Of a stretch of DNA of 64,000 bases, positions 1-64,000 are shown piece by piece. Each line of letters starts with the position of its first letter. Positions within the stretch are counted from its first letter, which is position 1. The translations under genes and the position numbers were made by a program. This stretch comes from an uncultured Bacteroidales bacterium. Lineage in GTDB: Bacteria > Bacteroidota > Bacteroidia > Bacteroidales > UBA11471. The DNA lies in NCBI GenBank assembly GCA_947593515.1, contig CANQDQ010000001.1:1-64000 (forward strand). The letters run 5' to 3'. The notes below the pieces were generated by a model, which made no database searches, was not told the origin of the DNA, and saw nothing but the letters and a program-made list of their open reading frames with translations.

Positions 1-79
1 TGAGGCAGGGCGGCACGTTAAAGATTATTATTCAGAAAATTTTCTTTTCATTCTATCGTCTTTTGCTGTAATATTCGTA

Positions 80-1852
80 CTATCGGGCAATAATCATCTT
101 CTTGCCGTTCACGATGTAGGCGCCGTTTTGTAACGTTTTGAGGTCGGCGGCATCATCGGTTTCGAGTACCGGCACACCTTGCAGGTTATACACCGCTATA
201 TGTTCGGCTTCTGCCTGCGTTTCCGTTACTGCCGACGGGTCATCGGAATCATCGGGTCCATTGGGTTCGTTCGGTATATCAAGCTCTTCTATCGATAGTA
301 TTTTGAACTTTTTCCACCCTTCGGCATTTTTATATTTTTCTACCGATTCGTCCGGTACGTAAAGCAAGACTTCTCCACAATCCACGTAGTTGAATGCAAA
401 GTCTGCCCCTTCGCCCTCGCCTGTCCCTATTCCAATCGGTTCGGGGTTATAGGCTACTACCGATCCCAAGCTCCTGCATCCGCAAAAAGCTTCTCCTCCA
501 ATAGTGCCAACGCTTGCCGGTAGCGTTATCTCTCGCAAAGCGCAATAGCAAAAAGCCCGGCTGCCGATAACGGTAACGCCATCGGGTATCGTTATCGATG
601 TCAAGTTCCTACACCAGTAAAAAGCATCGTCGCCGATATAGGTAACGCTCGCCGGTATCGTTATCGATGTCAAGCTCGTGCATCCGGAAAAAGTACCTCC
701 GCTAATAGCCCCAACTCCATCGGGTATCGTTATCGTTGTCAAGCTCGTGCATCCGGAAAAAGCCCAGTCGCCGATATAGGTAACTCCCGATGGTATCGTT
801 ATTTCTTGCAATTTTTTGCATCCATCAAAAGCGCCGGCGCTAATACCGGTAACGGTTTCGGGTAGGGTTACCTCCGTCAAATCCGTACCGGAAAATGCAT
901 ACCAACCGATAAAGGTAACGCCGGAGGGTATCGTTATCCGACTCAATCTCTCGCAACCGGAAAATGCACTGCTTCCGATAGTCGTAACGCTCTTGCCTAT
1001 CGTTACCGTTGTCAATGCCCTGCATTCGTAAAAAAGATAGTCGGAAATCTGTTTGACTTTATCTCCGATATGCACCGATGTCAAGCTCGTGCAATCGTAA
1101 AAAGTATTCTCGCCGAGAACGGTAATTCCATCGCCTATCGTTACCGTCGACAAATTCCTGCATCCGGAAAACACTTTGTCTCCGAGTGTCGTAACATTCG
1201 AGGGTATCGTTACCGCTGTCAAGCCCGTATGGGAAAATGCTCCGTCACCGATAGTCGTAACGCCATTTTCTATTGTTACCGACTTCAAGCCCGTATTGGC
1301 AAATGCACCATTGCCGATAGTTTGAACGCTCTTGCCTATCGTTACCGACTTCAAGCCCGTATTGGCAAATGCATCATTGCCGATAGTCGTAACACTCGCC
1401 GGTATCGTTATCTGACTCAATCTCTCGCAACCGGAAAAAGCACTGTTTCCGATAGTCGTAACACTCGCCGGTATCGTTATCTGACTCAATCTCTCGCAAC
1501 CGGAAAAAGCACTGTTTCCGATAGTCTGAACGCTCTTGCCTATCGTTACCGATGTCAAGTTCTTGAAATCGGGAAAAGCATATAAACCGATAGTGGTAAC
1601 CCCTTCCGTTATCGTTATCGAAGTAATTTTGTCCTTATACATCTCCCACAGCGTAATGCGATCCCACTTGTCGGGAAAATCTTTCATTGCACCTGTGCCG
1701 GAGATTGCGAGCACGCCGGTTTCGGTATTGAGCGTCCAAGTAACATTAGCGCCTTTGGCACCGCATTCGTCGGAATAGATTTTGGCTTGCACCGTTGCCG
1801 TCCCGCTCCACAAGAGCGCGGATACGACTAAAAACAGTAATCTCTTTTTCAT
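80..1852 (-). CDS. BspA-like leucine-rich repeat surface protein
   Basis: A 590-residue secreted protein. Residues 1-23 form a signal peptide (MKKRLLFLVVSALL then VQA). A short conserved module with GTGAMKDF precedes about 17 repeats of roughly 23 residues (about 75-490), each of the form TIPxxVTxIGxxAFxxC, the LRR_5/BspA type. An Asp/Pro-rich linker (about 525-540) leads to a C-terminal segment (VYNLQGVPV ... GAYIVNGKKM) that resembles the sorting or anchoring tails of Bacteroidales surface proteins. BspA proteins usually mediate adhesion to host proteins or co-aggregation; the ligand here is unknown. The gene stands alone, with its own promoter 32 bases upstream of the ATG. Its 5' end is duplicated upstream, and one repeat unit is perfectly duplicated at DNA level. 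Bases 1-79 beyond the stop show no clear terminator. Confidence 0.88.
   Translation of the reverse strand: MKKRLLFLVVSALLWSGTATVQAKIYSDECGAKGANVTWTLNTETGVLAISGTGAMKDFPDKWDRITLWEMYKDKITSITITEGVTTIGLYAFPDFKNLTSVTIGKSVQTIGNSAFSGCERLSQITIPASVTTIGNSAFSGCERLSQITIPASVTTIGNDAFANTGLKSVTIGKSVQTIGNGAFANTGLKSVTIENGVTTIGDGAFSHTGLTAVTIPSNVTTLGDKVFSGCRNLSTVTIGDGITVLGENTFYDCTSLTSVHIGDKVKQISDYLFYECRALTTVTIGKSVTTIGSSAFSGCERLSRITIPSGVTFIGWYAFSGTDLTEVTLPETVTGISAGAFDGCKKLQEITIPSGVTYIGDWAFSGCTSLTTITIPDGVGAISGGTFSGCTSLTSITIPASVTYIGDDAFYWCRNLTSITIPDGVTVIGSRAFCYCALREITLPASVGTIGGEAFCGCRSLGSVVAYNPEPIGIGTGEGEGADFAFNYVDCGEVLLYVPDESVEKYKNAEGWKKFKILSIEELDIPNEPNGPDDSDDPSAVTETQAEAEHIAVYNLQGVPVLETDDAADLKTLQNGAYIVNGKKMIIAR
1381..1518. 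repeat. Perfect 69-bp tandem duplication inside the BspA gene
   Basis: Bases 1381-1449 and 1450-1518 are identical. The unit is exactly 23 codons, one leucine-rich repeat (SAFSGCERLSQITIPASV), so the reading frame is kept. Other units of this gene differ at many synonymous and non-synonymous sites. This copy is therefore a recent slippage or unequal-crossover product, and repeat number may vary between strains. Confidence 0.93.
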
Positions 1853-1884
1853 AATCTATTTTGTTGGTTATTCAATTCTTTTCG

Positions 1885-1915
1885 CAAAATTAATCTGAAA
1901 ATACAAATTTACAAA
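1885..1915 (-). promoter_or_regulatory. Promoter of the BspA-like gene
   Basis: Read on the minus strand, TTTG (1915-1912) is followed by a 19-base spacer and TAATTTTG (1892-1885). This matches the Bacteroides vegetative consensus TTTG-N19-TAnnTTTG exactly. The ATG at 1852 lies 32 bases downstream of the -7 element. Confidence 0.7.
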
Positions 1916-2030
1916 ACTTTTTACTGAAAAATTTTACGTTCATTCGTTCGGAGGCGGATTGAGTCTGTATCGTTGCCGCTCCGTCCCGCAAGAGCGCGGA
2001 TACGACTAAAAACAGTAATCTCTTTTTCAT
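1890..2030 (-). pseudogene. Remnant 5' end of a duplicated BspA-like gene
   Basis: The 72 bases 1989-2060 are identical to 1811-1882, the leader and first codons of the neighbouring BspA-like gene, at an offset of 178. The copy keeps the ATG at 2030 and the first 14 codons (MKKRLLFLVVSALL), then diverges. Translation continues through a Lys/Phe-rich stretch to a stop at 1890, giving 46 residues with no leucine-rich repeats. I read it as the vestige of a tandem paralogue lost by deletion, or as a duplicated promoter-leader cassette. Whether the 46-residue peptide is made is unknown. Confidence 0.7.
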
Positions 2031-2062
2031 AATCTATTTTGTTGGTTATTCAATTCTTTTTG

Positions 2063-2093
2063 CAAAAATATTTTTATAAAATGAATTTTCAAA
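2063..2093 (-). promoter_or_regulatory. Second, duplicated promoter upstream of the BspA remnant
   Basis: TTTG (2093-2090), a 19-base spacer and TATTTTTG (2070-2063) match the Bacteroides consensus. The element lies exactly 178 bases from the BspA promoter and the same 32 bases from an ATG (2030). A transcript starting here would cross the remnant and could read on into the intact gene. Confidence 0.6.
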
Positions 2094-2146
2094 ACTTTCC
2101 GCTAAAAATTTTTGATTTTATTCGTGAAATACTTTCGGAACAACTG

Positions 2147-2181
2147 AAAAAACATCGCCCCGTCGCATGGACGGGACGATG
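2147..2181 (-). terminator. Rho-independent terminator of the metal-efflux operon
   Basis: On the minus strand a 12-bp stem (arms 2181-2170 and 2164-2153, one G-T type mismatch, 5-base loop) is followed directly by a run of six T. It lies about 70 bases downstream of the stop of the TolC-like gene. Confidence 0.8.
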
Positions 2182-2250
2182 AGAGGATTTCGGAAATTCC
2201 CGAGCGCCATTTCGAGAATGGTCGTATGGACTCAAATACGGCGCCGGCGG

Positions 2251-3429
2251 TCAAAGATTGAGGGCGTCGATTTCGGCAATGACGGTATGGAGCTCGTGCT
2301 CGGCGGCGATGAGCTGCTCCTCAACGGCGTAGAGGGCGCCCAGCTCGGTGAGGTATTCGTCCTCGTTGAGTGAACCCATGCGGTAGGCGTCGGCGATGTA
2401 GCGGCGCATCTCCTCCTGCCGGCGGGCAACGACGCGCAGACGCTCCACTGCCGGCAGCAATATTTCGTAGCGGGCGTAACGCTCGCGCAAGAGGGTTTCC
2501 ATGTCGGCGCGGCAGCTCTCCATGCTGCTGCGGGCGTAGTCGATTTGCGCCTTGCTGCTCTTGATTTGCCGGCGCCCGCTCCACAGGGGTATGGATATGC
2601 CGGCGATAAGACCGTTGAGTTTTTCATCGGCGGATTTTTCGAAGTGGTAGCCGACCTTGAATCCGGGCAGCGCCTCCGAACGGCTGACGCGCAAATCGGC
2701 TTCGGCAGCCTGCTGTTCGCAAAACAGGGCGGCGAGTTCGGGCGCGCGGGCGGCATACTCCTGCATCATCGCCTCCAACGGGGGCAGCGGCTCCTGCGCG
2801 GGAAAGAGCGTGTCGGGAAACTGCACGGGTTCGCCGCCGTTGAGACCGGCAAGGCGTTCTTCGGCGGTGCGCAGCTCCACCGTTTTCAGGTCGAGCGCGG
2901 TGCGCACATCTATCCACTCTGTTTCGGCGCGGTTTTTGTCGAGCACGGTCGCCTCGCCTTTTTCGCAGGCAAGGGCGAGGGCATCGAGCAGGCGGGCGGT
3001 ATGGTCGGTGCGCAGAGCGAGCAAACGGCGCTCCTGCCGCAGGGCGATGATGTCGAGGCAGAGTTTTTTGCCGTCGAGCAGAAGCGACTGGCGGGCGGCA
3101 TTGTATTCGTGCCCCCACTGCTGCTCCTTGATGCGGGCAGCCCGCCGGCGAGCGATGTATGCCGACGGAAAGTCGAATCCCTGTGTAACGTTGATTTCCA
3201 ATACCTTGTCGGGGGAATGACGCGCCCACGAGCGTATGAGTTCGGCTTCGGGATTTTCGAGCGTATTTTCGCTGCGGACTTCGGCGCGGCGGGCGGCGAC
3301 AAGACTCTGCTGCGCCCGAAGCACCGGATTGTTGCGTTCGATGTCCGCAAGAACTTTTTCAATATTCTGGGCTTCCGACACCGACAAACCGGTGCACAGC
3401 AGCGCCACCATAAAAATTTTTTTATACAT
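2251..3429 (-). CDS. TolC-family outer membrane factor of a CzcCBA-type metal efflux system
   Basis: A 392-residue protein with a signal peptide (about 1-20, ending SEA) followed by two long Ala/Glu/Arg-rich helical halves (repeats around 25-200 and 220-390), as in CzcC/CusC-like outer membrane channels. The start overlaps the stop of the upstream RND gene by 8 bases (ATGTATAA), so the two are translationally coupled. It is the last gene of the operon before the terminator at 2147-2181. It should form the trimeric outer-membrane duct for the adjacent pump. Confidence 0.85.
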   Translation of the reverse strand: MYKKIFMVALLCTGLSVSEAQNIEKVLADIERNNPVLRAQQSLVAARRAEVRSENTLENPEAELIRSWARHSPDKVLEINVTQGFDFPSAYIARRRAARIKEQQWGHEYNAARQSLLLDGKKLCLDIIALRQERRLLALRTDHTARLLDALALACEKGEATVLDKNRAETEWIDVRTALDLKTVELRTAEERLAGLNGGEPVQFPDTLFPAQEPLPPLEAMMQEYAARAPELAALFCEQQAAEADLRVSRSEALPGFKVGYHFEKSADEKLNGLIAGISIPLWSGRRQIKSSKAQIDYARSSMESCRADMETLLRERYARYEILLPAVERLRVVARRQEEMRRYIADAYRMGSLNEDEYLTELGALYAVEEQLIAAEHELHTVIAEIDALNL

Positions 3430-6400
3430 GATTCTCTTTTTTGGTGTTCATCAACAGATAAACGGCAGGTATGACAAATCCGTTGAGCAGCGTGGAGCTG
3501 ACCAAGCCGCCCAAAATGACTTGCGCCATAGGACTTTGTATCTCGTTGCCGCTCTCGCTCCCACCCAGCGCCAAAGGTATCAACGCCAACGCCGACGTGA
3601 GCGATGTCATGAGTATGGGGTTGAGCCTGTCGAGCGACCCCACGACAATGCTTTCGTAGAGAGGACGCCCCTCGCGGCGCAGCTGTCCGTAGTGCGACAC
3701 GAGCAAAATGCCGTTGCGCACGGCTATGCCCAACAGCGAAATAAATCCGATGACAGCCGGTATGCTCACCACGCCAGAAGTGAGGGCTACCGCCACCACG
3801 CCGCCGATAAGGGCGAGCGGCAGGTTGAGCAGCACCACGCCGGCAAGCCCCGTGCTCCGAAACTCGCGGAACAGCAGGAGAAATATCACCAAAAGGGCGA
3901 AGAGGGTGGCGACCGTCAGCGTGCGGGCTGCCGAGCGGCGGCTCTCGAACTGCCCGCCGTACTCGATGTAATAGCCTTCGGGCAGCTCGACTTCGCGGGC
4001 AATGGCGTGCTGTATGCCGGCTACGGCGCCGCCGAGGTCGCCGCCGGTGATGTTTGCCGACACGACGATGCGGCGGCGCACGTTTTCGCGGTTTATCGTG
4101 TTCGGACCGGTGGTCGATACGACGCGGGCTACCTCTCCGAGCGCGACTTTTCCTCCCGTTCCCGTGTCGATGGGCAGGTCTTTTATTTCGTCGATAGTGA
4201 GGTGCCGGCTGTCGCCCGCTTTCAGCGTAAGCGCGACTGCCACGCCGTCTTCGTAAATCTGCGAAACGGTTTCGCCTTCCAATGCGGTTTTCACCCAACG
4301 GGCAAAGTCGGGCAGCGTGATGCCGTAGCGCGCCAGCATTTCACGGCGGGGAACGATTTGCAGCTGCGCCCGCTCCACCTGCTGCTCCACGCGAATGTCG
4401 GTGATGCCCTCGACACCGCCCATCGCCCGCTTGATTTGCTGTCCGAGCGCATACATACGGTTGAGGTCTTCGCCGAACAGTTTGACGGCGATATTCGCCT
4501 GCGTGCCCGAGAGCATGGCGTCGATGCGGTGCGAGACGGGCTGTCCTATCTCCACGTCGATGCCTTTTATAGCGGCGAGGCGGCTGCGCACGTCCGCCAA
4601 AAATTCTTCGCGGCTGCGGTCGGCGAGCACGAAAGGCGCTTCGAGCTCCGACGAATTGACGCCGAGCGCGTGTTCGTCGAGCTCGGCACGACCGGTCTTG
4701 CGGGCGACGGTTTCGATTTCGGGGACTTCGAGCAAAACGTTTTCGACCAACCGTCCGATTTTGTCGGACTCATCGAGCGAAATACCGGGCAGCGTGCTGA
4801 TATTGACGGTAAGCGAGCCTTCATTAAACGGAGGCAGGAAGCTGCTACCCAGCGTCGTGTAGAGCGCCAGCGCAGCCGCTGCCAATACTACGGCGCCGCC
4901 GATGACGACACGCGGACGGCGCAGCGCACCCTGCAACGCACGCCGGTAAATGCGTTTGAAGAAACGGGCGGTAACCGACTCGCTGCGGTGCCGCTGCAAA
5001 ACAGTGTCGGAAGTGAGCAGGCAGCTGCACAGCACGGGCGTAAGCGTTACCGCCACGACCATGGAGGCGAAAAGCGACACGATGAACGAAATGCCTAACG
5101 GTCGCAGCATACGACCTTCCATGCCGTCGAGGAAAAAGAGCGGAATGAATGCGGCTATGGTGATGAGCGTGGCATTGACGATAGAGGCGCGTATCTCGCG
5201 CGAAGCGTCATACACGACCCGCAGGGCGGGCTGCCGTTCGACCGGCGGAAGCGCATAATTTTCGCGCAAGCGTTTATAGACGTTTTCGACGTCGATGATG
5301 GCATCATCGACCAGCGACCCGATGGCGATTGCCATACCGCCCAAACTCATGGTATTGAGCGTGAAGCCCAACCCGTTGAGCGCGAGCACGGCAACCAGCA
5401 GCGAGAGCGGCAGGGCGATAAGCGAAATGAGCGTTACCCGCCCGTTCATCAAAAAGAAAAAGAGTATGACGACGACGAACAACGCCCCCTCCCACAGCGA
5501 ACGCCCGATGTTGTGTATCGCGCTTTCGATGAATCGGGACTGACGGAAAATGTCGGTGGAGATATGCACGTCGGGCAGGGTGCGGCGCAGGGTCTCGACC
5601 GTGCGGTCGAGCTGCTCGGTGAGTTCGAGCGTGTTGGTATCGGGCTGCTTGATAACGGTGATGAGTACGGCAGGCACGCCCCGCTCCGAAGCGACGCCGA
5701 GCTGCGGCGAGCGGCTGCCGACCACCACGTCGGCAATGTCGCCTATCGTAACGGGGGTACCGTCGGGGGCGAGCTTCACCACGCCGGCAGCCAGCAGGGC
5801 GGTGTCGCGCACCGCCAGCATACCGCGCACGACGTATTCGTTCCCGTATTCATAGAGCACGCCGCCCGAGGCGTTGATGTTCATGTCGCGCACGGCGGCT
5901 TCCACTTCGGCGAGCGTTACGCCGTAATGCCCCATGCGTCGGGGTGCAAGACGTATCTGATACTCCTTGATGTCGCCGCCGATGACCGTAACCTGCGCCA
6001 CGCCCGCCGTAGAGAGCAGACGGGGACGGACGGTGCGGTCGGCAACGCTGCGCAGCTCCTGCAACGAGCGGCTGTCGGAGGTCAGACCGATAATCATCAT
6101 TTCGCCGAGTATCGACGACTGCGGCCCCAGCACCGGCTGTCCGGCCGTGGCAGGCAGCGACTCGCCGATAGCCGCCAATTTTTCGGAAACGATTTGACGC
6201 GCCTTATAGATGTCTGTTTTCCAATTGAATTCGACCCATACGACCGAAAAGCCGTTTGTCGATGAAGAGCGCACCCGACGCACGCCGGTGGCTCCGTTGA
6301 GAGCTGTTTCGATATGGAAGGTTACCGAGTTTTCGACCTCCTCCGTCGCCATACCGGGCGCCTCCGTCATGACCACCACCGTCGGAGCGTTGAGGTCGGG

Positions 6401-6517
6401 AAAGACGTCGATTTCCATCTGCCACGCCGTGTAGGCTCCCGCGCCGGCAAAGAGTATCGCCAAAACGATAATCAACAGCCGGTTGTGCAGCGAATAGTTT
6501 ATGATTTTGTCGAGCAT
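3422..6517 (-). CDS. CzcA/CusA-type heavy-metal RND efflux permease
   Basis: A 1031-residue inner-membrane pump of usual RND length: a first membrane helix near residues 10-30, a large periplasmic domain, six further helices, and the duplicate of this layout in the second half. The acidic membrane motif in helix 4 around residue 400 (LVDDAIIDVENV) matches the heavy-metal (HME) branch, where the Asp pair drives proton-coupled export. The substrate is inferred from the operon. The His-rich adaptor and His/Cys-rich leader protein suggest Zn, Co or Cd rather than Cu, but copper is not excluded. It lies 10 bases downstream of the adaptor gene. Confidence 0.9.
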   Translation of the reverse strand: MLDKIINYSLHNRLLIIVLAILFAGAGAYTAWQMEIDVFPDLNAPTVVVMTEAPGMATEEVENSVTFHIETALNGATGVRRVRSSSTNGFSVVWVEFNWKTDIYKARQIVSEKLAAIGESLPATAGQPVLGPQSSILGEMMIIGLTSDSRSLQELRSVADRTVRPRLLSTAGVAQVTVIGGDIKEYQIRLAPRRMGHYGVTLAEVEAAVRDMNINASGGVLYEYGNEYVVRGMLAVRDTALLAAGVVKLAPDGTPVTIGDIADVVVGSRSPQLGVASERGVPAVLITVIKQPDTNTLELTEQLDRTVETLRRTLPDVHISTDIFRQSRFIESAIHNIGRSLWEGALFVVVILFFFLMNGRVTLISLIALPLSLLVAVLALNGLGFTLNTMSLGGMAIAIGSLVDDAIIDVENVYKRLRENYALPPVERQPALRVVYDASREIRASIVNATLITIAAFIPLFFLDGMEGRMLRPLGISFIVSLFASMVVAVTLTPVLCSCLLTSDTVLQRHRSESVTARFFKRIYRRALQGALRRPRVVIGGAVVLAAAALALYTTLGSSFLPPFNEGSLTVNISTLPGISLDESDKIGRLVENVLLEVPEIETVARKTGRAELDEHALGVNSSELEAPFVLADRSREEFLADVRSRLAAIKGIDVEIGQPVSHRIDAMLSGTQANIAVKLFGEDLNRMYALGQQIKRAMGGVEGITDIRVEQQVERAQLQIVPRREMLARYGITLPDFARWVKTALEGETVSQIYEDGVAVALTLKAGDSRHLTIDEIKDLPIDTGTGGKVALGEVARVVSTTGPNTINRENVRRRIVVSANITGGDLGGAVAGIQHAIAREVELPEGYYIEYGGQFESRRSAARTLTVATLFALLVIFLLLFREFRSTGLAGVVLLNLPLALIGGVVAVALTSGVVSIPAVIGFISLLGIAVRNGILLVSHYGQLRREGRPLYESIVVGSLDRLNPILMTSLTSALALIPLALGGSESGNEIQSPMAQVILGGLVSSTLLNGFVIPAVYLLMNTKKENHV

Positions 6518-6527
6518 GGCGGTAGAA

Positions 6528-7661
6528 TTAATGGTTGTGCGAATGTCCGTGCGGTATCGCGCCCGATGCCGCAGCCATTTTCACCTGCACGGCGCCGCGC
6601 GTTACCACGCGTTCGCCCGCCTGCAAACCGCTCTCGACGACGACACTGCGCCCGTCGCTGCCGCCGAGTTTCACTTCGCGGCGGAGGTAACCCTCCTCGT
6701 CGAGCTGTATATATACGTAATAAAGCCCCTGCGACTCGGTTATGGCGTCGAGGGGCAGAACGATTTTGTCGCGGAGCGGCGCGCCGAGCAATACGACCTC
6801 GACGAATGCGCCCGAAACCAAATCGTCGGGATTGTCGAACTCGAAAATGACGGGTATCGTCGCCGCAGCCGCCGACTTGCCGACAGCCACAAGCGTGCCG
6901 TTCCATTCCGAAAGGCGGTAATTTTTTCCGCCGGCAACAGTGAAAGAGGCGTCGAGTTTTCCATGCAGACGGTCGCCGTAACGCTGCGGCACATCTACCG
7001 CCAGACGCATGCGCCGGCGGTCGGAAACGACGGCAAGCTCCGCTCCCGCCTCGACATATTCACCGCTTCGCACCGTCAAAGCGGTGATGCAGCCTGCCTG
7101 CGGCGACACGACGGAGATGCCGGCATCGTCGCCGGACATAAAGGGAGCATATTCGGCAGCGGCATTTTCGTATTCGGCGCGGGCAGCTTCACGCTCTTTC
7201 AGCGAAGCCACCTGCGCTTCGTTCAAAGCGGCAACGCGCTCGTATTCGGCACGAGCCTGTTCGTAACGGGCGCGAGCCTTGGCGGCAGCATCGCCGCCGG
7301 CAAACGATTTCGTATCGATATGGAAAAGCGTCTCCCCCGCCCTCACGACTGCTCCTTCGAGCCAGTCGCCGGCAAAAAGCACTTTCCCAGCGACAGGCGA
7401 TGCCACGACGGAGCGACCCGTCTGCGCCTCTTGCAGCGTACCGCTGCAAGCAATCGTTTCGTTGAAAGATTGCAGCCCGACCGTCGCCACAGCAAAATCG
7501 GTGCGGGCAGCCTGTTCGGCAGGGAATATTATTTCGTCGGTATGAGCCGCCGACGCTTCGTGCGCGTGTTCATTTTCATGTTCGTGTTCATCGTGCCGGT
7601 GCGCATCGCAGCCTCCCGCGCAGAGGGCAGCGACCACCGACAAATATATGATTCGTTTCAT
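6528..7661 (-). CDS. CzcB-type periplasmic adaptor lipoprotein with His-rich tails
   Basis: A 377-residue membrane fusion protein. I chose the ATG at 7661 over the upstream in-frame start at 7721 because it gives a lipoprotein leader (MKRIIYLSVVAALCAGGC), with lipidation expected at Cys18. Directly after the Cys comes a stretch with seven His residues mixed with Asp and Glu, and the C-terminus ends HGHSHNH, so both ends can bind metal. The middle holds the lipoyl-like and alpha-hairpin segments (about 75-200) and beta-barrel region usual for RND adaptors. It connects the permease to the outer-membrane channel encoded downstream and may pass metal to the pump. Confidence 0.87.
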   Translation of the reverse strand: MKRIIYLSVVAALCAGGCDAHRHDEHEHENEHAHEASAAHTDEIIFPAEQAARTDFAVATVGLQSFNETIACSGTLQEAQTGRSVVASPVAGKVLFAGDWLEGAVVRAGETLFHIDTKSFAGGDAAAKARARYEQARAEYERVAALNEAQVASLKEREAARAEYENAAAEYAPFMSGDDAGISVVSPQAGCITALTVRSGEYVEAGAELAVVSDRRRMRLAVDVPQRYGDRLHGKLDASFTVAGGKNYRLSEWNGTLVAVGKSAAAATIPVIFEFDNPDDLVSGAFVEVVLLGAPLRDKIVLPLDAITESQGLYYVYIQLDEEGYLRREVKLGGSDGRSVVVESGLQAGERVVTRGAVQVKMAAASGAIPHGHSHNH

Positions 7662-7745
7662 AGGGTATGTTTGAGTGGTAAATATATATATAAGGTGCGA
7701 CCGTCGAAAACGGCGCGACAAAAAAGCGGAGAAACAGGACTCTCC

Positions 7746-8183
7746 TTATACCCTACGAATGTCGCCGGCACGCACAGGGAATGCCGTTGCGATATATTCC
7801 ACACAAATATTTCGGAAAAAGTGATTTCTACTTTGTCGCCGGGAAAAGACCTCAGACACATACGGTTGCAAAATCCGCTCGACCGAAGGCAGCGAGAACA
7901 GCGCGGCAGGGGCGCTGCCCATATCGGTGAAATCGGGCACGGGCAGAAGGTCGCGATGCGACTCGGCGATGACGACTATCCGGTAGTCGCAAAGTCCACC
8001 GCCGTGGTCGCAGCAATCGTCGTCGCACGCATGGTCGTCATGTTCGTGCCCGACGCAATCCCATTTGAAACAGGGGAACACGTCGCCCGCATGGTGATGA
8101 TGCGGGAACAACACGATGCCTTGTGCCACAAAACACAAGAGACAAAGGATTTTCACCCACCGGTTCCGTCTCAAATTTTGCAT
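7746..8183 (-). CDS. Secreted or membrane-anchored His/Cys-rich protein leading the metal efflux operon
   Basis: A 145-residue protein starting at 8183 (MQNLRRNRWVKILCLLC). One N-terminal hydrophobic segment (about 10-27) is followed by HHHH and a dense cluster of His, Cys and Asp (about 30-65, including DDDCCD and GHEHDDH). The rest is unremarkable. Proteins like this often precede CzcCBA operons in Bacteroidota. Metal buffering or sensing in the periplasm is inferred from composition alone, and no enzyme motif is visible. It is first in the operon, 84 bases upstream of the adaptor. An in-frame start at 8312 exists but lies upstream of the promoter and lacks a signal sequence. Confidence 0.75.
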   Translation of the reverse strand: MQNLRRNRWVKILCLLCFVAQGIVLFPHHHHAGDVFPCFKWDCVGHEHDDHACDDDCCDHGGGLCDYRIVVIAESHRDLLPVPDFTDMGSAPAALFSLPSVERILQPYVSEVFSRRQSRNHFFRNICVEYIATAFPVRAGDIRRV

Positions 8184-8186
8184 ACG

Positions 8187-8218
8187 CAAATGTAGATTAT
8201 CCCTTTCGATTACGCAAA
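8187..8218 (-). promoter_or_regulatory. Promoter of the metal efflux operon, possibly giving a leaderless mRNA
   Basis: TTTG (8218-8215), a 20-base spacer and TACATTTG (8194-8187) match the Bacteroides consensus closely. Only three bases separate the -7 element from the ATG at 8183, so the expected start site is at or very near the initiation codon. Confidence 0.55.
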
Positions 8219-8345
8219 CGGAATAAGTTTTTTTGTGAAAATCTTTCTTGTTGCAACAGTAAAACATTCGGGCTTGTTTGCACGTTTTAAGGAAAATCCA
8301 CCGTATCGGCACGAAAGATATTAAGGAAATTTTCGATAATCAATC

Positions 8346-8377
8346 TTTATTCTCTTGAAAGATTTATCGTATCTTTG
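8346..8377 (+). promoter_or_regulatory. Promoter of the nqr operon
   Basis: TATCTTTG at 8370-8377 is a perfect -7 element, with TTTA 20 bases upstream (8346-8349) as an imperfect -33 element. It lies 19 bases before the nqrA ATG at 8397. The divergent metal-operon promoter is about 130 bases away. The space between (8219-8345) shows no gene. Confidence 0.6.
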
Positions 8378-8396
8378 TGCCCGAATTTGCAAATAT

Positions 8397-9752
8397 ATGG
8401 AAATGGCGAATGTAATAAAGTTGAAAAAAGGGCTGGACATACCTTTGGAAGGGCAGCCCAACGCCCGCACCATCGACGCCGCAGCCTGCGAATATTACGC
8501 TCTCGTCCCCGATGATTTTCACGGAATAGTACCGAAAGTATTGGTGAAAGCCGGCGACGCAGTAAGCGTGGGCACTCCGCTGATGTGCGACAAGAACAAT
8601 CCGGCATTGCGGTTTGTCTCGCCCGTAAGCGGAGAAGTGTCGGCCGTAACACGCGGCGAGCGTCGCAAAGTGCTCGACATCACCGTGAAATCGGACGGAC
8701 AGATGACGCAAAGCGCAACACCGGCGACGAAACCCGTCGGCGATTTGTCGGCCGACGAGATAAAAGAGCTGCTGCTTGCCAACGGCTTGTTCATGTTCAT
8801 CAAGCAGCGTCCCTACGACATCATAGCTGCTCCGACGGACACGCCGCGCGACATCTTCGTTACGGCATGGGATTCGGCTCCGCTGGCACCCGATTTCGAT
8901 TACATACTCGCAGGCCGCGAAGCCGACTTGCAGACGGGTATCGACGTACTCTGCAAACTGACGGCGGGCAGCGTGTATCTCGGCATACGCAACGGAAGCC
9001 CCATACATATAAAAGGCGCACAAACCGTTGCATTCGAGGGCAGACACCCTGCAGGAAACGTGGGCGTGCAGATACAGCACATCGCGCCGGTGAACAAAGG
9101 CGAAACGGTGTGGACGCTCAACGCATTCGACCTGCTGCTTATCGGTCGTTTCTTCCGCACGGGAAAACTCGATTTTTCACGCACGGTGGCACTGACCGGC
9201 TCGGAGGTGAAATCGCCCTGCTACGTGCGGACGATACTCGGCGCCCGCCTCGACTCCATCGTCGGCGACAACCTGATACCCGCCGACTACCACCGCCGCT
9301 ACATCAGCGGAAACGTGCTGACAGGCGTGCACGCATCGGAACACGACTACCTGCGGGCATACCATAGCCAAGTAACCGTGATACCCGAAGGCGACGATTG
9401 CCACGAAATGTTAGGCTGGGCGCTGCCCGGATTCGGCAAATACAGCGCATCGCGCTCGTTCTTTTCGTGGTTGGCAGGGCGTCGGCAATACCGCTTCGAC
9501 GCCCGTCTGCACGGCGGCGAGCGAGCTATCATCATGGCAAACGAATACGACAAAGTGCTGCCGATGGATATTCTGCCCGAATTTCTGATAAAAGCCGTCA
9601 TCGCATTCGACATCGACAAAATGGAAAATCTCGGCATCTACGAAGTGGCTCCAGAAGATTTCGCGCTCTGCGAATTTGTCGATACCTCGAAACTGCCCGT
9701 ACAGGCGATTATCCGCGAAGGGCTCGACCGTCTGCGGAAAGAGATGAATTGA
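8397..9752 (+). CDS. nqrA: Na+-translocating NADH:quinone reductase subunit A
   Basis: A 451-residue protein matching NqrA from the first residues (KLKKGLDIPLEGQP) and of normal length. NqrA is the cytoplasmic-side subunit with no cofactor of its own. It contributes to the quinone site of the six-subunit pump that couples NADH oxidation and quinone reduction to Na+ export. The ATG at 8397 lies just after a good promoter; a second in-frame ATG at 8403 is equally possible. It is the first gene of an unbroken nqrABCDEF operon with gaps of 2-24 bases. Confidence 0.96.
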   Translation: MEMANVIKLKKGLDIPLEGQPNARTIDAAACEYYALVPDDFHGIVPKVLVKAGDAVSVGTPLMCDKNNPALRFVSPVSGEVSAVTRGERRKVLDITVKSDGQMTQSATPATKPVGDLSADEIKELLLANGLFMFIKQRPYDIIAAPTDTPRDIFVTAWDSAPLAPDFDYILAGREADLQTGIDVLCKLTAGSVYLGIRNGSPIHIKGAQTVAFEGRHPAGNVGVQIQHIAPVNKGETVWTLNAFDLLLIGRFFRTGKLDFSRTVALTGSEVKSPCYVRTILGARLDSIVGDNLIPADYHRRYISGNVLTGVHASEHDYLRAYHSQVTVIPEGDDCHEMLGWALPGFGKYSASRSFFSWLAGRRQYRFDARLHGGERAIIMANEYDKVLPMDILPEFLIKAVIAFDIDKMENLGIYEVAPEDFALCEFVDTSKLPVQAIIREGLDRLRKEMN

Positions 9753-9773
9753 TTTCCAAAAAAGAAAACCGCA

Positions 9774-10979
9774 ATGAAAAAACTAAGAGATTGCATCGAT
9801 AAAATAAAACCCAACTTCATGCCGGGCGGTAAATTCGCCATGTTCCGTTCGGTGTTCGAGGGCTTCGAGACCTTTTTGTTCGTGCCTGCCACCACGTCGC
9901 AATCGGGTGTGCACATACACGACAACGTCGATTCCAAACGCACCATGACGATTGTCATCTTGGCGTTGATGCCCGCCCTGCTGTTCGGTATGTACAACGT
10001 CGGATACCAGCACTATCTCGCCATAGGGCAACAGGAATCGGTCGGATTCTTCACGCTGTTCTTTTTCGGACTGCTTGCCGTCCTACCCAAAATCATCGTT
10101 TCGTATGTGGTGGGTCTCGGCATCGAGTTCACTGTCGCCCAGTGGCGCGGACACGAAATACAGGAAGGATTTCTCGTATCGGGAATGCTCATTCCCATGA
10201 TTGTGCCGGTGGATACGCCGCTGTGGATGATTGCCGTAGCTACGGCATTCGCCGTGATTTTCGCCAAAGAGGTGTTCGGCGGCACGGGCATGAATATCTT
10301 CAATGTCGCCCTCGTAACGCGGGCGTTCCTCTTTTTCGCCTATCCCTCGAAGATGTCGGGCGATGCCGTTTTCGTACGCACCGCGGACACATTCGGCATG
10401 GGCGCGGGACAGCTTATCGACGGTTATTCCGGCGCCACGCCGCTCGGACAGGTGGCTACGCACGGAGGCGGCGACCTCGTGCTGCACAATATCGCCGGCG
10501 AACCGCTTTCGACGCTCGACTACATCGTGGGGCTTATTCCGGGTTCGATAGGTGAAACATCCTTGATAGCCATACTGTTGGGCGCCGTCGTGCTGTTGTG
10601 GACGGGCGTCGCCAGCTGGCGGGTCATGCTCTCGGTGTTCGTAGGCGGACTGTTCATGAGCTGGGTGGCAGCAGCGTTTGCTTCGCCCGTATATGCCGGC
10701 TCCCTGCTCTCGCCCCTCGACCAGATATGTCTGGGCGGATTCGCTTTCGCCGCCGTATTCATGGCAACCGACCCCGTAACCGGTGCGCGCACCCGCACGG
10801 GACAATACATCTACGGTTTCCTTATCGGCGTCATCGCCATACTGATACGGGTTTACAACACGGGCTATCCCGAAGGCGCCATGCTCGCCGTACTGTTGAT
10901 GAACGTATTTGCTCCGCTTATCGACTACTTCGTGGTCGAAGCCAACATACGACGCCGCCTCAAACGCGCCAAACGCTAA
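9774..10979 (+). CDS. nqrB: Na+-translocating NADH:quinone reductase subunit B
   Basis: A 401-residue polytopic membrane protein. The FMN attachment motif SGAT is visible at residues 219-222, with Thr222 the expected phosphoester-linked residue. The many hydrophobic helices, the KEVFGGTGMN segment and the C-terminal helices fit NqrB, which carries covalent FMN and also riboflavin in the pump. It is 21 bases downstream of nqrA. A covalent flavin transferase (ApbE) would be needed and is not in this window. Confidence 0.96.
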   Translation: MKKLRDCIDKIKPNFMPGGKFAMFRSVFEGFETFLFVPATTSQSGVHIHDNVDSKRTMTIVILALMPALLFGMYNVGYQHYLAIGQQESVGFFTLFFFGLLAVLPKIIVSYVVGLGIEFTVAQWRGHEIQEGFLVSGMLIPMIVPVDTPLWMIAVATAFAVIFAKEVFGGTGMNIFNVALVTRAFLFFAYPSKMSGDAVFVRTADTFGMGAGQLIDGYSGATPLGQVATHGGGDLVLHNIAGEPLSTLDYIVGLIPGSIGETSLIAILLGAVVLLWTGVASWRVMLSVFVGGLFMSWVAAAFASPVYAGSLLSPLDQICLGGFAFAAVFMATDPVTGARTRTGQYIYGFLIGVIAILIRVYNTGYPEGAMLAVLLMNVFAPLIDYFVVEANIRRRLKRAKR

Positions 10980-10991
10980 AATTCTACCGCT

Positions 10992-11693
10992 ATGAACAAA
11001 CAAAGCAATACCTATACAATTCTCTACGCAGCGGTCATGGTGATACTGGTGGCTGCGGTGCTCGCCGTTACTTCACTCGGATTGAAGGGGCGGCAGACGC
11101 GCAATGTCGAAATCGACAAGATGAAACAGATTTTGAGTTCGGTGCACGTAGCGGCTACCGCCGCCGATGCGCAGGAATTATACCGGAAATACATCGTCGA
11201 CAGTTTCGTGCTCGACAGCAAGGGCGAACGGACTGCCGGCGCCGACGCCTTTACGGTAGATGTCGCCGTGCAGACGAAACTGCCCGCCGATGAACGGGAG
11301 CTGCCCGTGTTCGTGTGCCGCCTCGACAACGGCGAACAGAAATACATACTGCCGCTCTACGGTGCGGGACTGTGGGGGCCGATTTGGGGTTACCTCGCAC
11401 TCGATGCCGATGGCAACACCGTCTACGGCGCATACTTCGCCCACCAAGGCGAGACACCGGGTCTCGGCGCCGAGATAGAGAAAGCGCCGTTTTCCGACCA
11501 ATTCCGCGACAAGCGGCTCTTCATCGCCGGCGACTTCACCTCGATAGCCGTCGAGAAAAAAGGGCAGAAACCGAGCAACGGCGCCGACTACGTCGATGCC
11601 ATTTCGGGCGGAACCATCACCAGCAAAGGCGTGCAGGCGATGCTCGCAAACAGCCTTGCCCCCTATACCGTATTCTTAAAATCGTTACAATAA
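10992..11693 (+). CDS. nqrC: Na+-translocating NADH:quinone reductase subunit C
   Basis: A 233-residue protein with one N-terminal membrane anchor (about 12-32) and a periplasmic FMN-binding domain. The FMN site reads SGGT near residues 205-208 (usually SGAT), placing the covalent flavin on Thr208. The segments GLWGPIWGYLALD and GETPGLGAEIE are characteristic of the family. It follows nqrB by 12 bases. Confidence 0.95.
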   Translation: MNKQSNTYTILYAAVMVILVAAVLAVTSLGLKGRQTRNVEIDKMKQILSSVHVAATAADAQELYRKYIVDSFVLDSKGERTAGADAFTVDVAVQTKLPADERELPVFVCRLDNGEQKYILPLYGAGLWGPIWGYLALDADGNTVYGAYFAHQGETPGLGAEIEKAPFSDQFRDKRLFIAGDFTSIAVEKKGQKPSNGADYVDAISGGTITSKGVQAMLANSLAPYTVFLKSLQ

Positions 11694-11705
11694 CACGTAT
11701 CAGAT

Positions 11706-12329
11706 ATGTTATCCAAGAAAACTCGACAAACACTGCTCGGTCCGCTCTCGCGCAACAATCCCGTCATCGTGCAGATATTAGGCATCTGCTCGGCGCTGGC
11801 GGTTACTGCCAAACTCGAACCGGCATTCGTCATGGCTGTTTCGGTAACAGCCGTGCTGGCTTTCGCCAACGTCATCATTTCGCTTCTGCGCAACACCATA
11901 CCGAGCAGCATACGCATCATCGTGCAACTGGTCGTGGTGGCGGCTTTGGTCATCATCGTCGATCAGATACTCAAAGCCTACGCCTATGATGTAAGCAAAC
12001 AGCTCTCGGTATTCGTGGGGCTTATCATCACCAACTGCATTCTCATGGGACGGCTCGAAGCCTTCGCACTGGGACACGGACCGTGGGAGTCATTTCTCGA
12101 CGGCGTGGGCAACGGCATCGGCTACGGCATGATACTCGTCATCGTCGCTTTCTTCCGCGAGCTGCTCGGTTCGGGCACGCTGTTCGGCTACCAAGTGATA
12201 CCGCAGATATTCTACGACTGGGGTTACGAAAACAACGGTCTGATGATTCTGCCGCCGATGGCTCTTATCACGGTCGCCTGCATCATCTGGGTGCACCGGT
12301 CGCGCAACAAGGATTTACAGGAAAAATAA
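11706..12329 (+). CDS. nqrD: Na+-translocating NADH:quinone reductase subunit D
   Basis: A 207-residue integral membrane protein with about six helices. It belongs to the paired NqrD/NqrE (RnfA/RnfE) family that holds an intramembrane iron centre and forms part of the Na+ channel. The segments [20 protein letters not shown] and [13 protein letters not shown] are family hallmarks. It begins 12 bases after nqrC. Confidence 0.95.
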
Positions 12330-12353
12330 CACATAACCCCGAAAATCGAAACA

Positions 12354-12968
12354 ATGGAAAATCTCAATCTTTTTATCCGGTCGATATTCATCGACAATAT
12401 GATTTTTGCCTACTTTTTGGGAATGTGCTCCTATCTGGCTGTTTCCAAAAGCGTAAAGACGGCGATGGGATTAGGTACGGCGGTAACGTTCGTATTGGTC
12501 ATTACGGTGCCTATCAACTACCTGCTCGAAAACTACATACTGAAAGCCGGCGCGCTGGCATGGCTCGGCGAATCGTACAAAGATGTAGACCTCAGCTTTT
12601 TGAGTTTGATATTCTTCATCGCCGTAGTGGCATCGCTGGTGCAGCTCGTCGAAATGGTGGTCGAGAAATATGCTCCGGCGCTCTATAATTCATTGGGCAT
12701 CTTCCTGCCTCTCATTGCAGTAAACTGCGCGATACTCGGCGGGTCGCTGTTCATGCAGCAGCGGGCATTCCCCAACGTATGGTCGGCTACGGTGTACGGA
12801 CTGGGGTCGGGCATCGGCTGGCTGCTCGCCATCGTGGGCATCGCCGCCATACGGGAGAAACTGGCATATTCCAACGTTCCCGCCCCGCTTAAAGGCATCG
12901 GCATCACGTTCATCGTAACGGGTCTGATGGGCATCGCCTTCATGAGTTTTCTCGGCATAAAATTGTAA
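12354..12968 (+). CDS. nqrE: Na+-translocating NADH:quinone reductase subunit E
   Basis: A 204-residue membrane protein paralogous to NqrD and embedded with inverted topology. The conserved segments [13 protein letters not shown] and [13 protein letters not shown] each carry a Cys, as expected for the intramembrane iron centre shared with NqrD. Six hydrophobic helices are visible. It lies 24 bases after nqrD and 2 bases before nqrF. Confidence 0.95.
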
Positions 12969-12970
12969 AT

Positions 12971-14248
12971 ATGTACGTTATGAACACTATACTGTTATTT
13001 ACCGGCAGCCTCACCATTGCGGCGGCGGTTGTCATATTTCTCCTGCTTACGCTCTTGCTGGTGGTGCTGCTTCTGGTAGCCAAAGCGCGCCTCGTGCCCG
13101 CCGGCAACCGACGCATCACCATCAACGGCGAACGCGAAGTGGAAACGGCGGCGGGTACCACCCTGCTGGCTTCGCTCGCCGGAAACAAAATATTCCTCCC
13201 GTCGGCTTGCGGCGGAGGCGGAAGCTGCGGTATGTGCCGCTGTCAGGTGCTCGAAGGGGGCGGTGAAATACTCCCCACCGAAACGGGATTTTTCTCGCGC
13301 AAGCAGCAGCAAAACCATTACCGCCTCGCCTGTCAGGTGAAAGTGAAAAACGACATACAGATAAAAGTGCCCCAATCGGTGCTCGGCATCAAGAAATGGG
13401 AGTGCGAAGTGGTGTCGAACCGCAACGTGGCTTCCTTCATCAAAGAATTCGTGGTGCGGCTGCCCGAAGGCGAAAAGCTCGACTTCCTGCCCGGCAGCTA
13501 CATACAGATAGACGTGCCCAAGTACGACATCAAATTTACGGACATCGACGTCGATGAGAAATTCCGTGACGAGTGGGACAAATTCAAGATGTGGGGGCTC
13601 GTGTGCAAAAACGACGAGGAGACCTACCGCGCCTACTCTATGGCAAACCACCCCGCCGAAGGCAATATCGTGATGCTCAACATACGCATCGCCACCCCGC
13701 CGTTCGACCGCGCCGCCGGCACGTGGGCAGCAGGCATCAAACCGGGCATCTGCTCGTCGTACATCTTCACCCGCAAGCCGGGCGACAAGGTAACCGTATC
13801 GGGTCCTTACGGCGAATTCCACATACTCGACACCAAACGCGAAATGATATATATCGGCGGCGGTGCGGGCATGGCTCCGCTGCGGTCGCACCTGATGCAC
13901 CTCTTCCACACGCTCAAAACCACCGACCGCAAAATATCGTACTGGTACGGCGCACGCTCCCGCCGCGAAATATTCTACGAAGAAGATTTCCGCGCCATCG
14001 AACGCGACTTCCCGAATTTCAAATTCCACATCGCCCTCTCCGACCCGCAGCCCGAAGACAACTGGACGGACTACACCGGATTCATTCATCAGGTGCTTTA
14101 CGACCACTATCTCAAAGACCACGAAGCGCCCGAAGACATCGAATACTATATGTGCGGCCCCGGTCCGATGGCGAATGCCGTCAAGACCATGTTGTGGAAT
14201 CTCGGCGTACCGCGCGAAATGTTGATGTACGACGATTTCGGTGCGTAA
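12971..14248 (+). CDS. nqrF: Na+-translocating NADH:quinone reductase subunit F, NADH-oxidising
   Basis: A 425-residue subunit that takes electrons from NADH. It has an N-terminal membrane helix (about 8-36), a ferredoxin-like 2Fe-2S domain with Cys80, Cys86, Cys89 and Cys121, then FAD-binding (RAYSMANHP) and NAD-binding (IGGGAGMAPLRSH) domains ending in YMCGPGPM. Length and order are normal. The ATG at 12971 is two bases after the nqrE stop; the in-frame ATG at 12980 gives the more usual MNT start. It is the last gene of the operon. Confidence 0.96.
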   Translation: MYVMNTILLFTGSLTIAAAVVIFLLLTLLLVVLLLVAKARLVPAGNRRITINGEREVETAAGTTLLASLAGNKIFLPSACGGGGSCGMCRCQVLEGGGEILPTETGFFSRKQQQNHYRLACQVKVKNDIQIKVPQSVLGIKKWECEVVSNRNVASFIKEFVVRLPEGEKLDFLPGSYIQIDVPKYDIKFTDIDVDEKFRDEWDKFKMWGLVCKNDEETYRAYSMANHPAEGNIVMLNIRIATPPFDRAAGTWAAGIKPGICSSYIFTRKPGDKVTVSGPYGEFHILDTKREMIYIGGGAGMAPLRSHLMHLFHTLKTTDRKISYWYGARSRREIFYEEDFRAIERDFPNFKFHIALSDPQPEDNWTDYTGFIHQVLYDHYLKDHEAPEDIEYYMCGPGPMANAVKTMLWNLGVPREMLMYDDFGA

Positions 14249-14298
14249 CTTTTGTTACGACCGAAACCGCAGTAATAATTAAAAGGTAAGGGAAATAA

Positions 14299-14349
14299 CG
14301 CGCATATATCAGCGTCCGCACACCATGCAGGGCGTTCGATATATGCGCG
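14299..14349. terminator. Inverted repeat at convergent gene ends (possible bidirectional terminator)
   Basis: Perfect 12-base arms (14299-14310 and 14338-14349, core CGCGCATATATC) flank a 27-base loop that itself can pair. The arms span the 3' end and stop codon of the small minus-strand gene and face the end of the nqr operon. T-rich sequence follows on the minus strand only loosely, so termination is plausible but not certain. Confidence 0.45.
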
Positions 14350-14572
14350 CTCTTTGTAAAGAAATGACGCGGACTTCGTGGCGGCACTGCTTCAAAGCGG
14401 GGCAGTCGATTCGCGTGTGGTAGGTCGAGGCATACGGTCCGGTGCAGACAAATACCACCGCCCGCCTTTTCGGCGGACGCACGGGCTTTTTCGGTGCAGG
14501 CTCCCCGCCCAAAAAGAGTGCGGGAATGAGCAGCACGGCCAGCAGATGCAGCAAAGAAAACCGTTTTTTCAT
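14309..14572 (-). CDS. Small secreted Cys-containing protein of unknown function
   Basis: An 87-residue protein with a signal peptide (MKKRFSLLHLLAVLLIPALFLGG), a Lys/Pro/Arg-rich linker and a compact C-terminal domain with the pattern VCTG...YHTRIDCPALKQC...C-x2-C near residues 45-86. The spaced Cys and His residues suggest a small metal-binding or disulfide-held fold often seen as a C-terminal module in Bacteroidota envelope proteins. I cannot name it. It lies 4 bases beyond the stop of the META-nitroreductase gene on the same strand, so the two are probably co-transcribed. Confidence 0.6.
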   Translation of the reverse strand: MKKRFSLLHLLAVLLIPALFLGGEPAPKKPVRPPKRRAVVFVCTGPYASTYHTRIDCPALKQCRHEVRVISLQRARIYRTPCMVCGR

Positions 14573-14576
14573 CGCA

Positions 14577-15527
14577 TCAATTCACTAAAATCACTTTCGA
14601 TTTGTCGCGCGACTTGGCGGCGGGCGCTTCGTCGGGATAGCCTACGGCAATGGCATAGAGCAGTTCATAATCGTCGGAAAAAGCCAACCGTTGGAGATAG
14701 GGAGCCGCATCGGGATTGTTTTTCATGAATCCGATAGGGCCGCCGAGGCAACAGGTGCCCAGCCCCAACGATTTCGCCGCCAACATGATGTTTTCGGCCA
14801 GCAGACCGCAATCGAACTGTGCTGCGCCGCTGCGGGGCGACCCGATGAATATCACCGCCGGAGCGTTGCGGAACATATTTTTGAAAGAGGGGTCGTCGGC
14901 CGCTTTCGGGTTGGCTTTCTTATAGACTTCGGTGATGCCGTCGATGTATTCCGGATTATCGACGATGCGCACCTCCCACTGTTGGCGGTTCACTGCGCTG
15001 GGAGCGTTGATGCCGCACTCCGCCAGCCGCCACAACAGTTCGCGCGGCACGGGGCGGTCTTCATAGCGGCGTATGCTGCGGCGCTCCATGATGGCCTTTA
15101 TCACGTCGTTTTCGTAAGCGGTAACCGGCTCACCCTCGCGGCAGAGACGCAACGCCTCGGCACCGGAAGAAGTATAGAATGCAAGGGTTTTATCTTTTAT
15201 TTTATACGACACGGTAGCGTAAATCGCGTCCATGACCTGATGCTCGGTCGCTGCTTCGGCGCAGAAGCGCATGGTCGAACCCAGTTCGCCGAATTTCAAT
15301 TGGTCGTCTTTCACCATACACGGTCCGAAGAAATTGTTGCAGCCGTTGCAGCCGTGCACTTTTTCCAAACCTTCTTCAAAGGTAATGAACGCCGTATCGG
15401 CAATGGCAACGGGCTGCCCGTACACGGTTTCGATAATCCATTTGCCTTGCAGGGTTCCCGACTGTTGCGAGCAGGCGGCAACGGTCGCTGCCAGCAAAAC
15501 AAGCGAAATAAAAAGATACTTTTTCAT
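14577..15527 (-). CDS. META (HslJ-like) domain fused to nitroreductase, lipoprotein
   Basis: A 316-residue two-domain lipoprotein. The leader MKKYLFISLVLLAATVAAC ends at the lipidated Cys19. Residues about 24-130 form a META/HslJ domain with the signature GCNGCNNFFG and two added Cys pairs. Residues about 140-316 form an FMN nitroreductase domain: RRSIRRY (149-155) for the FMN phosphate, NAPSAVNRQQWEVRIV for the isoalloxazine loop, and GLGTCCLGG near the C-terminus. META domains are linked to heat shock and surface or inhibitor functions; nitroreductases use NAD(P)H. A lipid anchor would place a flavoenzyme outside the cytoplasm, away from NAD(P)H, so a different electron donor is implied. 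The reading frame is continuous. Confidence 0.82.
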   Translation of the reverse strand: MKKYLFISLVLLAATVAACSQQSGTLQGKWIIETVYGQPVAIADTAFITFEEGLEKVHGCNGCNNFFGPCMVKDDQLKFGELGSTMRFCAEAATEHQVMDAIYATVSYKIKDKTLAFYTSSGAEALRLCREGEPVTAYENDVIKAIMERRSIRRYEDRPVPRELLWRLAECGINAPSAVNRQQWEVRIVDNPEYIDGITEVYKKANPKAADDPSFKNMFRNAPAVIFIGSPRSGAAQFDCGLLAENIMLAAKSLGLGTCCLGGPIGFMKNNPDAAPYLQRLAFSDDYELLYAIAVGYPDEAPAAKSRDKSKVILVN

Positions 15528-15608
15528 ACTCTTTCGTTTTTAGGGTCGAACAAAAATAATACAAAAAATCATATTTGCGACAAAAAGAACAAAAAAAGGA
15601 AAACCTCT

Positions 15609-15639
15609 TTTCGATATTCCGTCGTTTTGCATATTTTTG
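15609..15639 (+). promoter_or_regulatory. Promoter of miaA
   Basis: TTTC (15609-15612), a 19-base spacer and TATTTTTG (15632-15639) fit the Bacteroides consensus with one mismatch in the -33 element. The leader to the ATG at 15665 is about 25 bases. Confidence 0.6.
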
Positions 15640-15664
15640 TAGGGAAACGGTTAGCGTGTAAACC

Positions 15665-16597
15665 ATGATGGATATTTTGACACTACTGGGTCCGACGGCG
15701 TCGGGGAAAACGGCGCTGGCAGTGCTGCTCGCCGAGAAACTCGGTGCGGAAATCATCAGCGCGGATTCGCGCCAGATATACCGGCGTATGGACATCGGCA
15801 CGGGAAAAGACCTGAACGAATACCGGCTGCACGGGCACGCGATTCCGTATCACCTGATAGACATCTGCGAGCCGGGCTACCGCTACAACCTGTACGAATA
15901 TCAACGCGACTTCAACACGGCGTTCGACGCTATACGTTCGCGAGGCAGGCTGCCGCTGCTTTGCGGCGGCACGGGGCTTTACATCGAAACCGTACTGAAA
16001 GGGTACAGTATGCCGCAGGTGCCCGAAAACACGGAGCTGCGCCGACGGCTGGCGGACAAATCGCTGCCCGAACTCGAAACGCTGCTACGCTCCTACAAAA
16101 CCCTGCACAACACGACCGACACCGATACGTGCAAACGCGCCATACGCGCCATAGAAATAGAGGAGTATTACCGGAGCCTACCGCCCGAAGTCCGACAGGA
16201 CAAGCCGCTGAAAAGTTTTATCGCGGGCATCGCGATAGACCGCGAAGTGCGCCGGCAGCGCATCACCGAGCGGCTGAAAAAACGGCTCGACGGCGACATG
16301 GTCGATGAAGTGCGCGGTCTGCTTGCCGAGGGCATTCCGCCCGAGAACCTGATTTACTACGGTCTGGAATACAAATTTCTGACCGAATACGTGTTGGGGA
16401 AATACAGCTATCAAGAGATGTTTACCCTGCTGGAAACAGCCATTCACCAGTTCGCCAAACGGCAGATGACATGGTTTCGCGGCATGGAGCGGCGGGGATT
16501 TTCGATATATTGGGTCGATGGCACGCAGCCGTTCAAAAAACTTTGCGACGAAATCGCTGAAAAGGTAAAAGAACAGATGCAGGGAGCCATTCAGTAA
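15665..16597 (+). CDS. miaA: tRNA dimethylallyltransferase
   Basis: A 310-residue enzyme that transfers a dimethylallyl group to N6 of A37 in tRNAs reading UNN codons. The P-loop GPTASGKTAL (8-17), the ISADSRQIYRRMDIGTGK segment with the catalytic Asp, and the C-terminal RQMTWFR motif are all present. Length is normal. It stands alone between a nitroreductase gene on the other strand and the PAP2 gene. Two start codons lie side by side (15665 and 15668). Confidence 0.96.
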   Translation: MMDILTLLGPTASGKTALAVLLAEKLGAEIISADSRQIYRRMDIGTGKDLNEYRLHGHAIPYHLIDICEPGYRYNLYEYQRDFNTAFDAIRSRGRLPLLCGGTGLYIETVLKGYSMPQVPENTELRRRLADKSLPELETLLRSYKTLHNTTDTDTCKRAIRAIEIEEYYRSLPPEVRQDKPLKSFIAGIAIDREVRRQRITERLKKRLDGDMVDEVRGLLAEGIPPENLIYYGLEYKFLTEYVLGKYSYQEMFTLLETAIHQFAKRQMTWFRGMERRGFSIYWVDGTQPFKKLCDEIAEKVKEQMQGAIQ

Positions 16598-16678
16598 ATA
16601 AATAGAAAAAAAATCACTGCATCTGTTCCTGTCCGTACAAAGAACAATCTTTTTGCTTTTTTTGTTCCGGAATTGTTC
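16571..16678. repeat. Cluster of GAACA/TGTTC half-sites around the miaA stop
   Basis: Perfect 12-base inverted arms lie at 16571-16582 and 16617-16628 (GAACAGATGCAG and its complement). GAACA recurs at 16642-16646 and TGTTC at 16663-16667 and 16674-16678. That is five half-sites in about 110 bases, between miaA and the PAP2 gene. They could form an extended hairpin ending miaA or an operator upstream of the PAP2 gene. I cannot tell which. Confidence 0.4.
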
Positions 16679-16723
16679 AATTTCCCTTAAAAAACTTCTT
16701 ACTTTGCAAAAAAATTATTGCCT

Positions 16724-18121
16724 ATGGTGCGCATTTCTATTTTGGGAATGCTGTTTTTTCTTATCGTGTGCAGTCTGCCGCTCCATGCCCAACAGCCATA
16801 CAACAGCGCGTATGCAGCGCCTTCGCTCGCTTCGCCGTGCGACAGCCTGCCCTACCGGCGCCCGCTGTTCTACGGAAAAGCGCAAAAGAAACTCGACCGA
16901 CTGACTTCGAAAGAATGGTTCAAAGAAACTTCCGTCGCCGTGCCGCTGACAGTAGGAGGTGTCGTCATGGAATTTGCCAAACAGCCGTTCAACGACCTGC
17001 GGAACGCCTATATTCCCCATTTTCGCCGTCACTATGACGATTATCTGCAATATGCTCCGGCAGTACTGCTGCTGGGATTGAAAATCGGCGGTGTGAAAAG
17101 TTACAGTTCATGGGGGCGTATGCTCACGGCAGATGCTTTTTCGGTGGCTATCATGGCGATAGTGAACAACGGATTGAAATATACGGTTAAATCGCAACGA
17201 CCCAATTCCCATGAGAAAAATTCTTTCCCGTCGGGACATTCGGCAACGGCATTCATGACCGCCACCATGCTGCACGAGGAGTTCGGGCGGCGCAGCCCGT
17301 GGTACAGCGTGGCAGGCTATACGCTCGCCACCGTTACCGCCTACTCGCGCCTGATGAACAACCGGCACTGGATTTCGGACGTAATGACGGGCGCCGGCAT
17401 CGGTATTCTTTCCACCGAAATGGGATATTGGATTGCCGGACTGATATTCAAAGACAAAGGCATACAATATCCGAAATACGACTACGATACGAGGCTGCCC
17501 GACCGCACGCCGTCGTTCTTCGGATTGAACACGGGATTCACGTTTATGGCGAAGACGATACGCATCGACGACGCCTTGTGCTTCACCACTTCGATGGGTG
17601 CCTCGACGGGCATAGAGGGGGCTTGGCTTATCAACAACTACGCGGGCATCGGCGGACAAGCCACTGCCAGCCACGTACCCGCCTCCCTGCAAATGAACAA
17701 GGCTTTCGGGAAATATCTTTCCGACGAACAAACGGGCATCGCCGGCGGCGGCTTCGACTTTCTTTCGGTTTCGGCGGGCGGCTATTTCGTACTGCCCCTC
17801 ACCTACCGCTGGTCGGTGGAGAGCAAACTACTGGCGGGCTACTCTTTCGGCGAGCCGCAAACGCTATATCTGACGGGCAATGACGAAACCGCACAAACAC
17901 CTTTTCTGAAAATAAAGGAAATTCAAGCGCCCGACTTCCAGACGGGACTGACGGTCTCTTATTGGGCAAAACGGCAAATGGGCTTACGCTTCTTTTTCGA
18001 CTACACGCTCACGCCGACGAATTACCGCTACTACTTCATCGACGAGCCCGACAACGTGATACAGACCCACAAAGCCTTTTCGTCGTACACGCTCGGCGCA
18101 TCGGTAAACATTTTTCTGTAA
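16724..18121 (+). CDS. PAP2-family phosphatase with C-terminal outer-membrane barrel-like domain
   Basis: A 465-residue protein. The signal peptide is at 1-22 (ending HAQ). The acid phosphatase domain (about 65-245) has all three PAP2 motifs: K152-x6-R159-P160, PSGH at 169-172, and S208-R209-x5-H215-x3-D219. The remaining 220 residues alternate in a beta-strand pattern with aromatic girdles and end SYTLGASVNIFL, as in outer-membrane barrels. PAP2 enzymes of this type remove phosphate from lipid substrates such as undecaprenyl diphosphate, phosphatidate or lipid A. The barrel suggests action at the outer membrane, perhaps lipid A dephosphorylation. I preferred the ATG at 16724 to the TTG at 16718. 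Confidence 0.8.
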   Translation: MVRISILGMLFFLIVCSLPLHAQQPYNSAYAAPSLASPCDSLPYRRPLFYGKAQKKLDRLTSKEWFKETSVAVPLTVGGVVMEFAKQPFNDLRNAYIPHFRRHYDDYLQYAPAVLLLGLKIGGVKSYSSWGRMLTADAFSVAIMAIVNNGLKYTVKSQRPNSHEKNSFPSGHSATAFMTATMLHEEFGRRSPWYSVAGYTLATVTAYSRLMNNRHWISDVMTGAGIGILSTEMGYWIAGLIFKDKGIQYPKYDYDTRLPDRTPSFFGLNTGFTFMAKTIRIDDALCFTTSMGASTGIEGAWLINNYAGIGGQATASHVPASLQMNKAFGKYLSDEQTGIAGGGFDFLSVSAGGYFVLPLTYRWSVESKLLAGYSFGEPQTLYLTGNDETAQTPFLKIKEIQAPDFQTGLTVSYWAKRQMGLRFFFDYTLTPTNYRYYFIDEPDNVIQTHKAFSSYTLGASVNIFL

Positions 18122-18129
18122 AAGATTTT

Positions 18130-19476
18130 CTACTCTTTCGGAGCGGGCGGCAGCGAAAAGCTAAGCAGGATATACCCGACCACGCCTGAGAGTATGGAGC
18201 CGACGAGAATCCCTAATTTAGCTTGGGCGAGAAATGCCGCATCGGCAGCGGAAAGCGACGGAAACGAAAGATTGGCGATGAACAGCGATACGGTAAACCC
18301 GATGCCTCCCAACGCCGCAACACCGGCTATCATGCGCCACGTAACGAAGTCGGGACGTTTCACCCACCGGCAGGCAACCGGCAGCCACGCAAAGAGAAAT
18401 ATTCCCGCAAACTTGCCGACCGCCAACGCCACCCATATCGGGAGCGCGATTCCCTGAAACAGCGTCCCCGCCTCTACGCCCGCCAGCGATATGCCGGCAT
18501 TGGCAAAAGCGAAAAGCGGAATTATCAAGTAATTAATCAACGGGTGCAGCATGTCTTCCAAGTCCTGCAACGGACTGATGACACGGTCGGAAGCCGACTC
18601 CACCTCTTTCAACACATTCACCTGTTCGCTCGTGAGCAGGGCGTTTTTTCCGGCAGCGGGCTGCGTATGCGGAAATTCATGCAGGGCGTCGTGTATCTCC
18701 TCGATGAAGCGGCACGTATCGACCAGCGGACGCGCCGGTATGCAGAATGCCACCAATACGCCCGAAATCGTGGGATGTATGCCCGAACGCAAGAAAAAAT
18801 ACCAGACGACAACGCCGAACAGCAGGTAAAAAGTTTTGCTCTGAATGCGGAGAAACCGTCCGCCGGCGTAGAGCAGCGACAAGGCTATAAACGAATAAAC
18901 TATCCACCACCACGAAATGTGCGCGGTGTAAAACACGGCAATGACCAAGATGCCGCCGATGTCGTCGGCAACCGCCAGCGCCGCCAGAAAGATTTTCAGC
19001 CCGATGGGCACCCGCTTGCCGAACATACTCAAAACGCCTAACGAAAAAGCGATGTCGGTAGCCATAGGTATGGTGCAACCGCGCAGCATCGCCGCGTCGG
19101 ACGCCAGCAGCCAAAAGAGCAGTATGGGAAAGGCAATGCCGCCCAGTGCGGCAACGACGGGACCCAACGCTTTCTGCATGGAGGAAAGCTCGCCCACCAA
19201 AACTTCGCGTTTGATTTCCAGACCGACAGAGAAAAAGAAAAGCGCCATGAGGGCATCGTTGATGACCTGCATGAGCGACATCGGCTGTCCGTGGTGCTCG
19301 AAAAGGTTGAAGCCGCCTATCTGCGCCGACACGGGAGCGTTCCACCACGAAAAATAGGCGTCGCGCCACGGCGAGTTCGCTATCGTCATGGCAAGCACCG
19401 TAACGGCTATCAATATGTACCCGCCGTTGGCATACGTGTGGAGCGATTTGCGCAAAGCGTACAACCGGTCTGTCAT
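18130..19476 (-). CDS. nhaA: Na+/H+ antiporter NhaA
   Basis: A 448-residue inner-membrane antiporter exchanging external protons for internal Na+. The segments NDALMALFFFSVGLEIKRE and ATDIAFSLGVLSMFG, with the paired Asp residues of the ion site in AVADDIGGI, are diagnostic. Eleven to twelve hydrophobic helices are visible. Its stop is 8 bases from the convergent PAP2 gene with no terminator between them. It sits 52 bases after lepA on the same strand and may be read through from it. Functionally it complements the Na+-pumping NQR encoded 4 kb away. Confidence 0.95.
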   Translation of the reverse strand: MTDRLYALRKSLHTYANGGYILIAVTVLAMTIANSPWRDAYFSWWNAPVSAQIGGFNLFEHHGQPMSLMQVINDALMALFFFSVGLEIKREVLVGELSSMQKALGPVVAALGGIAFPILLFWLLASDAAMLRGCTIPMATDIAFSLGVLSMFGKRVPIGLKIFLAALAVADDIGGILVIAVFYTAHISWWWIVYSFIALSLLYAGGRFLRIQSKTFYLLFGVVVWYFFLRSGIHPTISGVLVAFCIPARPLVDTCRFIEEIHDALHEFPHTQPAAGKNALLTSEQVNVLKEVESASDRVISPLQDLEDMLHPLINYLIIPLFAFANAGISLAGVEAGTLFQGIALPIWVALAVGKFAGIFLFAWLPVACRWVKRPDFVTWRMIAGVAALGGIGFTVSLFIANLSFPSLSAADAAFLAQAKLGILVGSILSGVVGYILLSFSLPPAPKE

Positions 19477-19528
19477 AAAGCGCGTCTATTTTACAGAAAA
19501 CAACTTTTCGTACCGGAATGTTGGCGCG

Positions 19529-21316
19529 TCAATCGAGTTTCAGCACCGCCAAAAAGGCTTTCTGCGGCACTTCGACCGTACCGATTTGTTTCATGCGCTT
19601 CTTGCCTTTCTTCTGTTTTTCAAGAAGTTTGCGCTTACGGCTTATGTCGCCGCCGTAACATTTGGCGGTAACGTCCTTGCGCACGGCTTTTATCGTTTCG
19701 CGGGCGATGATTTTGGCGCCGATAGCCGCCTGTATGGCAATGTCGAATTGCTGGCGGGGTATCAGCTCTTTCAATTTCTCGCACATGCGGCGGCCGAAAG
19801 TTACGGCGTTGTCGGCATGGGTGAGCGTCGAAAGGGCATCGACCGACTCGCCGTTGAGCAGAATATCGAGTTTGACGAGTTTCGAGGGACGAAAATCGTG
19901 CAGGTGGTAATCGAACGAGGCATACCCTTTGGAGATGCTTTTCAGCTTGTCGTAAAAATCGATGACGATTTCGCCCAGCGGCAGGTCGTAAATGAGTTCC
20001 ACCCGATTACCCGAAATGTATTCCTGCTTCACCAGCTCGCCGCGCTTGCCGAGACAAAGCGTCATTATGGGGCCGATGTAGTCGGCAACGGTGATAACCG
20101 AAGCGCGGATATAGGGTTCTTCGATGTGGTCGATAAGCGTAATGTCGGGAAGTCCGGAGGGGTTGTGCACCTCGATGACGTTTCCCTTCTTGTCATAGAC
20201 TTTGTAAGAAACGTTGGGGACGGTCGTGATGACGTCCATATCGAATTCGCGGTCGAGGCGCTCCTGCACGATTTCCATGTGGAGCAATCCGAGAAATCCG
20301 CAGCGGAAGCCGAAACCGAGCGCTACCGACGATTCGGGCTGGAAAGTGAGCGAGGCATCGTTGAGCTGCAATTTTTCCAGCGATGCCCGCAGGTTTTCAA
20401 AATCTTCACTTTCAATCGGATATACGCCGGCAAACACCATCGGCTTCACCTCCTCGAAGCCGTCGATGGCTTCGGCACAGGGGCGTGCGATATGGGTAAT
20501 GGTGTCGCCCACCTTCACCTCGCGGGAGGTCTTGATGCCCGAAATGATGTAGCCCACATCACCGGTGCGCAACTCCTTGCGGGGCGACAAATCCATTTTG
20601 AGAACGCCGACTTCGTCGGCTTCGTATTCTTTGCCCGTAGCGACGAATTTCACCTGATCGCCCGAACGGATAACGCCGTTCACTATTTTGAAATAGGCGA
20701 TGATTCCGCGAAACGAATTGAATACCGAGTCGAAGATAAGGCACTGCAAGGGGGCATCGGGGTCGCCTTTCGGCGCGGGAATGCGCTCGACAATGGCGTT
20801 GAGAATATCCTCCACGCCGGCGCCGGTCTTGCCGCTGGCGCGCAATATTTCTTCGCGCTTGCAGCCAAGCAGTTCGACGATTTGGTCTTCCACCTCATCG
20901 GGCATGGCGCTGTCGAGGTCGATTTTATTCATCACGGGAATAATCTCCAAATCGTTTTCCAGCGCCATATAGAGGTTGGATATGGTCTGCGCCTGAATGC
21001 CCTGCGAAGCATCGACGACGAGCAGCGCACCTTCGCAGGCGGCTATCGAACGCGATACTTCGTAAGAGAAATCGACGTGCCCCGGAGTGTCAATCAGATT
21101 GAGAATATAAGTTTCGCCCTTGTAGGCATATTCCATCTGTATGGCATGGCTCTTTATGGTAATGCCCCTCTCCCGCTCCAAATCCATGTCGTCGAGCACC
21201 TGCGCCTGCAAGTCCTGCGGGGCGATGGTGTGGGTGTATTCGAGCAGGCGGTCGGCTAACGTGCTCTTGCCGTGGTCGATATGCGCGATGATGCAAAAAT
21301 TGCGGATATTCTTCAT
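19529..21316 (-). CDS. lepA: Elongation factor 4 (LepA), ribosome back-translocating GTPase
   Basis: A 595-residue translational GTPase of normal length. The G motifs are [15 protein letters not shown] and NKIDL; the LepA-specific C-terminal domain ends in the basic stretch [31 protein letters not shown] -7 element lies at 21403-21396 on the minus strand, about 80 bases upstream of the ATG. EF4 acts on stalled or mistranslocated ribosomes and becomes important under ionic stress, which suits its place before nhaA. Confidence 0.96.
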
Positions 21317-21452
21317 AAACCTCTTTTTTCCGGATTACAAGGCGAACGGCGTCTATTTTCCAAAACGGGAATGGAAGAAAACGACTTCGCCCCGACAAAG
21401 ATATACATTTCAGCCGGTCTGTAAAAATTATCCGCCGATTCTTTGCGGAAAT

Positions 21453-21492
21453 AAAAAATCGCCCTGCAAATTTCTTTGCAGGGCGATTTTTT
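21453..21492 (-). terminator. Rho-independent terminator of the second RND operon
   Basis: A 15-18 bp stem (core ATCGCCCTGCAAA with a 4-base loop) is flanked by A on one side and T on the other, so it could stop transcription from both sides. It overlaps the stop codon of the TolC-like gene at 21491. Confidence 0.85.
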
Positions 21493-22810
21493 ATTCCAAC
21501 CGTCCGGTGGCGCGGAGGTAGTCGGTTTCGTATATTTTGTACTGGGTCTGCGCCTCGATGCGGTTGCTCAACGCCTGCTGCCATTGCGCCTGCGCATCGA
21601 GCAGGTCGGTAAGCGTACACATGGAGGCTTCGTAGCGGGTGTTCATATTCTGCAAGTTGGCTTCCGCCTGCCGGCAGCCCAATTCGGTCGTTTCTATCAT
21701 CGTGTAGCTGTCGGTGAGGTTGCGGAGCGCCTGCCGCACCTCTATCGAGAGCAGTCGGCTGTTTTTCTGCAAAGCGAGGCGGTTGTTTTCGAGGTCGAGT
21801 TTGGCTTTCTTCACTTTTTTCAATCCGGCGCCCCAATGGAAAAGCGGCACCGACACCGAGAGCATGGCTGCGGCAAACCCGTCCTTAAATTCCTGCGTAT
21901 AGGGAACGTAAGCGCCCGATGTCGGGTCGGCGACGAAACTTTTCATCTTTATGTTTCCATAATAAAGGTAGCCGCCCATCAATGCCACAGAGGGGAGTAT
22001 CTCGGAACGCGCCATGCGTATCTGCTGCTCTCCGGCTTCTATCTGTTTTTGGAGGAGGTGCAGTTCGGGGCGCAGTTCGATGCTCTCGTCGGTATATTCC
22101 GGAGGGGTTACGGTAATCACCGTATCGGTGGGAATGATGCGGGTATCGAGGTCGGCACCGATGACGTTGCAAAGCGCCATGCGGCAGAGGTCGGCGCCGT
22201 TGCGGGCTTTTTGCAGCTGATAGGTTATTTCGCTGCGTTTGGCGCTGATGCGAAGCAGGTCGTTTTCGGTAGCCAGCTGCGAGGCAAGACTCGTTTCGAC
22301 CTGCCGGTATATGGCGTCCATCTGCGCGGAATACGATTCGAGCATACGCACCTTGCGGGCGACAGCGATAAAGGTCCAATAAGCATTGTCGGCATCGTAA
22401 AGCACTTCCATGCGGGTTTTGCGCGTCATTTCTTCGGCACAGTCGAGTCCGATGCGCGAGAGCTTGTTGGCTGCGCGAATTTTACCGCCTACAAAAATCG
22501 GCTGCGTCAGGGTAACTCCCGCCGCATACATACCGCGCATTTGCAGCTCCATACCCATCATGTCGATGTCGGGGTAAATGTAGGTGCCCGACGCGCTGGC
22601 GTCGAATCCGGGCAGATAGGCGGCAAAGGCGATGGCTTTGTCCAACTTGGCTTTCCGCAATTCGTTATCGGCGTTCTGCATATCTTCGTTGTAGACGAGC
22701 GCCATTTTCCGGCACTCCTCCTGCGAAAGCAGAAGCGGCTCCTGCTCTTGTGCCCGCAGCGCCGTGCAACAGAGTAATATCGCGGCTGATGATATGATGA
22801 TTTTTTTCAT
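21491..22810 (-). CDS. TolC-family outer membrane efflux protein
   Basis: A 439-residue outer membrane factor with a signal peptide (MKKIIISSAAILLCCTALRA) and two homologous halves of long helices plus short strands (about 25-225 and 235-435). In the second half, SYTMIETTELGCRQAEANLQ and the final DLLDAQAQWQQALSNRIEA are typical. It is the last gene of an adaptor-permease-channel operon, 33 bases after the permease, and ends in a terminator hairpin. Confidence 0.88.
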   Translation of the reverse strand: MKKIIISSAAILLCCTALRAQEQEPLLLSQEECRKMALVYNEDMQNADNELRKAKLDKAIAFAAYLPGFDASASGTYIYPDIDMMGMELQMRGMYAAGVTLTQPIFVGGKIRAANKLSRIGLDCAEEMTRKTRMEVLYDADNAYWTFIAVARKVRMLESYSAQMDAIYRQVETSLASQLATENDLLRISAKRSEITYQLQKARNGADLCRMALCNVIGADLDTRIIPTDTVITVTPPEYTDESIELRPELHLLQKQIEAGEQQIRMARSEILPSVALMGGYLYYGNIKMKSFVADPTSGAYVPYTQEFKDGFAAAMLSVSVPLFHWGAGLKKVKKAKLDLENNRLALQKNSRLLSIEVRQALRNLTDSYTMIETTELGCRQAEANLQNMNTRYEASMCTLTDLLDAQAQWQQALSNRIEAQTQYKIYETDYLRATGRLE

Positions 22811-22843
22811 TTCGTTCCTTTTTATCGGTTGCCAATCTTTTCC

Positions 22844-25800
22844 TTATTCCGGCTTGCGCACATGGAAAAATGCGGTGTAGAACAAGGGCAGAAGTATCAA
22901 TGTAATTATCGTGCCGACGGTAAGACCGCCCATAATGGTGATTGCCATGGAGCCGAACATGGGGTCGGCTACCAGCGGTATCATGCCCACGATAGTGGTC
23001 AAGGACGCCATGAGGACGGGACGCACACGCGAAACGGTGGCATCGACGACGGCATAATAGGGCTGCCTGCCCTCCTCGACGATGAGGCGGTTTATTTCAT
23101 CGACGAGCACAATCGCATTTTTCACCATCATGCCTATCAATCCTATCATGCCGATAATCGCCATGAACGTGAAGGGCTGCCGGCACAAAAACAACGCCGG
23201 CGTGATGCCGCAAAGCACGAAAGGAATGCACAGCAAAATGAGGATTACTTTTTTCCAACTGTTGAACAGCAGCAGGAGAATAATCAATATCAGAAATACG
23301 GTAAGGGGTATGTATTTCAATACGTTGCTCAGGGCGTCGTTTTGCAGTTCGATTTCGCCGACCCAGCGACGGGTGTAGCCGTCGGGCAAGGGAATGGCAT
23401 CGACTTCGTCCTTTATATCCGCCATGACTTTGGCGGGGGTAGCGTCGAAGAGTTCATAATCGGGGTCGCATTCGGCTTCGATTGCCCGGCTGCCGTTCCG
23501 GCGGCAGACAACGTTTTCGTCCCAGTCGAGCCGGATATTCCGCGCGACGTTGCTCAACGGCATACTGCGGAACATACGGTCTTGCAACTCTTCCATGCCC
23601 AATGCGCCGGTCATGAGGCGCTGCACGTCTTCGTCGGAGAAACGGACGTTCATCATGCTCCACACGGGAATGTCGTTGAGGTCGGTGATGCGGCTGCCGT
23701 CGGCATTGCGCACAAGCAGGTTGATGAGCACCATGCGGTCGTTGTCGGCAAGCACGCCTACGGGCATACCGTCGGTAGCAGCCAGCAGGGCGTTGCCCAC
23801 GTCGCTCCGCTCGATGCCCGCCCGCAAAGCGTCTTGCTGCACGTATTCGGCAATAAAGGTTTTGCCTTTGGGCTTCCAGTTATTCTGCACCGAATAGGAG
23901 TCGACATAGGGACAGCGGCGCATAATTTCCTCCGTCTGCGCACTGAGGGAGCGCAGCACGGCAGGGTCGGGTCCGGTATATTCGACCTCGACCGTATGGG
24001 AAGTGGCAATGGAGAAATTGTACTTGCGCAGCCGGATATAGGCATCGGGATATTTCTCGCGCAGCTGCTTGCGGATAACGGGTATCTGCTCCACTATCGT
24101 AGCGTAATCCTTGCAATCGACGAGCAACTCGCCGTAGCAATCGCCGCCGGAGGTCATGGGGCGCACCAGACAATAGCGCGCCGGCGCGCTGCCCATACTT
24201 GCCGTTACCCGTTCGACGGCAGGATTCTGATGCAGCAGCTCGGTCATTTCCAAAAGGTCGTGCCGCACCTTGTCGGGGTCGGTCTGGGCGGGCAGGAAGT
24301 ATTCGACGACAAATTGCTTGTAATCGAAATCGGGGAAAAAGAGATTTTTCACTTTCGTCATTCCGAAGGCACACAACAGCAGCACCATTACAGCAACAGT
24401 TATCGTCTTTTTCTTGTGCGCGATAAGCAGCGAAACGGTGCGCCGCACGAAACGGTGTACGGGCGAGTTCATGACTTCGCCTCCCTTTTCCGCCTTCTTT
24501 TCGCGTGCCGGCAGCCACGACTTGGCACACATGGGCACCTGTATCAATGCCAGCACCCAACTCGACAGCAGGCTGACGCACAACACGAGAAACAAATCGT
24601 GGGCATACTCTCCCGCCGAATCGGGCGAGAGGTAAACGCTCAGGAACGTGGAAGCGGCGATAATCGTCGCGCCGAGCAGCGGCATGGCTGTATTGTTGCC
24701 GATGCGGTAGAGGTATGTTTTGGGCGGCAAGCCGCGTTTCTTGTCAATCAGTATGCCGTCCATTATCACAATGGCGTTATCGACCAACATACCCATCGCC
24801 ACGATGAACGCTCCCAACGATATGCGTTGCAGCGTCGTGCCGCAGCAAAGCAATATGGGGAACGACACGGCAATGGTCAGTATCAAACCGAAACCGATGA
24901 TGACGCCGCTGCGGAATCCCATCGTAAAGACAAGTACCACTATGACGATGAGTATCGACTCCAACAGGTTGAGCATGAACGACGTAATAGCCTCATCGAC
25001 CTTGTCGGGCTGGAAAAATATTTTTTCCATTTCCATGCCTACCGGAAGCTGCTCCATCACCTCCACTAGACGGGCATCGACCGCCTTGCCCACATCGGGC
25101 ACAATGGCATCTTCCTCCATGGCGATGCAGATAGCCAGCGCCGGTTTGCCGTCCACGAAAAAGCCGTTGCGCTGCGGCTCGGCATACGTCCGTTCGATTT
25201 TCGCCACATCGCCCAAACGTATCGTTTTGCCATCGATGGTGGCGATATAGAGGTCACGAATGTCGTCTTCGTTTTCTATGGCTTCGCCCACGCTCAGCCG
25301 TATTTTGTCGTTGCCGGCGAGATAGGCGCCGGCATTCACCGTTTTTCCGGCGCTTTGTAGCGCCATCATGATGCGTGCCGGAATAAGGCCGTTGCGGGCA
25401 ATCATCTCTTTCGAGAGCGTGATGTCGATTACCTCGTCGCGGTTGCCTCCGATGTTGATGCGCTTCACGCCTTTCACGCCGAGCAGTTCGCGGCGCAACA
25501 GGCGGGCGTACTTGTACATTTCGGGATAGGAATAGCCGTCGGCCGTAAGGGCATAGAAGATGCCGTAAACGTCCATCATGTCATCGACAACGATAGGGTC
25601 GTAACAATCCTGCGGCAGTTTCTGGCGGGTGTCATTCACTTTGCGGCGCAAGAGGTCGAAATGCTGTTCGAGGTCTTTCATCAGCACGGTCATCTTAAAT
25701 TCGACGGTGAACATCGCCAGACCGTTCTGACACTCCGTACCTATTTTCTTAATATCGGGCAGGGCGCGCAATTCGTCTTCCATGACCTGCGCCACTTTCA

Positions 25801-25981
25801 ATTCCACTTCGTGGGCATCGGCTCCCGGATACGGAACGATAACCATCGCCTGTTTGACGGCAATGGCAGGGTCTTCCAGCTTGGGCATGGCGATGAAAGC
25901 AAGCACGCCGGCTATCAGAATACCGACTATCGCCGACCAAAAGAGGGTCGGACGCCGCACGAAAAATTCGGTCATTTTCAT
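22844..25981 (-). CDS. RND-family multidrug efflux permease
   Basis: A 1045-residue pump with the two-fold RND layout. The first helix follows FVRRPTLFWSAIVGIL. The helix-4 motif GMLVDNAIVIMDG has one Asp of the usual pair and Asn in the second place, a common variant. The matching second-half motif MMVKNAIVLVDEI keeps the key Lys. This is the hydrophobe/amphiphile branch rather than the heavy-metal branch of the first pump in this window. Its ATG overlaps the adaptor stop by one base (TAATG). Substrate unknown. Confidence 0.9.
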   Translation of the reverse strand: MKMTEFFVRRPTLFWSAIVGILIAGVLAFIAMPKLEDPAIAVKQAMVIVPYPGADAHEVELKVAQVMEDELRALPDIKKIGTECQNGLAMFTVEFKMTVLMKDLEQHFDLLRRKVNDTRQKLPQDCYDPIVVDDMMDVYGIFYALTADGYSYPEMYKYARLLRRELLGVKGVKRINIGGNRDEVIDITLSKEMIARNGLIPARIMMALQSAGKTVNAGAYLAGNDKIRLSVGEAIENEDDIRDLYIATIDGKTIRLGDVAKIERTYAEPQRNGFFVDGKPALAICIAMEEDAIVPDVGKAVDARLVEVMEQLPVGMEMEKIFFQPDKVDEAITSFMLNLLESILIVIVVLVFTMGFRSGVIIGFGLILTIAVSFPILLCCGTTLQRISLGAFIVAMGMLVDNAIVIMDGILIDKKRGLPPKTYLYRIGNNTAMPLLGATIIAASTFLSVYLSPDSAGEYAHDLFLVLCVSLLSSWVLALIQVPMCAKSWLPAREKKAEKGGEVMNSPVHRFVRRTVSLLIAHKKKTITVAVMVLLLCAFGMTKVKNLFFPDFDYKQFVVEYFLPAQTDPDKVRHDLLEMTELLHQNPAVERVTASMGSAPARYCLVRPMTSGGDCYGELLVDCKDYATIVEQIPVIRKQLREKYPDAYIRLRKYNFSIATSHTVEVEYTGPDPAVLRSLSAQTEEIMRRCPYVDSYSVQNNWKPKGKTFIAEYVQQDALRAGIERSDVGNALLAATDGMPVGVLADNDRMVLINLLVRNADGSRITDLNDIPVWSMMNVRFSDEDVQRLMTGALGMEELQDRMFRSMPLSNVARNIRLDWDENVVCRRNGSRAIEAECDPDYELFDATPAKVMADIKDEVDAIPLPDGYTRRWVGEIELQNDALSNVLKYIPLTVFLILIILLLLFNSWKKVILILLCIPFVLCGITPALFLCRQPFTFMAIIGMIGLIGMMVKNAIVLVDEINRLIVEEGRQPYYAVVDATVSRVRPVLMASLTTIVGMIPLVADPMFGSMAITIMGGLTVGTIITLILLPLFYTAFFHVRKPE

Positions 25982-27033
25982 TACAGAATACCTCCTACAT
26001 TTTCTTCCGACGGGGCAAGCACACGCACTTTTTCACCTTCGTACAAGGCATCGACGCCGGCTTTCACCACCGACTCGCCGCCGGCAAGTCCCGACGTTAT
26101 CACGGCATTGCCCGCCGCATCGACACCTTCGACGAACACCGGCGTTTTATGCACGACGGAATCGGCGCCGAGCACCCACACGTAACTGTCGGCATTTTCA
26201 TGGAAAATCGCGTGCAGTGGCAGGGTGTACACCGAACCGGCTTCCTTGCCGGCGATGTGCACGAGCACTTCGACATTCATGCCCGACGACAGGCGGGTGT
26301 CTTTGCGCGAAAGCAGCAGGCGCATTTTATAGAGCTGCGTGCCGTCGGCTTTCGGCGTAATGCCGATTAAGGCAAGCGGTATGTTCTCGCTGCCCGTAAC
26401 GGTTGAGCGACAGAAAAATCCGACGAAATCGTCGCGGCGGTTGTAAAGGGCTGCCGGCAGGTCGATGCTCACCTCCATCTGCGACATATCCAACAACGCT
26501 ATCAGCGGCGTGCCGGCATCGACCATTTCCGACTCCTCGAAATTCACGCTCTGCACATAACCGTCGGCAGGCGCATAGAGGCGCGTATAGTCCAACTTGT
26601 TCCGATTGACCTGCAACTGCACTTGCAACTGTTGCAAACCGGCAACGGCTTTTTCGTAATCGTTGCCCGATATGTTTTTGTTTTCATAAAGCGTTTTCAT
26701 GCGGGCGACCTCGTTCCGCAACTGGTCATACTGTATCTGCGCCGCCTCCACGCCCAACTTGTAATCGCTGTCGTCGAGCCGCGCCAAGAGCTGTCCGGCT
26801 TGCACGTAATCGCCCTCTTTCACACCGATGCTGTCTATCTGTCCGGGCGTCTTGAATCCCAAACTGATAGTCCGCGCCTCCTGCACGACACCGGAAAAAA
26901 CTTTCATTTCTTCGGTGCCGACACTTACCGGCTCGACCGTCAATACCGTGCGCAGCTGCTCCGTCCGCCGACCGTTGCTGCAACTGCAAAGCAAACACAA
27001 GGCGATAGGAATCGCCGTCATTACCTTTTTCAT
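25981..27033 (-). CDS. RND efflux periplasmic adaptor lipoprotein
   Basis: A 350-residue membrane fusion protein. The lipoprotein leader MKKVMTAIPIALCLLCSCS is expected to be lipidated near residue 18. Next come a barrel-sandwich region (SLGFKTPGQIDSIGVKEGD), a helical hairpin (about 95-150, DYKLGVEAAQIQYDQLRNEV) and beta-barrel segments. It is first in a three-gene operon whose stop/start with the permease overlaps (TAATG). A TAATTTTG -7 element lies at 27066-27059, about 26 bases upstream of the ATG. Confidence 0.9.
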   Translation of the reverse strand: MKKVMTAIPIALCLLCSCSNGRRTEQLRTVLTVEPVSVGTEEMKVFSGVVQEARTISLGFKTPGQIDSIGVKEGDYVQAGQLLARLDDSDYKLGVEAAQIQYDQLRNEVARMKTLYENKNISGNDYEKAVAGLQQLQVQLQVNRNKLDYTRLYAPADGYVQSVNFEESEMVDAGTPLIALLDMSQMEVSIDLPAALYNRRDDFVGFFCRSTVTGSENIPLALIGITPKADGTQLYKMRLLLSRKDTRLSSGMNVEVLVHIAGKEAGSVYTLPLHAIFHENADSYVWVLGADSVVHKTPVFVEGVDAAGNAVITSGLAGGESVVKAGVDALYEGEKVRVLAPSEENVGGIL

Positions 27034-27133
27034 TACTTGTCAATGATTTATTCGGACGCAAAATTATTGCATCGTCGTTCTACATGAAAAGATAAAAACC
27101 CGAAAATTTGTACGTTTTTCCGTTTTTTATATC

Positions 27134-29353
27134 CTAATCGGCATAACTGTGAAGTCCGCCGAGAAAATAATTGACTCCAAAGTATGTCATCAGCACGGTG
27201 ATGAACGCCGCCGCCAAAAAGGCGTGGAAAAAACGCGGGCGCCGAAAGAGGGGCAAGAGCCTGTTGTGCAGCGGAGAAGCATAGACCAACAGGGTGATAA
27301 GCGCCCACACCTCTTTGGGATCCCAACTCCAATATGTTCCCCAAGAGACATTCGCCCACACCGCCCCGATGAATATGCCCGCCGTCAGCAGAAACAATGC
27401 CGGATAGAGCAGGAAACGCCCCAGCAGGGTTTGCTGCCGCACCATCGCCGACGCCGGCGGAAAGCAGAGCGCGACCGCACTGTTGAGAGAGAGTACCGAA
27501 AGCAGCGCATACGCCGCCATGATGCAGCTTACATGAATGCTCAACAGCGGCGACGAAAGCACCGGCATCAACGGGGTGATTTGCGGGTCCATCTGCCGGA
27601 TATGGCAGACGAGCAGGGCGAAGCCCGACAAAAGAAAACCGAACGGAAGCACCCACCGCACCCGCCGTCGCAGCAAGAGCGTGAACAGCATGACGAACCA
27701 CGCCAGCGACAGCATCGTTTCGTAGGCATTGCCCAACGGCAACCGCCCGCCGATGCAGGTGCGCAGGGCGACGACACCCGTCAAGACGAGAAACGCCAGT
27801 ACAAAACAACCGACAAAGGCGGCATCGACCGCATGGCACGCACGACTGCCCCGACGGAAAAAGAGAAAATAAAAAGCAAAGGCGAGAAATCCCAACGTCA
27901 ATTCCGACATGAAAAGAAGCGAGGTGAACGGCACGGCATTGTAAAGGCGCTCCGCCGCCATTTCGGCGTCGGACAAAACAGTGTCGCAGCCCGCCTGCCG
28001 CTGAAAGCGTTTCAAGCCCGCTATCGCCGTATGCAGGCGTGCCGTATCGCCCTCCTGCAAGGCAGTGTACATCAACGGGAAAAGTCCCTGCACAATCCGG
28101 CGGTATTCCACCGCCACCGAATCGGGAATAGCATCGACCGGCGTGTGCCACGTCATGCGTCCGCCGTCGGCAAAAGGAAACACCGCCAACAAAGCGCCTT
28201 GCTGCATGAGTACGAGCTGCACTTTTTCGTCGGCTTCGCGCACCGCCTTGTTCCACGCATCATTGCCGGCATCGGCATACGCCCTGCGGAGATAAGGTTC
28301 CAAGCGATACTGTTTAGCGGTATCGAAAAAGTCGATGAAAGAAGCATACTTTCCGACCCCTAAAAACTCCTGCATGGCACGGCTCTTGACACGTATCATG
28401 GGTTCGTACTGCCACTCCTGCGGATAGAAAAGCCAACCGGCAAACACCTGTTCGGCTGTCATTCCCCGATACGAATCATCGCCGACAAGTTTACGCGTAA
28501 AATCGATAGCGAGCGTCTGCAAGGGAGCCACACGGTCGCCGAACAGCACCTGCACCTGCCCGAGCTCTGCCGCATCGGCACGAGAAAGCGAAGCAGGTGC
28601 GGCGGCGACATTCGCCGCCGGCAAGAGCAAAAGCAGCACCGCCGCAGGTCGGGAAATGCGCCGCACCAAGCGACGACAGCGACCGTGCGGGTCGAGCAGC
28701 AAAGCGGCAAAGGCGAAAAACAGCAGAGCGTACCCCACATAGGTTACGGGAATGCCGAATACATCGCGGTTGAGCGACAGCCAACTGCCCTGTCCGTCGT
28801 CGTCGAACGACGACTGGTAAAAGCGCCACCCGCCGCACACGGCGATGTTGTTCATCGACACCTGCACCAGAAGCACCTCGCCCGAAGGCAGCGAAATCGT
28901 TATCTCCGATACAAAATCGGACGGCGCATTCGTCCCGCGATAATACCGTATGTCGAAGCGTTGCAACGTTACGCTGAAAGGCAGATGCGCCGTCGTGCGC
29001 GAATCGGTAAGATAGGTATCGACGGGTATGCCGGCTTTCAGATGCAGCACACCCCGCTCAGCAGTAAGCCGCGTGAGCAGCGCTCCCGCCAGCATGACGA
29101 CAAACGCCAGATGCAGCAGCACGACCGCCGGACGTATGCACCTCCGCCGGCGGCAGAGCAGCCACACCCCCGACACGGCAAGCAGCGCCCACAACAAAGC
29201 AAACCACATCGTGCCGTAAACGGTATTATTCACCCAATCGGTTCCCCTGTATTTTTCAAAAAAAGTGGCTGCCGACAACACGAGCAAAAGCACCGCCGTC
29301 GAAGCCAAGAGTATTCGCCGCACAATCTTTTCCGTAATATTTCTCTTATTCAT
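27134..29353 (-). CDS. ccsBA: Fused cytochrome c maturation protein (ResB-CcsA/ResC type)
   Basis: A 739-residue polytopic protein joining a ResB/CcsB-like N-terminal half (helices near 13-31, 47-65 and 76-97, then a large periplasmic loop and another helix near 230) to a CcsA/ResC heme-handling C-terminal half. The tryptophan-rich signature WGTYWSWDPKEVW lies near 670-684. The end, GVNYFLGGLHSYA, carries a conserved His ligand. System II proteins of this kind export heme and attach it to CxxCH motifs of c-type cytochromes. Two such cytochromes are encoded 3-7 kb away. The fusion of both halves is known in several phyla, including Bacteroidota. Confidence 0.88.
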   Translation of the reverse strand: MNKRNITEKIVRRILLASTAVLLLVLSAATFFEKYRGTDWVNNTVYGTMWFALLWALLAVSGVWLLCRRRRCIRPAVVLLHLAFVVMLAGALLTRLTAERGVLHLKAGIPVDTYLTDSRTTAHLPFSVTLQRFDIRYYRGTNAPSDFVSEITISLPSGEVLLVQVSMNNIAVCGGWRFYQSSFDDDGQGSWLSLNRDVFGIPVTYVGYALLFFAFAALLLDPHGRCRRLVRRISRPAAVLLLLLPAANVAAAPASLSRADAAELGQVQVLFGDRVAPLQTLAIDFTRKLVGDDSYRGMTAEQVFAGWLFYPQEWQYEPMIRVKSRAMQEFLGVGKYASFIDFFDTAKQYRLEPYLRRAYADAGNDAWNKAVREADEKVQLVLMQQGALLAVFPFADGGRMTWHTPVDAIPDSVAVEYRRIVQGLFPLMYTALQEGDTARLHTAIAGLKRFQRQAGCDTVLSDAEMAAERLYNAVPFTSLLFMSELTLGFLAFAFYFLFFRRGSRACHAVDAAFVGCFVLAFLVLTGVVALRTCIGGRLPLGNAYETMLSLAWFVMLFTLLLRRRVRWVLPFGFLLSGFALLVCHIRQMDPQITPLMPVLSSPLLSIHVSCIMAAYALLSVLSLNSAVALCFPPASAMVRQQTLLGRFLLYPALFLLTAGIFIGAVWANVSWGTYWSWDPKEVWALITLLVYASPLHNRLLPLFRRPRFFHAFLAAAFITVLMTYFGVNYFLGGLHSYAD

Positions 29354-29497
29354 AACGCTTTACGATGCAGTATTTTTTCATACGAAGAAATCGGACAAAA
29401 AAATTTTCATTAAAATGCAAATTTTTTCGTTTCCGATGCCTGTATTCTGATTTTGTTTCTTATCTTTACCAAACATAAACCTAACCAAACCTAACCT

Positions 29498-31351
29498 ATG
29501 AAAATGTTGAAAATTCGCGACCTGACTATGCGCGACGGGCAGCAATCCTCGTTTGCAACCCGCATGACCCAAGCTCAAATAGACCGCTGCCTTCCTTTCT
29601 ACAAGGAAGCGAACTTTTACGCACTGGAAGTGTGGGGCGGAGCCGTGCCCGACTCGACCATGCGCTACCTGAACGAAAATCCGTGGACGCGCCTCGAAAC
29701 TATCTATCGCGCTGTCGGCAGCGTATCGAAACTCACCGCCCTCTCGCGCGGAAGAAACCTTTTCGGCTACGCACCCTACACCGACGAAATCATCAAGGGA
29801 TTCTGCCGCAACGCCATCGAAAGCGGCGTGGGCATCATGCGCATCTTCGACTGCCTGAACGATATGGAGAATGTGAAATCGACTATCAAGTATGTGAAGA
29901 AATACGGCGGCATCGCCGACTGCGCCGTCTGCTATACGGTCGATCCCAAATATCCCGAAATAGGATTCTGGGATAAACTGCGCGGAAAAAAGAATCCGGC
30001 GCCCGTGTTTACCGACGAATATTTCGTGGAGAAAGCACGGCAGCTCGCCGCTCTCGGCGCCGATATGATTTCCATAAAAGATATGTCGGGACTCATTCCA
30101 CCGCACCGCGTAAGCTCGCTTATACGGAAATTGAAACAGACCATATCCCTTCCTATCGACTTCCATACCCACTGTACGCCGGGCTACGGACTGGCATCGG
30201 TGTATGCCGCGATAGCCGCCGGCGCCGACATCGTAGATACCAACTGCTGGTGGTTCGGCGGCGGCACGGGCGCACCGGCTTTGGAACTCGTCTATATCTT
30301 CTGCCGGAAACTCGGCATCGAACTCGGAGTGAATATGAATGCCGTTTCCAAAATCAACGAACAGCTCCGCACGATTCGCACGGAACTCAACCTGTCGGTA
30401 TTCGGCGAAGAAAAGGCATCGCCCAAAGCATTCGACCCCATAACCGACAAGGTGCCCGACGAAGTGGACAAGCTGCTCGACCGCGCCATAACCGCCGTTC
30501 AAAACGACGACTTCGACACGCTGCTCTATGCCGCCCAAGCCATTGAGGCGTACTTCGGATTCCCCGCGCCCAACCGGCTCGTACAGGAAGCGGAAATTCC
30601 GGGCGGTATGTACTCGAACATGGTTGCCCAACTCAAACAGCTGAAAGCCGAAGAAATTTTGCCGCGCGCCATGGAGCTGATACCGAGCGTGCGCCTCTCT
30701 GCCGGTCTGCCGCCGCTGGTAACGCCGACGTCGCAAATCGTCGGCGCGCAAGCCGTGAGCTGCGCGCTCGATGAAAAAGCGGGACGCCCGATGTACACCA
30801 CCAAAAGCTCGCAATTCGTCAGTCTGGTAAAAGGGGAATACGGGCATACGCCGGTGGAAGTTTCGCCGGATTTCCGATTTAAAATCTGCGGCGTGCGGGA
30901 AGAAACGCCCTACGACACCTCCCACTACCAAATGCAGCCCAACCCCGAACTCGAACAGGCAGGCGGCGCCAAACTTGCCGCCGACGAAAAGGAAGTTTTG
31001 CTGCTCGAACTTTTCCCTGCGGTCGCCACGACTTTCCTCGCCAATCAGAAAACAGCCGCCTATCATGCCGAAAAGAAAGCGGAGGAGGTTGCAGCAGCCG
31101 AAGCCGTACCGAAGAAAGAGTGGCTGCCGATTATCGGCACCACCGTCAATGCTCCGCTGCCGGGTCGCGTGCTGGCTGTACGGGTAAAGGCAGGCGATAA
31201 AGTGGAAGCGCGCCAAGAGGTCATCGTCCTCGAAGCGATGAAAATGGAAAATTCCATCTCGGCTGAATGTTCGGGTACGGTACGACAAGTTTTCGTGGAA
31301 GCGGGCGAGTCCGTTCTCGCCGACGTTCCCATTGTGGAAATCGTATCGTAA
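29498..31351 (+). CDS. Biotin-dependent oxaloacetate decarboxylase alpha/pyruvate carboxyltransferase subunit
   Basis: A 617-residue enzyme with an N-terminal carboxyltransferase TIM barrel and a C-terminal biotinyl domain. Visible residues are the catalytic segment R12-D13-GQQS, the metal-bridging Lys194 (SIKDMSG), the metal ligands H223 and H225 (FHTHC), and the biotin attachment Lys582 in EAMKMEN. It moves carboxyl groups between oxaloacetate or pyruvate and biotin. Neither the membrane beta subunit of a Na+-pumping decarboxylase nor a biotin carboxylase is adjacent, so partners must lie elsewhere. The leader carries repeated CCTAACC units just before the ATG. It ends in a terminator at 31373-31420. 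Confidence 0.88.
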   Translation: MKMLKIRDLTMRDGQQSSFATRMTQAQIDRCLPFYKEANFYALEVWGGAVPDSTMRYLNENPWTRLETIYRAVGSVSKLTALSRGRNLFGYAPYTDEIIKGFCRNAIESGVGIMRIFDCLNDMENVKSTIKYVKKYGGIADCAVCYTVDPKYPEIGFWDKLRGKKNPAPVFTDEYFVEKARQLAALGADMISIKDMSGLIPPHRVSSLIRKLKQTISLPIDFHTHCTPGYGLASVYAAIAAGADIVDTNCWWFGGGTGAPALELVYIFCRKLGIELGVNMNAVSKINEQLRTIRTELNLSVFGEEKASPKAFDPITDKVPDEVDKLLDRAITAVQNDDFDTLLYAAQAIEAYFGFPAPNRLVQEAEIPGGMYSNMVAQLKQLKAEEILPRAMELIPSVRLSAGLPPLVTPTSQIVGAQAVSCALDEKAGRPMYTTKSSQFVSLVKGEYGHTPVEVSPDFRFKICGVREETPYDTSHYQMQPNPELEQAGGAKLAADEKEVLLLELFPAVATTFLANQKTAAYHAEKKAEEVAAAEAVPKKEWLPIIGTTVNAPLPGRVLAVRVKAGDKVEARQEVIVLEAMKMENSISAECSGTVRQVFVEAGESVLADVPIVEIVS

Positions 31352-31372
31352 AACCCTGTTCATATCCATAGA

Positions 31373-31420
31373 AAGGGGCATTCTTTTCCTTCAAGGGAAA
31401 CGCCCCTTGTTTTCTTATTT
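31373..31420 (+). terminator. Rho-independent terminator of the biotin enzyme gene
   Basis: The outer stem AAGGGGC/GCCCCTT (31373-31379 and 31402-31408) encloses an inner stem TTTCC/GGAAA, followed by a T-rich run. It lies about 22 bases after the stop and between convergent genes. Confidence 0.75.
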
Positions 31421-31425
31421 CTTTT

Positions 31426-32691
31426 TCAAAATTCCCGATATTCGGGATTGGACTCCCGTTTGAGTGCGATGCACTCCATTTCGATAAGCCACGCAGGACG
31501 ACACACGGGCGCAAGCACAAAGAGTTTCGGCGTGTGCGGAAAACGACGTTCGTAAAGAGCCTGCACGGTCGCATAGTCGGCGCCGTCGCGCAGGTATATC
31601 AACATCTGCGCCACATCGTCGAAAGCAGCGCCGCCCTCTTCGAGAAGTTTTTCCACATTTTCCCACATACGGCGGGTCTGGGCTTCGACGTCGCCGGAAT
31701 AGAGCACCTTGCCTTTGTTGTCGATACTTGCCGTGCCGCTGATGTAGAAGTGGCTGCGGTCGCCATACGCGACCCGCGTGCCCCGCTCGAAAGTTACGCC
31801 GTATTCATACGTGGGATTGAGATGCGTCGGCGCATAAAGGTATTGCTGCTGCGCCGCGCCCAACCCCTTCACGGCATAGGCGTCGAGATGCACCGACGTG
31901 CGAGCGTCGGCGCTTTTTCCCTCAATGCCGGTGCTGGCGATGTAGTGCGTTTTCTCGGTAAGCCCCTGCCCTGCGAAATTGGCTTTGCGGGCTTTGACCA
32001 CCCCGATGTAATTCACATCTACATTCTGCACGAGAAACCACGTGCGGACGCAGTTGTCCGCCAGCGTACAACCGAGGTTGCGCAGGCGCTCCTCGTAGCC
32101 GTTGAGCAGGCACATGGTCTGGTAGGAGGAATCTCCTTCGCGGCACTCCAATCCGCCCGTCCAGTAGTGGGTGTAGCCGTTGTGGCGCACGACGGTGTCG
32201 AGCTCGGAATATTCGGTCGTGCGGAGGGTTTCGCCCGAAGCGGGATTGTCTTTCAGCTCCGACTGCTTTTCCTGCCAAAGCTGCCGGTCGGGACGCAGGG
32301 CATAGCGTTCGTTGCACACGTCGGCACCCTTCACGGCATAGAACCATAGCGCGAGCTTGCTGCCGTCGAGCGGGGGCTGTCCGACATAGGCAGCCGCACT
32401 GCGCAGCGGCTCCGGCAGCGATTCTTCGGCAGCTTTCACCGCCTCGCACTGATTGGTTACATCGCTGAGAAAATAGCGTTTGAACACCGGTCGCACACCC
32501 CGCAGCCGCTCGCCGGCGAACATCTCGCGCAAGGCGGCGAACAGCATCGCCGCCTGTTCGGCAAAAGAGGCATCTTTGTCGATGATATGCAGCAGAGCAT
32601 GGTATTCGCCCACTTTCCCCGACGGGGCAAAGCAGCTCAATTCCACCGTTACTTTTCCGTCGTTCAGATTCAATGTCGTATATTCGTTCAT
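31426..32691 (-). CDS. Two-domain YjgF/Rid-superfamily protein, chorismatase-like
   Basis: A 421-residue cytosolic-looking protein without a signal peptide. The C-terminal third (about 290-420) is a YjgF/UK114-like domain (FYISGTASIDNKG...GDVEAQTRRMWENVEKLLEEGG, then LIYLRDGADY). The N-terminal part looks like a diverged second copy. This layout and the closing CRPAWLIEMECIAL resemble the FkbO/Hyg5/XanB2 chorismatases, which make hydroxybenzoate-type products from chorismate. I cannot confirm the active site. Simple Rid enamine deaminases are much shorter (about 130 residues). It is the last gene of the imelysin operon, 15 bases after the cytochrome lipoprotein gene, and the only non-exported product. 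Confidence 0.65.
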   Translation of the reverse strand: MNEYTTLNLNDGKVTVELSCFAPSGKVGEYHALLHIIDKDASFAEQAAMLFAALREMFAGERLRGVRPVFKRYFLSDVTNQCEAVKAAEESLPEPLRSAAAYVGQPPLDGSKLALWFYAVKGADVCNERYALRPDRQLWQEKQSELKDNPASGETLRTTEYSELDTVVRHNGYTHYWTGGLECREGDSSYQTMCLLNGYEERLRNLGCTLADNCVRTWFLVQNVDVNYIGVVKARKANFAGQGLTEKTHYIASTGIEGKSADARTSVHLDAYAVKGLGAAQQQYLYAPTHLNPTYEYGVTFERGTRVAYGDRSHFYISGTASIDNKGKVLYSGDVEAQTRRMWENVEKLLEEGGAAFDDVAQMLIYLRDGADYATVQALYERRFPHTPKLFVLAPVCRPAWLIEMECIALKRESNPEYREF

Positions 32692-32706
32692 ACTTTTTCT
32701 TTTTTA

Positions 32707-33420
32707 TTATTCACCGGCTCCGGCGGCAATCCAGTCGTCGAGCAGGGTAAGCAGGTCGGGAAACTGCACCATATCCACATGGTCCATGCGCCAGTTTTGC
32801 GTCAAGGAAATATCGGTATTGAGCGTCGTATGCAGAAAGCTGTTCGCCACATCGAAAGGCTGTACGAGCAGCGCGCCGTCGGGCGATTTCGTCGAAGGCG
32901 CATTCACCAACGCCTCGTAGCTGCGACCTTCGGTCAGATGCAGCCCCGCCCCCGCCATGGCGCTGCCGCCGTGGCATTGTATGCAATAGGCATCGAATAT
33001 GTTTTGCTGTATGGCGCGGAACATGGAAACGTCAAGCGTACCGACCTCCATATCCACCCGCTCGGAGGCGGCGGAGCAATCGATCGAAGCAAACGAAACG
33101 ATGCGCTTGCGCAGACGGTTGATGACACAAAGCTCCAAGCGTTTCACCTCGCTGCCGATTCCGGTCAAGACGAGCGACACTTCGCCGTCGGGGTCGGGCG
33201 TAATTTTTCGGGAAATGACGGCATAATCGGATTCGCCGAAGCCTGCCGCCACGACGCTATACTCTCCCGACCAACTGTCGATGCCTTGCAGGTTTCCCGT
33301 CAAACGCAGCGTGATTCCGTCAGGAGAAGCGGCAGCCGCGTCTTCATACACGGGTCCGTCGTCGCACGCCGGCAGCGCCGCAACCCATGCAAAAGCGCAA
33401 AGAATCAAATACTTCTTCAT
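32707..33420 (-). CDS. Monoheme c-type cytochrome lipoprotein
   Basis: A 237-residue lipoprotein (MKKYLILCAFAWVAALPAC, lipidated Cys19). Residues 25-125 look like a beta domain of unknown type. A heme c motif CIQCH at 146-150 follows in the C-terminal third, with several Met residues beyond it (for example MDHVDM) that could be the sixth ligand. It probably carries electrons at an envelope membrane for the di-heme enzyme encoded two genes upstream. Gaps to both neighbours are 15 bases, so co-expression is near certain. The CcsBA protein nearby would attach the heme. Confidence 0.75.
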   Translation of the reverse strand: MKKYLILCAFAWVAALPACDDGPVYEDAAAASPDGITLRLTGNLQGIDSWSGEYSVVAAGFGESDYAVISRKITPDPDGEVSLVLTGIGSEVKRLELCVINRLRKRIVSFASIDCSAASERVDMEVGTLDVSMFRAIQQNIFDAYCIQCHGGSAMAGAGLHLTEGRSYEALVNAPSTKSPDGALLVQPFDVANSFLHTTLNTDISLTQNWRMDHVDMVQFPDLLTLLDDWIAAGAGE

Positions 33421-33435
33421 ACCTCCGACTCCCCG

Positions 33436-34647
33436 TCAAAAAGTGTATTGCAGCAAGAGCGTGCCGGAGTGCATCGCCAGTCCCAAGTCGTCGTTGTCGC
33501 GGTCGAGCTGCGTTTTGTGCCCCGTGCGACCGATGAACTGATACATCGCCTGCAACTTCAAATTGCACTTCGGAAAAAAGTAATTCAACCCTACGGCGGG
33601 CATATTGAGAAAACCGTCGGTGCCGGTGCCGTTGCGGTTGAAGAAATCGTAGCGGGCAGCTATCTGCATGGTTTTCAATACGAAATATCCCGCTTGGGCG
33701 TATGCGCCCCAATAGTTGTATGCCTCATCGATTTTCTGCCGGCGGGTGAAACCCACGTGCATATAATAAAATTCGGCGCCGATGTAAAGACGGTTTTTCA
33801 GGTAGGCAAACTCTACGCCGGCGCGGGCATCGTTGGTACTTTCGTTTTCGCTTTCAACATTGACCGACCCGGAAACGCCGAGCAAAATCTTATCCTCGTG
33901 CAGCATATAGGGGCTGCCCTGCGTCGAAGGCATCGCGCCTTTCGGCGTGTAGGTAAGGCGGGCGGCATAGAGCAGCGAGGGAATATGCCAATCGTCGCTC
34001 AGCGTTTTGGAGGCGATGTTGAGCGACGAGCCGGTGCCGTTGAAAATGCCGACCTCATAGTTGAACTGCTCCCGTACCGAACCGTGAAATTCGAGACCGA
34101 TGTCGAATCCCGTAGCGATGTTGGGCGACACGGCATTGAGCGAATGCGGCATGATGACCGACGCGGTGAGCGATACGGGCAACACGGGCAGCAGCGTTTC
34201 GCCGAGCGTCGTCATGTAAGCGTGGGCAAAAGGCGTTTTGAATTTTCCGACCCGCACGGCAAAACTCTTTTTAATCTGCACGTCGAACCAAGCCTGCTGC
34301 AATATGGCGGCACCCGAAGCGGCGGCATTGATAGAAAGATTGTACGTAAGTTTTCCGAAGGCTTTTCCGGTAAAACCCAAAACGGCATAGGGAACGGAAA
34401 AACCGGTATTCGCCACGTTGTCCTGATTGTAGGCTTTGTCGAGACCTTCGTCGTCGTAATAGTTTACATGGGCGCCTGCCTGCACGAGCAGATAGGGTTT
34501 GAAAACGAAATCGCCTTTTTTCGACTTCCACGTGAAACCCTCTCTCCCCGCCAGCGAAACGATACCGTTTTCGGTGTCGGCTTCGTACTGCGCCATGCCC
34601 GCCAGCGGCGATAACATCAGGAGTACGGCTAAGATTGCTTTTTTCAT
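33436..34647 (-). CDS. Porin-like outer membrane protein (OprO/P type)
   Basis: A 403-residue protein with a signal peptide (to about residue 19, GMAQ) and a beta-barrel pattern. The segments GFTGKAFGKLTYNLSIN, QQAWFDVQIKKSFAVRVGKFKTPF and a C-terminus ending in Phe (GTLLLQYTF) are typical of phosphate-selective-porin-like proteins. Substrate is unknown. It lies 25 bases downstream of the di-heme oxidoreductase gene in a six-gene operon that already contains another porin-like protein. Confidence 0.75.
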   Translation of the reverse strand: MKKAILAVLLMLSPLAGMAQYEADTENGIVSLAGREGFTWKSKKGDFVFKPYLLVQAGAHVNYYDDEGLDKAYNQDNVANTGFSVPYAVLGFTGKAFGKLTYNLSINAAASGAAILQQAWFDVQIKKSFAVRVGKFKTPFAHAYMTTLGETLLPVLPVSLTASVIMPHSLNAVSPNIATGFDIGLEFHGSVREQFNYEVGIFNGTGSSLNIASKTLSDDWHIPSLLYAARLTYTPKGAMPSTQGSPYMLHEDKILLGVSGSVNVESENESTNDARAGVEFAYLKNRLYIGAEFYYMHVGFTRRQKIDEAYNYWGAYAQAGYFVLKTMQIAARYDFFNRNGTGTDGFLNMPAVGLNYFFPKCNLKLQAMYQFIGRTGHKTQLDRDNDDLGLAMHSGTLLLQYTF

Positions 34648-34672
34648 AATTTGAAGTTGTAGTGTGTGATGA

Positions 34673-36106
34673 TTATAAGGAATTTAAGAATGCGATAAGC
34701 GCGTCGCGGTCGTCGCGACTCATGTTTTTGAAAATGTTTTTGGAGGCTTCGCCCTCGCCCCCGTGCCACATGATGGCTTCGATGAAATTGCGGGCGCGCC
34801 CGTCGTGTAGAAAATAGGTGTGCCCGTTTACTTTCTCCTGCAACCCGACACCCCAAAGCGGCGTGGTGCGCCACTCGTTTCCGCGAGCCAATCCGCTGAC
34901 ATAATTGTCGTTAAGTCCGACGCCCATGATTTCGGAGCCCATATCGTGCAGCAGAAAATCGCTGTACGGGTGTATGGTCTGGCTGCCTAACCACGAGAGC
35001 TGCGTGTTGTTGAGTAGCACCGAGCCACGCGGACGGGTATGCAGCGTGGGCGTATGGCAAAGGTGGCACTTGGCGCGATAGAAATTCTCTTCGCCCTGCA
35101 ACACCTTCGGGTCGTCGATATTACGGCGAGCCGGCACGCCGAGACTTTGCATATAGAGGTCGACATCTTCCATATCGCCGGTGGAAATATCGAGCCGGTC
35201 GTAGGCAAGCCCCATCATGCTCCCCTGACTCATCTGCAACTGACCTTCACAGATTTCTTCGGGGTAGCGGCTGTTGGTAACGCCCATATCGCTCGAAAAG
35301 CCAAGTTCGACGGTGAGGTCGGCGTGCTGCGCCTTGTTGCCCGACAGCCCCAGCGAGGTTACGCCCCGCTCGCTGATGTAGTTGCAGCGACCGCTGATGC
35401 CGTATTCGGGGTAGTTGCTGCGGGCGGCAAGCTGCTCTATTTCGTGCGGGTCGAGCGACATCATCAGTCCAAGACCGACATGGCGCAAAGGTATGCGCAC
35501 GGAGCAGAAAAGGTCTTCGGGTTTGATGCTGTCGGCATACCATTCCGTTATCGTATAAGAAGGGGCGCACAATTCATAGGTATCGCCGTCGGGGAAAGAG
35601 AACGTTTCGTATGTGTACGTTACCGAAAGTTTGCCTTCGGGCTGCACGCCATAGATAGCCTGATCGTGCAGCACGCGACCGTAGTCCTGAAAGAATGCGC
35701 CGTTTTTGCGGGTGATGTAAACCAACATCGACGAGAAGCCCGTACTGCCCGAACCGCCTTCGCTCCACAGCGTGGGCTTGGTGCGACCGGCATTCCGGTG
35801 GCAGCTCCCGCAGGAATATCCGGCATAGACAGGACCAAGCCCGCCGCCGTAACCGCTGCTGCCGGTACGCACATCGTCGTAGAGGCGGTCGCCGCGGTTG
35901 AAGCGCGTGGCGAAAGCGCCCGACACCCAGTCGGCAGGCGTATCGAAAGCTTTCGACGAATTGAGGAATATCGTCGATGTTCCCGCCGAAAGGGCGTAAC
36001 CGTCGGGGACAGAAACGTCGAGAATATCCATTTCGGTGTCGTCGCTGCAACCGCATAATGTCAAGGAGAAAAGCGCGGCATACAGGCAGAGCAGAGAATG
36101 TTTCAT
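34673..36106 (-). CDS. Di-heme oxidoreductase (DHOR family) lipoprotein
   Basis: A 477-residue c-type cytochrome enzyme. Its leader ends at a Cys near residue 18-20 (LTLCGC), suggesting lipidation. Two heme attachment motifs are visible: CGSCH at 99-103 and CHLCH at 347-351. The segments HTRPRGSVLL, RTTPLWGVG and YFLHDGRARNFIEAIMWHGGE are hallmarks of the DHOR (thiol-oxidoreductase-like) family. In proteobacteria and cyanobacteria this family often sits beside imelysin-type iron-regulated proteins, as it does here. The reaction is not established; periplasmic redox chemistry tied to iron uptake is the usual suggestion. Confidence 0.88.
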   Translation of the reverse strand: MKHSLLCLYAALFSLTLCGCSDDTEMDILDVSVPDGYALSAGTSTIFLNSSKAFDTPADWVSGAFATRFNRGDRLYDDVRTGSSGYGGGLGPVYAGYSCGSCHRNAGRTKPTLWSEGGSGSTGFSSMLVYITRKNGAFFQDYGRVLHDQAIYGVQPEGKLSVTYTYETFSFPDGDTYELCAPSYTITEWYADSIKPEDLFCSVRIPLRHVGLGLMMSLDPHEIEQLAARSNYPEYGISGRCNYISERGVTSLGLSGNKAQHADLTVELGFSSDMGVTNSRYPEEICEGQLQMSQGSMMGLAYDRLDISTGDMEDVDLYMQSLGVPARRNIDDPKVLQGEENFYRAKCHLCHTPTLHTRPRGSVLLNNTQLSWLGSQTIHPYSDFLLHDMGSEIMGVGLNDNYVSGLARGNEWRTTPLWGVGLQEKVNGHTYFLHDGRARNFIEAIMWHGGEGEASKNIFKNMSRDDRDALIAFLNSL

Positions 36107-36136
36107 TTTCCAAGAATCGTTTTATGCGGACAGTCA

Positions 36137-36161
36137 GGAGGCGAATTTTCGCTTCGCCTCC
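36137..36161 (-). promoter_or_regulatory. Intercistronic hairpin between imelysin and DHOR genes
   Basis: A perfect 9-bp stem (GGAGGCGAA and its complement, 7-base loop) lies in the longest gap of the operon (72 bases) and has no T-run after it. An mRNA processing or stabilising role is more likely than termination. Confidence 0.4.
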
Positions 36162-36178
36162 CGACCGGTCCTCGTATG

Positions 36179-37336
36179 TTAGTTCATGCTGCGGGGCTTT
36201 CCGTCTTTGAAAATCAGAAATTCGAGCGTATGGAATCCCCTTACATTCTGGGCGGCTTCTATCTTGTCGTCGGAATCGCCGTCCGCCCAATTCAAGTCGT
36301 CGTAATTGCCGGAAGAGAGAATCTGCACGATAGCGTTTTGGTCGAGCGGCCAACTGTCCATGTTGGGGTCGAGCCCTTCGGCATCGACCGGACCGAACAA
36401 GAAGGCTTCGCTCGTCTCCCACGGCTCGCGGGCGGCAAGCCATGCCTTGCAGGCGTTCTCGAAAGCGACATCGCTCGGAGCATTCCGGAAGGCGACGGCG
36501 GCATCGTAAAGCGCACTGTTTTTCTCTTTCAGCGACGCATAGGTGGGCAGTACCACGTTATCGACATAGCCGGCAACGACGGAATCGAGCTCGGCATCGT
36601 ATTCATCGCCTTTGAAAGTAGTTTGTATATAGGCATTGAGTCCGTTCAACACTTCGACAAGGTCGCCGCACGCCTCCATAGCGTCCGAAGCCTGCGGGCT
36701 ATCGATGTTGTTGCGGAACGGTGCGGGAATGTTCTGAATGGCATCGGCGGCACGGTCGATAGCATGACGCACTTCGGCATCGCGGGCAGCATCTTTGCCG
36801 GCAACGAGTGCGGATATGGAGTGCGGAGCCACCGAAGCATCGAGCGAGCCGTAGTAGGAGTTGCGAATCGAATAGATGTTGTTGGTATAGTCGTCGATAG
36901 AGTGCCAGCTGTACCACGACTCCACCGCATAGAGGGCTTCGGTGGTCTTGCCGCTGACATAGAGGTTGTAGGGGTCGCCTATCTTGGCATCGCCCACTTC
37001 GCCGGCTATATCGCTGCACCCCTCGATGATTTCCTGCAAGCAGCTGAGGGCGCTCCCGTAGGTATCGTTGTCGTGTTTCTTGAAAATCTCCGCATAACCG
37101 GCTCTGCCGTTGTACGATACCGCCCAGTCGCCGTACAGGGTGGCGGCATCGCTTTTCAGGAGCGAAGCGACCTGTGTCATGTAATTGCCCCAGCTTGCCG
37201 CGTTGGAGGCATCGTAGTCGATATCGGCGGCATTTTCGGCATCGGGAGCCACTGGTGCATTTTCTTCCTTGTCGCAAGACGGGAACAGGGCAAGGCATGA
37301 AACCAAACCTGCCGCTAAAAAAAGATGTTTTTTCAT
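36179..37336 (-). CDS. Imelysin-like iron-regulated lipoprotein
   Basis: A 385-residue lipoprotein (leader to Cys21, LFPSC). It is helical and ends with the family motif GxHxxE at 367-372 (GFHTLE), which binds metal in imelysin-like proteins. Segments such as RNSYYGSLD and FLFGPVDAEGLDPNMDSWPLD fit the family. Imelysin-like (IcmP/IrpA) proteins were first called peptidases but are now linked to iron uptake. It is second in the operon, after a porin-like protein and before the di-heme oxidoreductase. Confidence 0.9.
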   Translation of the reverse strand: MKKHLFLAAGLVSCLALFPSCDKEENAPVAPDAENAADIDYDASNAASWGNYMTQVASLLKSDAATLYGDWAVSYNGRAGYAEIFKKHDNDTYGSALSCLQEIIEGCSDIAGEVGDAKIGDPYNLYVSGKTTEALYAVESWYSWHSIDDYTNNIYSIRNSYYGSLDASVAPHSISALVAGKDAARDAEVRHAIDRAADAIQNIPAPFRNNIDSPQASDAMEACGDLVEVLNGLNAYIQTTFKGDEYDAELDSVVAGYVDNVVLPTYASLKEKNSALYDAAVAFRNAPSDVAFENACKAWLAAREPWETSEAFLFGPVDAEGLDPNMDSWPLDQNAIVQILSSGNYDDLNWADGDSDDKIEAAQNVRGFHTLEFLIFKDGKPRSMN

Positions 37337-37372
37337 ATTCGTTGTTTTTTTGATGATTATATTGTTTCCGTT

Positions 37373-38725
37373 TTATTTCCGCAAAAACCAACCGATGTAG
37401 GCGATGCCCAGCCCAAATTCGTTTTCGCTGTTGTAAGGTCCGTGCCCGAACATACGGCCCGTACCGATTTGCCGGGTGGCGTAGTCGAATTTAACCACGA
37501 GGTTGGGCAGCGCGAAATAATTAAGACCGAATGTCCACATACTCGTCTGCAACCGTTTTTCCATGACCTGCCGCGCCTCGCCCCGCTCCTGCGGATTGTA
37601 GTATTCGTAACGGGCGAAGGGATAGAGTACGGGGAATTTTTTCACACGGGGAAAAAAGGCTGCCAGATTCACACCCACTTCGCCGGCATAGCTTACGGCA
37701 TTCCGCGCAACGGGCGTCAGGCGGCTGTACGGAGAGGCATTCGGCAATTTGGTATTGACGCTGCTCACGCTCGCGGAGTTTCCGAGATTGCCGTACACCA
37801 TATTGAGGCGCGCCGTTACATAGCGGTTACGATATTGCGCATCGGCGCTGTAAATGGTTACGGGTACTTTGACGTTATAGGTCTGCGACTTGTCGGCATT
37901 GCGACCCGCATCGGGACAATAATAGACCGACCCGCCGACCCGCAGTCCGGGCACGCCCTCGTAATTGAGGCGCAGAACATACGCCGGCGAAGTGAAGTTG
38001 TCGACCTCGAAAAGCCCCTGCTTGCCGCCGGCTACCCACGTATTGCGGTCGAAACCGTTGGCATTGAGACCGGCAACGACCATCGCCTCGTAGGTGAAAC
38101 GGGCATAGCGGCGACCCAACGTGCCGAAAAGTTCAAGACCCGTTTCGTGCCACGTCGAGGGGAGTATGGTCGTTTCGCCTTCGGGGCGCGAAGTTCCGAA
38201 GAAATTTATCGGTTCGTGTTTGAAATTGGTCAAGCCCACCGGCACGATGATATGCCCGACACGCACATTGAGTTCGGGAAGAATCAGGCGGGTGATGTGG
38301 AATTGTTCGAGAGCGACCTCCCCGCCCTTTTCCATTTCGGTTTCGTATTCGCCGTTTTCGGAATTTTCGAGTTCTACTGCCGTACCGACACCGCCGGCTT
38401 CAAATTCGATTTCGGTGCCGAGAATCCATTTCGGGGTAAATTTGTAATCGAAAGCCACGACAAAACGGGGTATCGACACGGCAGCCCGATGCTCCCGCGT
38501 GTTTCCGTAATTCGTTCCCGAAAAACGATTGCTGCCGTAATCCATGAAATTCGCCAGCACTTCGCCGTAGCCGCCGAAACGAAATTTGCGGAAACCGTCG
38601 TAATCGGCGGAAGCATACGATGCCGATTTCAAATCGACGACAAGGGAATCTTTTTTTCCGGCGACAGCCGTCGCGGCAACGGCAGTCCACAAGGCAAACA
38701 ACAAAACGCTCTTTCTTGCAATCAT
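37373..38725 (-). CDS. Porin-like outer membrane protein heading the imelysin operon
   Basis: A 450-residue outer-membrane barrel candidate with a signal peptide (ending AVA at about 22). The segments GGYGEVLANFMDYG, EQFHITRLILPELNVRVGHIIVPVG and SMWTFGLNYFALPNLVVKFDYATRQ have the alternating pattern of OprO/P-like porins. It carries no TonB box or plug domain, so uptake would be passive or coupled through partners. It is the first gene after a good promoter (38751-38781), with imelysin 36 bases downstream. Confidence 0.75.
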   Translation of the reverse strand: MIARKSVLLFALWTAVAATAVAGKKDSLVVDLKSASYASADYDGFRKFRFGGYGEVLANFMDYGSNRFSGTNYGNTREHRAAVSIPRFVVAFDYKFTPKWILGTEIEFEAGGVGTAVELENSENGEYETEMEKGGEVALEQFHITRLILPELNVRVGHIIVPVGLTNFKHEPINFFGTSRPEGETTILPSTWHETGLELFGTLGRRYARFTYEAMVVAGLNANGFDRNTWVAGGKQGLFEVDNFTSPAYVLRLNYEGVPGLRVGGSVYYCPDAGRNADKSQTYNVKVPVTIYSADAQYRNRYVTARLNMVYGNLGNSASVSSVNTKLPNASPYSRLTPVARNAVSYAGEVGVNLAAFFPRVKKFPVLYPFARYEYYNPQERGEARQVMEKRLQTSMWTFGLNYFALPNLVVKFDYATRQIGTGRMFGHGPYNSENEFGLGIAYIGWFLRK

Positions 38726-38750
38726 AAAATAGTTCGTTGAATTTTCATGG

Positions 38751-38781
38751 CAAAAGTATTTTCAAGCCGCAAGGCGGGCAA
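38751..38781 (-). promoter_or_regulatory. Promoter of the imelysin/di-heme operon
   Basis: TTG (38781-38779), a 20-base spacer and TACTTTTG (38758-38751) fit the Bacteroides consensus. The ATG at 38725 is 25 bases downstream. I looked for a Fur-type inverted repeat around it and saw none that was convincing. The rest of 38782-38955 holds no gene that I can see. Confidence 0.55.
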
Positions 38782-38955
38782 TACCTATTTATTGCTATTT
38801 TTCGCTCCGCAACTACACCTTTTATGGTATTTTCACATAAAAAAGAGTGCCCCTCCGCCGGCTACCGCACGAAAAAATCTTAAAAACCGGACGCATTTCC
38901 GAACAAAAAACGACGAAGGTTGTTTCCACAAAAGTTGTAGAAAAGCGTTTGTTTT

Positions 38956-40020
38956 ATGAAAAAGATATTTATATATTTGTTACCCACGATCGGGTGCTTC
39001 ATCGTAGGGGCGTCTGCCTCTCTGTTCCAACGCAGTGCGCTGGCGGAGTGGTATCCGCTATTGGAGAAAACGGTGCTGACGCCGCCTAATATGGTATTCC
39101 CGATTGTATGGTGCGTGTTATATATATGTATAGGATTATCGCTTTCGCTGATTTTGGCAAAACCGGAACGCCACCGAGCCATCGCAGTTTTGTGGGGCGT
39201 GCAACTGCTGCTCAACTTTTTGTGGAGCGTGCTGTTCTTCTACGCCCGGAATCCGCTGGCGGGCTTGCTCGACATACTGCTACTCGACGCGGCAGTCGTC
39301 GCCTACATCGGCATTTCCTATCCGGTGCGGAGGGTGTCGGCATGGCTTTTCGCTCCGTATCTGCTGTGGCTCGTCCTCGCTACCTATATGAACGGTTACG
39401 TGTATTTCAATAACCCCGATACTGTTTCACTTAAAAATCATACTGTCATGACACACGAAATGCCTAAGCTCCCGTATGCCGCCGACGCACTGGCTCCGGC
39501 AATGAGCAAAGAAACCATCGATTACCACTACGGCAAACATCTGCAAACGTACATCGACAACCTGAACAAACTGATTGCCGGCACGCCTTATGCCGAAATG
39601 ACGCTCGATGAAATCGTAAAGAGTTCCGACGGGGCGATATTCAACAACGCCGCCCAAACGTGGAATCACACCTTCTTTTTCGACACGCTGACCCCCGACC
39701 AAAAAGCCATGCCCGAAAAACTGGCGACGCTGCTGACCAAAGAGTTCGGGTCGGTGGAATCGTTTCAAGAGCAATTCGGGAAAGCGGCGCTGGGACTGTT
39801 CGGGTCGGGCTGGGTATGGCTCGCTGCCGACAAACAGGGCAAACTGCATATCGAAGCGATGCCGAATGCCGGAAACCCGCTGACCAAATCGATGAAACCG
39901 CTGCTCACGCTCGACGTGTGGGAACACGCCTACTACATCGACCACCGTAACCGCAGAGCCGATTTCGTGAAAGCATTTTGGTCGTTAGTCGATTGGGATA
40001 AAGTGGCTGCCCGGATATAA
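38956..40020 (+). CDS. TspO/MBR domain fused in frame to Fe/Mn superoxide dismutase
   Basis: A single 354-residue reading frame. Residues 1-154 are a complete five-helix TspO/MBR protein (LTPPNMVFPIVWCVLYI, LLNFLWSVLFF, ATYMNGYVYFNNP). Residues 165-354 are a complete 190-residue Fe/Mn superoxide dismutase with metal ligands H191, H238, D320 and H324 and the Fe-type Gln234 beside the second ligand (AAQTWNH). The junction NPDTVSLKNHTV reads like a translated intergenic leader. It ends at Met165, where a free-standing SOD would start (MTHEMPKLPY). The product may be a membrane-tethered SOD, or the SOD may also start internally at 39448. TspO proteins bind porphyrins and respond to oxidative stress; SOD removes superoxide. 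Confidence 0.9.
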   Translation: MKKIFIYLLPTIGCFIVGASASLFQRSALAEWYPLLEKTVLTPPNMVFPIVWCVLYICIGLSLSLILAKPERHRAIAVLWGVQLLLNFLWSVLFFYARNPLAGLLDILLLDAAVVAYIGISYPVRRVSAWLFAPYLLWLVLATYMNGYVYFNNPDTVSLKNHTVMTHEMPKLPYAADALAPAMSKETIDYHYGKHLQTYIDNLNKLIAGTPYAEMTLDEIVKSSDGAIFNNAAQTWNHTFFFDTLTPDQKAMPEKLATLLTKEFGSVESFQEQFGKAALGLFGSGWVWLAADKQGKLHIEAMPNAGNPLTKSMKPLLTLDVWEHAYYIDHRNRRADFVKAFWSLVDWDKVAARI

Positions 40021-40045
40021 CCCGACGCCTCTGCACGAAGAAACA

Positions 40046-40083
40046 AAAAAGCCGCCCGATATGTTTATCGGGCGGCTTTTTAT
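40046..40083. terminator. Bidirectional Rho-independent terminator
   Basis: A 13-bp GC-rich stem (core GCCGCCCGAT, 6-base loop) is flanked by A and T runs. It serves the convergent TspO-SOD and secG genes. Confidence 0.88.
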
Positions 40084-40101
40084 ACAAATGATGATTCCTT
40101 T

Positions 40102-40434
40102 TTATTCGGCATCGGGCGCTGCCAAATCGGCGGGAAGTTCCGATTCGAAATTCGGCGCCGGAATTTCGGTATTGACGATGGCGTCGATTTCGGAAGAGGC
40201 GCTCACGGTGCGGCTCGGCAAGAATGCTGCCGTGATGATGCTCAACACGATAACGGTGCCTGCCAGCGTCCACGTTGCTTTTTCGAGGAAGTCGGCAGTC
40301 TTGGGCGCACCCATAATCTGGTTGGACGATGCAAAGCTCGATGCCAAGCCTCCGCCTTTGGAATTTTGTACCAAAACAATGAGTATAAGGCATATAGCTG
40401 CGATAAGAATCAAAATGGTAAGGAACACGTACAT
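40102..40434 (-). CDS. secG: Preprotein translocase subunit SecG
   Basis: A 110-residue protein with two membrane helices (about 3-21 and 54-72) and the conserved loop LVQNSKGGGLASSF between them. The acidic C-terminal tail (about 75-110) is common in Bacteroidota. It is the accessory subunit of the SecYEG channel. It is last in an operon behind the sigma-54 activator, lptE and the TPR protein, 2 bases after the TPR gene. Confidence 0.93.
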   Translation of the reverse strand: MYVFLTILILIAAICLILIVLVQNSKGGGLASSFASSNQIMGAPKTADFLEKATWTLAGTVIVLSIITAAFLPSRTVSASSEIDAIVNTEIPAPNFESELPADLAAPDAE

Positions 40435-40436
40435 GG

Positions 40437-41138
40437 TTATTCTGGTTTTATGTTAATAATCAATTTCTCCAAAAATCGAATTTGGTCTGCAAAGTAAATA
40501 TTTTTTTCCGGATATTTCAAACTTAATTTCCGAATAATTTCCAACGCCTTGGCATAACGCCGCTGTTTGATGTATATTTTTGCCAGACTTTCCGTCAAAA
40601 ATTCTTCGTCCTGCAACTCATCAGAATCTTCATTTTCAGGGGTTTCCGCTACCGTGACAACCGGAGCCTGCGGTTCTTTCTCTTCGGGCGATGCGTCGAG
40701 AAAAGCATCGACAAGGGCAAAGGAATTTTCGGCAGAGGCAGCAGCGGTAGGCGTTTCGGCATCGTCGAAGCGATAGGTCGTTTCGGGATAAAGCTCCGTT
40801 TCTTTGCCAAGTTCCGAAGAACGGGAGGCAAGAAACGAATCGATAAGCCCGAAAGCATCGGTTTCCGGCTTTTCCTTTTCGTCGGGATAAAGCCCGTGCC
40901 ACGTCTGTTCCGCGCCTTCCAAGAGCATAAAGAGCGCCTTGCGGTCGCCGGCATAGAGGGCATTTTCCTGCAATGCTTGCGGGTAACGCTCGGGAAAATC
41001 GCGGCGCAATTTTTTCAAATACAAAAAGCGCACCGCCTGAAAATAGGGATAGTCGGATTGCAGCCGCTGCAACTCCTCGACCGAAAGGGTCGGGACGTCC
41101 CGGGTAAAATTCTGCCTGATGACTGCGCCTTCTTCCAT
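40437..41138 (-). CDS. TPR-like protein of the lptE-secG operon
   Basis: A 233-residue protein without signal peptide or membrane helix. The N-terminal half is helical (LQSDYPYFQAVRFLYLKKL). The middle (about 90-185) is acidic and low in complexity. The last 45 residues contain one clear tetratricopeptide-like unit (ESLAKIYIKQRRYAKALEII). The order activator-lptE-this-secG suggests a shared envelope-biogenesis role, which I cannot specify further. Confidence 0.7.
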   Translation of the reverse strand: MEEGAVIRQNFTRDVPTLSVEELQRLQSDYPYFQAVRFLYLKKLRRDFPERYPQALQENALYAGDRKALFMLLEGAEQTWHGLYPDEKEKPETDAFGLIDSFLASRSSELGKETELYPETTYRFDDAETPTAAASAENSFALVDAFLDASPEEKEPQAPVVTVAETPENEDSDELQDEEFLTESLAKIYIKQRRYAKALEIIRKLSLKYPEKNIYFADQIRFLEKLIINIKPE

Positions 41139-41142
41139 CGGA

Positions 41143-41640
41143 TTACCAATTACCTACGGTTGCATTGAAAATAAGGTCGGCCAATTCTTCCGTGATTCGT
41201 TCTATCAATTCGTCCTGCACGTCGGTGAGCATACTGCTGCTCGGAAAATCGCGGTAGGCGCTAAACGAATTTTCAACATCGTTGTTGGGGTGTTTCGTAT
41301 CGGTGTAGCGCACCCGCACCGTAACGGTAAGTCGGGTTTGCGAGCCATAGGCATCTTCGGTAACGGCTTGCGGGGTAAGGGTATAGCCGGTGATTTCGCC
41401 TTCGAGTACGAGGTCGCCGCCCGACGGAACGAGGCTCAGACGGGTCTGCCGCGTATAGGCATCTTTCAGCGTTTCGTTGAATGTGGTTGCCAGCGGCGGA
41501 TATACCAGTGCGGCTCGTATGGGAAAATCGTTGATGGTTATCGTCTTGGTCGTATTGTAATCGATCGACGCGCCGTTGAACCGGTACGAAACCGTGCAGG
41601 CGGTGCATACGAGAAACAGTATCGCAAAAAGACGTTTCAT
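41143..41640 (-). CDS. lptE: LptE-like LPS-assembly lipoprotein
   Basis: A 165-residue lipoprotein (leader MKRLFAILFLVCTAC) with the family segment YRFNGASIDY and a C-terminal region (DVQDELIERITEELADLIFNA) typical of the Bacteroidota LptE family. LptE plugs the LptD channel that inserts LPS into the outer membrane. It begins 3 bases after the sigma-54 activator gene and ends 4 bases before the TPR gene. Confidence 0.85.
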   Translation of the reverse strand: MKRLFAILFLVCTACTVSYRFNGASIDYNTTKTITINDFPIRAALVYPPLATTFNETLKDAYTRQTRLSLVPSGGDLVLEGEITGYTLTPQAVTEDAYGSQTRLTVTVRVRYTDTKHPNNDVENSFSAYRDFPSSSMLTDVQDELIERITEELADLIFNATVGNW

Positions 41641-41643
41641 GGT

Positions 41644-42912
41644 TTATTTGGAAGTGAGATTGTATTCGTTGATTTTCCGGTAGAGCGTCCGTTCCGAAAT
41701 GCCCAGCTCTTCGGCGGTTTTCTTGCGTTTTCCGCCGTTTCGTTCCAACGATTTCCGTATCATCTCCTTTTCGGCGTCTTCGAGCGACGGTATCGAAGGT
41801 ATGACTTCGTTTTCGACATACTCGCTTTCGTCGGGGAGCGTTTCGTGCGCCGGCTTGTCTATGGGATAGGCTTTCGGGAATGCCGGCATACCGGTGGGCA
41901 GGGGTGCCAAGGCGTCCGATTTCGCGGCGGGATAAATGACGGTCGATGCCGGCGGCGCCGCAATGGTTTCGCCCTCGCGCAGGGCATCGATAGTGGCACG
42001 CAGGTCGTTGATTTCCTTTTTCATCTCGAAAACGAGATAGAGCAGTTCCCGTTCGTTGCCGAAAGGTATTTCTCCGCTCCTCTTTTCGCTGCGGTTGAGT
42101 ATGGGCAGACGCTCCATATCATACGCCGGCAGGTAGGTCTGCAAGGTTTCGGCGCTGATTTCGCGCGCCGTTTCGAAGATGGATATTTGCTCGGTTACGT
42201 TGCGCAGCTGACGGATATTGCCGGGCCAGCGGTAAGCCAGCAAAACTTTTTTGGCACTCTCGCTCAACTGTATGGCGGGCATGCGGTATTTTTCGGCGAA
42301 GTCGGCGGCAAATTTGCGGAAAAGCAGCCAGATGTCGTCCATGCGGTCGCGCAGGGGCGGCAGCTCGATAGGCACGGTGCTGAGGCGGTAAAAGAGGTCT
42401 TCGCGGAAGTGGCCTTCGGCAATGGCCTCCATCATGTTCACGTTGGTGGCGGCGACGATGCGCACGTTGGTTTTCTGCACTTTGGAAGAACCTACCTTTA
42501 TAAATTCACCGCTTTCGAGCACGCGCAGCAAACGGGCTTGCGTGGTCATGGGCAGCTCACCCACTTCATCGAGGAATATGGTACCGCCGTCGGCTTCCTC
42601 GAAATATCCTTTGCGGTCGGCAAGTGCACCGGTAAAAGAGCCTTTTTCGTGCCCGAAAAGCTCGGAATCGACCGTACCTTCGGGTATGGCACCGCAGTTT
42701 ACGGCGATGTACCGCCCATGCTTGCGGGCGCTGTTGGCATGAATGATTTGCGGGAAAAATTCCTTACCCGTACCGCTCTCGCCGGTAATCAGCACGGAGA
42801 GGTCGGTCGGCGCGATTTGCAGGGCGCGGCTTATGGCGCGGGTAAGCCCCGTGCTGTTGCCGATGATGCCGAAACGCTGTTTTACCTGCTGTATGTCTGC
42901 CGTTGCAACCAT
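41644..42912 (-). CDS. Sigma-54-dependent transcriptional activator without sensor domain
   Basis: A 422-residue AAA+ activator. I chose the ATG at 42912 (MVATADIQQV) over an upstream start at 43047, because a TATCTTTG -7 element at 42945-42938 lies between them. Walker A is GESGTGK (44-50), the sigma-54 contact loop reads GSFTGA (91-96; usually GAFTGA), and Walker B is TIFLDE (111-116). A Fis-type helix-turn-helix closes the protein (KKTAEELGISERTLYRKI). No N-terminal receiver or ligand domain precedes the AAA+ module, so activity may depend on its amount or on a partner. It leads the lptE-TPR-secG operon. Confidence 0.9.
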   Translation of the reverse strand: MVATADIQQVKQRFGIIGNSTGLTRAISRALQIAPTDLSVLITGESGTGKEFFPQIIHANSARKHGRYIAVNCGAIPEGTVDSELFGHEKGSFTGALADRKGYFEEADGGTIFLDEVGELPMTTQARLLRVLESGEFIKVGSSKVQKTNVRIVAATNVNMMEAIAEGHFREDLFYRLSTVPIELPPLRDRMDDIWLLFRKFAADFAEKYRMPAIQLSESAKKVLLAYRWPGNIRQLRNVTEQISIFETAREISAETLQTYLPAYDMERLPILNRSEKRSGEIPFGNERELLYLVFEMKKEINDLRATIDALREGETIAAPPASTVIYPAAKSDALAPLPTGMPAFPKAYPIDKPAHETLPDESEYVENEVIPSIPSLEDAEKEMIRKSLERNGGKRKKTAEELGISERTLYRKINEYNLTSK

Positions 42913-43083
42913 TGTCGTAAAGAATCGATTCCGATGACAAAGATACGAAATCTTATATTCGATTGATACCGTTATAACGTTTTTTTTGCCATATCGTTCC
43001 CGTGCGGACGGCATGAACTTTTTGCGCGGCACCGTTGTTTTCTCCACAAAATCGAATGTATGAACTCTAAAAAAAGAAAGGTT

Positions 43084-43614
43084 ATGGGAAAGAAAGGTGT
43101 AGAAATCGTGGATTTAGATGTGGAGAAGTTGATTGAAACGCTCAATCAGGCGTTGTCGGAAGAGTGGCTGGCGTACTACCAATACTGGATAGGGGCGCGC
43201 ATCATGAGCGGACCCATGCGCGCCAACGTGGAGAAAGAGCTGTACGAACACGCCGACGAGGAACTGCATCATGCCGAACTGCTGGCGACCCGCATCACCG
43301 AACTCGACGGCACGCCGGTGCTCTCGCCCGAAGACTGGCCGATACTCTCGAAATGCAAATACGAGGCGCCGGTGGATTCGTATGTGGAGTCGATACTCAA
43401 ACAAAATCTGTCGTCGGAGCGCTGCGCCATACAGCGGTACGAGTCGCTGGCAAAACTCACCGACGGCAAAGACTTTACGACATTTTCCATCGCCACGCAG
43501 ATTTTGGCGGAGGAACTCGAACACGAAAACGACATCGAAACGTGGCTCGACGATATTCGGGAGTTTCGGGAGAGCCTCATCGCGGAAAAGCGTGTCGCTG
43601 AAAAGTGTGTGTAA
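43084..43614 (+). CDS. DPS-like (DPSL) ferritin-family protein
   Basis: A 176-residue four-helix-bundle protein with bacterioferritin-like di-iron ligands (E27, E60 and H63 in EELHH, E112, E144 and H147 in EELEH). Two cysteines at 91 and 114 match the thioferritin/DPSL class known in Bacteroides fragilis and archaea, which uses H2O2 to oxidise and store iron. The start at 43084 is preceded by AAAGAAAGG, a good ribosome-binding site; an in-frame ATG at 43060 is less likely. It is the iron-storage and peroxide-defence member of this iron/redox neighbourhood. Confidence 0.88.
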   Translation: MGKKGVEIVDLDVEKLIETLNQALSEEWLAYYQYWIGARIMSGPMRANVEKELYEHADEELHHAELLATRITELDGTPVLSPEDWPILSKCKYEAPVDSYVESILKQNLSSERCAIQRYESLAKLTDGKDFTTFSIATQILAEELEHENDIETWLDDIREFRESLIAEKRVAEKCV

Positions 43615-43632
43615 TTTCTTCTATTCAAACGC

Positions 43633-43665
43633 AAAAGCGGCGCAGGGTGTTCCTGCGCCGCTTTT
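43633..43665. terminator. Bidirectional Rho-independent terminator
   Basis: Perfect 14-base arms (AAAAGCGGCGCAGG and its complement) surround a 5-base loop, giving a T run on either strand. It separates the convergent DPSL gene and the T9SS cargo operon. Confidence 0.88.
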
Positions 43666-43683
43666 ATGTAATACCGAAGTTTC

Positions 43684-45522
43684 TTATTTTGCGACTTTCA
43701 CGGTCGTTACGCCGTTGCCGAAAAGACGTATCAGATAGATGCCTTCGGAGAGCGATGCCGCCGGAATGCGACCGTCAGCCGAAAGTGCCTGCCGGAGGAG
43801 CAGCCGCCCCATCGTGTCGTAAACTTCCGCCCGTGTGTAGCCGGTCGATTGTATGACAAAGGCATCGCCGTCGTACACGGCTTTCACCGCGTCGGGCATC
43901 GCAACCTCCACCTCATCGACACCGGCAAGGTCGGCAGCCGCACGGTCGCCCTGATAGATAAAGAAGTCGCGGGAGTAGCCTATATTGTCGGTAAGCGTTA
44001 CCTTTGCCCGCCGTCCGGCAACAAAAATGCCCTTGCTCGATGCCGTAACCTCCATCTTAAAAAAGAGACCGTCTGCTGCGGGCTGCGTAACCGTAAGCCA
44101 ATCGGCGCCTTCCGATACCTTCGCCGTAAGCGTGGATTTACCCGGCGTATCGTACCAATCTCTCAATAAGAAAGTACGGGTTTCACCGGTCGAATTGAAA
44201 TCGAGTGCATCAGATTCGAGGCGCACGGAGTCGCTGCCAACTATTCCAACTATTTCGATATACGGGGCAATCATGAATTGGTGTATATCCAGCGATGTAT
44301 TAAATTGTCGGGTTCCGACTTCTTCCCCCGATTGATTTTCATAGCTGAACACATATTGACAAAGCCGGTCTTTCGCTTCTCCCGTCGAGGGAATGTAATA
44401 CGCCGTATTCCGGGTGGAATCGGGAAAAGATTCACGGTCGTTCTGGCATAACAATGCCCATTTTTTACCGTTTTGCGGACCGGAAATCCGAACAGCAAAA
44501 GGCTCGTCGATCAGGGTAGAAAAATCTATCTCGCCATCTTCATCGGTAAGTGTTGCGCTCGCTACCCAAACCGATATATCCGACTGCACATCGCGAAACG
44601 CAGAGGATATCTCAGCTTTTATTTTTTCTCGTGTCGTCCATTGGTCGCCGTCCGCTACCATCCACTCTACCGTGAATCTCCCTTCCGACAAGTCTTCTTT
44701 TGCCGGAGCAACCATATAAAACGTCGTAGAAAAGAGTACGACTCCGCCGCCGGCAGGAGCCTCGAACACTTCCAAATAACCGGGTTTATTTGCAGCATCA
44801 TACCCGAAAAGGAAAGGTCCGTCCCATGAATTACCCAGATTGATCATGGAGGTATTTTCCAACGAAGCGGCATCGACATCGACATTATATATAGCAGCCG
44901 AAAGTGCGGTCGTAATCATGCCGGCATGAACCTTTCCTGCATCATCGACATAACGTCCCATCTGATAAGAGGAGTCTGCCGTTCCGAGCGTGGCGGTGAG
45001 TGTCGGCATTTCGAGATAATAGGGTGTATCGCTTCGATAATAGGGTCGAATCATGACGGTATCGGCATTCAACTGATTGCCGTAAAAATCCCATGTAAGA
45101 ACGTCGGCTTCGGGAGTACGATTGAAAAAAGAAAGGTCGCGATCGAGATAACCGAGAATACCTCTCTCCGACAAAATCGTGTCGTTTTTTTCGGTTACGC
45201 CCAACGGATAACCGGGCACCAGATGATAATAGCCGGAGGAATGGGTATAATAGGTTCCGGGCTTGACTGCGCGACTTTCGGCGGCAGCAACGGCTTCCGA
45301 CACCGTCGTGTAAACGCGCTGCGACGACGTGCGTACGCTTTCCAACCGGCGCACGGGCGTAAGGGCGGGAAGCGATTGCAGACGCTGCTTAGCCGACAAC
45401 ACGGTCGAGGTTGCGACTTTCTGCGCCGAAAGCGGTCGGTTGTCGGTCAGCGATTGGGCGGCTGCCGAAAGCGTCATGCCGGCGCAGAGAATGAAGAGAA
45501 TGTTCCTTGCAGATATTTTCAT
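43684..45522 (-). CDS. Secreted protein with T9SS-type C-terminal tail (612 residues)
   Basis: A 612-residue exported protein: signal peptide (to about residue 22, SAAAQ), a long mostly beta body without a recognisable catalytic motif, and a C-terminal tail (about 535-612). The tail carries VYDTMGRLLLRQ...LSEGIYLIRLFGNGVTTVKVAK, matching type A sorting tails of the type IX secretion system. A beta-sandwich-like stretch precedes it (TAKVSEGADWLTVTQPAADG, similar to BACON/Ig-like modules). It is last in the TlpA-barrel-Omp28-cargo operon. Function unknown. Confidence 0.78.
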   Translation of the reverse strand: MKISARNILFILCAGMTLSAAAQSLTDNRPLSAQKVATSTVLSAKQRLQSLPALTPVRRLESVRTSSQRVYTTVSEAVAAAESRAVKPGTYYTHSSGYYHLVPGYPLGVTEKNDTILSERGILGYLDRDLSFFNRTPEADVLTWDFYGNQLNADTVMIRPYYRSDTPYYLEMPTLTATLGTADSSYQMGRYVDDAGKVHAGMITTALSAAIYNVDVDAASLENTSMINLGNSWDGPFLFGYDAANKPGYLEVFEAPAGGGVVLFSTTFYMVAPAKEDLSEGRFTVEWMVADGDQWTTREKIKAEISSAFRDVQSDISVWVASATLTDEDGEIDFSTLIDEPFAVRISGPQNGKKWALLCQNDRESFPDSTRNTAYYIPSTGEAKDRLCQYVFSYENQSGEEVGTRQFNTSLDIHQFMIAPYIEIVGIVGSDSVRLESDALDFNSTGETRTFLLRDWYDTPGKSTLTAKVSEGADWLTVTQPAADGLFFKMEVTASSKGIFVAGRRAKVTLTDNIGYSRDFFIYQGDRAAADLAGVDEVEVAMPDAVKAVYDGDAFVIQSTGYTRAEVYDTMGRLLLRQALSADGRIPAASLSEGIYLIRLFGNGVTTVKVAK

Positions 45523-45546
45523 AAGGACTGATATTGAAGGGTTTTG

Positions 45547-46296
45547 TTATTTGACAATGATTTTTCCGTAAGCCGATACGCCGCCTTGCAGTCTGTATAT
45601 GTAAAGTCCGGCGGTCAGACCAGCCAGAGAAACGGTGCCTTCGCTGCCGGAAAGATGCTGCGCCAATGCCTGTACGCCGCCGATGGAATAGAGCGACAGC
45701 TCTGCGCTTTCGCACGGGAGGGAATAGACAAGCGTTCCGGCTTCGGCACGTACGACAGGCGATGCCGCCGTTACTTCATCGACGCTGCCAAGAGCCGGGT
45801 CGCTGGTCATGACCAGCGTAAAACTGATTTTGGAAGCCTCGTTTCCTTCGTACCATGCCGATACTTCCGCCTTTACGGTAATAACCGTTCCGAAAGGAAT
45901 AATCTGACCATTTCCCTCGCCCATATATTCTATCCTCATATCCACAGGCGTATCGGCAGAAAGTTTCGCGTTATTCGATTTCAAAACCGTCCATTCGTTA
46001 TTCTCTCCGGCATTTACACAACCGCCCTCCCATACACAAATTCCTACTGAATGCTGATCCAGCGACTTCAAGGTAACATGTACTGTCCCCACTTCGGAAT
46101 CGGCGCTGCTCGTCAAAGTTATAGCCGGTTCCAAAGACAGTTGCTTACCATATTCGGCAATCGTTTCATTATAACGGGAAGATACGACTTCGCTGCCGTT
46201 TTCTATCGGCTGACCTTCGTTATAGAAGGTCAGGGTTTGCGCCTTTCCGAGCATTGCTCCGGAAAGCAAAAAGACAAAGAGTAATGATTTTTTCAT
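45547..46296 (-). CDS. Secreted protein with T9SS-type C-terminal tail (249 residues)
   Basis: A 249-residue exported protein with a signal peptide (ending GKAQ at about 20) and one beta-rich domain (about 20-165; NNEWTVLKSNNAKLSADTPV). The sorting tail (about 180-249) reads LYSIGGVQALAQ...LTAGLYIYRLQGGVSAYGKIIVK. The body has one Cys pair (C89 and C94 by my count, in CVWEGGC). Proteins of this shape usually sit beside Omp28-like lipoproteins, as here (3-base gap). Confidence 0.78.
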   Translation of the reverse strand: MKKSLLFVFLLSGAMLGKAQTLTFYNEGQPIENGSEVVSSRYNETIAEYGKQLSLEPAITLTSSADSEVGTVHVTLKSLDQHSVGICVWEGGCVNAGENNEWTVLKSNNAKLSADTPVDMRIEYMGEGNGQIIPFGTVITVKAEVSAWYEGNEASKISFTLVMTSDPALGSVDEVTAASPVVRAEAGTLVYSLPCESAELSLYSIGGVQALAQHLSGSEGTVSLAGLTAGLYIYRLQGGVSAYGKIIVK

Positions 46297-46299
46297 ACG

Positions 46300-47118
46300 C
46301 TATTTTGTTTTTATTATTTCCGTATTCATCGGGGCAAGCGGCGCTTTTGCCGCCTGCACCACTCCGCCGTCGTTGTAAACGAATGCGACGATGGCAAGAT
46401 TTTCTCTCGCCCAATTTTTTTTGATGGGCAGGGCATAGTCGGCGTGGCGATACACATTGGCTTCGAGCGACACCTCCTCGCCCCACGTACCGTTCACCGA
46501 CGCGCGATATACATGATTGTGTTCGTAATCCATAATATCGCCTTTTTCCACATCTCTTTGATAGGCGATAATATGGTTTTCGATGACCCACACCTGCAAC
46601 TTGCCCGCTATGTCGCCGGCGGGACGCAGGGTTACGGCGATGGATAGGCTGTCGCCGGCTATCTCACTCGCCGTCAAATCGATATCGAGGTCTGTTTCCT
46701 GTTCGAGCGCCTTGCGCACCAAAGCCGACCATTCCGCCGTATTGCTGCTCGCCGGAGATACGCGGTCGATCAACCCTGAAGGATAACTCGGGATATTCCA
46801 ATACTCGGCATATTCGTTGCCTTCGGGCTGCATCAATCCCACGAAATTAGGATTATCACTTTCCGGTACACCATAAACGCCGGCATGAATGGCAACGGCA
46901 ATGACGAGGGAATCGCCATACAGATGTTCCAAATTGTCAATCACTTCATGAGCATCGGGACAATTGACGCAAAACTGTCCCGTAAAGTCTTCGAGCAACA
47001 CGGCACGGGCAGGCGCCACTTCGTCCATCGGCAGGTAGCGGTCGCTCTCCGCCACTTCGTCACAGGCGGCAAAGGGCAGGAACAGAAAGCCGAGCAAGAG
47101 GATATATAATTTTTTCAT
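46300..47118 (-). CDS. Omp28-related lipoprotein with thioredoxin-like CxxC
   Basis: A 272-residue lipoprotein (leader to Cys19, LPFAAC). Residues 38-165 resemble the Omp28 domain, a thioredoxin-fold variant: LLEDFTGQFCVNCPDAHEVI with C50-x2-C53, then VIAVAIHAGVYG and YPSGLIDR. A beta domain follows (about 165-272). The CVNC pair could be redox active at the cell surface or in the periplasm. It lies between the barrel gene (5 bases) and the small T9SS-type cargo gene (3 bases). Confidence 0.85.
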   Translation of the reverse strand: MKKLYILLLGFLFLPFAACDEVAESDRYLPMDEVAPARAVLLEDFTGQFCVNCPDAHEVIDNLEHLYGDSLVIAVAIHAGVYGVPESDNPNFVGLMQPEGNEYAEYWNIPSYPSGLIDRVSPASSNTAEWSALVRKALEQETDLDIDLTASEIAGDSLSIAVTLRPAGDIAGKLQVWVIENHIIAYQRDVEKGDIMDYEHNHVYRASVNGTWGEEVSLEANVYRHADYALPIKKNWARENLAIVAFVYNDGGVVQAAKAPLAPMNTEIIKTK

Positions 47119-47123
47119 GCCTT

Positions 47124-48779
47124 TCAGAATGTGAAGTTATACGACAGTTGCACGCCCCGACTGGCAGGTACGTAACGACAGACACCGCCGGAACAGTTGT
47201 AGCCGGCGCGGGTGCGACCGTAGCCCGCCATCAGGCGGTGCGCCTTGTAATTGAAGGTAACAGACCCCATGTAATAGTGCAAATCGGTTTCACCGACGTT
47301 CCACATATCGCTCACCGTAAACATGAAGTAAGGCAGAACGGACAGCTCGAACAGAGCATACGCCCAATCACCGTCGTCCTGCCGTGTCGCCAAGTATTGC
47401 AGCTCGCCCCGCAGGGTGAAGCGGTTGTTGAAACGGTATTTGCCTTCGACGATGGCGATGTTGGTGTGCACCGTACCGCCGTGCCCTTCGACGACGGTTT
47501 GGTTGTATGCCTGATTCATATACATCAAATTGAGCTTGAACGCGTTGGTGATTTTCTTTTCCAACTGCACATTGATGTCTTGATAGTAGCGTTCGCCCAT
47601 ACGGAAGAAAGAGGTCGTATATCCGTCGGTGCCGTAGAACGAACCCATTTCGGCGGCGACGGGCGTTTTCTGCAATCCGCGTATGTGGCTGATGTTCAAA
47701 GATAGTTTCGTGCCGTACTTGCCGCCCAATGCGGTGTGGCGTTTGAAGGTGTAACTAAATTCGCCCTGAAACGCCCATTCGCCGTCGGCAGCCTGCGTGG
47801 CATAGGGATAGAGGGCAGCCAAAGCGTAGGTGTGTTGGTAGGCAAAGGCTGGCATATTGTTGATGAACGCCGAAGTACCGTTCATCGAACGGCGGCTGCG
47901 GTACGACATATTTTCACTGCGTTTCAACTGCACCAGCGCGCTGATGCCTCTTTGCGAATACGACGCCGAGAGCATGAGGGCATTTCCGCGCCGATAGATG
48001 TAATCGTTGTCGAACGAGGGATCTTGGCTTTTCCACGCATATTCGGCGAAAAAGCTGTAATTACCTTTCTGGAAACGCGTGCGCACGTCGAAGGCATTTA
48101 CATACAGAGGCAGATTCAGACGGTAGTTGGTGCCGGGAATGATGATGTCTTCGTCGGTTTCGTGCTTCATGACGTAAGAGCCGCCCACCGAGAAGGTGAT
48201 GTTCTTCGCCTGCATGGCGCTGCTGTACCGGTCGATGTTTACTTCGGCATCGGCGCCGGTTACCCACGAGTCGGCGCTCCAATCCCAATAGCGGCGCTGC
48301 ATACCGCTCAATACTTTGAGCTGCAATCCTTTCACGCCCGTTACGTTCACCCGCGCGCCGATCAGGGAGTTGTCGATACCCAGACTGCGCTCCTCGTAGG
48401 TGCGGAAAATGAATCCGCTGCCGAACTGGTCGTAAAAGTTTCCGACGGTAATATCCAACGGTTTCAATTTTCCTTTGACGTAGATATTGGGGACGCCCCA
48501 GCCTTTGAAGTCGGGCTCGAAACCGGGCAGCGGAAATTCCGTAAATTCAAAGCGCAAGCCGGCATCGACGTAGCGCGACATCAATCCGAGATCGGCATAA
48601 GTATTAGTCAATCCCCATTCGTCGTAATGCCCCGTGCCGATGTTGTCGTCTTCTTCGGGAAAGAGCACATCGCTCTGAATGTTTCCGTGAAAAGCGACTT
48701 TGCGACCGGTTTCCTGTGCCTGCAACGCCATTGAAAACAAAAGCGCGGACAACAGGATTACAGGTGTGTATGATTTCAT
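47124..48779 (-). CDS. Outer membrane beta-barrel protein of DUF6029 type
   Basis: A 551-residue protein with a signal peptide (ending LQAQ, about 22) and beta-barrel strands throughout, closing in aromatic LSYNFTF. It lacks a plug domain or TonB box. The family name is from memory of similar proteins next to Omp28/TlpA genes in Bacteroidota and should be checked. The ATG overlaps the TlpA stop by one base (TAATG). It may be the channel or docking partner for the redox lipoproteins encoded around it. Confidence 0.72.
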   Translation of the reverse strand: MKSYTPVILLSALLFSMALQAQETGRKVAFHGNIQSDVLFPEEDDNIGTGHYDEWGLTNTYADLGLMSRYVDAGLRFEFTEFPLPGFEPDFKGWGVPNIYVKGKLKPLDITVGNFYDQFGSGFIFRTYEERSLGIDNSLIGARVNVTGVKGLQLKVLSGMQRRYWDWSADSWVTGADAEVNIDRYSSAMQAKNITFSVGGSYVMKHETDEDIIIPGTNYRLNLPLYVNAFDVRTRFQKGNYSFFAEYAWKSQDPSFDNDYIYRRGNALMLSASYSQRGISALVQLKRSENMSYRSRRSMNGTSAFINNMPAFAYQHTYALAALYPYATQAADGEWAFQGEFSYTFKRHTALGGKYGTKLSLNISHIRGLQKTPVAAEMGSFYGTDGYTTSFFRMGERYYQDINVQLEKKITNAFKLNLMYMNQAYNQTVVEGHGGTVHTNIAIVEGKYRFNNRFTLRGELQYLATRQDDGDWAYALFELSVLPYFMFTVSDMWNVGETDLHYYMGSVTFNYKAHRLMAGYGRTRAGYNCSGGVCRYVPASRGVQLSYNFTF

Positions 48780-49294
48780 TATTTTTTCTTGTTCTTGTTT
48801 TTCGGAGCGGCAGTCAATTCCCGCACTTTCTCTATCAGGTGGCTTTCGGCGCCGTCGGTGTATCCGCTGCGCGACTCGGCGATATTACCGTCGCCGTCGA
48901 TGATGAACACATGAGGTATCATCTGCACGCCCATGGCGCGGCGAAATTCGCTGTTGGGGTCGAGCAGCACTTCATACTCCCACCCCTCGCCATCGACCAA
49001 AGGTTTCACCTTATTTATATTTTGAGCCTCGTCGATGGATATGGCAACGACTTTTACGCCCGTTTCGTCCTGCCAATCGGCATACTGCTCGTGAATGGCT
49101 TTCAGCTCGCGGTTGCAGGGTTTGCACCATGTGGCAAAAAAACTGATTATAAACGGTTTTCCGTCATTGTTCAATGCCGACGTGTTTACCACCTTTCCGT
49201 CCAAACTCCGCAACTGCACGGAGGGAAGTTGGGCATGAGCACTTAATCCGATGAAAAACAGGAATATGGCTATTACGTTCAAGGTCTTCTTCAT
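48779..49294 (-). CDS. TlpA-family periplasmic thioredoxin
   Basis: A 171-residue thioredoxin-like protein. I chose the ATG at 49294 (MKKTLNVIAIFLFFIGLSAHAQ, a signal peptide) over an upstream in-frame start. The active site WCKPC (C57 and C60) sits in SFFATWCKPCNRELKAI. A cis-Pro loop (MIPHVFIID) and a Lys-rich tail follow. It is first in a five-gene operon and would supply or shuffle disulfides for the exported Cys-bearing proteins encoded downstream. A TATTTTTG -7 element at 49325-49318 is a possible promoter. Confidence 0.9.
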   Translation of the reverse strand: MKKTLNVIAIFLFFIGLSAHAQLPSVQLRSLDGKVVNTSALNNDGKPFIISFFATWCKPCNRELKAIHEQYADWQDETGVKVVAISIDEAQNINKVKPLVDGEGWEYEVLLDPNSEFRRAMGVQMIPHVFIIDGDGNIAESRSGYTDGAESHLIEKVRELTAAPKNKNKKK

Positions 49295-49365
49295 AGTTCC
49301 GCATTTAAGTTGTCGGGCAAAAATACAATAAAAAAACAATATTCCTACATTTTTATGGAAAAATC

Positions 49366-49397
49366 TTTGTGGAAGTTTATTTTTTTACATATCTTTG
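49366..49397 (+). promoter_or_regulatory. Promoter of the large secreted protein and perhaps the SusCD operon
   Basis: TTTG (49366-49369), a 20-base spacer and TATCTTTG (49390-49397) match the Bacteroides consensus perfectly. The ATG at 49434 is 36 bases downstream. The divergent TlpA promoter lies within the same 140-base region. Confidence 0.7.
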
Positions 49398-49433
49398 TCT
49401 CGGTAATAAAAACATCTCTATATCCCTATTTAC

Positions 49434-52400
49434 ATGAAAACTTCAAAAATAAGGAATGTTTTCCTAACCTTTGCTATGAACTTTCTTTTGTGCATACCGA
49501 TGAATATTTATGCACAAACAGGCACAGCCAAAATTTTCAAGCCTATATTGGGAAACGGTGGACATATCTACGGTATGTCCGACAACGGTTTATGGGCTGT
49601 ATCGCACAAAACCAACGATGCCGACGCCACGTTGGACGCCGTTCCGACCTTGATAAATGTAACGACGGGCGAAGAAACCGCCCTGCTCTCATCTGCCGAA
49701 GAGAGTACTATACCCGGTTGCGGCGCATACGACGTAACCGACGATGCCTCCATCGTAGCGGGCAACCACAACGGACTGCCCGCCGTATGGCTGCGCAACA
49801 GCAACGAATGGCGGCACCTGCCGACTCCCGAAGGGTGGAGCAGCGGAAACGTAAACAGCATAACTCCCGACGGAAAATTTGCCGTAGGTACGTGTTCAAA
49901 GCTCGATGTATTTTATGAAACGCCTGTTTTATGGGATTTGAGCAACGACGGAGCAATAGTGGAAACTCCCGACATTCCCATTTACGATATGCAGAACGAA
50001 GACAACCATCAAAACCGATTCATAGGCATTTCGCCCGACGGGAACAAAATCTTAGGGTGTCTGTCATTCAGTTATCTCGAGCCTCCCTCCATGGTTTATT
50101 ATATTTACGATCGCACGACGAAGACATTCGACCCGATAGGTTTCACCCGTACCATAACGGGAAACGACACCGTATGGACCCCCAAACAAGAGGGTATTCA
50201 CTTCATCAGCGAAGCTGCAATGGGAGCCGGAGGAAAATATGTTTCCGGTATCGCCTATATGGTAAAAGAGCGGAGTACCACCGATTTTCCGACAGAATAT
50301 AAGGCAAGCTATATATATAATGTGGAAACCGGCGAATTTACGATTTACGACGAAGAGTCGACGGATATGGTATCGCACGCCGTCGATACGCTCGGGCATT
50401 GCATTGCCGCGACACCGTCGGATAACCCCCTACGCAATTGGAGCGTGCGTATAGGCAATTATTGGTATGACATTTACCAGATTCTGAAACAACGCTATGG
50501 CATCGACTTCTATGCCGCAACGGGATTTGAAAATACGGGCACGGTAATCGCCACCAACCTCGACGGAACGGTACTCGCAGCATTTACCGACCCCATAGAG
50601 AAGTCTGCAAGTTATATACTGACACTGCCGGAGCCGATAGAGGAAGCCGCCGAAAGCGTCGATTTGCTTGCCGGTTATACGGCGACACCGACAGACGGAG
50701 CGGAAATATCGGTCTTGTCGCAAATAAAAATCCGTTTCGACAGAGACATCGAGGTGGTCGGAGATAACGACGCCGCGATATTGAAAAATGCGGCGGGAGA
50801 AACGGTAAGAAATTCACTCAAATTCCAATTGCCAACAGGTTCCATGCGGGAAGTTCTTATCGGCTTCCGTTCGACCGCACTGAACAAAGGCGAGAAATAT
50901 ACCGTAACCATACCTGCCGGCGCAATAACCCTGCCAGGCGATGCTTCACACAAGAACAGAGAAATAAATGTGAATTATACGGGACGTGCCAACGAACCCG
51001 TTTCCGTCGTTTCGGTAAGTCCTACCGAAAATACTTCGCTGGCGCAACTCAACATAAGCACCAGCCCCGTCATCGTTACGTTCAACACCAACATCGCTGT
51101 AACCGACAGCGCTTCGGCAACGCTTTATCAGGAAGCCGACGGCGGCGGCATATCGCTATGCCGCCTGACCGTAGCCAAAGGCGACAGCGCGTTGGCACAC
51201 CGAATCGCCCTGTATCCGGCAACCGCCCAATATCTGTATAAAGACGTGCCCTATCGCATCGATATAAAAGCCGGCTCGATTACCGACATAAGCGGCAGTG
51301 CCACAAGCGGTAACGAAACCATATCGCTGCACTACGTCGGAGCCTACGAGCGGGAACTCGTCTATGACGACAATACGATTTTCGCCGACGATTTCAACGG
51401 CGGACTGGGAAATTTCCTGATGTACGACGGCGACCATAATACGCCGACAGACGAAATGGCAGGTTGGTCTTTTACCGAGAATATGCCGTATAGCGTAGCG
51501 TGGGACGACGACGACCCCTCCGACATATTCGCCGTGTCGCATTCGATGTACTCCCCCGCCGGAAAATCGGACGACTGGCTTTCGACGCCGCAGCTTTATC
51601 TGCCCGACGAAAAATGTTATGTAACTTTCCGGGCGCAAAGTTACCGTGCAAATTGCAACGACTCGCTGAAAGTCATCGTATATGCCTGCGACGACGTATA
51701 TAACGCTTTGACCGCCGACATCGTAAATCGGTTCAAAAAAGAGGGAAAAGTCGTCTATGCGGGCAAAGAGACTCCGGGTCGCAACGAAAATATGCTGTTC
51801 GGCGAATGGACAAGACACACCATAGAATTGTCGGAGTTTGCAGGGAAAAACGTATATATCGCATTCGTGAACGATAATGAAAACCAAAGCGCCGTCTTCA
51901 TCGAAAAGATAGAAGTGATACATGAAGTGGAATACCTCGTCTCTATTACCTCCGATGCCTCAGTGGAAAATCAAGCAAGCATCACCATCAAAGGCAGCCT
52001 GTTGGTACAGAACGAAGATGCGACCTATTCGACGCTTACCATGAAATTAAGCGACGCTTCGGGAAAACAAATCAGCGAATACCGACGCACGGGATTGGCG
52101 TTGAGCGAGGGCGATACGTGCAACTTTGAATTTCCGCAGGAATTGCCGTTGATTACCGGCATCGAAAACACATATACGATAGACATCGATATGGACGGAG
52201 ATAAAAATACCGTGAAAGGCACGGTAAAGAATTTGTTATTCACTCCGATAAAACGTGTCGTCGTGGAAGAAGGAACCGGTATGGGGTGTTCCAACTGCCC
52301 GCTCGGTTTCCGTGCTATGGATATTCTCACAGAGGCATGGGGCGAGCAACTCATACCCGTAGCCATACATACCTATATCGGCGACCCATTTGGCGGCGGA

Positions 52401-53279
52401 CTGTCGGGTTATGCCGAGTTCTTGGGATTCAGCGGCTATCCCACTGCGTCTATCAACCGATCTATCCCTTGTGCTCCGATGGTAACCTTAAATGAAACCG
52501 GAAATCTGATAAATTCGGCAGCCGACTATCAAGGTGTAGCCCCGTTGTGGTACGACGTCGTAGCGCAGGAAATGAGCATACTCGCCGATGCCGACCTCGA
52601 AATCAAGGCTTATTACGATAACGAAAACATTACTGTTCCGTGTTCTTTCCGCTTCGCGCTCGATGCCGAAAAATTAAATTACGATCTGTTCTTTGAAGTA
52701 ATAGAAGACGGATTGTCCGGTTATCAGTCAAACGCTTTCGGCGCAAAAAACGACAGATTGCTGGGAGATTGGGGCGCCGGCGGTCGCTATTCGGCAGGCA
52801 CGGTAGCGCCCTACACATTCAACGATGTGCTGCGTATGGTCGTTGGAACCTCTTTCTACGGCACGCCCGGATACGTACCGACGGAAGTAACTGCCGGAAA
52901 TACCTATACGGCAGAGGTGAAATTCCAACGTACCGAAAACATTACAGATATAAACAACTGCTCGGTGGTATGCATGATGATCGATGCCAATACGGGTCGC
53001 GTAATCAATGCCGCCAAAGCAAAATTACTCGACTATGCCGGTGTCGATGAGAGTAATGCCGACAACTTCGACGCGAAAGTGCAGACCGACGGTTCACGGA
53101 TAACCATCACGACCGACGCACCGGCACATATCGCCTTAATCGGTATCAACGGCGTACTGCTCGACAATGCCGACAGCGAGGGAGAAATAACTCTCGATGC
53201 AAAAGATTATACCGGCGTTGCCGTCATACACATAACCAATAACCGACAATCCATTATGAAAAAAATCATTCTCAAATAA
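49434..53279 (+). CDS. Giant multidomain T9SS-type cargo with embedded Omp28-like thioredoxin domain
   Basis: A 1281-residue exported protein. Domains in order: signal peptide (to about 28, IYAQ); a propeller-like region of HAF-type repeats (about 35-400, ITPDGKFAVG, ISPDGNKILG, MGAGGKYVSG); two Ig-like Big_5 domains (about 425-530 and 540-650); a jelly-roll cleaved-adhesin/choice-of-anchor domain (about 655-845, FADDFNGGLGNF); a beta domain; an Omp28-like domain with C952-x2-C955 (GMGCSNCPLGF); and a degenerate C-terminal tail (VAVIHITNNRQSIMKKIILK). The opposite-strand operon encodes a lipoprotein with a related CxxC domain, so the two units are probably linked in function. Start is clear from the promoter at 49366-49397. 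Confidence 0.82.
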   Translation: MKTSKIRNVFLTFAMNFLLCIPMNIYAQTGTAKIFKPILGNGGHIYGMSDNGLWAVSHKTNDADATLDAVPTLINVTTGEETALLSSAEESTIPGCGAYDVTDDASIVAGNHNGLPAVWLRNSNEWRHLPTPEGWSSGNVNSITPDGKFAVGTCSKLDVFYETPVLWDLSNDGAIVETPDIPIYDMQNEDNHQNRFIGISPDGNKILGCLSFSYLEPPSMVYYIYDRTTKTFDPIGFTRTITGNDTVWTPKQEGIHFISEAAMGAGGKYVSGIAYMVKERSTTDFPTEYKASYIYNVETGEFTIYDEESTDMVSHAVDTLGHCIAATPSDNPLRNWSVRIGNYWYDIYQILKQRYGIDFYAATGFENTGTVIATNLDGTVLAAFTDPIEKSASYILTLPEPIEEAAESVDLLAGYTATPTDGAEISVLSQIKIRFDRDIEVVGDNDAAILKNAAGETVRNSLKFQLPTGSMREVLIGFRSTALNKGEKYTVTIPAGAITLPGDASHKNREINVNYTGRANEPVSVVSVSPTENTSLAQLNISTSPVIVTFNTNIAVTDSASATLYQEADGGGISLCRLTVAKGDSALAHRIALYPATAQYLYKDVPYRIDIKAGSITDISGSATSGNETISLHYVGAYERELVYDDNTIFADDFNGGLGNFLMYDGDHNTPTDEMAGWSFTENMPYSVAWDDDDPSDIFAVSHSMYSPAGKSDDWLSTPQLYLPDEKCYVTFRAQSYRANCNDSLKVIVYACDDVYNALTADIVNRFKKEGKVVYAGKETPGRNENMLFGEWTRHTIELSEFAGKNVYIAFVNDNENQSAVFIEKIEVIHEVEYLVSITSDASVENQASITIKGSLLVQNEDATYSTLTMKLSDASGKQISEYRRTGLALSEGDTCNFEFPQELPLITGIENTYTIDIDMDGDKNTVKGTVKNLLFTPIKRVVVEEGTGMGCSNCPLGFRAMDILTEAWGEQLIPVAIHTYIGDPFGGGLSGYAEFLGFSGYPTASINRSIPCAPMVTLNETGNLINSAADYQGVAPLWYDVVAQEMSILADADLEIKAYYDNENITVPCSFRFALDAEKLNYDLFFEVIEDGLSGYQSNAFGAKNDRLLGDWGAGGRYSAGTVAPYTFNDVLRMVVGTSFYGTPGYVPTEVTAGNTYTAEVKFQRTENITDINNCSVVCMMIDANTGRVINAAKAKLLDYAGVDESNADNFDAKVQTDGSRITITTDAPAHIALIGINGVLLDNADSEGEITLDAKDYTGVAVIHITNNRQSIMKKIILK

Positions 53280-53287
53280 CTTATATC

Positions 53288-53317
53288 AAGAGAGCGGAAA
53301 ACGTTTTCCGCTCTCTT
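53288..53317. repeat. Perfect 30-bp palindrome between the giant cargo gene and susC
   Basis: AAGAGAGCGGAAAAC is followed at once by its exact complement, with no loop and no T run after it. It lies 8 bases past the stop at 53279. No consensus promoter is visible between it and susC (53377), so it may act as an attenuator or processing site inside one long transcript, or as a weak terminator. Confidence 0.75.
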
Positions 53318-53376
53318 AACTCGAAATGCCTAACCTAACCTATCAAAAAAATCGCTTACAAACACACAGAAAATAG

Positions 53377-56300
53377 ATGAGACATATACTGCTTTGTTTC
53401 TTCGCACTGCTGCTTGCCAGTAATGGCTTGGCACAAAACAGGCTTATAAAAGGCATCGTCGTCTCCTCCGAAGACAACGAGCCGATTATCGGAGCCACCG
53501 TGAAAGTGCAGGGAACACTTATCGCCACACCGACCGACGTGGACGGCAATTTCACGATAGCCAACGTCCCCGCCGATGCAAAAAATCTCGAAGTCAGTTA
53601 TATCGGCTACAAAACCCAAACCGTCGCCATTAAACCGGAAATGAAAATTTCGTTGGAGGCAGACAGTCATGTACTGGAAGAGGTGGTCGTTACCGGTATG
53701 CAAAAAATGGATAAACGACTCTTCTCCGGCTCTACGGCGAAAATCGATGCCGGCACGGCGAAGCTGGACGGTATGGCGGATATAAGCCGCTCGCTCGAAG
53801 GTCGCGCCGCCGGTGTTTCCGTGCAGAACGTATCGGGGACATTCGGTACTGCTCCCAAAATACAGGTGCGCGGCGCCACTTCCATCTACGGCAGCAACAA
53901 GCCGTTGTGGGTGGTCGATGGAGTGATTCTCGAAGATGCGGTGGAGCTTTCAGCCGACGCGCTCTCCACCGGCGACGTGGAAACACTTATCAGCTCTGCC
54001 ATATCGGGATTGAATACCGACGACATCGAAAGTTTCCAGATATTGAAAGACGGCTCGGCAACATCGATATACGGTGCACGCGCCATGGCGGGCGTGATAG
54101 TGGTTACCACCAAAAAAGGCAAGGCGGGGCAAAGCCAGCTCAACTATACGGGCGAATTTACCATACGCATGAAGCCCCACTACCGCAACTACAACATCAT
54201 GAACTCGCAAGAGCAGATGGACCTATATAAGGAACTGGCGGAAAAAGGGTGGCTCAACTTTTCGGGCAACGAAACCAACGGCGTATATAATGCCTCGAAC
54301 AGCGGCGTATATGGCAAGATGTGGCACATGATAAACACCTACGACCCGGAAACGGGACAATTCATGCTGGAAAACACCTTAGAGGCACGCAATGCCTACC
54401 TGCAATCGGCAGAGCGGAGAAATACCGACTGGTTCGATGAATTGTTTTACAACACGCTGCTGCACAACCATTCGCTGAGTATCTCCTCCGGTTCGGAAAA
54501 AGCTGCTGTATATGCGTCGCTAAGCGCCATGTCCGATGCCGGGTGGTACAAACGAAGCGATGTAAAACGGTACACAGCCAACATCAACACGTCGTACAAC
54601 ATCGGCAAACACGTATCGATAAACCTGCTCTCCAATGCGTCGTACCGCAAACAGAAAGCGCCGGGTACCATGAGCCAATCCATCGACATCGTGAACGGAG
54701 AAATAAACCGCAATTTCGATATCAACCCCTTCTCCTACTCCCTCAACTCATCGCGCACCCTCGACCCGAATGAATACTATACGCGCAACTATGCCGACTT
54801 CAACATATTCAATGAATTGGAAAACAACTATATCGAATTGAATATCGTCGATTTGAAATTTCAAGGCGAATTGAAATGGAAGCCTATCGACGAATTGGAG
54901 TTCAGCGCACTGGGTGCCATAAAATACTCGATGACGGCGCAAGAGCATCACATGAAAGACGATTCGAATCAAGCCGGTGCCTACCGTGCCATGGGCAATT
55001 CGGCGATACGCGAATCCAACCGTTATCTCTACACCGACCCCGACGACCCATACTCACTGCCCATAACGATACTGCCCGAAGGGGGTATTTATCAACGCAC
55101 CGACTATAAAGCCAAAGGCTTCGACTTCCGTGCTTCGGGCTCGTGGAATCATCTGTTCGGCGAACATCATCTGACTAATTTCTATGCCGGTATGGAGGCA
55201 AACTCCCTCGACCGCGACCGGACGTATTTCAACGGTTGGGGTATGCAATACACGATGGGCGAAACGCCGTTTTACGTATATCAATATTTCAAACAGTCCA
55301 TCGAGCAAGGTTCCAATTACTACTCGCTGACGCGCGGCTATCTGCGCAGCGTGGCTTTCTTCGGAAACCTGAACTACGCTTTCGACTCGCGCTACACGAT
55401 TAACGGCACGGTGCGCTACGAGGGCACAAACAAGTTGGGCAAGAGTCGCAGCGCCCGCTGGCTTCCGACATGGAACATATCGGGACGCTGGAATATCGAC
55501 GAAGAACATTTCTTTGCGTCGCTGAAACGGAGCATCTCGCACGCGGCGCTGCGTGTTTCCTATTCTCTGACTGCCGACAGAGGTCCGGCATCGGTGTCGA
55601 ACTCGCGCGTCATCATCGTCAGCGACAAGCCGTACCGACCGTTTACTTCGGTGCAGGAAAGCGCGCTGGCGTTGTACGACTTGGAAAACAGCGAATTGAC
55701 GTATGAAAAGAAACGGGAGCTTAATCTCGGTCTCGATTTGGGATTCATCGGCAACCGCATCAATCTGACAGCCGACTGGTACACGCGCGACAATTACGAC
55801 CTGATAGGCGTCATCAACACGCAGGGTGTCGGCGGCAGCGTATCGAAATATGCCAACGTGGCGTCGATGAAATCGTACGGCGTCGAAGTGAGTTTGTCCA
55901 GTACGAACATCAAAACGAAAAACTTTACCTGGACGACCGACTTTATTTATTCGTTGGCAAAAAACAAAGTTACCGATTTGGAATCGGTTGCCAGTCTGAT
56001 GGATTTGGTAGCGGGTTCGGGCTTCGCATTGGAGGGCTATCCCGTGCGCGCACTTTTCTCCATACCGTTTGCCGGACTTGACGAGAACGGTATTCCTACG
56101 TTCTACGCCGAAAACGGCAAGGTTACCAGCACCGACATCAGTTTCCAAAGTCGGGAAAATCTCGACTTCCTGCACTACGAAGGACCTACCGACCCGACGT
56201 CGCTCGGAAGTTTTTCCAACACGTTCTCGTTCAAAGGCTTCCATGTAAATCTGTTTCTCACCTACTCGGCGGGCAATGTGGTGCGGCTCGACCCCGCGTT

Positions 56301-56709
56301 CAGCGCGCGCTATACCGACCTGACGGCGACTTCGCGCGAGTTCAGAAACCGTTGGATAATGCCGGGCGACGAAAAGAAAACGACCGTCCCCGCCATCATC
56401 AGCTACCGCCAATACCAGAGCAACCGCTCGCTCACGTATGCTTACAATGCCTACAATTACAGCACCGAGCGCATTGCCAACGGCTCTTTCATCAGACTGA
56501 AAGAGGTTTCGCTCTCGTATGACTTCCCGAAAACATGGGTGGAAAAACTGCGGGTGAGAAATATGTCGCTCAAACTGCAAGCGACGAATTTGTGTCTGCT
56601 CTATGCCGACAAGAAACTCAACGGTCAAGACCCCGAATTTATAAATGCCGGCGGCGTGGCATCGCCCGTTCCGCGACAATTCACCCTGACTGTAAGAATC
56701 GGTTTGTAA
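53377..56709 (+). CDS. SusC/RagA-type TonB-dependent outer membrane transporter
   Basis: An 1110-residue TonB-linked transporter. Signal peptide to about 19 (GLAQ); CarboxypepD_reg-like domain about 22-100 (IKGIVVSSEDNEPIIGATVKV); TonB-box-like EEVVVTG; plug domain (SLEGRAAGVSVQN, IQVRGATSIYGSNKPLWVVDG, GSATSIYGARAMAGVIVVTTK) about 115-245; then a 22-strand barrel. RagA/SusC pairs with the SusD lipoprotein encoded 22 bases downstream to import large substrates. There is no anti-sigma or sensor gene nearby, and no glycan-degrading enzyme. CCTAACC repeats precede the start. Confidence 0.95.
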   Translation: MRHILLCFFALLLASNGLAQNRLIKGIVVSSEDNEPIIGATVKVQGTLIATPTDVDGNFTIANVPADAKNLEVSYIGYKTQTVAIKPEMKISLEADSHVLEEVVVTGMQKMDKRLFSGSTAKIDAGTAKLDGMADISRSLEGRAAGVSVQNVSGTFGTAPKIQVRGATSIYGSNKPLWVVDGVILEDAVELSADALSTGDVETLISSAISGLNTDDIESFQILKDGSATSIYGARAMAGVIVVTTKKGKAGQSQLNYTGEFTIRMKPHYRNYNIMNSQEQMDLYKELAEKGWLNFSGNETNGVYNASNSGVYGKMWHMINTYDPETGQFMLENTLEARNAYLQSAERRNTDWFDELFYNTLLHNHSLSISSGSEKAAVYASLSAMSDAGWYKRSDVKRYTANINTSYNIGKHVSINLLSNASYRKQKAPGTMSQSIDIVNGEINRNFDINPFSYSLNSSRTLDPNEYYTRNYADFNIFNELENNYIELNIVDLKFQGELKWKPIDELEFSALGAIKYSMTAQEHHMKDDSNQAGAYRAMGNSAIRESNRYLYTDPDDPYSLPITILPEGGIYQRTDYKAKGFDFRASGSWNHLFGEHHLTNFYAGMEANSLDRDRTYFNGWGMQYTMGETPFYVYQYFKQSIEQGSNYYSLTRGYLRSVAFFGNLNYAFDSRYTINGTVRYEGTNKLGKSRSARWLPTWNISGRWNIDEEHFFASLKRSISHAALRVSYSLTADRGPASVSNSRVIIVSDKPYRPFTSVQESALALYDLENSELTYEKKRELNLGLDLGFIGNRINLTADWYTRDNYDLIGVINTQGVGGSVSKYANVASMKSYGVEVSLSSTNIKTKNFTWTTDFIYSLAKNKVTDLESVASLMDLVAGSGFALEGYPVRALFSIPFAGLDENGIPTFYAENGKVTSTDISFQSRENLDFLHYEGPTDPTSLGSFSNTFSFKGFHVNLFLTYSAGNVVRLDPAFSARYTDLTATSREFRNRWIMPGDEKKTTVPAIISYRQYQSNRSLTYAYNAYNYSTERIANGSFIRLKEVSLSYDFPKTWVEKLRVRNMSLKLQATNLCLLYADKKLNGQDPEFINAGGVASPVPRQFTLTVRIGL

Positions 56710-56731
56710 ACGTATAAAGATTATGATTCAT

Positions 56732-58339
56732 ATGAAAAAGATATATCAAACTATTCTCATTCTTTTATCGGCAGCGGCATTCTCGGCGTGCGACGATTTT
56801 CTCGACCAGATGCCGGACAACCGAGCCGAGTTGGATTCGGAAGAAAAAATCACGAAACTGCTTGTAACGGCTTATCCGCAAATTCATTACTGCATGATGG
56901 CGGAATTTGCTTCGGACAACACCGACGACAACGGTTCCAAATACTCTTCTTACAACCGGCTGGAAGACGACTTGTTTGCATGGCGCGATACGTATGAAGC
57001 AGGCGACGACTCTCCGCTCATCTACTGGGTATATTGCTACACGGCTATCGCCACAGCCAATCAGGCACTGGAAGCCATCGACGAAATGGGCAATCCGCCT
57101 TCGCTGTCGGCACAACGGGGCGAAGCGCTGCTGTGCCGGGCACTCGGACACTTCATGCTGAGCTACATTTTCTGTGAGGCCTATTCCGAGAAAAACAAAA
57201 ATACGGCATTGGGCATTCCCTACATCACCAAACCGGAAACGACGGTAAATCCGCAATACGAGCGTGGAACGATAGGCGAAACGTATGAGAAAATAGCTAA
57301 AGACCTCGAAGAGGGCATTCCTCTCATCAACGACGACTTATATACCGTACCCAAATACCATTTCAACAAAAAAGCCGCTTACGCTTTCGCCACCCGTTTC
57401 TATCTCTATTACGGGCAGTATGCAAAAGCCATCGAATATGCCAACAATGTGTTGGGCGAAAATGTTTTCTTACCCACAGGATTGCGCGATTGGGGTGCAA
57501 TCGGGGCTTTGTCGAAAAACGAAAACATACAGCCCGACGCTTATGTCGATAGCCAGAATCCGGCAAATTTGCTGCTGCTCTCGACCTATTCGTTCTGGGG
57601 CTATACGCACGGTCCGTATTCGCCCACGTGCAAATATACGCACAACTCGACCATAGCCAACGACGAAACCTGCTTCTCCCACAACATTTGGGGCGACAGC
57701 CTGCAACAGGAGGCAGCCAGCTATTCCATACCGAAAGTCATCATGCGGAAACTGGGCGTCTATTTCGAATATATCGACTACGAGGCGGGCAACGGCTATA
57801 TACACGGAGTACTCCCCATCTTCACCACCGACGAAGTGCTGCTCGAACGTGCCGAAGCCTATACCCTTTTGGGCGGCGAAGACAATTACACCTACGCTTT
57901 GAGCGATTTGATGATATGGATGCTCAATTACACCAAATGGGAGGGCTTTCTGCTTTTTGAAGAAGACATAAACGATTTTTACGACAAACTCGCCTATTAT
58001 ACGCCGAATAAGCCGACCATCAAAAAACGGCTGCACCCCGACTTCGAGATAGAGTACGGCGGTACGCAGGAAAACCTGCTGCACACCATTCTGCAAGCAA
58101 GACGCGTCATGACCCTGCACGAGGGACTGCGCTGGGGCGACATAAAACGATACGGCATCACCGTGTATCGCCGCACGGTGGAAAACCGCAAGATCACGGT
58201 AACAGACTCGCTCGTGGCGGGCGACCCGCGTCGCGCCATACAGCTGCCGAGCGACGTCATAAGCGCCGGCCTGAAACCCAACCCGCGACCGAAAGGGTTC
58301 GGCAACACCGAAATAGCAATCAACCCGAACAACAACTAA
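56732..58339 (+). CDS. SusD/RagB-type surface lipoprotein
   Basis: A 535-residue lipoprotein (leader to Cys about 20, AAFSAC; an alternative start at 56723 adds three residues). It is helical with TPR-like units, including RGEALLCRALGHFMLSYIFCEAYSE, which is typical of SusD proteins. The C-terminal segment RVMTLHEGLRWGDIKRYGI is the usual family ending. It caps the SusC barrel and binds the substrate. It is followed after 12 bases by a zinc metallohydrolase lipoprotein gene. Confidence 0.95.
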   Translation: MKKIYQTILILLSAAAFSACDDFLDQMPDNRAELDSEEKITKLLVTAYPQIHYCMMAEFASDNTDDNGSKYSSYNRLEDDLFAWRDTYEAGDDSPLIYWVYCYTAIATANQALEAIDEMGNPPSLSAQRGEALLCRALGHFMLSYIFCEAYSEKNKNTALGIPYITKPETTVNPQYERGTIGETYEKIAKDLEEGIPLINDDLYTVPKYHFNKKAAYAFATRFYLYYGQYAKAIEYANNVLGENVFLPTGLRDWGAIGALSKNENIQPDAYVDSQNPANLLLLSTYSFWGYTHGPYSPTCKYTHNSTIANDETCFSHNIWGDSLQQEAASYSIPKVIMRKLGVYFEYIDYEAGNGYIHGVLPIFTTDEVLLERAEAYTLLGGEDNYTYALSDLMIWMLNYTKWEGFLLFEEDINDFYDKLAYYTPNKPTIKKRLHPDFEIEYGGTQENLLHTILQARRVMTLHEGLRWGDIKRYGITVYRRTVENRKITVTDSLVAGDPRRAIQLPSDVISAGLKPNPRPKGFGNTEIAINPNNN

Positions 58340-58351
58340 AAAAACTTTCGT

Positions 58352-59224
58352 ATGAAAAAACTGATATATATACTTTCCGCCGTTTTTTTATTGACGGCTG
58401 TATCGTGCGAAGAAAAGCTGGACGATAAAAGCATATTCGACACGTCGGCGCCCGAGCGGAACGAGTTCGACCAATGGCTGTTGGAAAACTACGTATATCC
58501 TTACAACATCGATGTGAAGTACCGCTTGGAGGACATCGAAAGCAACATGACTTACGACCTTGCTCCGGCAGACATAAACCATTCGATAACCATGGCGAAA
58601 ATCATAAAATATGTGTGGCTGGAAGCCTACGACGAGGTAGCAGGCATCGACTTCACCCGCGCATACGTACCCAAACAGATACTTCTCGTCGGCTCGCCCG
58701 CCTACGACCCCAATCAAGGGACCATGGAGCTCGGTACGGCAGAGGGCGGTCTCAAAGTAATTCTTTACATGGTAAACGAAATCGGCGAAATGAGGGATAA
58801 CATCGACGATCTGAATACCTATTACTTCCGCACGATGCACCACGAATTTTCTCACATTCTGCACATGACGATACCTTACGATCCGACATTCGAGACCATC
58901 ACCGAATCGGCATACATCGGCTCCGACTGGTACACGATGGACGACTCCACCGCTCATCGTCGCGGCTTCGTTTCGCCTTACGCCATGGACAAGCCTGAGG
59001 AAGATTTCGTGGAAATAATCGCGCATTACGTTACACACGACGAAACATGGTGGAACGCCCTGCTTGCCGACGCACAAGAAACCGGAGCCGACCTGATAAA
59101 CCAAAAATTCAACATAGTAAGAGATTATCTATCAGATATTTGGAACATAAACATAAATGAGTTGCGTGAAGTCGTACTCCGTCGCGAATCGGAAATAGAC
59201 GAATTGGATTTGGAACATCTTTAA
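58352..59224 (+). CDS. Substrate-import-associated zinc metallohydrolase lipoprotein
   Basis: A 290-residue lipoprotein (leader to Cys19, TAVSC) with the zinc motif H164-E-F-S-H168. Downstream EDFVEIIAHYVTHDETWW provides the likely third ligand. This matches the HExxH lipoprotein family that accompanies SusC/SusD pairs (TIGR04549-like, by recall). It probably cleaves a peptide bond of the imported substrate at the cell surface. Gaps are 12 and 13 bases to its neighbours, so it belongs to the SusCD operon. Confidence 0.88.
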   Translation: MKKLIYILSAVFLLTAVSCEEKLDDKSIFDTSAPERNEFDQWLLENYVYPYNIDVKYRLEDIESNMTYDLAPADINHSITMAKIIKYVWLEAYDEVAGIDFTRAYVPKQILLVGSPAYDPNQGTMELGTAEGGLKVILYMVNEIGEMRDNIDDLNTYYFRTMHHEFSHILHMTIPYDPTFETITESAYIGSDWYTMDDSTAHRRGFVSPYAMDKPEEDFVEIIAHYVTHDETWWNALLADAQETGADLINQKFNIVRDYLSDIWNININELREVVLRRESEIDELDLEHL

Positions 59225-59237
59225 TGCTGCATCGCTT

Positions 59238-60581
59238 ATGAAAAAGACAATCATATACACTCTCCTCGCACTGCTCGCCACCGGCGTGCAATCGTGCTTT
59301 TTCAGTGAAAAAGATATTTTCGATGAATCGGCAAGCAACCGTATGGAGGCTACGCTGGACGAATTTCGCACGATGCTCACCGGTGCACCTAACGGGTGGA
59401 TATTGGAATTCTATGCCGGTGAAGGGCACGACGAAGGCGGCGTGGTGCTGCTCATGCGCTTCGAGGGCGAAAAAGTTACCGTAGCGTCGGATACCGAAGT
59501 ACTCGATTTCGTAACGGGCGATACGTATGCGCCCGGAACGGAAATATCGTCCCTCTTCGAGTTGATAGAAGATCAAGGTCCCGTACTCTCTTTCGATACG
59601 TACAACGTGCTTATACACAACTGGTCGGAGCCGAAAGGCAGTGCCGACGTCGACGGATATGCCGGCGATTACGAATTTGTTATCATGTCGGGTACGGAAA
59701 ACCGTTTCGAGCTGAAAGGGAAAAAACGCAACGTAAAAATGCAAATGACCCGTCTCGATGACGGCACGACGTGGGAAGAGTATATCAACTCCTGCCTCGC
59801 CATACGCAAAGAGAGCGAAAATTACAGTACGCTGGTGGGTTACGACGGCGGCAAAAAGTTCCTCAACTCCGCCGTGTGCATGGGTAATATTTTTACGCTT
59901 ACGAAAACCGATACGGCAGGCAACCTGTCGCGGGAAAAGATTTCTTACGTCTATACCGACAAAGGGCTCCGCTTCTACGAACCGACGAAGATAAACGGGG
60001 TCGAATGTTACTCGTTTGCCTGGAACGAAGCCTCGAAAATTTTCGTGAGCGAAGAAAATCCGTCCGTAGAACTGCGCTATGAACAGCCGGCAGACTACGT
60101 GCCTATCGAATACTACATCGACAACAAATGGGCTCTTTCTTTCACGACAGTCTCCGAAACAGGCGATGTCGATACGACTTTGACCCTTTCGTTCAAGCCC
60201 GTAGCGGGAACGACCGACTCCTTGCGAACAAGCATTTTCGATTTCGATATCAAGGCTTTCTACAACAAAGCCACCGGCATGATAGAATTTCAGATGCAGT
60301 TCCTCGATCAGGTGGCGTTTACCAACGGAACAACCGGTTACATTTATCTCTGCCCGAACAACTCGGCAACCGGCACAGCCTACCTGTCCGAGAAAACCGG
60401 TGTGGTAACCTACACCCAACAAATAGAGCCCCGTATATTCACGTTCATCGACAACGGTCGCGTTCCCAATACCGAAATCGACGGATTTTCATTCCTCGCA
60501 TTTTCCAAGCCGGAATTGAACAACAACACGATTTTGGGATATATCAACACATTCAGTAACATTACATTGTCTAAAAAATAA
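59238..60581 (+). CDS. DUF4302-type lipoprotein
   Basis: A 447-residue lipoprotein (leader to Cys20, GVQSC) with the start DIFDESASNRMEATLDEFRTML and TGAPNGWILEFYAG, which fit the DUF4302 family found behind SusCD and HExxH lipoproteins. The C-terminal half is beta-rich. No catalytic residues are recognisable. It may be a substrate-binding surface lipoprotein of the same import system. Confidence 0.8.
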   Translation: MKKTIIYTLLALLATGVQSCFFSEKDIFDESASNRMEATLDEFRTMLTGAPNGWILEFYAGEGHDEGGVVLLMRFEGEKVTVASDTEVLDFVTGDTYAPGTEISSLFELIEDQGPVLSFDTYNVLIHNWSEPKGSADVDGYAGDYEFVIMSGTENRFELKGKKRNVKMQMTRLDDGTTWEEYINSCLAIRKESENYSTLVGYDGGKKFLNSAVCMGNIFTLTKTDTAGNLSREKISYVYTDKGLRFYEPTKINGVECYSFAWNEASKIFVSEENPSVELRYEQPADYVPIEYYIDNKWALSFTTVSETGDVDTTLTLSFKPVAGTTDSLRTSIFDFDIKAFYNKATGMIEFQMQFLDQVAFTNGTTGYIYLCPNNSATGTAYLSEKTGVVTYTQQIEPRIFTFIDNGRVPNTEIDGFSFLAFSKPELNNNTILGYINTFSNITLSKK

Positions 60582-60590
60582 TTTTTCACG

Positions 60591-61679
60591 ATGAAAAAAC
60601 TCCATATATATTTCTTGTTGTTATGCGTGGCGTTGTGCCCGGCGTGCGACAAAAACGACGACGAAGGAAACACCGGTTTATACATCGTCAAATCCGAGTT
60701 GAATTTCGAGCCGACAGCATCGACGGGCTATATCGTCGTTGCAGCCAACGGTCGCACCATCTCGGCGCAATCGTCGGAATCGTGGTGTACCGCCGAATGC
60801 CTGAACGACAGCGTAAGGGTAAGCGTGGAAACGAACCCGAGCATCGAGGGTCGTACCGCTCTGCTGACCATCACCGACGGCATCAGCGAGCAACGCGTAC
60901 CCGTATCGCAATACGGAGGCATTTTCAGACACGAGGGCGAATCGACCTTTTATGTTGATGACATATTACCGATTTTCTTTTTCGGTTTGGTTTCGTCGTA
61001 TGACTACGATGTACTCATTCCCGAAGATGTCGACTGGATACTTTATAGAAAAGACACCGAAGCTGATTTTATCTCCTTCTTGGCGGACGAAAACAACACG
61101 GGTATGCCCCGATACACGCAGATAGAGGTTGCCTGCTCGGGAATGAACAAAAGTTACTATATCGATTTGTATCAATACAGCCTCGAAGACCTAATCGGAA
61201 AATGGAATGCCGAATGGCAGATTCCCGTCAATTCCGTCCTTGAAACACGTACCGGCAACATCACCATAAAGAATGCGGACAACGGTTTAGAAATAGAGGG
61301 TCTGTATGGCGACTTTTCCATCAAAGCAGAAAAATACGAAACTATCGACTTTTCTTCGTTAGCCATTTCTACCAACCAATATTTGGGCGAGATGGAAATA
61401 GGCAGCACAAAAATTCCCATCAATCTCTACGGCGGAATATTGGAGAGTCGGGACAACAACGGCAAAACCGTCTATTCCGTCGAAGCCGACCTGTCGGAAT
61501 CGCAATACATCTGCCGTGCGGTATATACGGAAGATAGAGGCATCACGTTCGTTTTCGACCCCTATACGACAGCTTCCGGGAAAAAAGCGTCCGGCATCGT
61601 ATTCGGAAATGAAAGCGGTCTCGACGATACCGGCAGCCTGTTCAATCTGAAACTGTATAACAAACAACCGCTCGAATAA
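60591..61679 (+). CDS. BACON-domain lipoprotein
   Basis: A 362-residue lipoprotein (leader to Cys19, LCPAC). Residues about 32-110 are a BACON/Ig-like domain (SELNFEPTASTGYIVVAANG, SSESWCTAEC, VSVETNPSIEGRTALLTIT, VPVSQYG). The C-terminal 170 residues are a beta-rich domain with LIGKWNAEWQIPV. It is last in the SusCD operon, 9 bases after the DUF4302 gene, and most likely a surface binding protein. Confidence 0.8.
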   Translation: MKKLHIYFLLLCVALCPACDKNDDEGNTGLYIVKSELNFEPTASTGYIVVAANGRTISAQSSESWCTAECLNDSVRVSVETNPSIEGRTALLTITDGISEQRVPVSQYGGIFRHEGESTFYVDDILPIFFFGLVSSYDYDVLIPEDVDWILYRKDTEADFISFLADENNTGMPRYTQIEVACSGMNKSYYIDLYQYSLEDLIGKWNAEWQIPVNSVLETRTGNITIKNADNGLEIEGLYGDFSIKAEKYETIDFSSLAISTNQYLGEMEIGSTKIPINLYGGILESRDNNGKTVYSVEADLSESQYICRAVYTEDRGITFVFDPYTTASGKKASGIVFGNESGLDDTGSLFNLKLYNKQPLE

Positions 61680-61700
61680 ATCGATACCTTTATATACACG

Positions 61701-61740
61701 GAGCGCGCGACCCGTCGGGTCGCGCGCTCTTGCTTTCAAC
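61701..61740. terminator. Strong GC-rich hairpin terminator between the SusCD operon and the M6 protease
   Basis: Perfect 13-base arms (61701-61713 and 61717-61729, core GAGCGCGCGACCC) with a 3-base loop lie between convergent genes, followed by a mixed T/C stretch on the plus strand. Confidence 0.75.
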
Positions 61741-61749
61741 AATGTATCT

Positions 61750-63474
61750 TTACGGTTTTATCATTTTTCCTTTCGTGCCGTCGCTGTTCTCATACAGGAA
61801 GAATCCATGCTGCGGCAAGGTCGTTTCGCTGCCGTCCAAGCGGTAGTAGCGGAGCGGGTGGGACGACTCTTTTTCGGGAGCGAAAACGGCAGAGGGTGCG
61901 CCGCCCATGAAATCAAACGACACCGTTCCGGTCGCCGCATCGTAAGCAATTGCCGTTATCGGTTTGCCCATTTTGGAAGATAGACCGGTTTGCACGTCCG
62001 CCGCCGGTACGGAAGTATCGGTAAGCTCGTTGTTTCCGTCGGGCGAGGGATAGAGGTCGCCCGCTAGTCCGGCTTCGTATTCGGCATCATTTTTACCGGA
62101 AATCAAAGCTGTCCGATCATTGTCGGCAGGAATGATGAATACGCGGGGCGGCTCGCTGTTATTCACCGTGTTGTTATTCCATATATCGTTTCCGACACCC
62201 CACACGTGCGTTATCAGCAGCCCCTGCGCCTTGCAGGGTGAATCCCAGCCTTTTCCGTCGATGACTTCGAGCAGATAATATTCGTTTGCATTTTTGGCAA
62301 CTTTCAAAACGGAAGCACCGGCAGCGGTACTTTTCAAGCCGACCACCGTCTCGGCTTCGGTCAATTCCCGAACTTCCGCCCAGCCCATACGCTGCTTCTC
62401 CAACGCCCGATAACCGACGGGGCAAAAGCCGCCGCCTTCGTAGCTGCCGTAGTCCATCAGCGACCACGACCCCATAGCAAATTGCGTAACGGTTACGCCA
62501 TCGGTACGGTAAAAATCGGGCAGTCCGAGCTGGTGGCTGAACTCGTGGCAGAACGTGCCGAATCCGTCGGGTTTACCGTCCAGCAACTCATTGCTGCACG
62601 AATAGGCATTAAATTTCAAACTGCCGACCGCAGGCGATTCCACTCCCCTCTCGGCAAGCGACGAACTATGCGGCCATACCAAGTCGGTTTCCTGCGGACG
62701 GGAATGCTGCCCCTCGCCGGCATAAATAATATACACGGCATCGACCATGCCGTCGCCGTCGTTGTCGAATTTCGACCAGTCCGACACCTCTCCGCCGGCT
62801 ATCGCCTTCGTTATGGCTTCGGCAATCATCGCGCCGACATTGGGGTCGGTGGCGCCTCCGGCACCGTCGGCACCGTAATAGGCGGCATCGCGGTCGAGCG
62901 TTACCAGACCGATAATGACGAATTCGGGGGTGTATTTATTTTGGCTTTGGTCGGCAAAATATTGATATGCAGAGCCTTTACCGATTTCTACTTCCGACGG
63001 GGCAGCCGGTCGGCAAATCCGGTCGGTAAACGACGCCTTAGGGTCGCTCTCCGTCATGCGTTTATCACGGAACTGCACCAAAATAACCGGTATCGCGGGA
63101 GAACCTTCGTGTATGGTTACGGCACCTATCGGCGAGCGGGCAACCACCCCGTCCGCACTCGAACGGGTAAGCGATTCGGCAGCTTTCGACAACGATGCAA
63201 GAAAGAGATTTTCGGCATCGCCCCGTCTATCAGGGTCATGGGCGAGCACCCTCTCCCCTCCTGCCGAAGCATAGAAATAAGCGCAGTCTTCTTTCACGAC
63301 CCGATACCCGTCGGCAGTCTCGAAACGATACATGTATTCATCGCCGTAGGGATAGAGAGTTAGCTCCGTTCCGTCGGGCTGCGCTACCCGAAAGGGGCGC
63401 GGTAACACCGGCACCGCCATTGTCGCCCCCGAAAGGCTGCAGAGCAAGAGTAATGCAACAATTTTTCTTTTCAT
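61750..63474 (-). CDS. Secreted M6-family metalloprotease
   Basis: A 574-residue protein. I chose the ATG at 63474 (MKRKIVALLLLCSLSGATMA, a signal peptide) because the promoter lies just upstream; an in-frame ATG at 63720 has no signal sequence. The zinc site is H310-E-F-S-H314-x5-D320, the immune-inhibitor-A (M6) form. A Ca-binding-like DNDGDGMVDAVY lies at 237-248. A beta-rich C-terminal domain (about 480-574) ends in a short tail (HGFFLYENSDGTKGKMIK). It likely degrades extracellular proteins and could feed peptides to the SusCD system whose operon converges on it. Confidence 0.9.
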   Translation of the reverse strand: MKRKIVALLLLCSLSGATMAVPVLPRPFRVAQPDGTELTLYPYGDEYMYRFETADGYRVVKEDCAYFYASAGGERVLAHDPDRRGDAENLFLASLSKAAESLTRSSADGVVARSPIGAVTIHEGSPAIPVILVQFRDKRMTESDPKASFTDRICRPAAPSEVEIGKGSAYQYFADQSQNKYTPEFVIIGLVTLDRDAAYYGADGAGGATDPNVGAMIAEAITKAIAGGEVSDWSKFDNDGDGMVDAVYIIYAGEGQHSRPQETDLVWPHSSSLAERGVESPAVGSLKFNAYSCSNELLDGKPDGFGTFCHEFSHQLGLPDFYRTDGVTVTQFAMGSWSLMDYGSYEGGGFCPVGYRALEKQRMGWAEVRELTEAETVVGLKSTAAGASVLKVAKNANEYYLLEVIDGKGWDSPCKAQGLLITHVWGVGNDIWNNNTVNNSEPPRVFIIPADNDRTALISGKNDAEYEAGLAGDLYPSPDGNNELTDTSVPAADVQTGLSSKMGKPITAIAYDAATGTVSFDFMGGAPSAVFAPEKESSHPLRYYRLDGSETTLPQHGFFLYENSDGTKGKMIKP

Positions 63475-63495
63475 ATTCCAAATTTCAAGTGTTTG

Positions 63496-63526
63496 CAAAT
63501 ATACGAATATAATGCAATTTTCCAAC
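63496..63526 (-). promoter_or_regulatory. Promoter of the M6 protease gene
   Basis: GTTG (63526-63523), a 19-base spacer and TATATTTG (63503-63496) match the Bacteroides consensus with one mismatch. The ATG at 63474 is 21 bases downstream. Confidence 0.68.
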
Positions 63527-63691
63527 TTCTCCCGACAAGGCTTTCTTTTTTTCTGTTTTTGAGTGTGACAGCCGATAGACGAAAGAGCAAAATTTTTTGG
63601 TATCTGAAAAAAATTCCATAAATTGCGCTGTTTTTCGACCATCGAACCGACTCGGATTTTTCCGCACCGTTCGATAAAAGAAGGAATGAAG

Positions 63692-64000
63692 ATGAAAAAT
63701 TTTTTTCGGCACATATTCATGAGCCGTATCGGCTGGTGCCAACTGGCTTATTTTATCGGCGCAGTGGCGTTGGTATTGTACTTTTTCCCGCGCAAAGAAA
63801 AATCGGAATACATATTTCAAGAGGGAAAACCGTGGCGATACAACCTGCTTACTGCTGACAGGGATTTTCCCATTTACAAAAATGATGCGCAATTCCGCCG
63901 CGAGCAGGACAGCGTGAGAAAAAGCGCGCTGCCGTTTTTTGAAATCGGGACAAACATCGGAGCGGAGGAAATCAAAAATTTCAAGGCCGACCACCAATAT
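63692..64000 (+). CDS. PgpH-type 7TM-HD phosphodiesterase, N-terminal part (runs off the window)
   Basis: The first 103 codons are present and open to the window end. A membrane helix (about 16-33, QLAYFIGAVALVLYFFP) is followed by YIFQEGKPWRYNLLTADRDFPIYK, the opening of the extracellular 7TMR-HD domain in Bacteroidota PgpH (YqfF) proteins. Full-length family members degrade c-di-AMP through a C-terminal HD domain, which lies outside this window. The ribosome-binding site AGAAGGA six bases upstream favours the ATG at 63692 over that at 63686. Confidence 0.8.
   Translation, partial: MKNFFRHIFMSRIGWCQLAYFIGAVALVLYFFPRKEKSEYIFQEGKPWRYNLLTADRDFPIYKNDAQFRREQDSVRKSALPFFEIGTNIGAEEIKNFKADHQY

Follow-up and report, generated by a model that had tools for sequence, protein, structure and literature searches.

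The window (the whole 64,000-nt stretch of Bacteroidales DNA that was analysed) contains a single open reading frame on the forward strand (positions 38956–40020, from ATG to TAA), whose 354-aa translation has no internal stop codons. The first part of this frame (residues 1–150; 38956–39405, +) encodes a TspO/MBR half with five transmembrane helices, identified by Pfam family PF03073, the helices of a structural model and the closest solved structure, 4ryi, with which its conserved Trp positions align. It is followed by an open, in-frame linker (residues 151–164, FNNPDTVSLKNHTV; 39406–39447, +) and by an Fe/Mn superoxide dismutase (SOD) half (residues 165–354 plus the stop codon; 39448–40020, +), assigned on the basis of Pfam families PF00081 and PF02777, four metal ligands and structural matches. 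All three Pfam domains scored well above the cut-offs: TspO_MBR at residues 13–150 (131 bits; nearly full length, profile positions 4–144 of 145), Sod_Fe_N at 166–245 (97 bits) and Sod_Fe_C at 254–353 (131 bits). Alignment with the Porphyromonas gingivalis SOD 1ues (residues counted by hand) showed that the ligands H191, H238, D320 and H324 correspond to H27, H74, D157 and H161 of that enzyme.

An AlphaFold2 model built from 68 sequences had a mean pLDDT of 93 and a pTM of 0.59. The five helices were placed at residues 2–31, 47–67, 73–96, 100–121 and 133–152 (block pLDDT of 85 or more), and pLDDT values below 50 were confined to the surroundings of residues 160–162, within the linker. The SOD half of the model adopts the usual fold of this enzyme family (TMt of 0.97 against 1ues), its best structural matches being Fe/cambialistic SODs. 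As modelled, the fusion is thus composed of two well-folded bodies joined by an undefined, floppy hinge. An earlier note, based on inspection of the sequence, had described one stop-free frame encoding a whole five-helix TspO together with a whole Fe/Mn SOD, all four ligands included; Pfam, the alignment and the model all confirm this description. Taken separately, each half is an ordinary representative of a known family; it is their joining that constitutes a new variant.

The fusion gene stands alone. Its left neighbours lie on the opposite strand, and on the right it is separated from the convergent secG gene by a strong hairpin with a T run (40046–40081; not assigned to either strand). 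This near-palindromic structure, a 16-pair stem flanked on either side by A/T runs, was predicted as a − strand terminator; it is kept in two genomes of the same genus, G004 and G005, and is likely to be a terminator common to both genes. An Rfam scan of the window gave no match. The earlier note had also drawn attention to adjacent genes for a cytochrome and imelysin and to a nearby ferritin. The di-haem oxidoreductase, imelysin and ferritin-like genes are indeed present; however, the first two are divergent, on the opposite strand, and the third is 3 kb away. The di-haem oxidoreductase, imelysin and an unassigned, porin-like protein are encoded in one run (34673–38725, −), also found in G004 and G005. 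Among the fusion loci of another family that were looked at, the neighbouring genes encode a patatin, an MFS protein, a glycosyltransferase, a TonB receptor and a thioesterase, and the cytochrome/imelysin neighbours were not conserved outside the genus of the window. Since conservation of the flanking genes is limited to that genus, the argument for oxidative control of heme and iron built on them is not supported, and no functional meaning is attached to the neighbours.

The fusion, uninterrupted by a stop codon, occurs in at least 22 related gut bacteria; of the 22 species identified, three belong to the genus of the window and 19 to a second Bacteroidales family. Genomes G004 and G005 encode proteins of identical architecture (97% identity). 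A contig scan identified a fused relative (locus L032) in genome G395, labelled Alistipes sp. RGIG5589, and 19 full-length stop-free fusions, 56–70% identical to the G395 protein, were found among 268 genomes of its family. The earlier note had asked whether the fusion is conserved in other genomes, and it proved to be so, in frame despite differing linkers: from the end of TspO to the SOD core these span 22–36 residues, with almost no sequence shared between groups, and all are in frame. The four metal ligands (His, His, Asp, His) are present in all 22 proteins. In another genome of the window's genus, G003, tspO and sod are adjacent but separate; TspO ends at a stop codon and the SOD starts approximately 30 nt further on in a different frame.

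Searches of the remaining Bacteroidales that were sampled, of 395 genomes from the same class (mostly belonging to other orders) and of plasmids (at 80% coverage) yielded no further fusions. The other TspO frames in the 395 class genomes are short, most of them 153–195 aa. Long SOD frames of G097 and G239, considered as candidate fusions, turned out to be chance open frames without a TspO. The TspO frame of G410 is also long, and the fused SOD at locus L211 (G591:C5) lacks the normal C-terminal residues after YYIDYR, reflecting either a frameshift or an assembly fault.

In each of the 22 genomes only one SOD match to the query was detected, namely the fusion itself. No second Fe/Mn SOD, Cu/Zn-SOD or superoxide reductase was found in the genome of the window (99.4% complete), in which the TspO half is also the sole TspO. 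Five species (G404, G426, G427, G479 and G499) contain a TspO yet gave no SOD match. Their TspO genes (L184, L182, L183, L232 and L233, respectively) are nested in the fused clade, and in the three of these loci that were read through, TspO stops shortly past its last helix (HNPAKILP or HNPAKLLP).

Fused sequences were distributed in the SOD tree among a G395 group of 16 rows (support 100/100), the pair G572–G582, G581 and the window's genus, with the split SOD of G003 as sister to the fusions of that genus. Under this tree the fusion could have arisen just once (p = 0.12). The TspO tree, in which the five SOD-less species fall within the fused group, rejects a single origin when only fused rows are considered (p = 6e-5), but not when the nested SOD-less TspOs are admitted (p = 0.11), or these together with G003 (p = 0.25). 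The nested TspOs read as cases of loss of the SOD half. Judging from the trees, both histories stand: one origin followed by splitting and losses, or two to four origins.

The boundary between the linker and the SOD half is marked by an internal ATG (Met165; 39448–39450, +), proposed here as a second translation start. Residue 165 aligns with residue 1 of 1ues (MTHEMPKLPYAADAL versus MTHELISLPYAVDAL; MTHEM... versus MTHEL...) and matches position 1 of the NCBIfam model NF007832. Unfused SODs of the nearest clade begin with M(K/T)H.(M/L)P.LPY, the Met lying seven residues ahead of LPY. The view of the earlier note, that an independent SOD would begin exactly here, is borne out, and by these alignments Met165 is the ancestral SOD start. 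Eight fusions (G000, G428, G514, G555, G519, G581, G582 and G572) carry a Met at the exact position of the unfused start and the remainder carry one at 3 or at 10–12 residues, so that a Met occurs at most 12 residues from the SOD core in 22 of 22 cases.

Bacteroidetes mostly do not use Shine-Dalgarno sequences, and A residues at −3, −6, −12 and −13 promote initiation, as shown in Flavobacterium (PMC6847099). The window's Met165 is preceded by an A-rich stretch (39428–39447, +) with A at −13, −12 and −6 and G at −3. In the 20 nt upstream, junction Mets have on average 8.4 A residues, compared to 7.4 for tspO starts and 3.9 for other internal Mets (p ~ 1e-14); they also exceed other linker codons (mean 7.3), more weakly (p = 0.003), and these p-values are overstated, since the rows are related by descent, and serve as guides only. 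The frequencies of A at −13/−12/−6/−3 were 0.68/0.68/0.59/0.55 for junction Mets and 0.17/0.12/0.18/0.18 for other internal Mets; the start-associated adenines thus occur at about the frequency found for tspO starts, which is three- to fivefold that of other internal Mets. The window's own genes display the same adenine contrast between predicted starts and internal Mets. The start-like context is poor or weak at the junction Met of G538, G539 and G554. A comparison of the three near-identical genomes of the genus gave no significant nucleotide constraint at the junction (20 unchanged codons, p = 0.40). An internal Bacteroidetes promoter ahead of the SOD part (TANNTTTG with an upstream TTG) was also sought and discarded, there being no consistent site. 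From the conserved Met and its sequence context, Met165 is probably still usable as a start. The dual-start option raised in the earlier note is therefore the one that the comparative data (conserved Met, adenine context) favour, the second start itself being something that we infer.

Several other explanations of the locus were weighed. The assemblies are drafts and include metagenome bins, in which a stop codon might have been deleted by an assembly or sequencing error; nevertheless, 22 independent assemblies, each of a separate species and with differing linkers, show no stop between the halves, which refutes such an error (its probability is negligible) and means that the fusion is genuine. 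A near-neutral loss of the stop codon within a tspO-sod operon, with the protein cut in the linker or acting as two independent, uncoupled parts, would agree with the adjacent separate genes of G003 (~30 nt apart, in different frames) and with the five SOD-less TspO species nested in the fused TspO clade, whose existence indicates that TspO is useful alone. Against this, the open frame survives large divergence of the linker, all length changes being multiples of three, and among the loci read a separate adjacent tspO/sod pair occurs in G003 alone; we regard this explanation as improbable. In the explanation that we favour, the fusion is real, is under selection and takes the place of a separate SOD gene.

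A more serious contender, although still an unlikely one, is that only the full-length protein is made, Met165 being a relic and all SOD activity membrane-bound. It accords with a frame kept open in 22 species and with the loss of the A-rich context in three of them, and the linker is A/N/T-rich in any case, as its other codons show (mean A count given above). It does not readily explain why a Met has been retained near the SOD core in every fusion or why upstream A content is higher for the junction Mets than for the rest of the linker codons, and it would leave the cell without a soluble SOD. The reading with two starts is favoured over the others on this comparative evidence.

The side of the membrane that a tethered SOD would occupy was approached through the charge distribution of TspO. 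In all 16 unfused TspOs and in 20 of the 22 fused ones (36/38), the core loops on the N-terminal side contain more Lys and Arg than those on the opposite side, an excess that becomes blurred or weak once the linker is counted. According to the positive-inside rule, the core-loop excess predicts an N-in, C-out arrangement and hence a periplasmic SOD, and we lean towards this location. A cytoplasmic position, a sub-question that cuts across all the readings, with or without a second start, is only somewhat less probable than not. It would be in line with the C-termini of Rhodobacter sphaeroides and Pseudomonas fluorescens TspO, reported or predicted to point toward the cytoplasm (PMC4237140, PMC2699550), and with the derivation of the fused SODs from leaderless, cytosolic-type enzymes, as they cluster in the SOD tree with leaderless SODs, apart from a leader-bearing lineage. 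The core-loop charges of both the fused and the unfused TspOs argue for the opposite orientation, and the published orientations differ among themselves, as stated in a review (PMC8243069).

Signal-peptide-like leaders were recognized at 10 script-classified unfused SOD loci of the second family and at further loci read by eye. With so many of its unfused SODs bearing leaders, an exported SOD seems to be a familiar need in this group. Leader-like N-termini were recorded for the unfused SODs L158, L159, L162, L163, L165, L169, L171, L174, L204 and L146, each of which has a Met inside or just past the hydrophobic stretch. Two additional loci deserve mention. L223 (G566:C120:18538-19119 plus upstream sequence) encodes a TspO-less SOD with an N-terminal leader, MKKIFVLLLPFVACIATRLCAES, and a spacer of about 40 residues followed by MKHTMPELPY; this signal-peptide-like leader resembles the first helix of the window TspO (MKKIFIYLLPTIGC) and is perhaps a remnant of a fusion. 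In G155 a leaderless SOD lies next to a second one (L141:1984-2613), whose leader (MDKRTFLKTGLLGMGGLFAAPLL) looks like a Tat or Sec signal.

Under the favoured reading with two starts, translation from the first ATG would yield a 40-kDa protein in which TspO acts as a membrane anchor and carries the SOD on a flexible linker. Insertion of TspO with its N-terminus inside would, less securely, position the tethered enzyme at the outer surface of the inner membrane. Ribosomes would also initiate at Met165, as the comparative data suggest, producing a free 21-kDa cytosolic SOD. One gene could in this way supply SOD to two compartments; many unfused relatives use a signal-peptide SOD for export. That the gene stands in for a separate SOD by giving both a TspO-anchored form on the outside and a free cytosolic one is, in our estimation, slightly more probable than the contrary. 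The fuller version, in which a periplasmic tethered SOD and an internally initiated cytosolic SOD arose together up to four times in Bacteroidales and replaced separate SODs, is put forward tentatively and is rather doubtful as a whole; if true, it would mean that TspO works at a superoxide-producing site.

Where oxygen leaks in, free porphyrin and iron favour the formation of superoxide. Retention of the SOD at such a porphyrin/superoxide site may be the simplest explanation of why the two proteins are fused, and the tethered enzyme would clear superoxide where TspO handles porphyrin. A coupling of the TspO half to porphyrin sensing, as suggested earlier, is something that we infer. A Bacillus cereus strain without TspO accumulates porphyrin and shows a redox imbalance even without oxygen (PMC13185565).

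The function of TspO is debated across life, and the protein has repeatedly been tied to porphyrins and oxidative stress. A SOD fusion that is the only SOD in 22 species connects TspO physically with superoxide, and the two-domain protein allows both activities to be studied together. It may also provide a simple case of a gene whose two starts serve two compartments, in a phylum that mostly dispenses with Shine-Dalgarno signals. No paper describing such a fusion was found in a search of freely accessible journal papers for TspO together with SOD; the architecture is a new variant in the literature searched, made of known parts.

The fusion can be compared with four known systems. With the TspO/MBR family (PF03073; 4ryi of B. 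cereus and 4uc1 of Rhodobacter) it shares the five helices, and the WY..L......PP loop-1 motif and a late Trp align with 4ryi, but the window TspO bears a 190-residue enzyme at its C-terminus. With Fe/Mn SODs of the SodFM2 type (1ues/1qnn, the cambialistic enzyme of P. gingivalis, and 8avl, SodFM2 of Bacteroides fragilis) it has the ligands and the start residue in common, and the SOD half, whose nearest match is the P. gingivalis enzyme, is 57% identical to 1ues; in contrast to 1ues-type SODs, however, an entire membrane protein is encoded ahead of it in the same frame. The signal-peptide SODs of the G395 family (such as L159, L162, L169 and L204) appear, as the fused SOD may, to be exported by means of an N-terminal part, which in their case is a short, cleavable-looking leader on a different SOD lineage, whereas in the fusion it is a five-helix protein. 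Finally, bacterial dual-start genes, such as cheA and infB, produce a short form from an internal in-frame start. The fusion resembles them in being one frame with two plausible starts, of which the second would give just the enzyme, but differs in that its predicted second start descends from a once separate gene.
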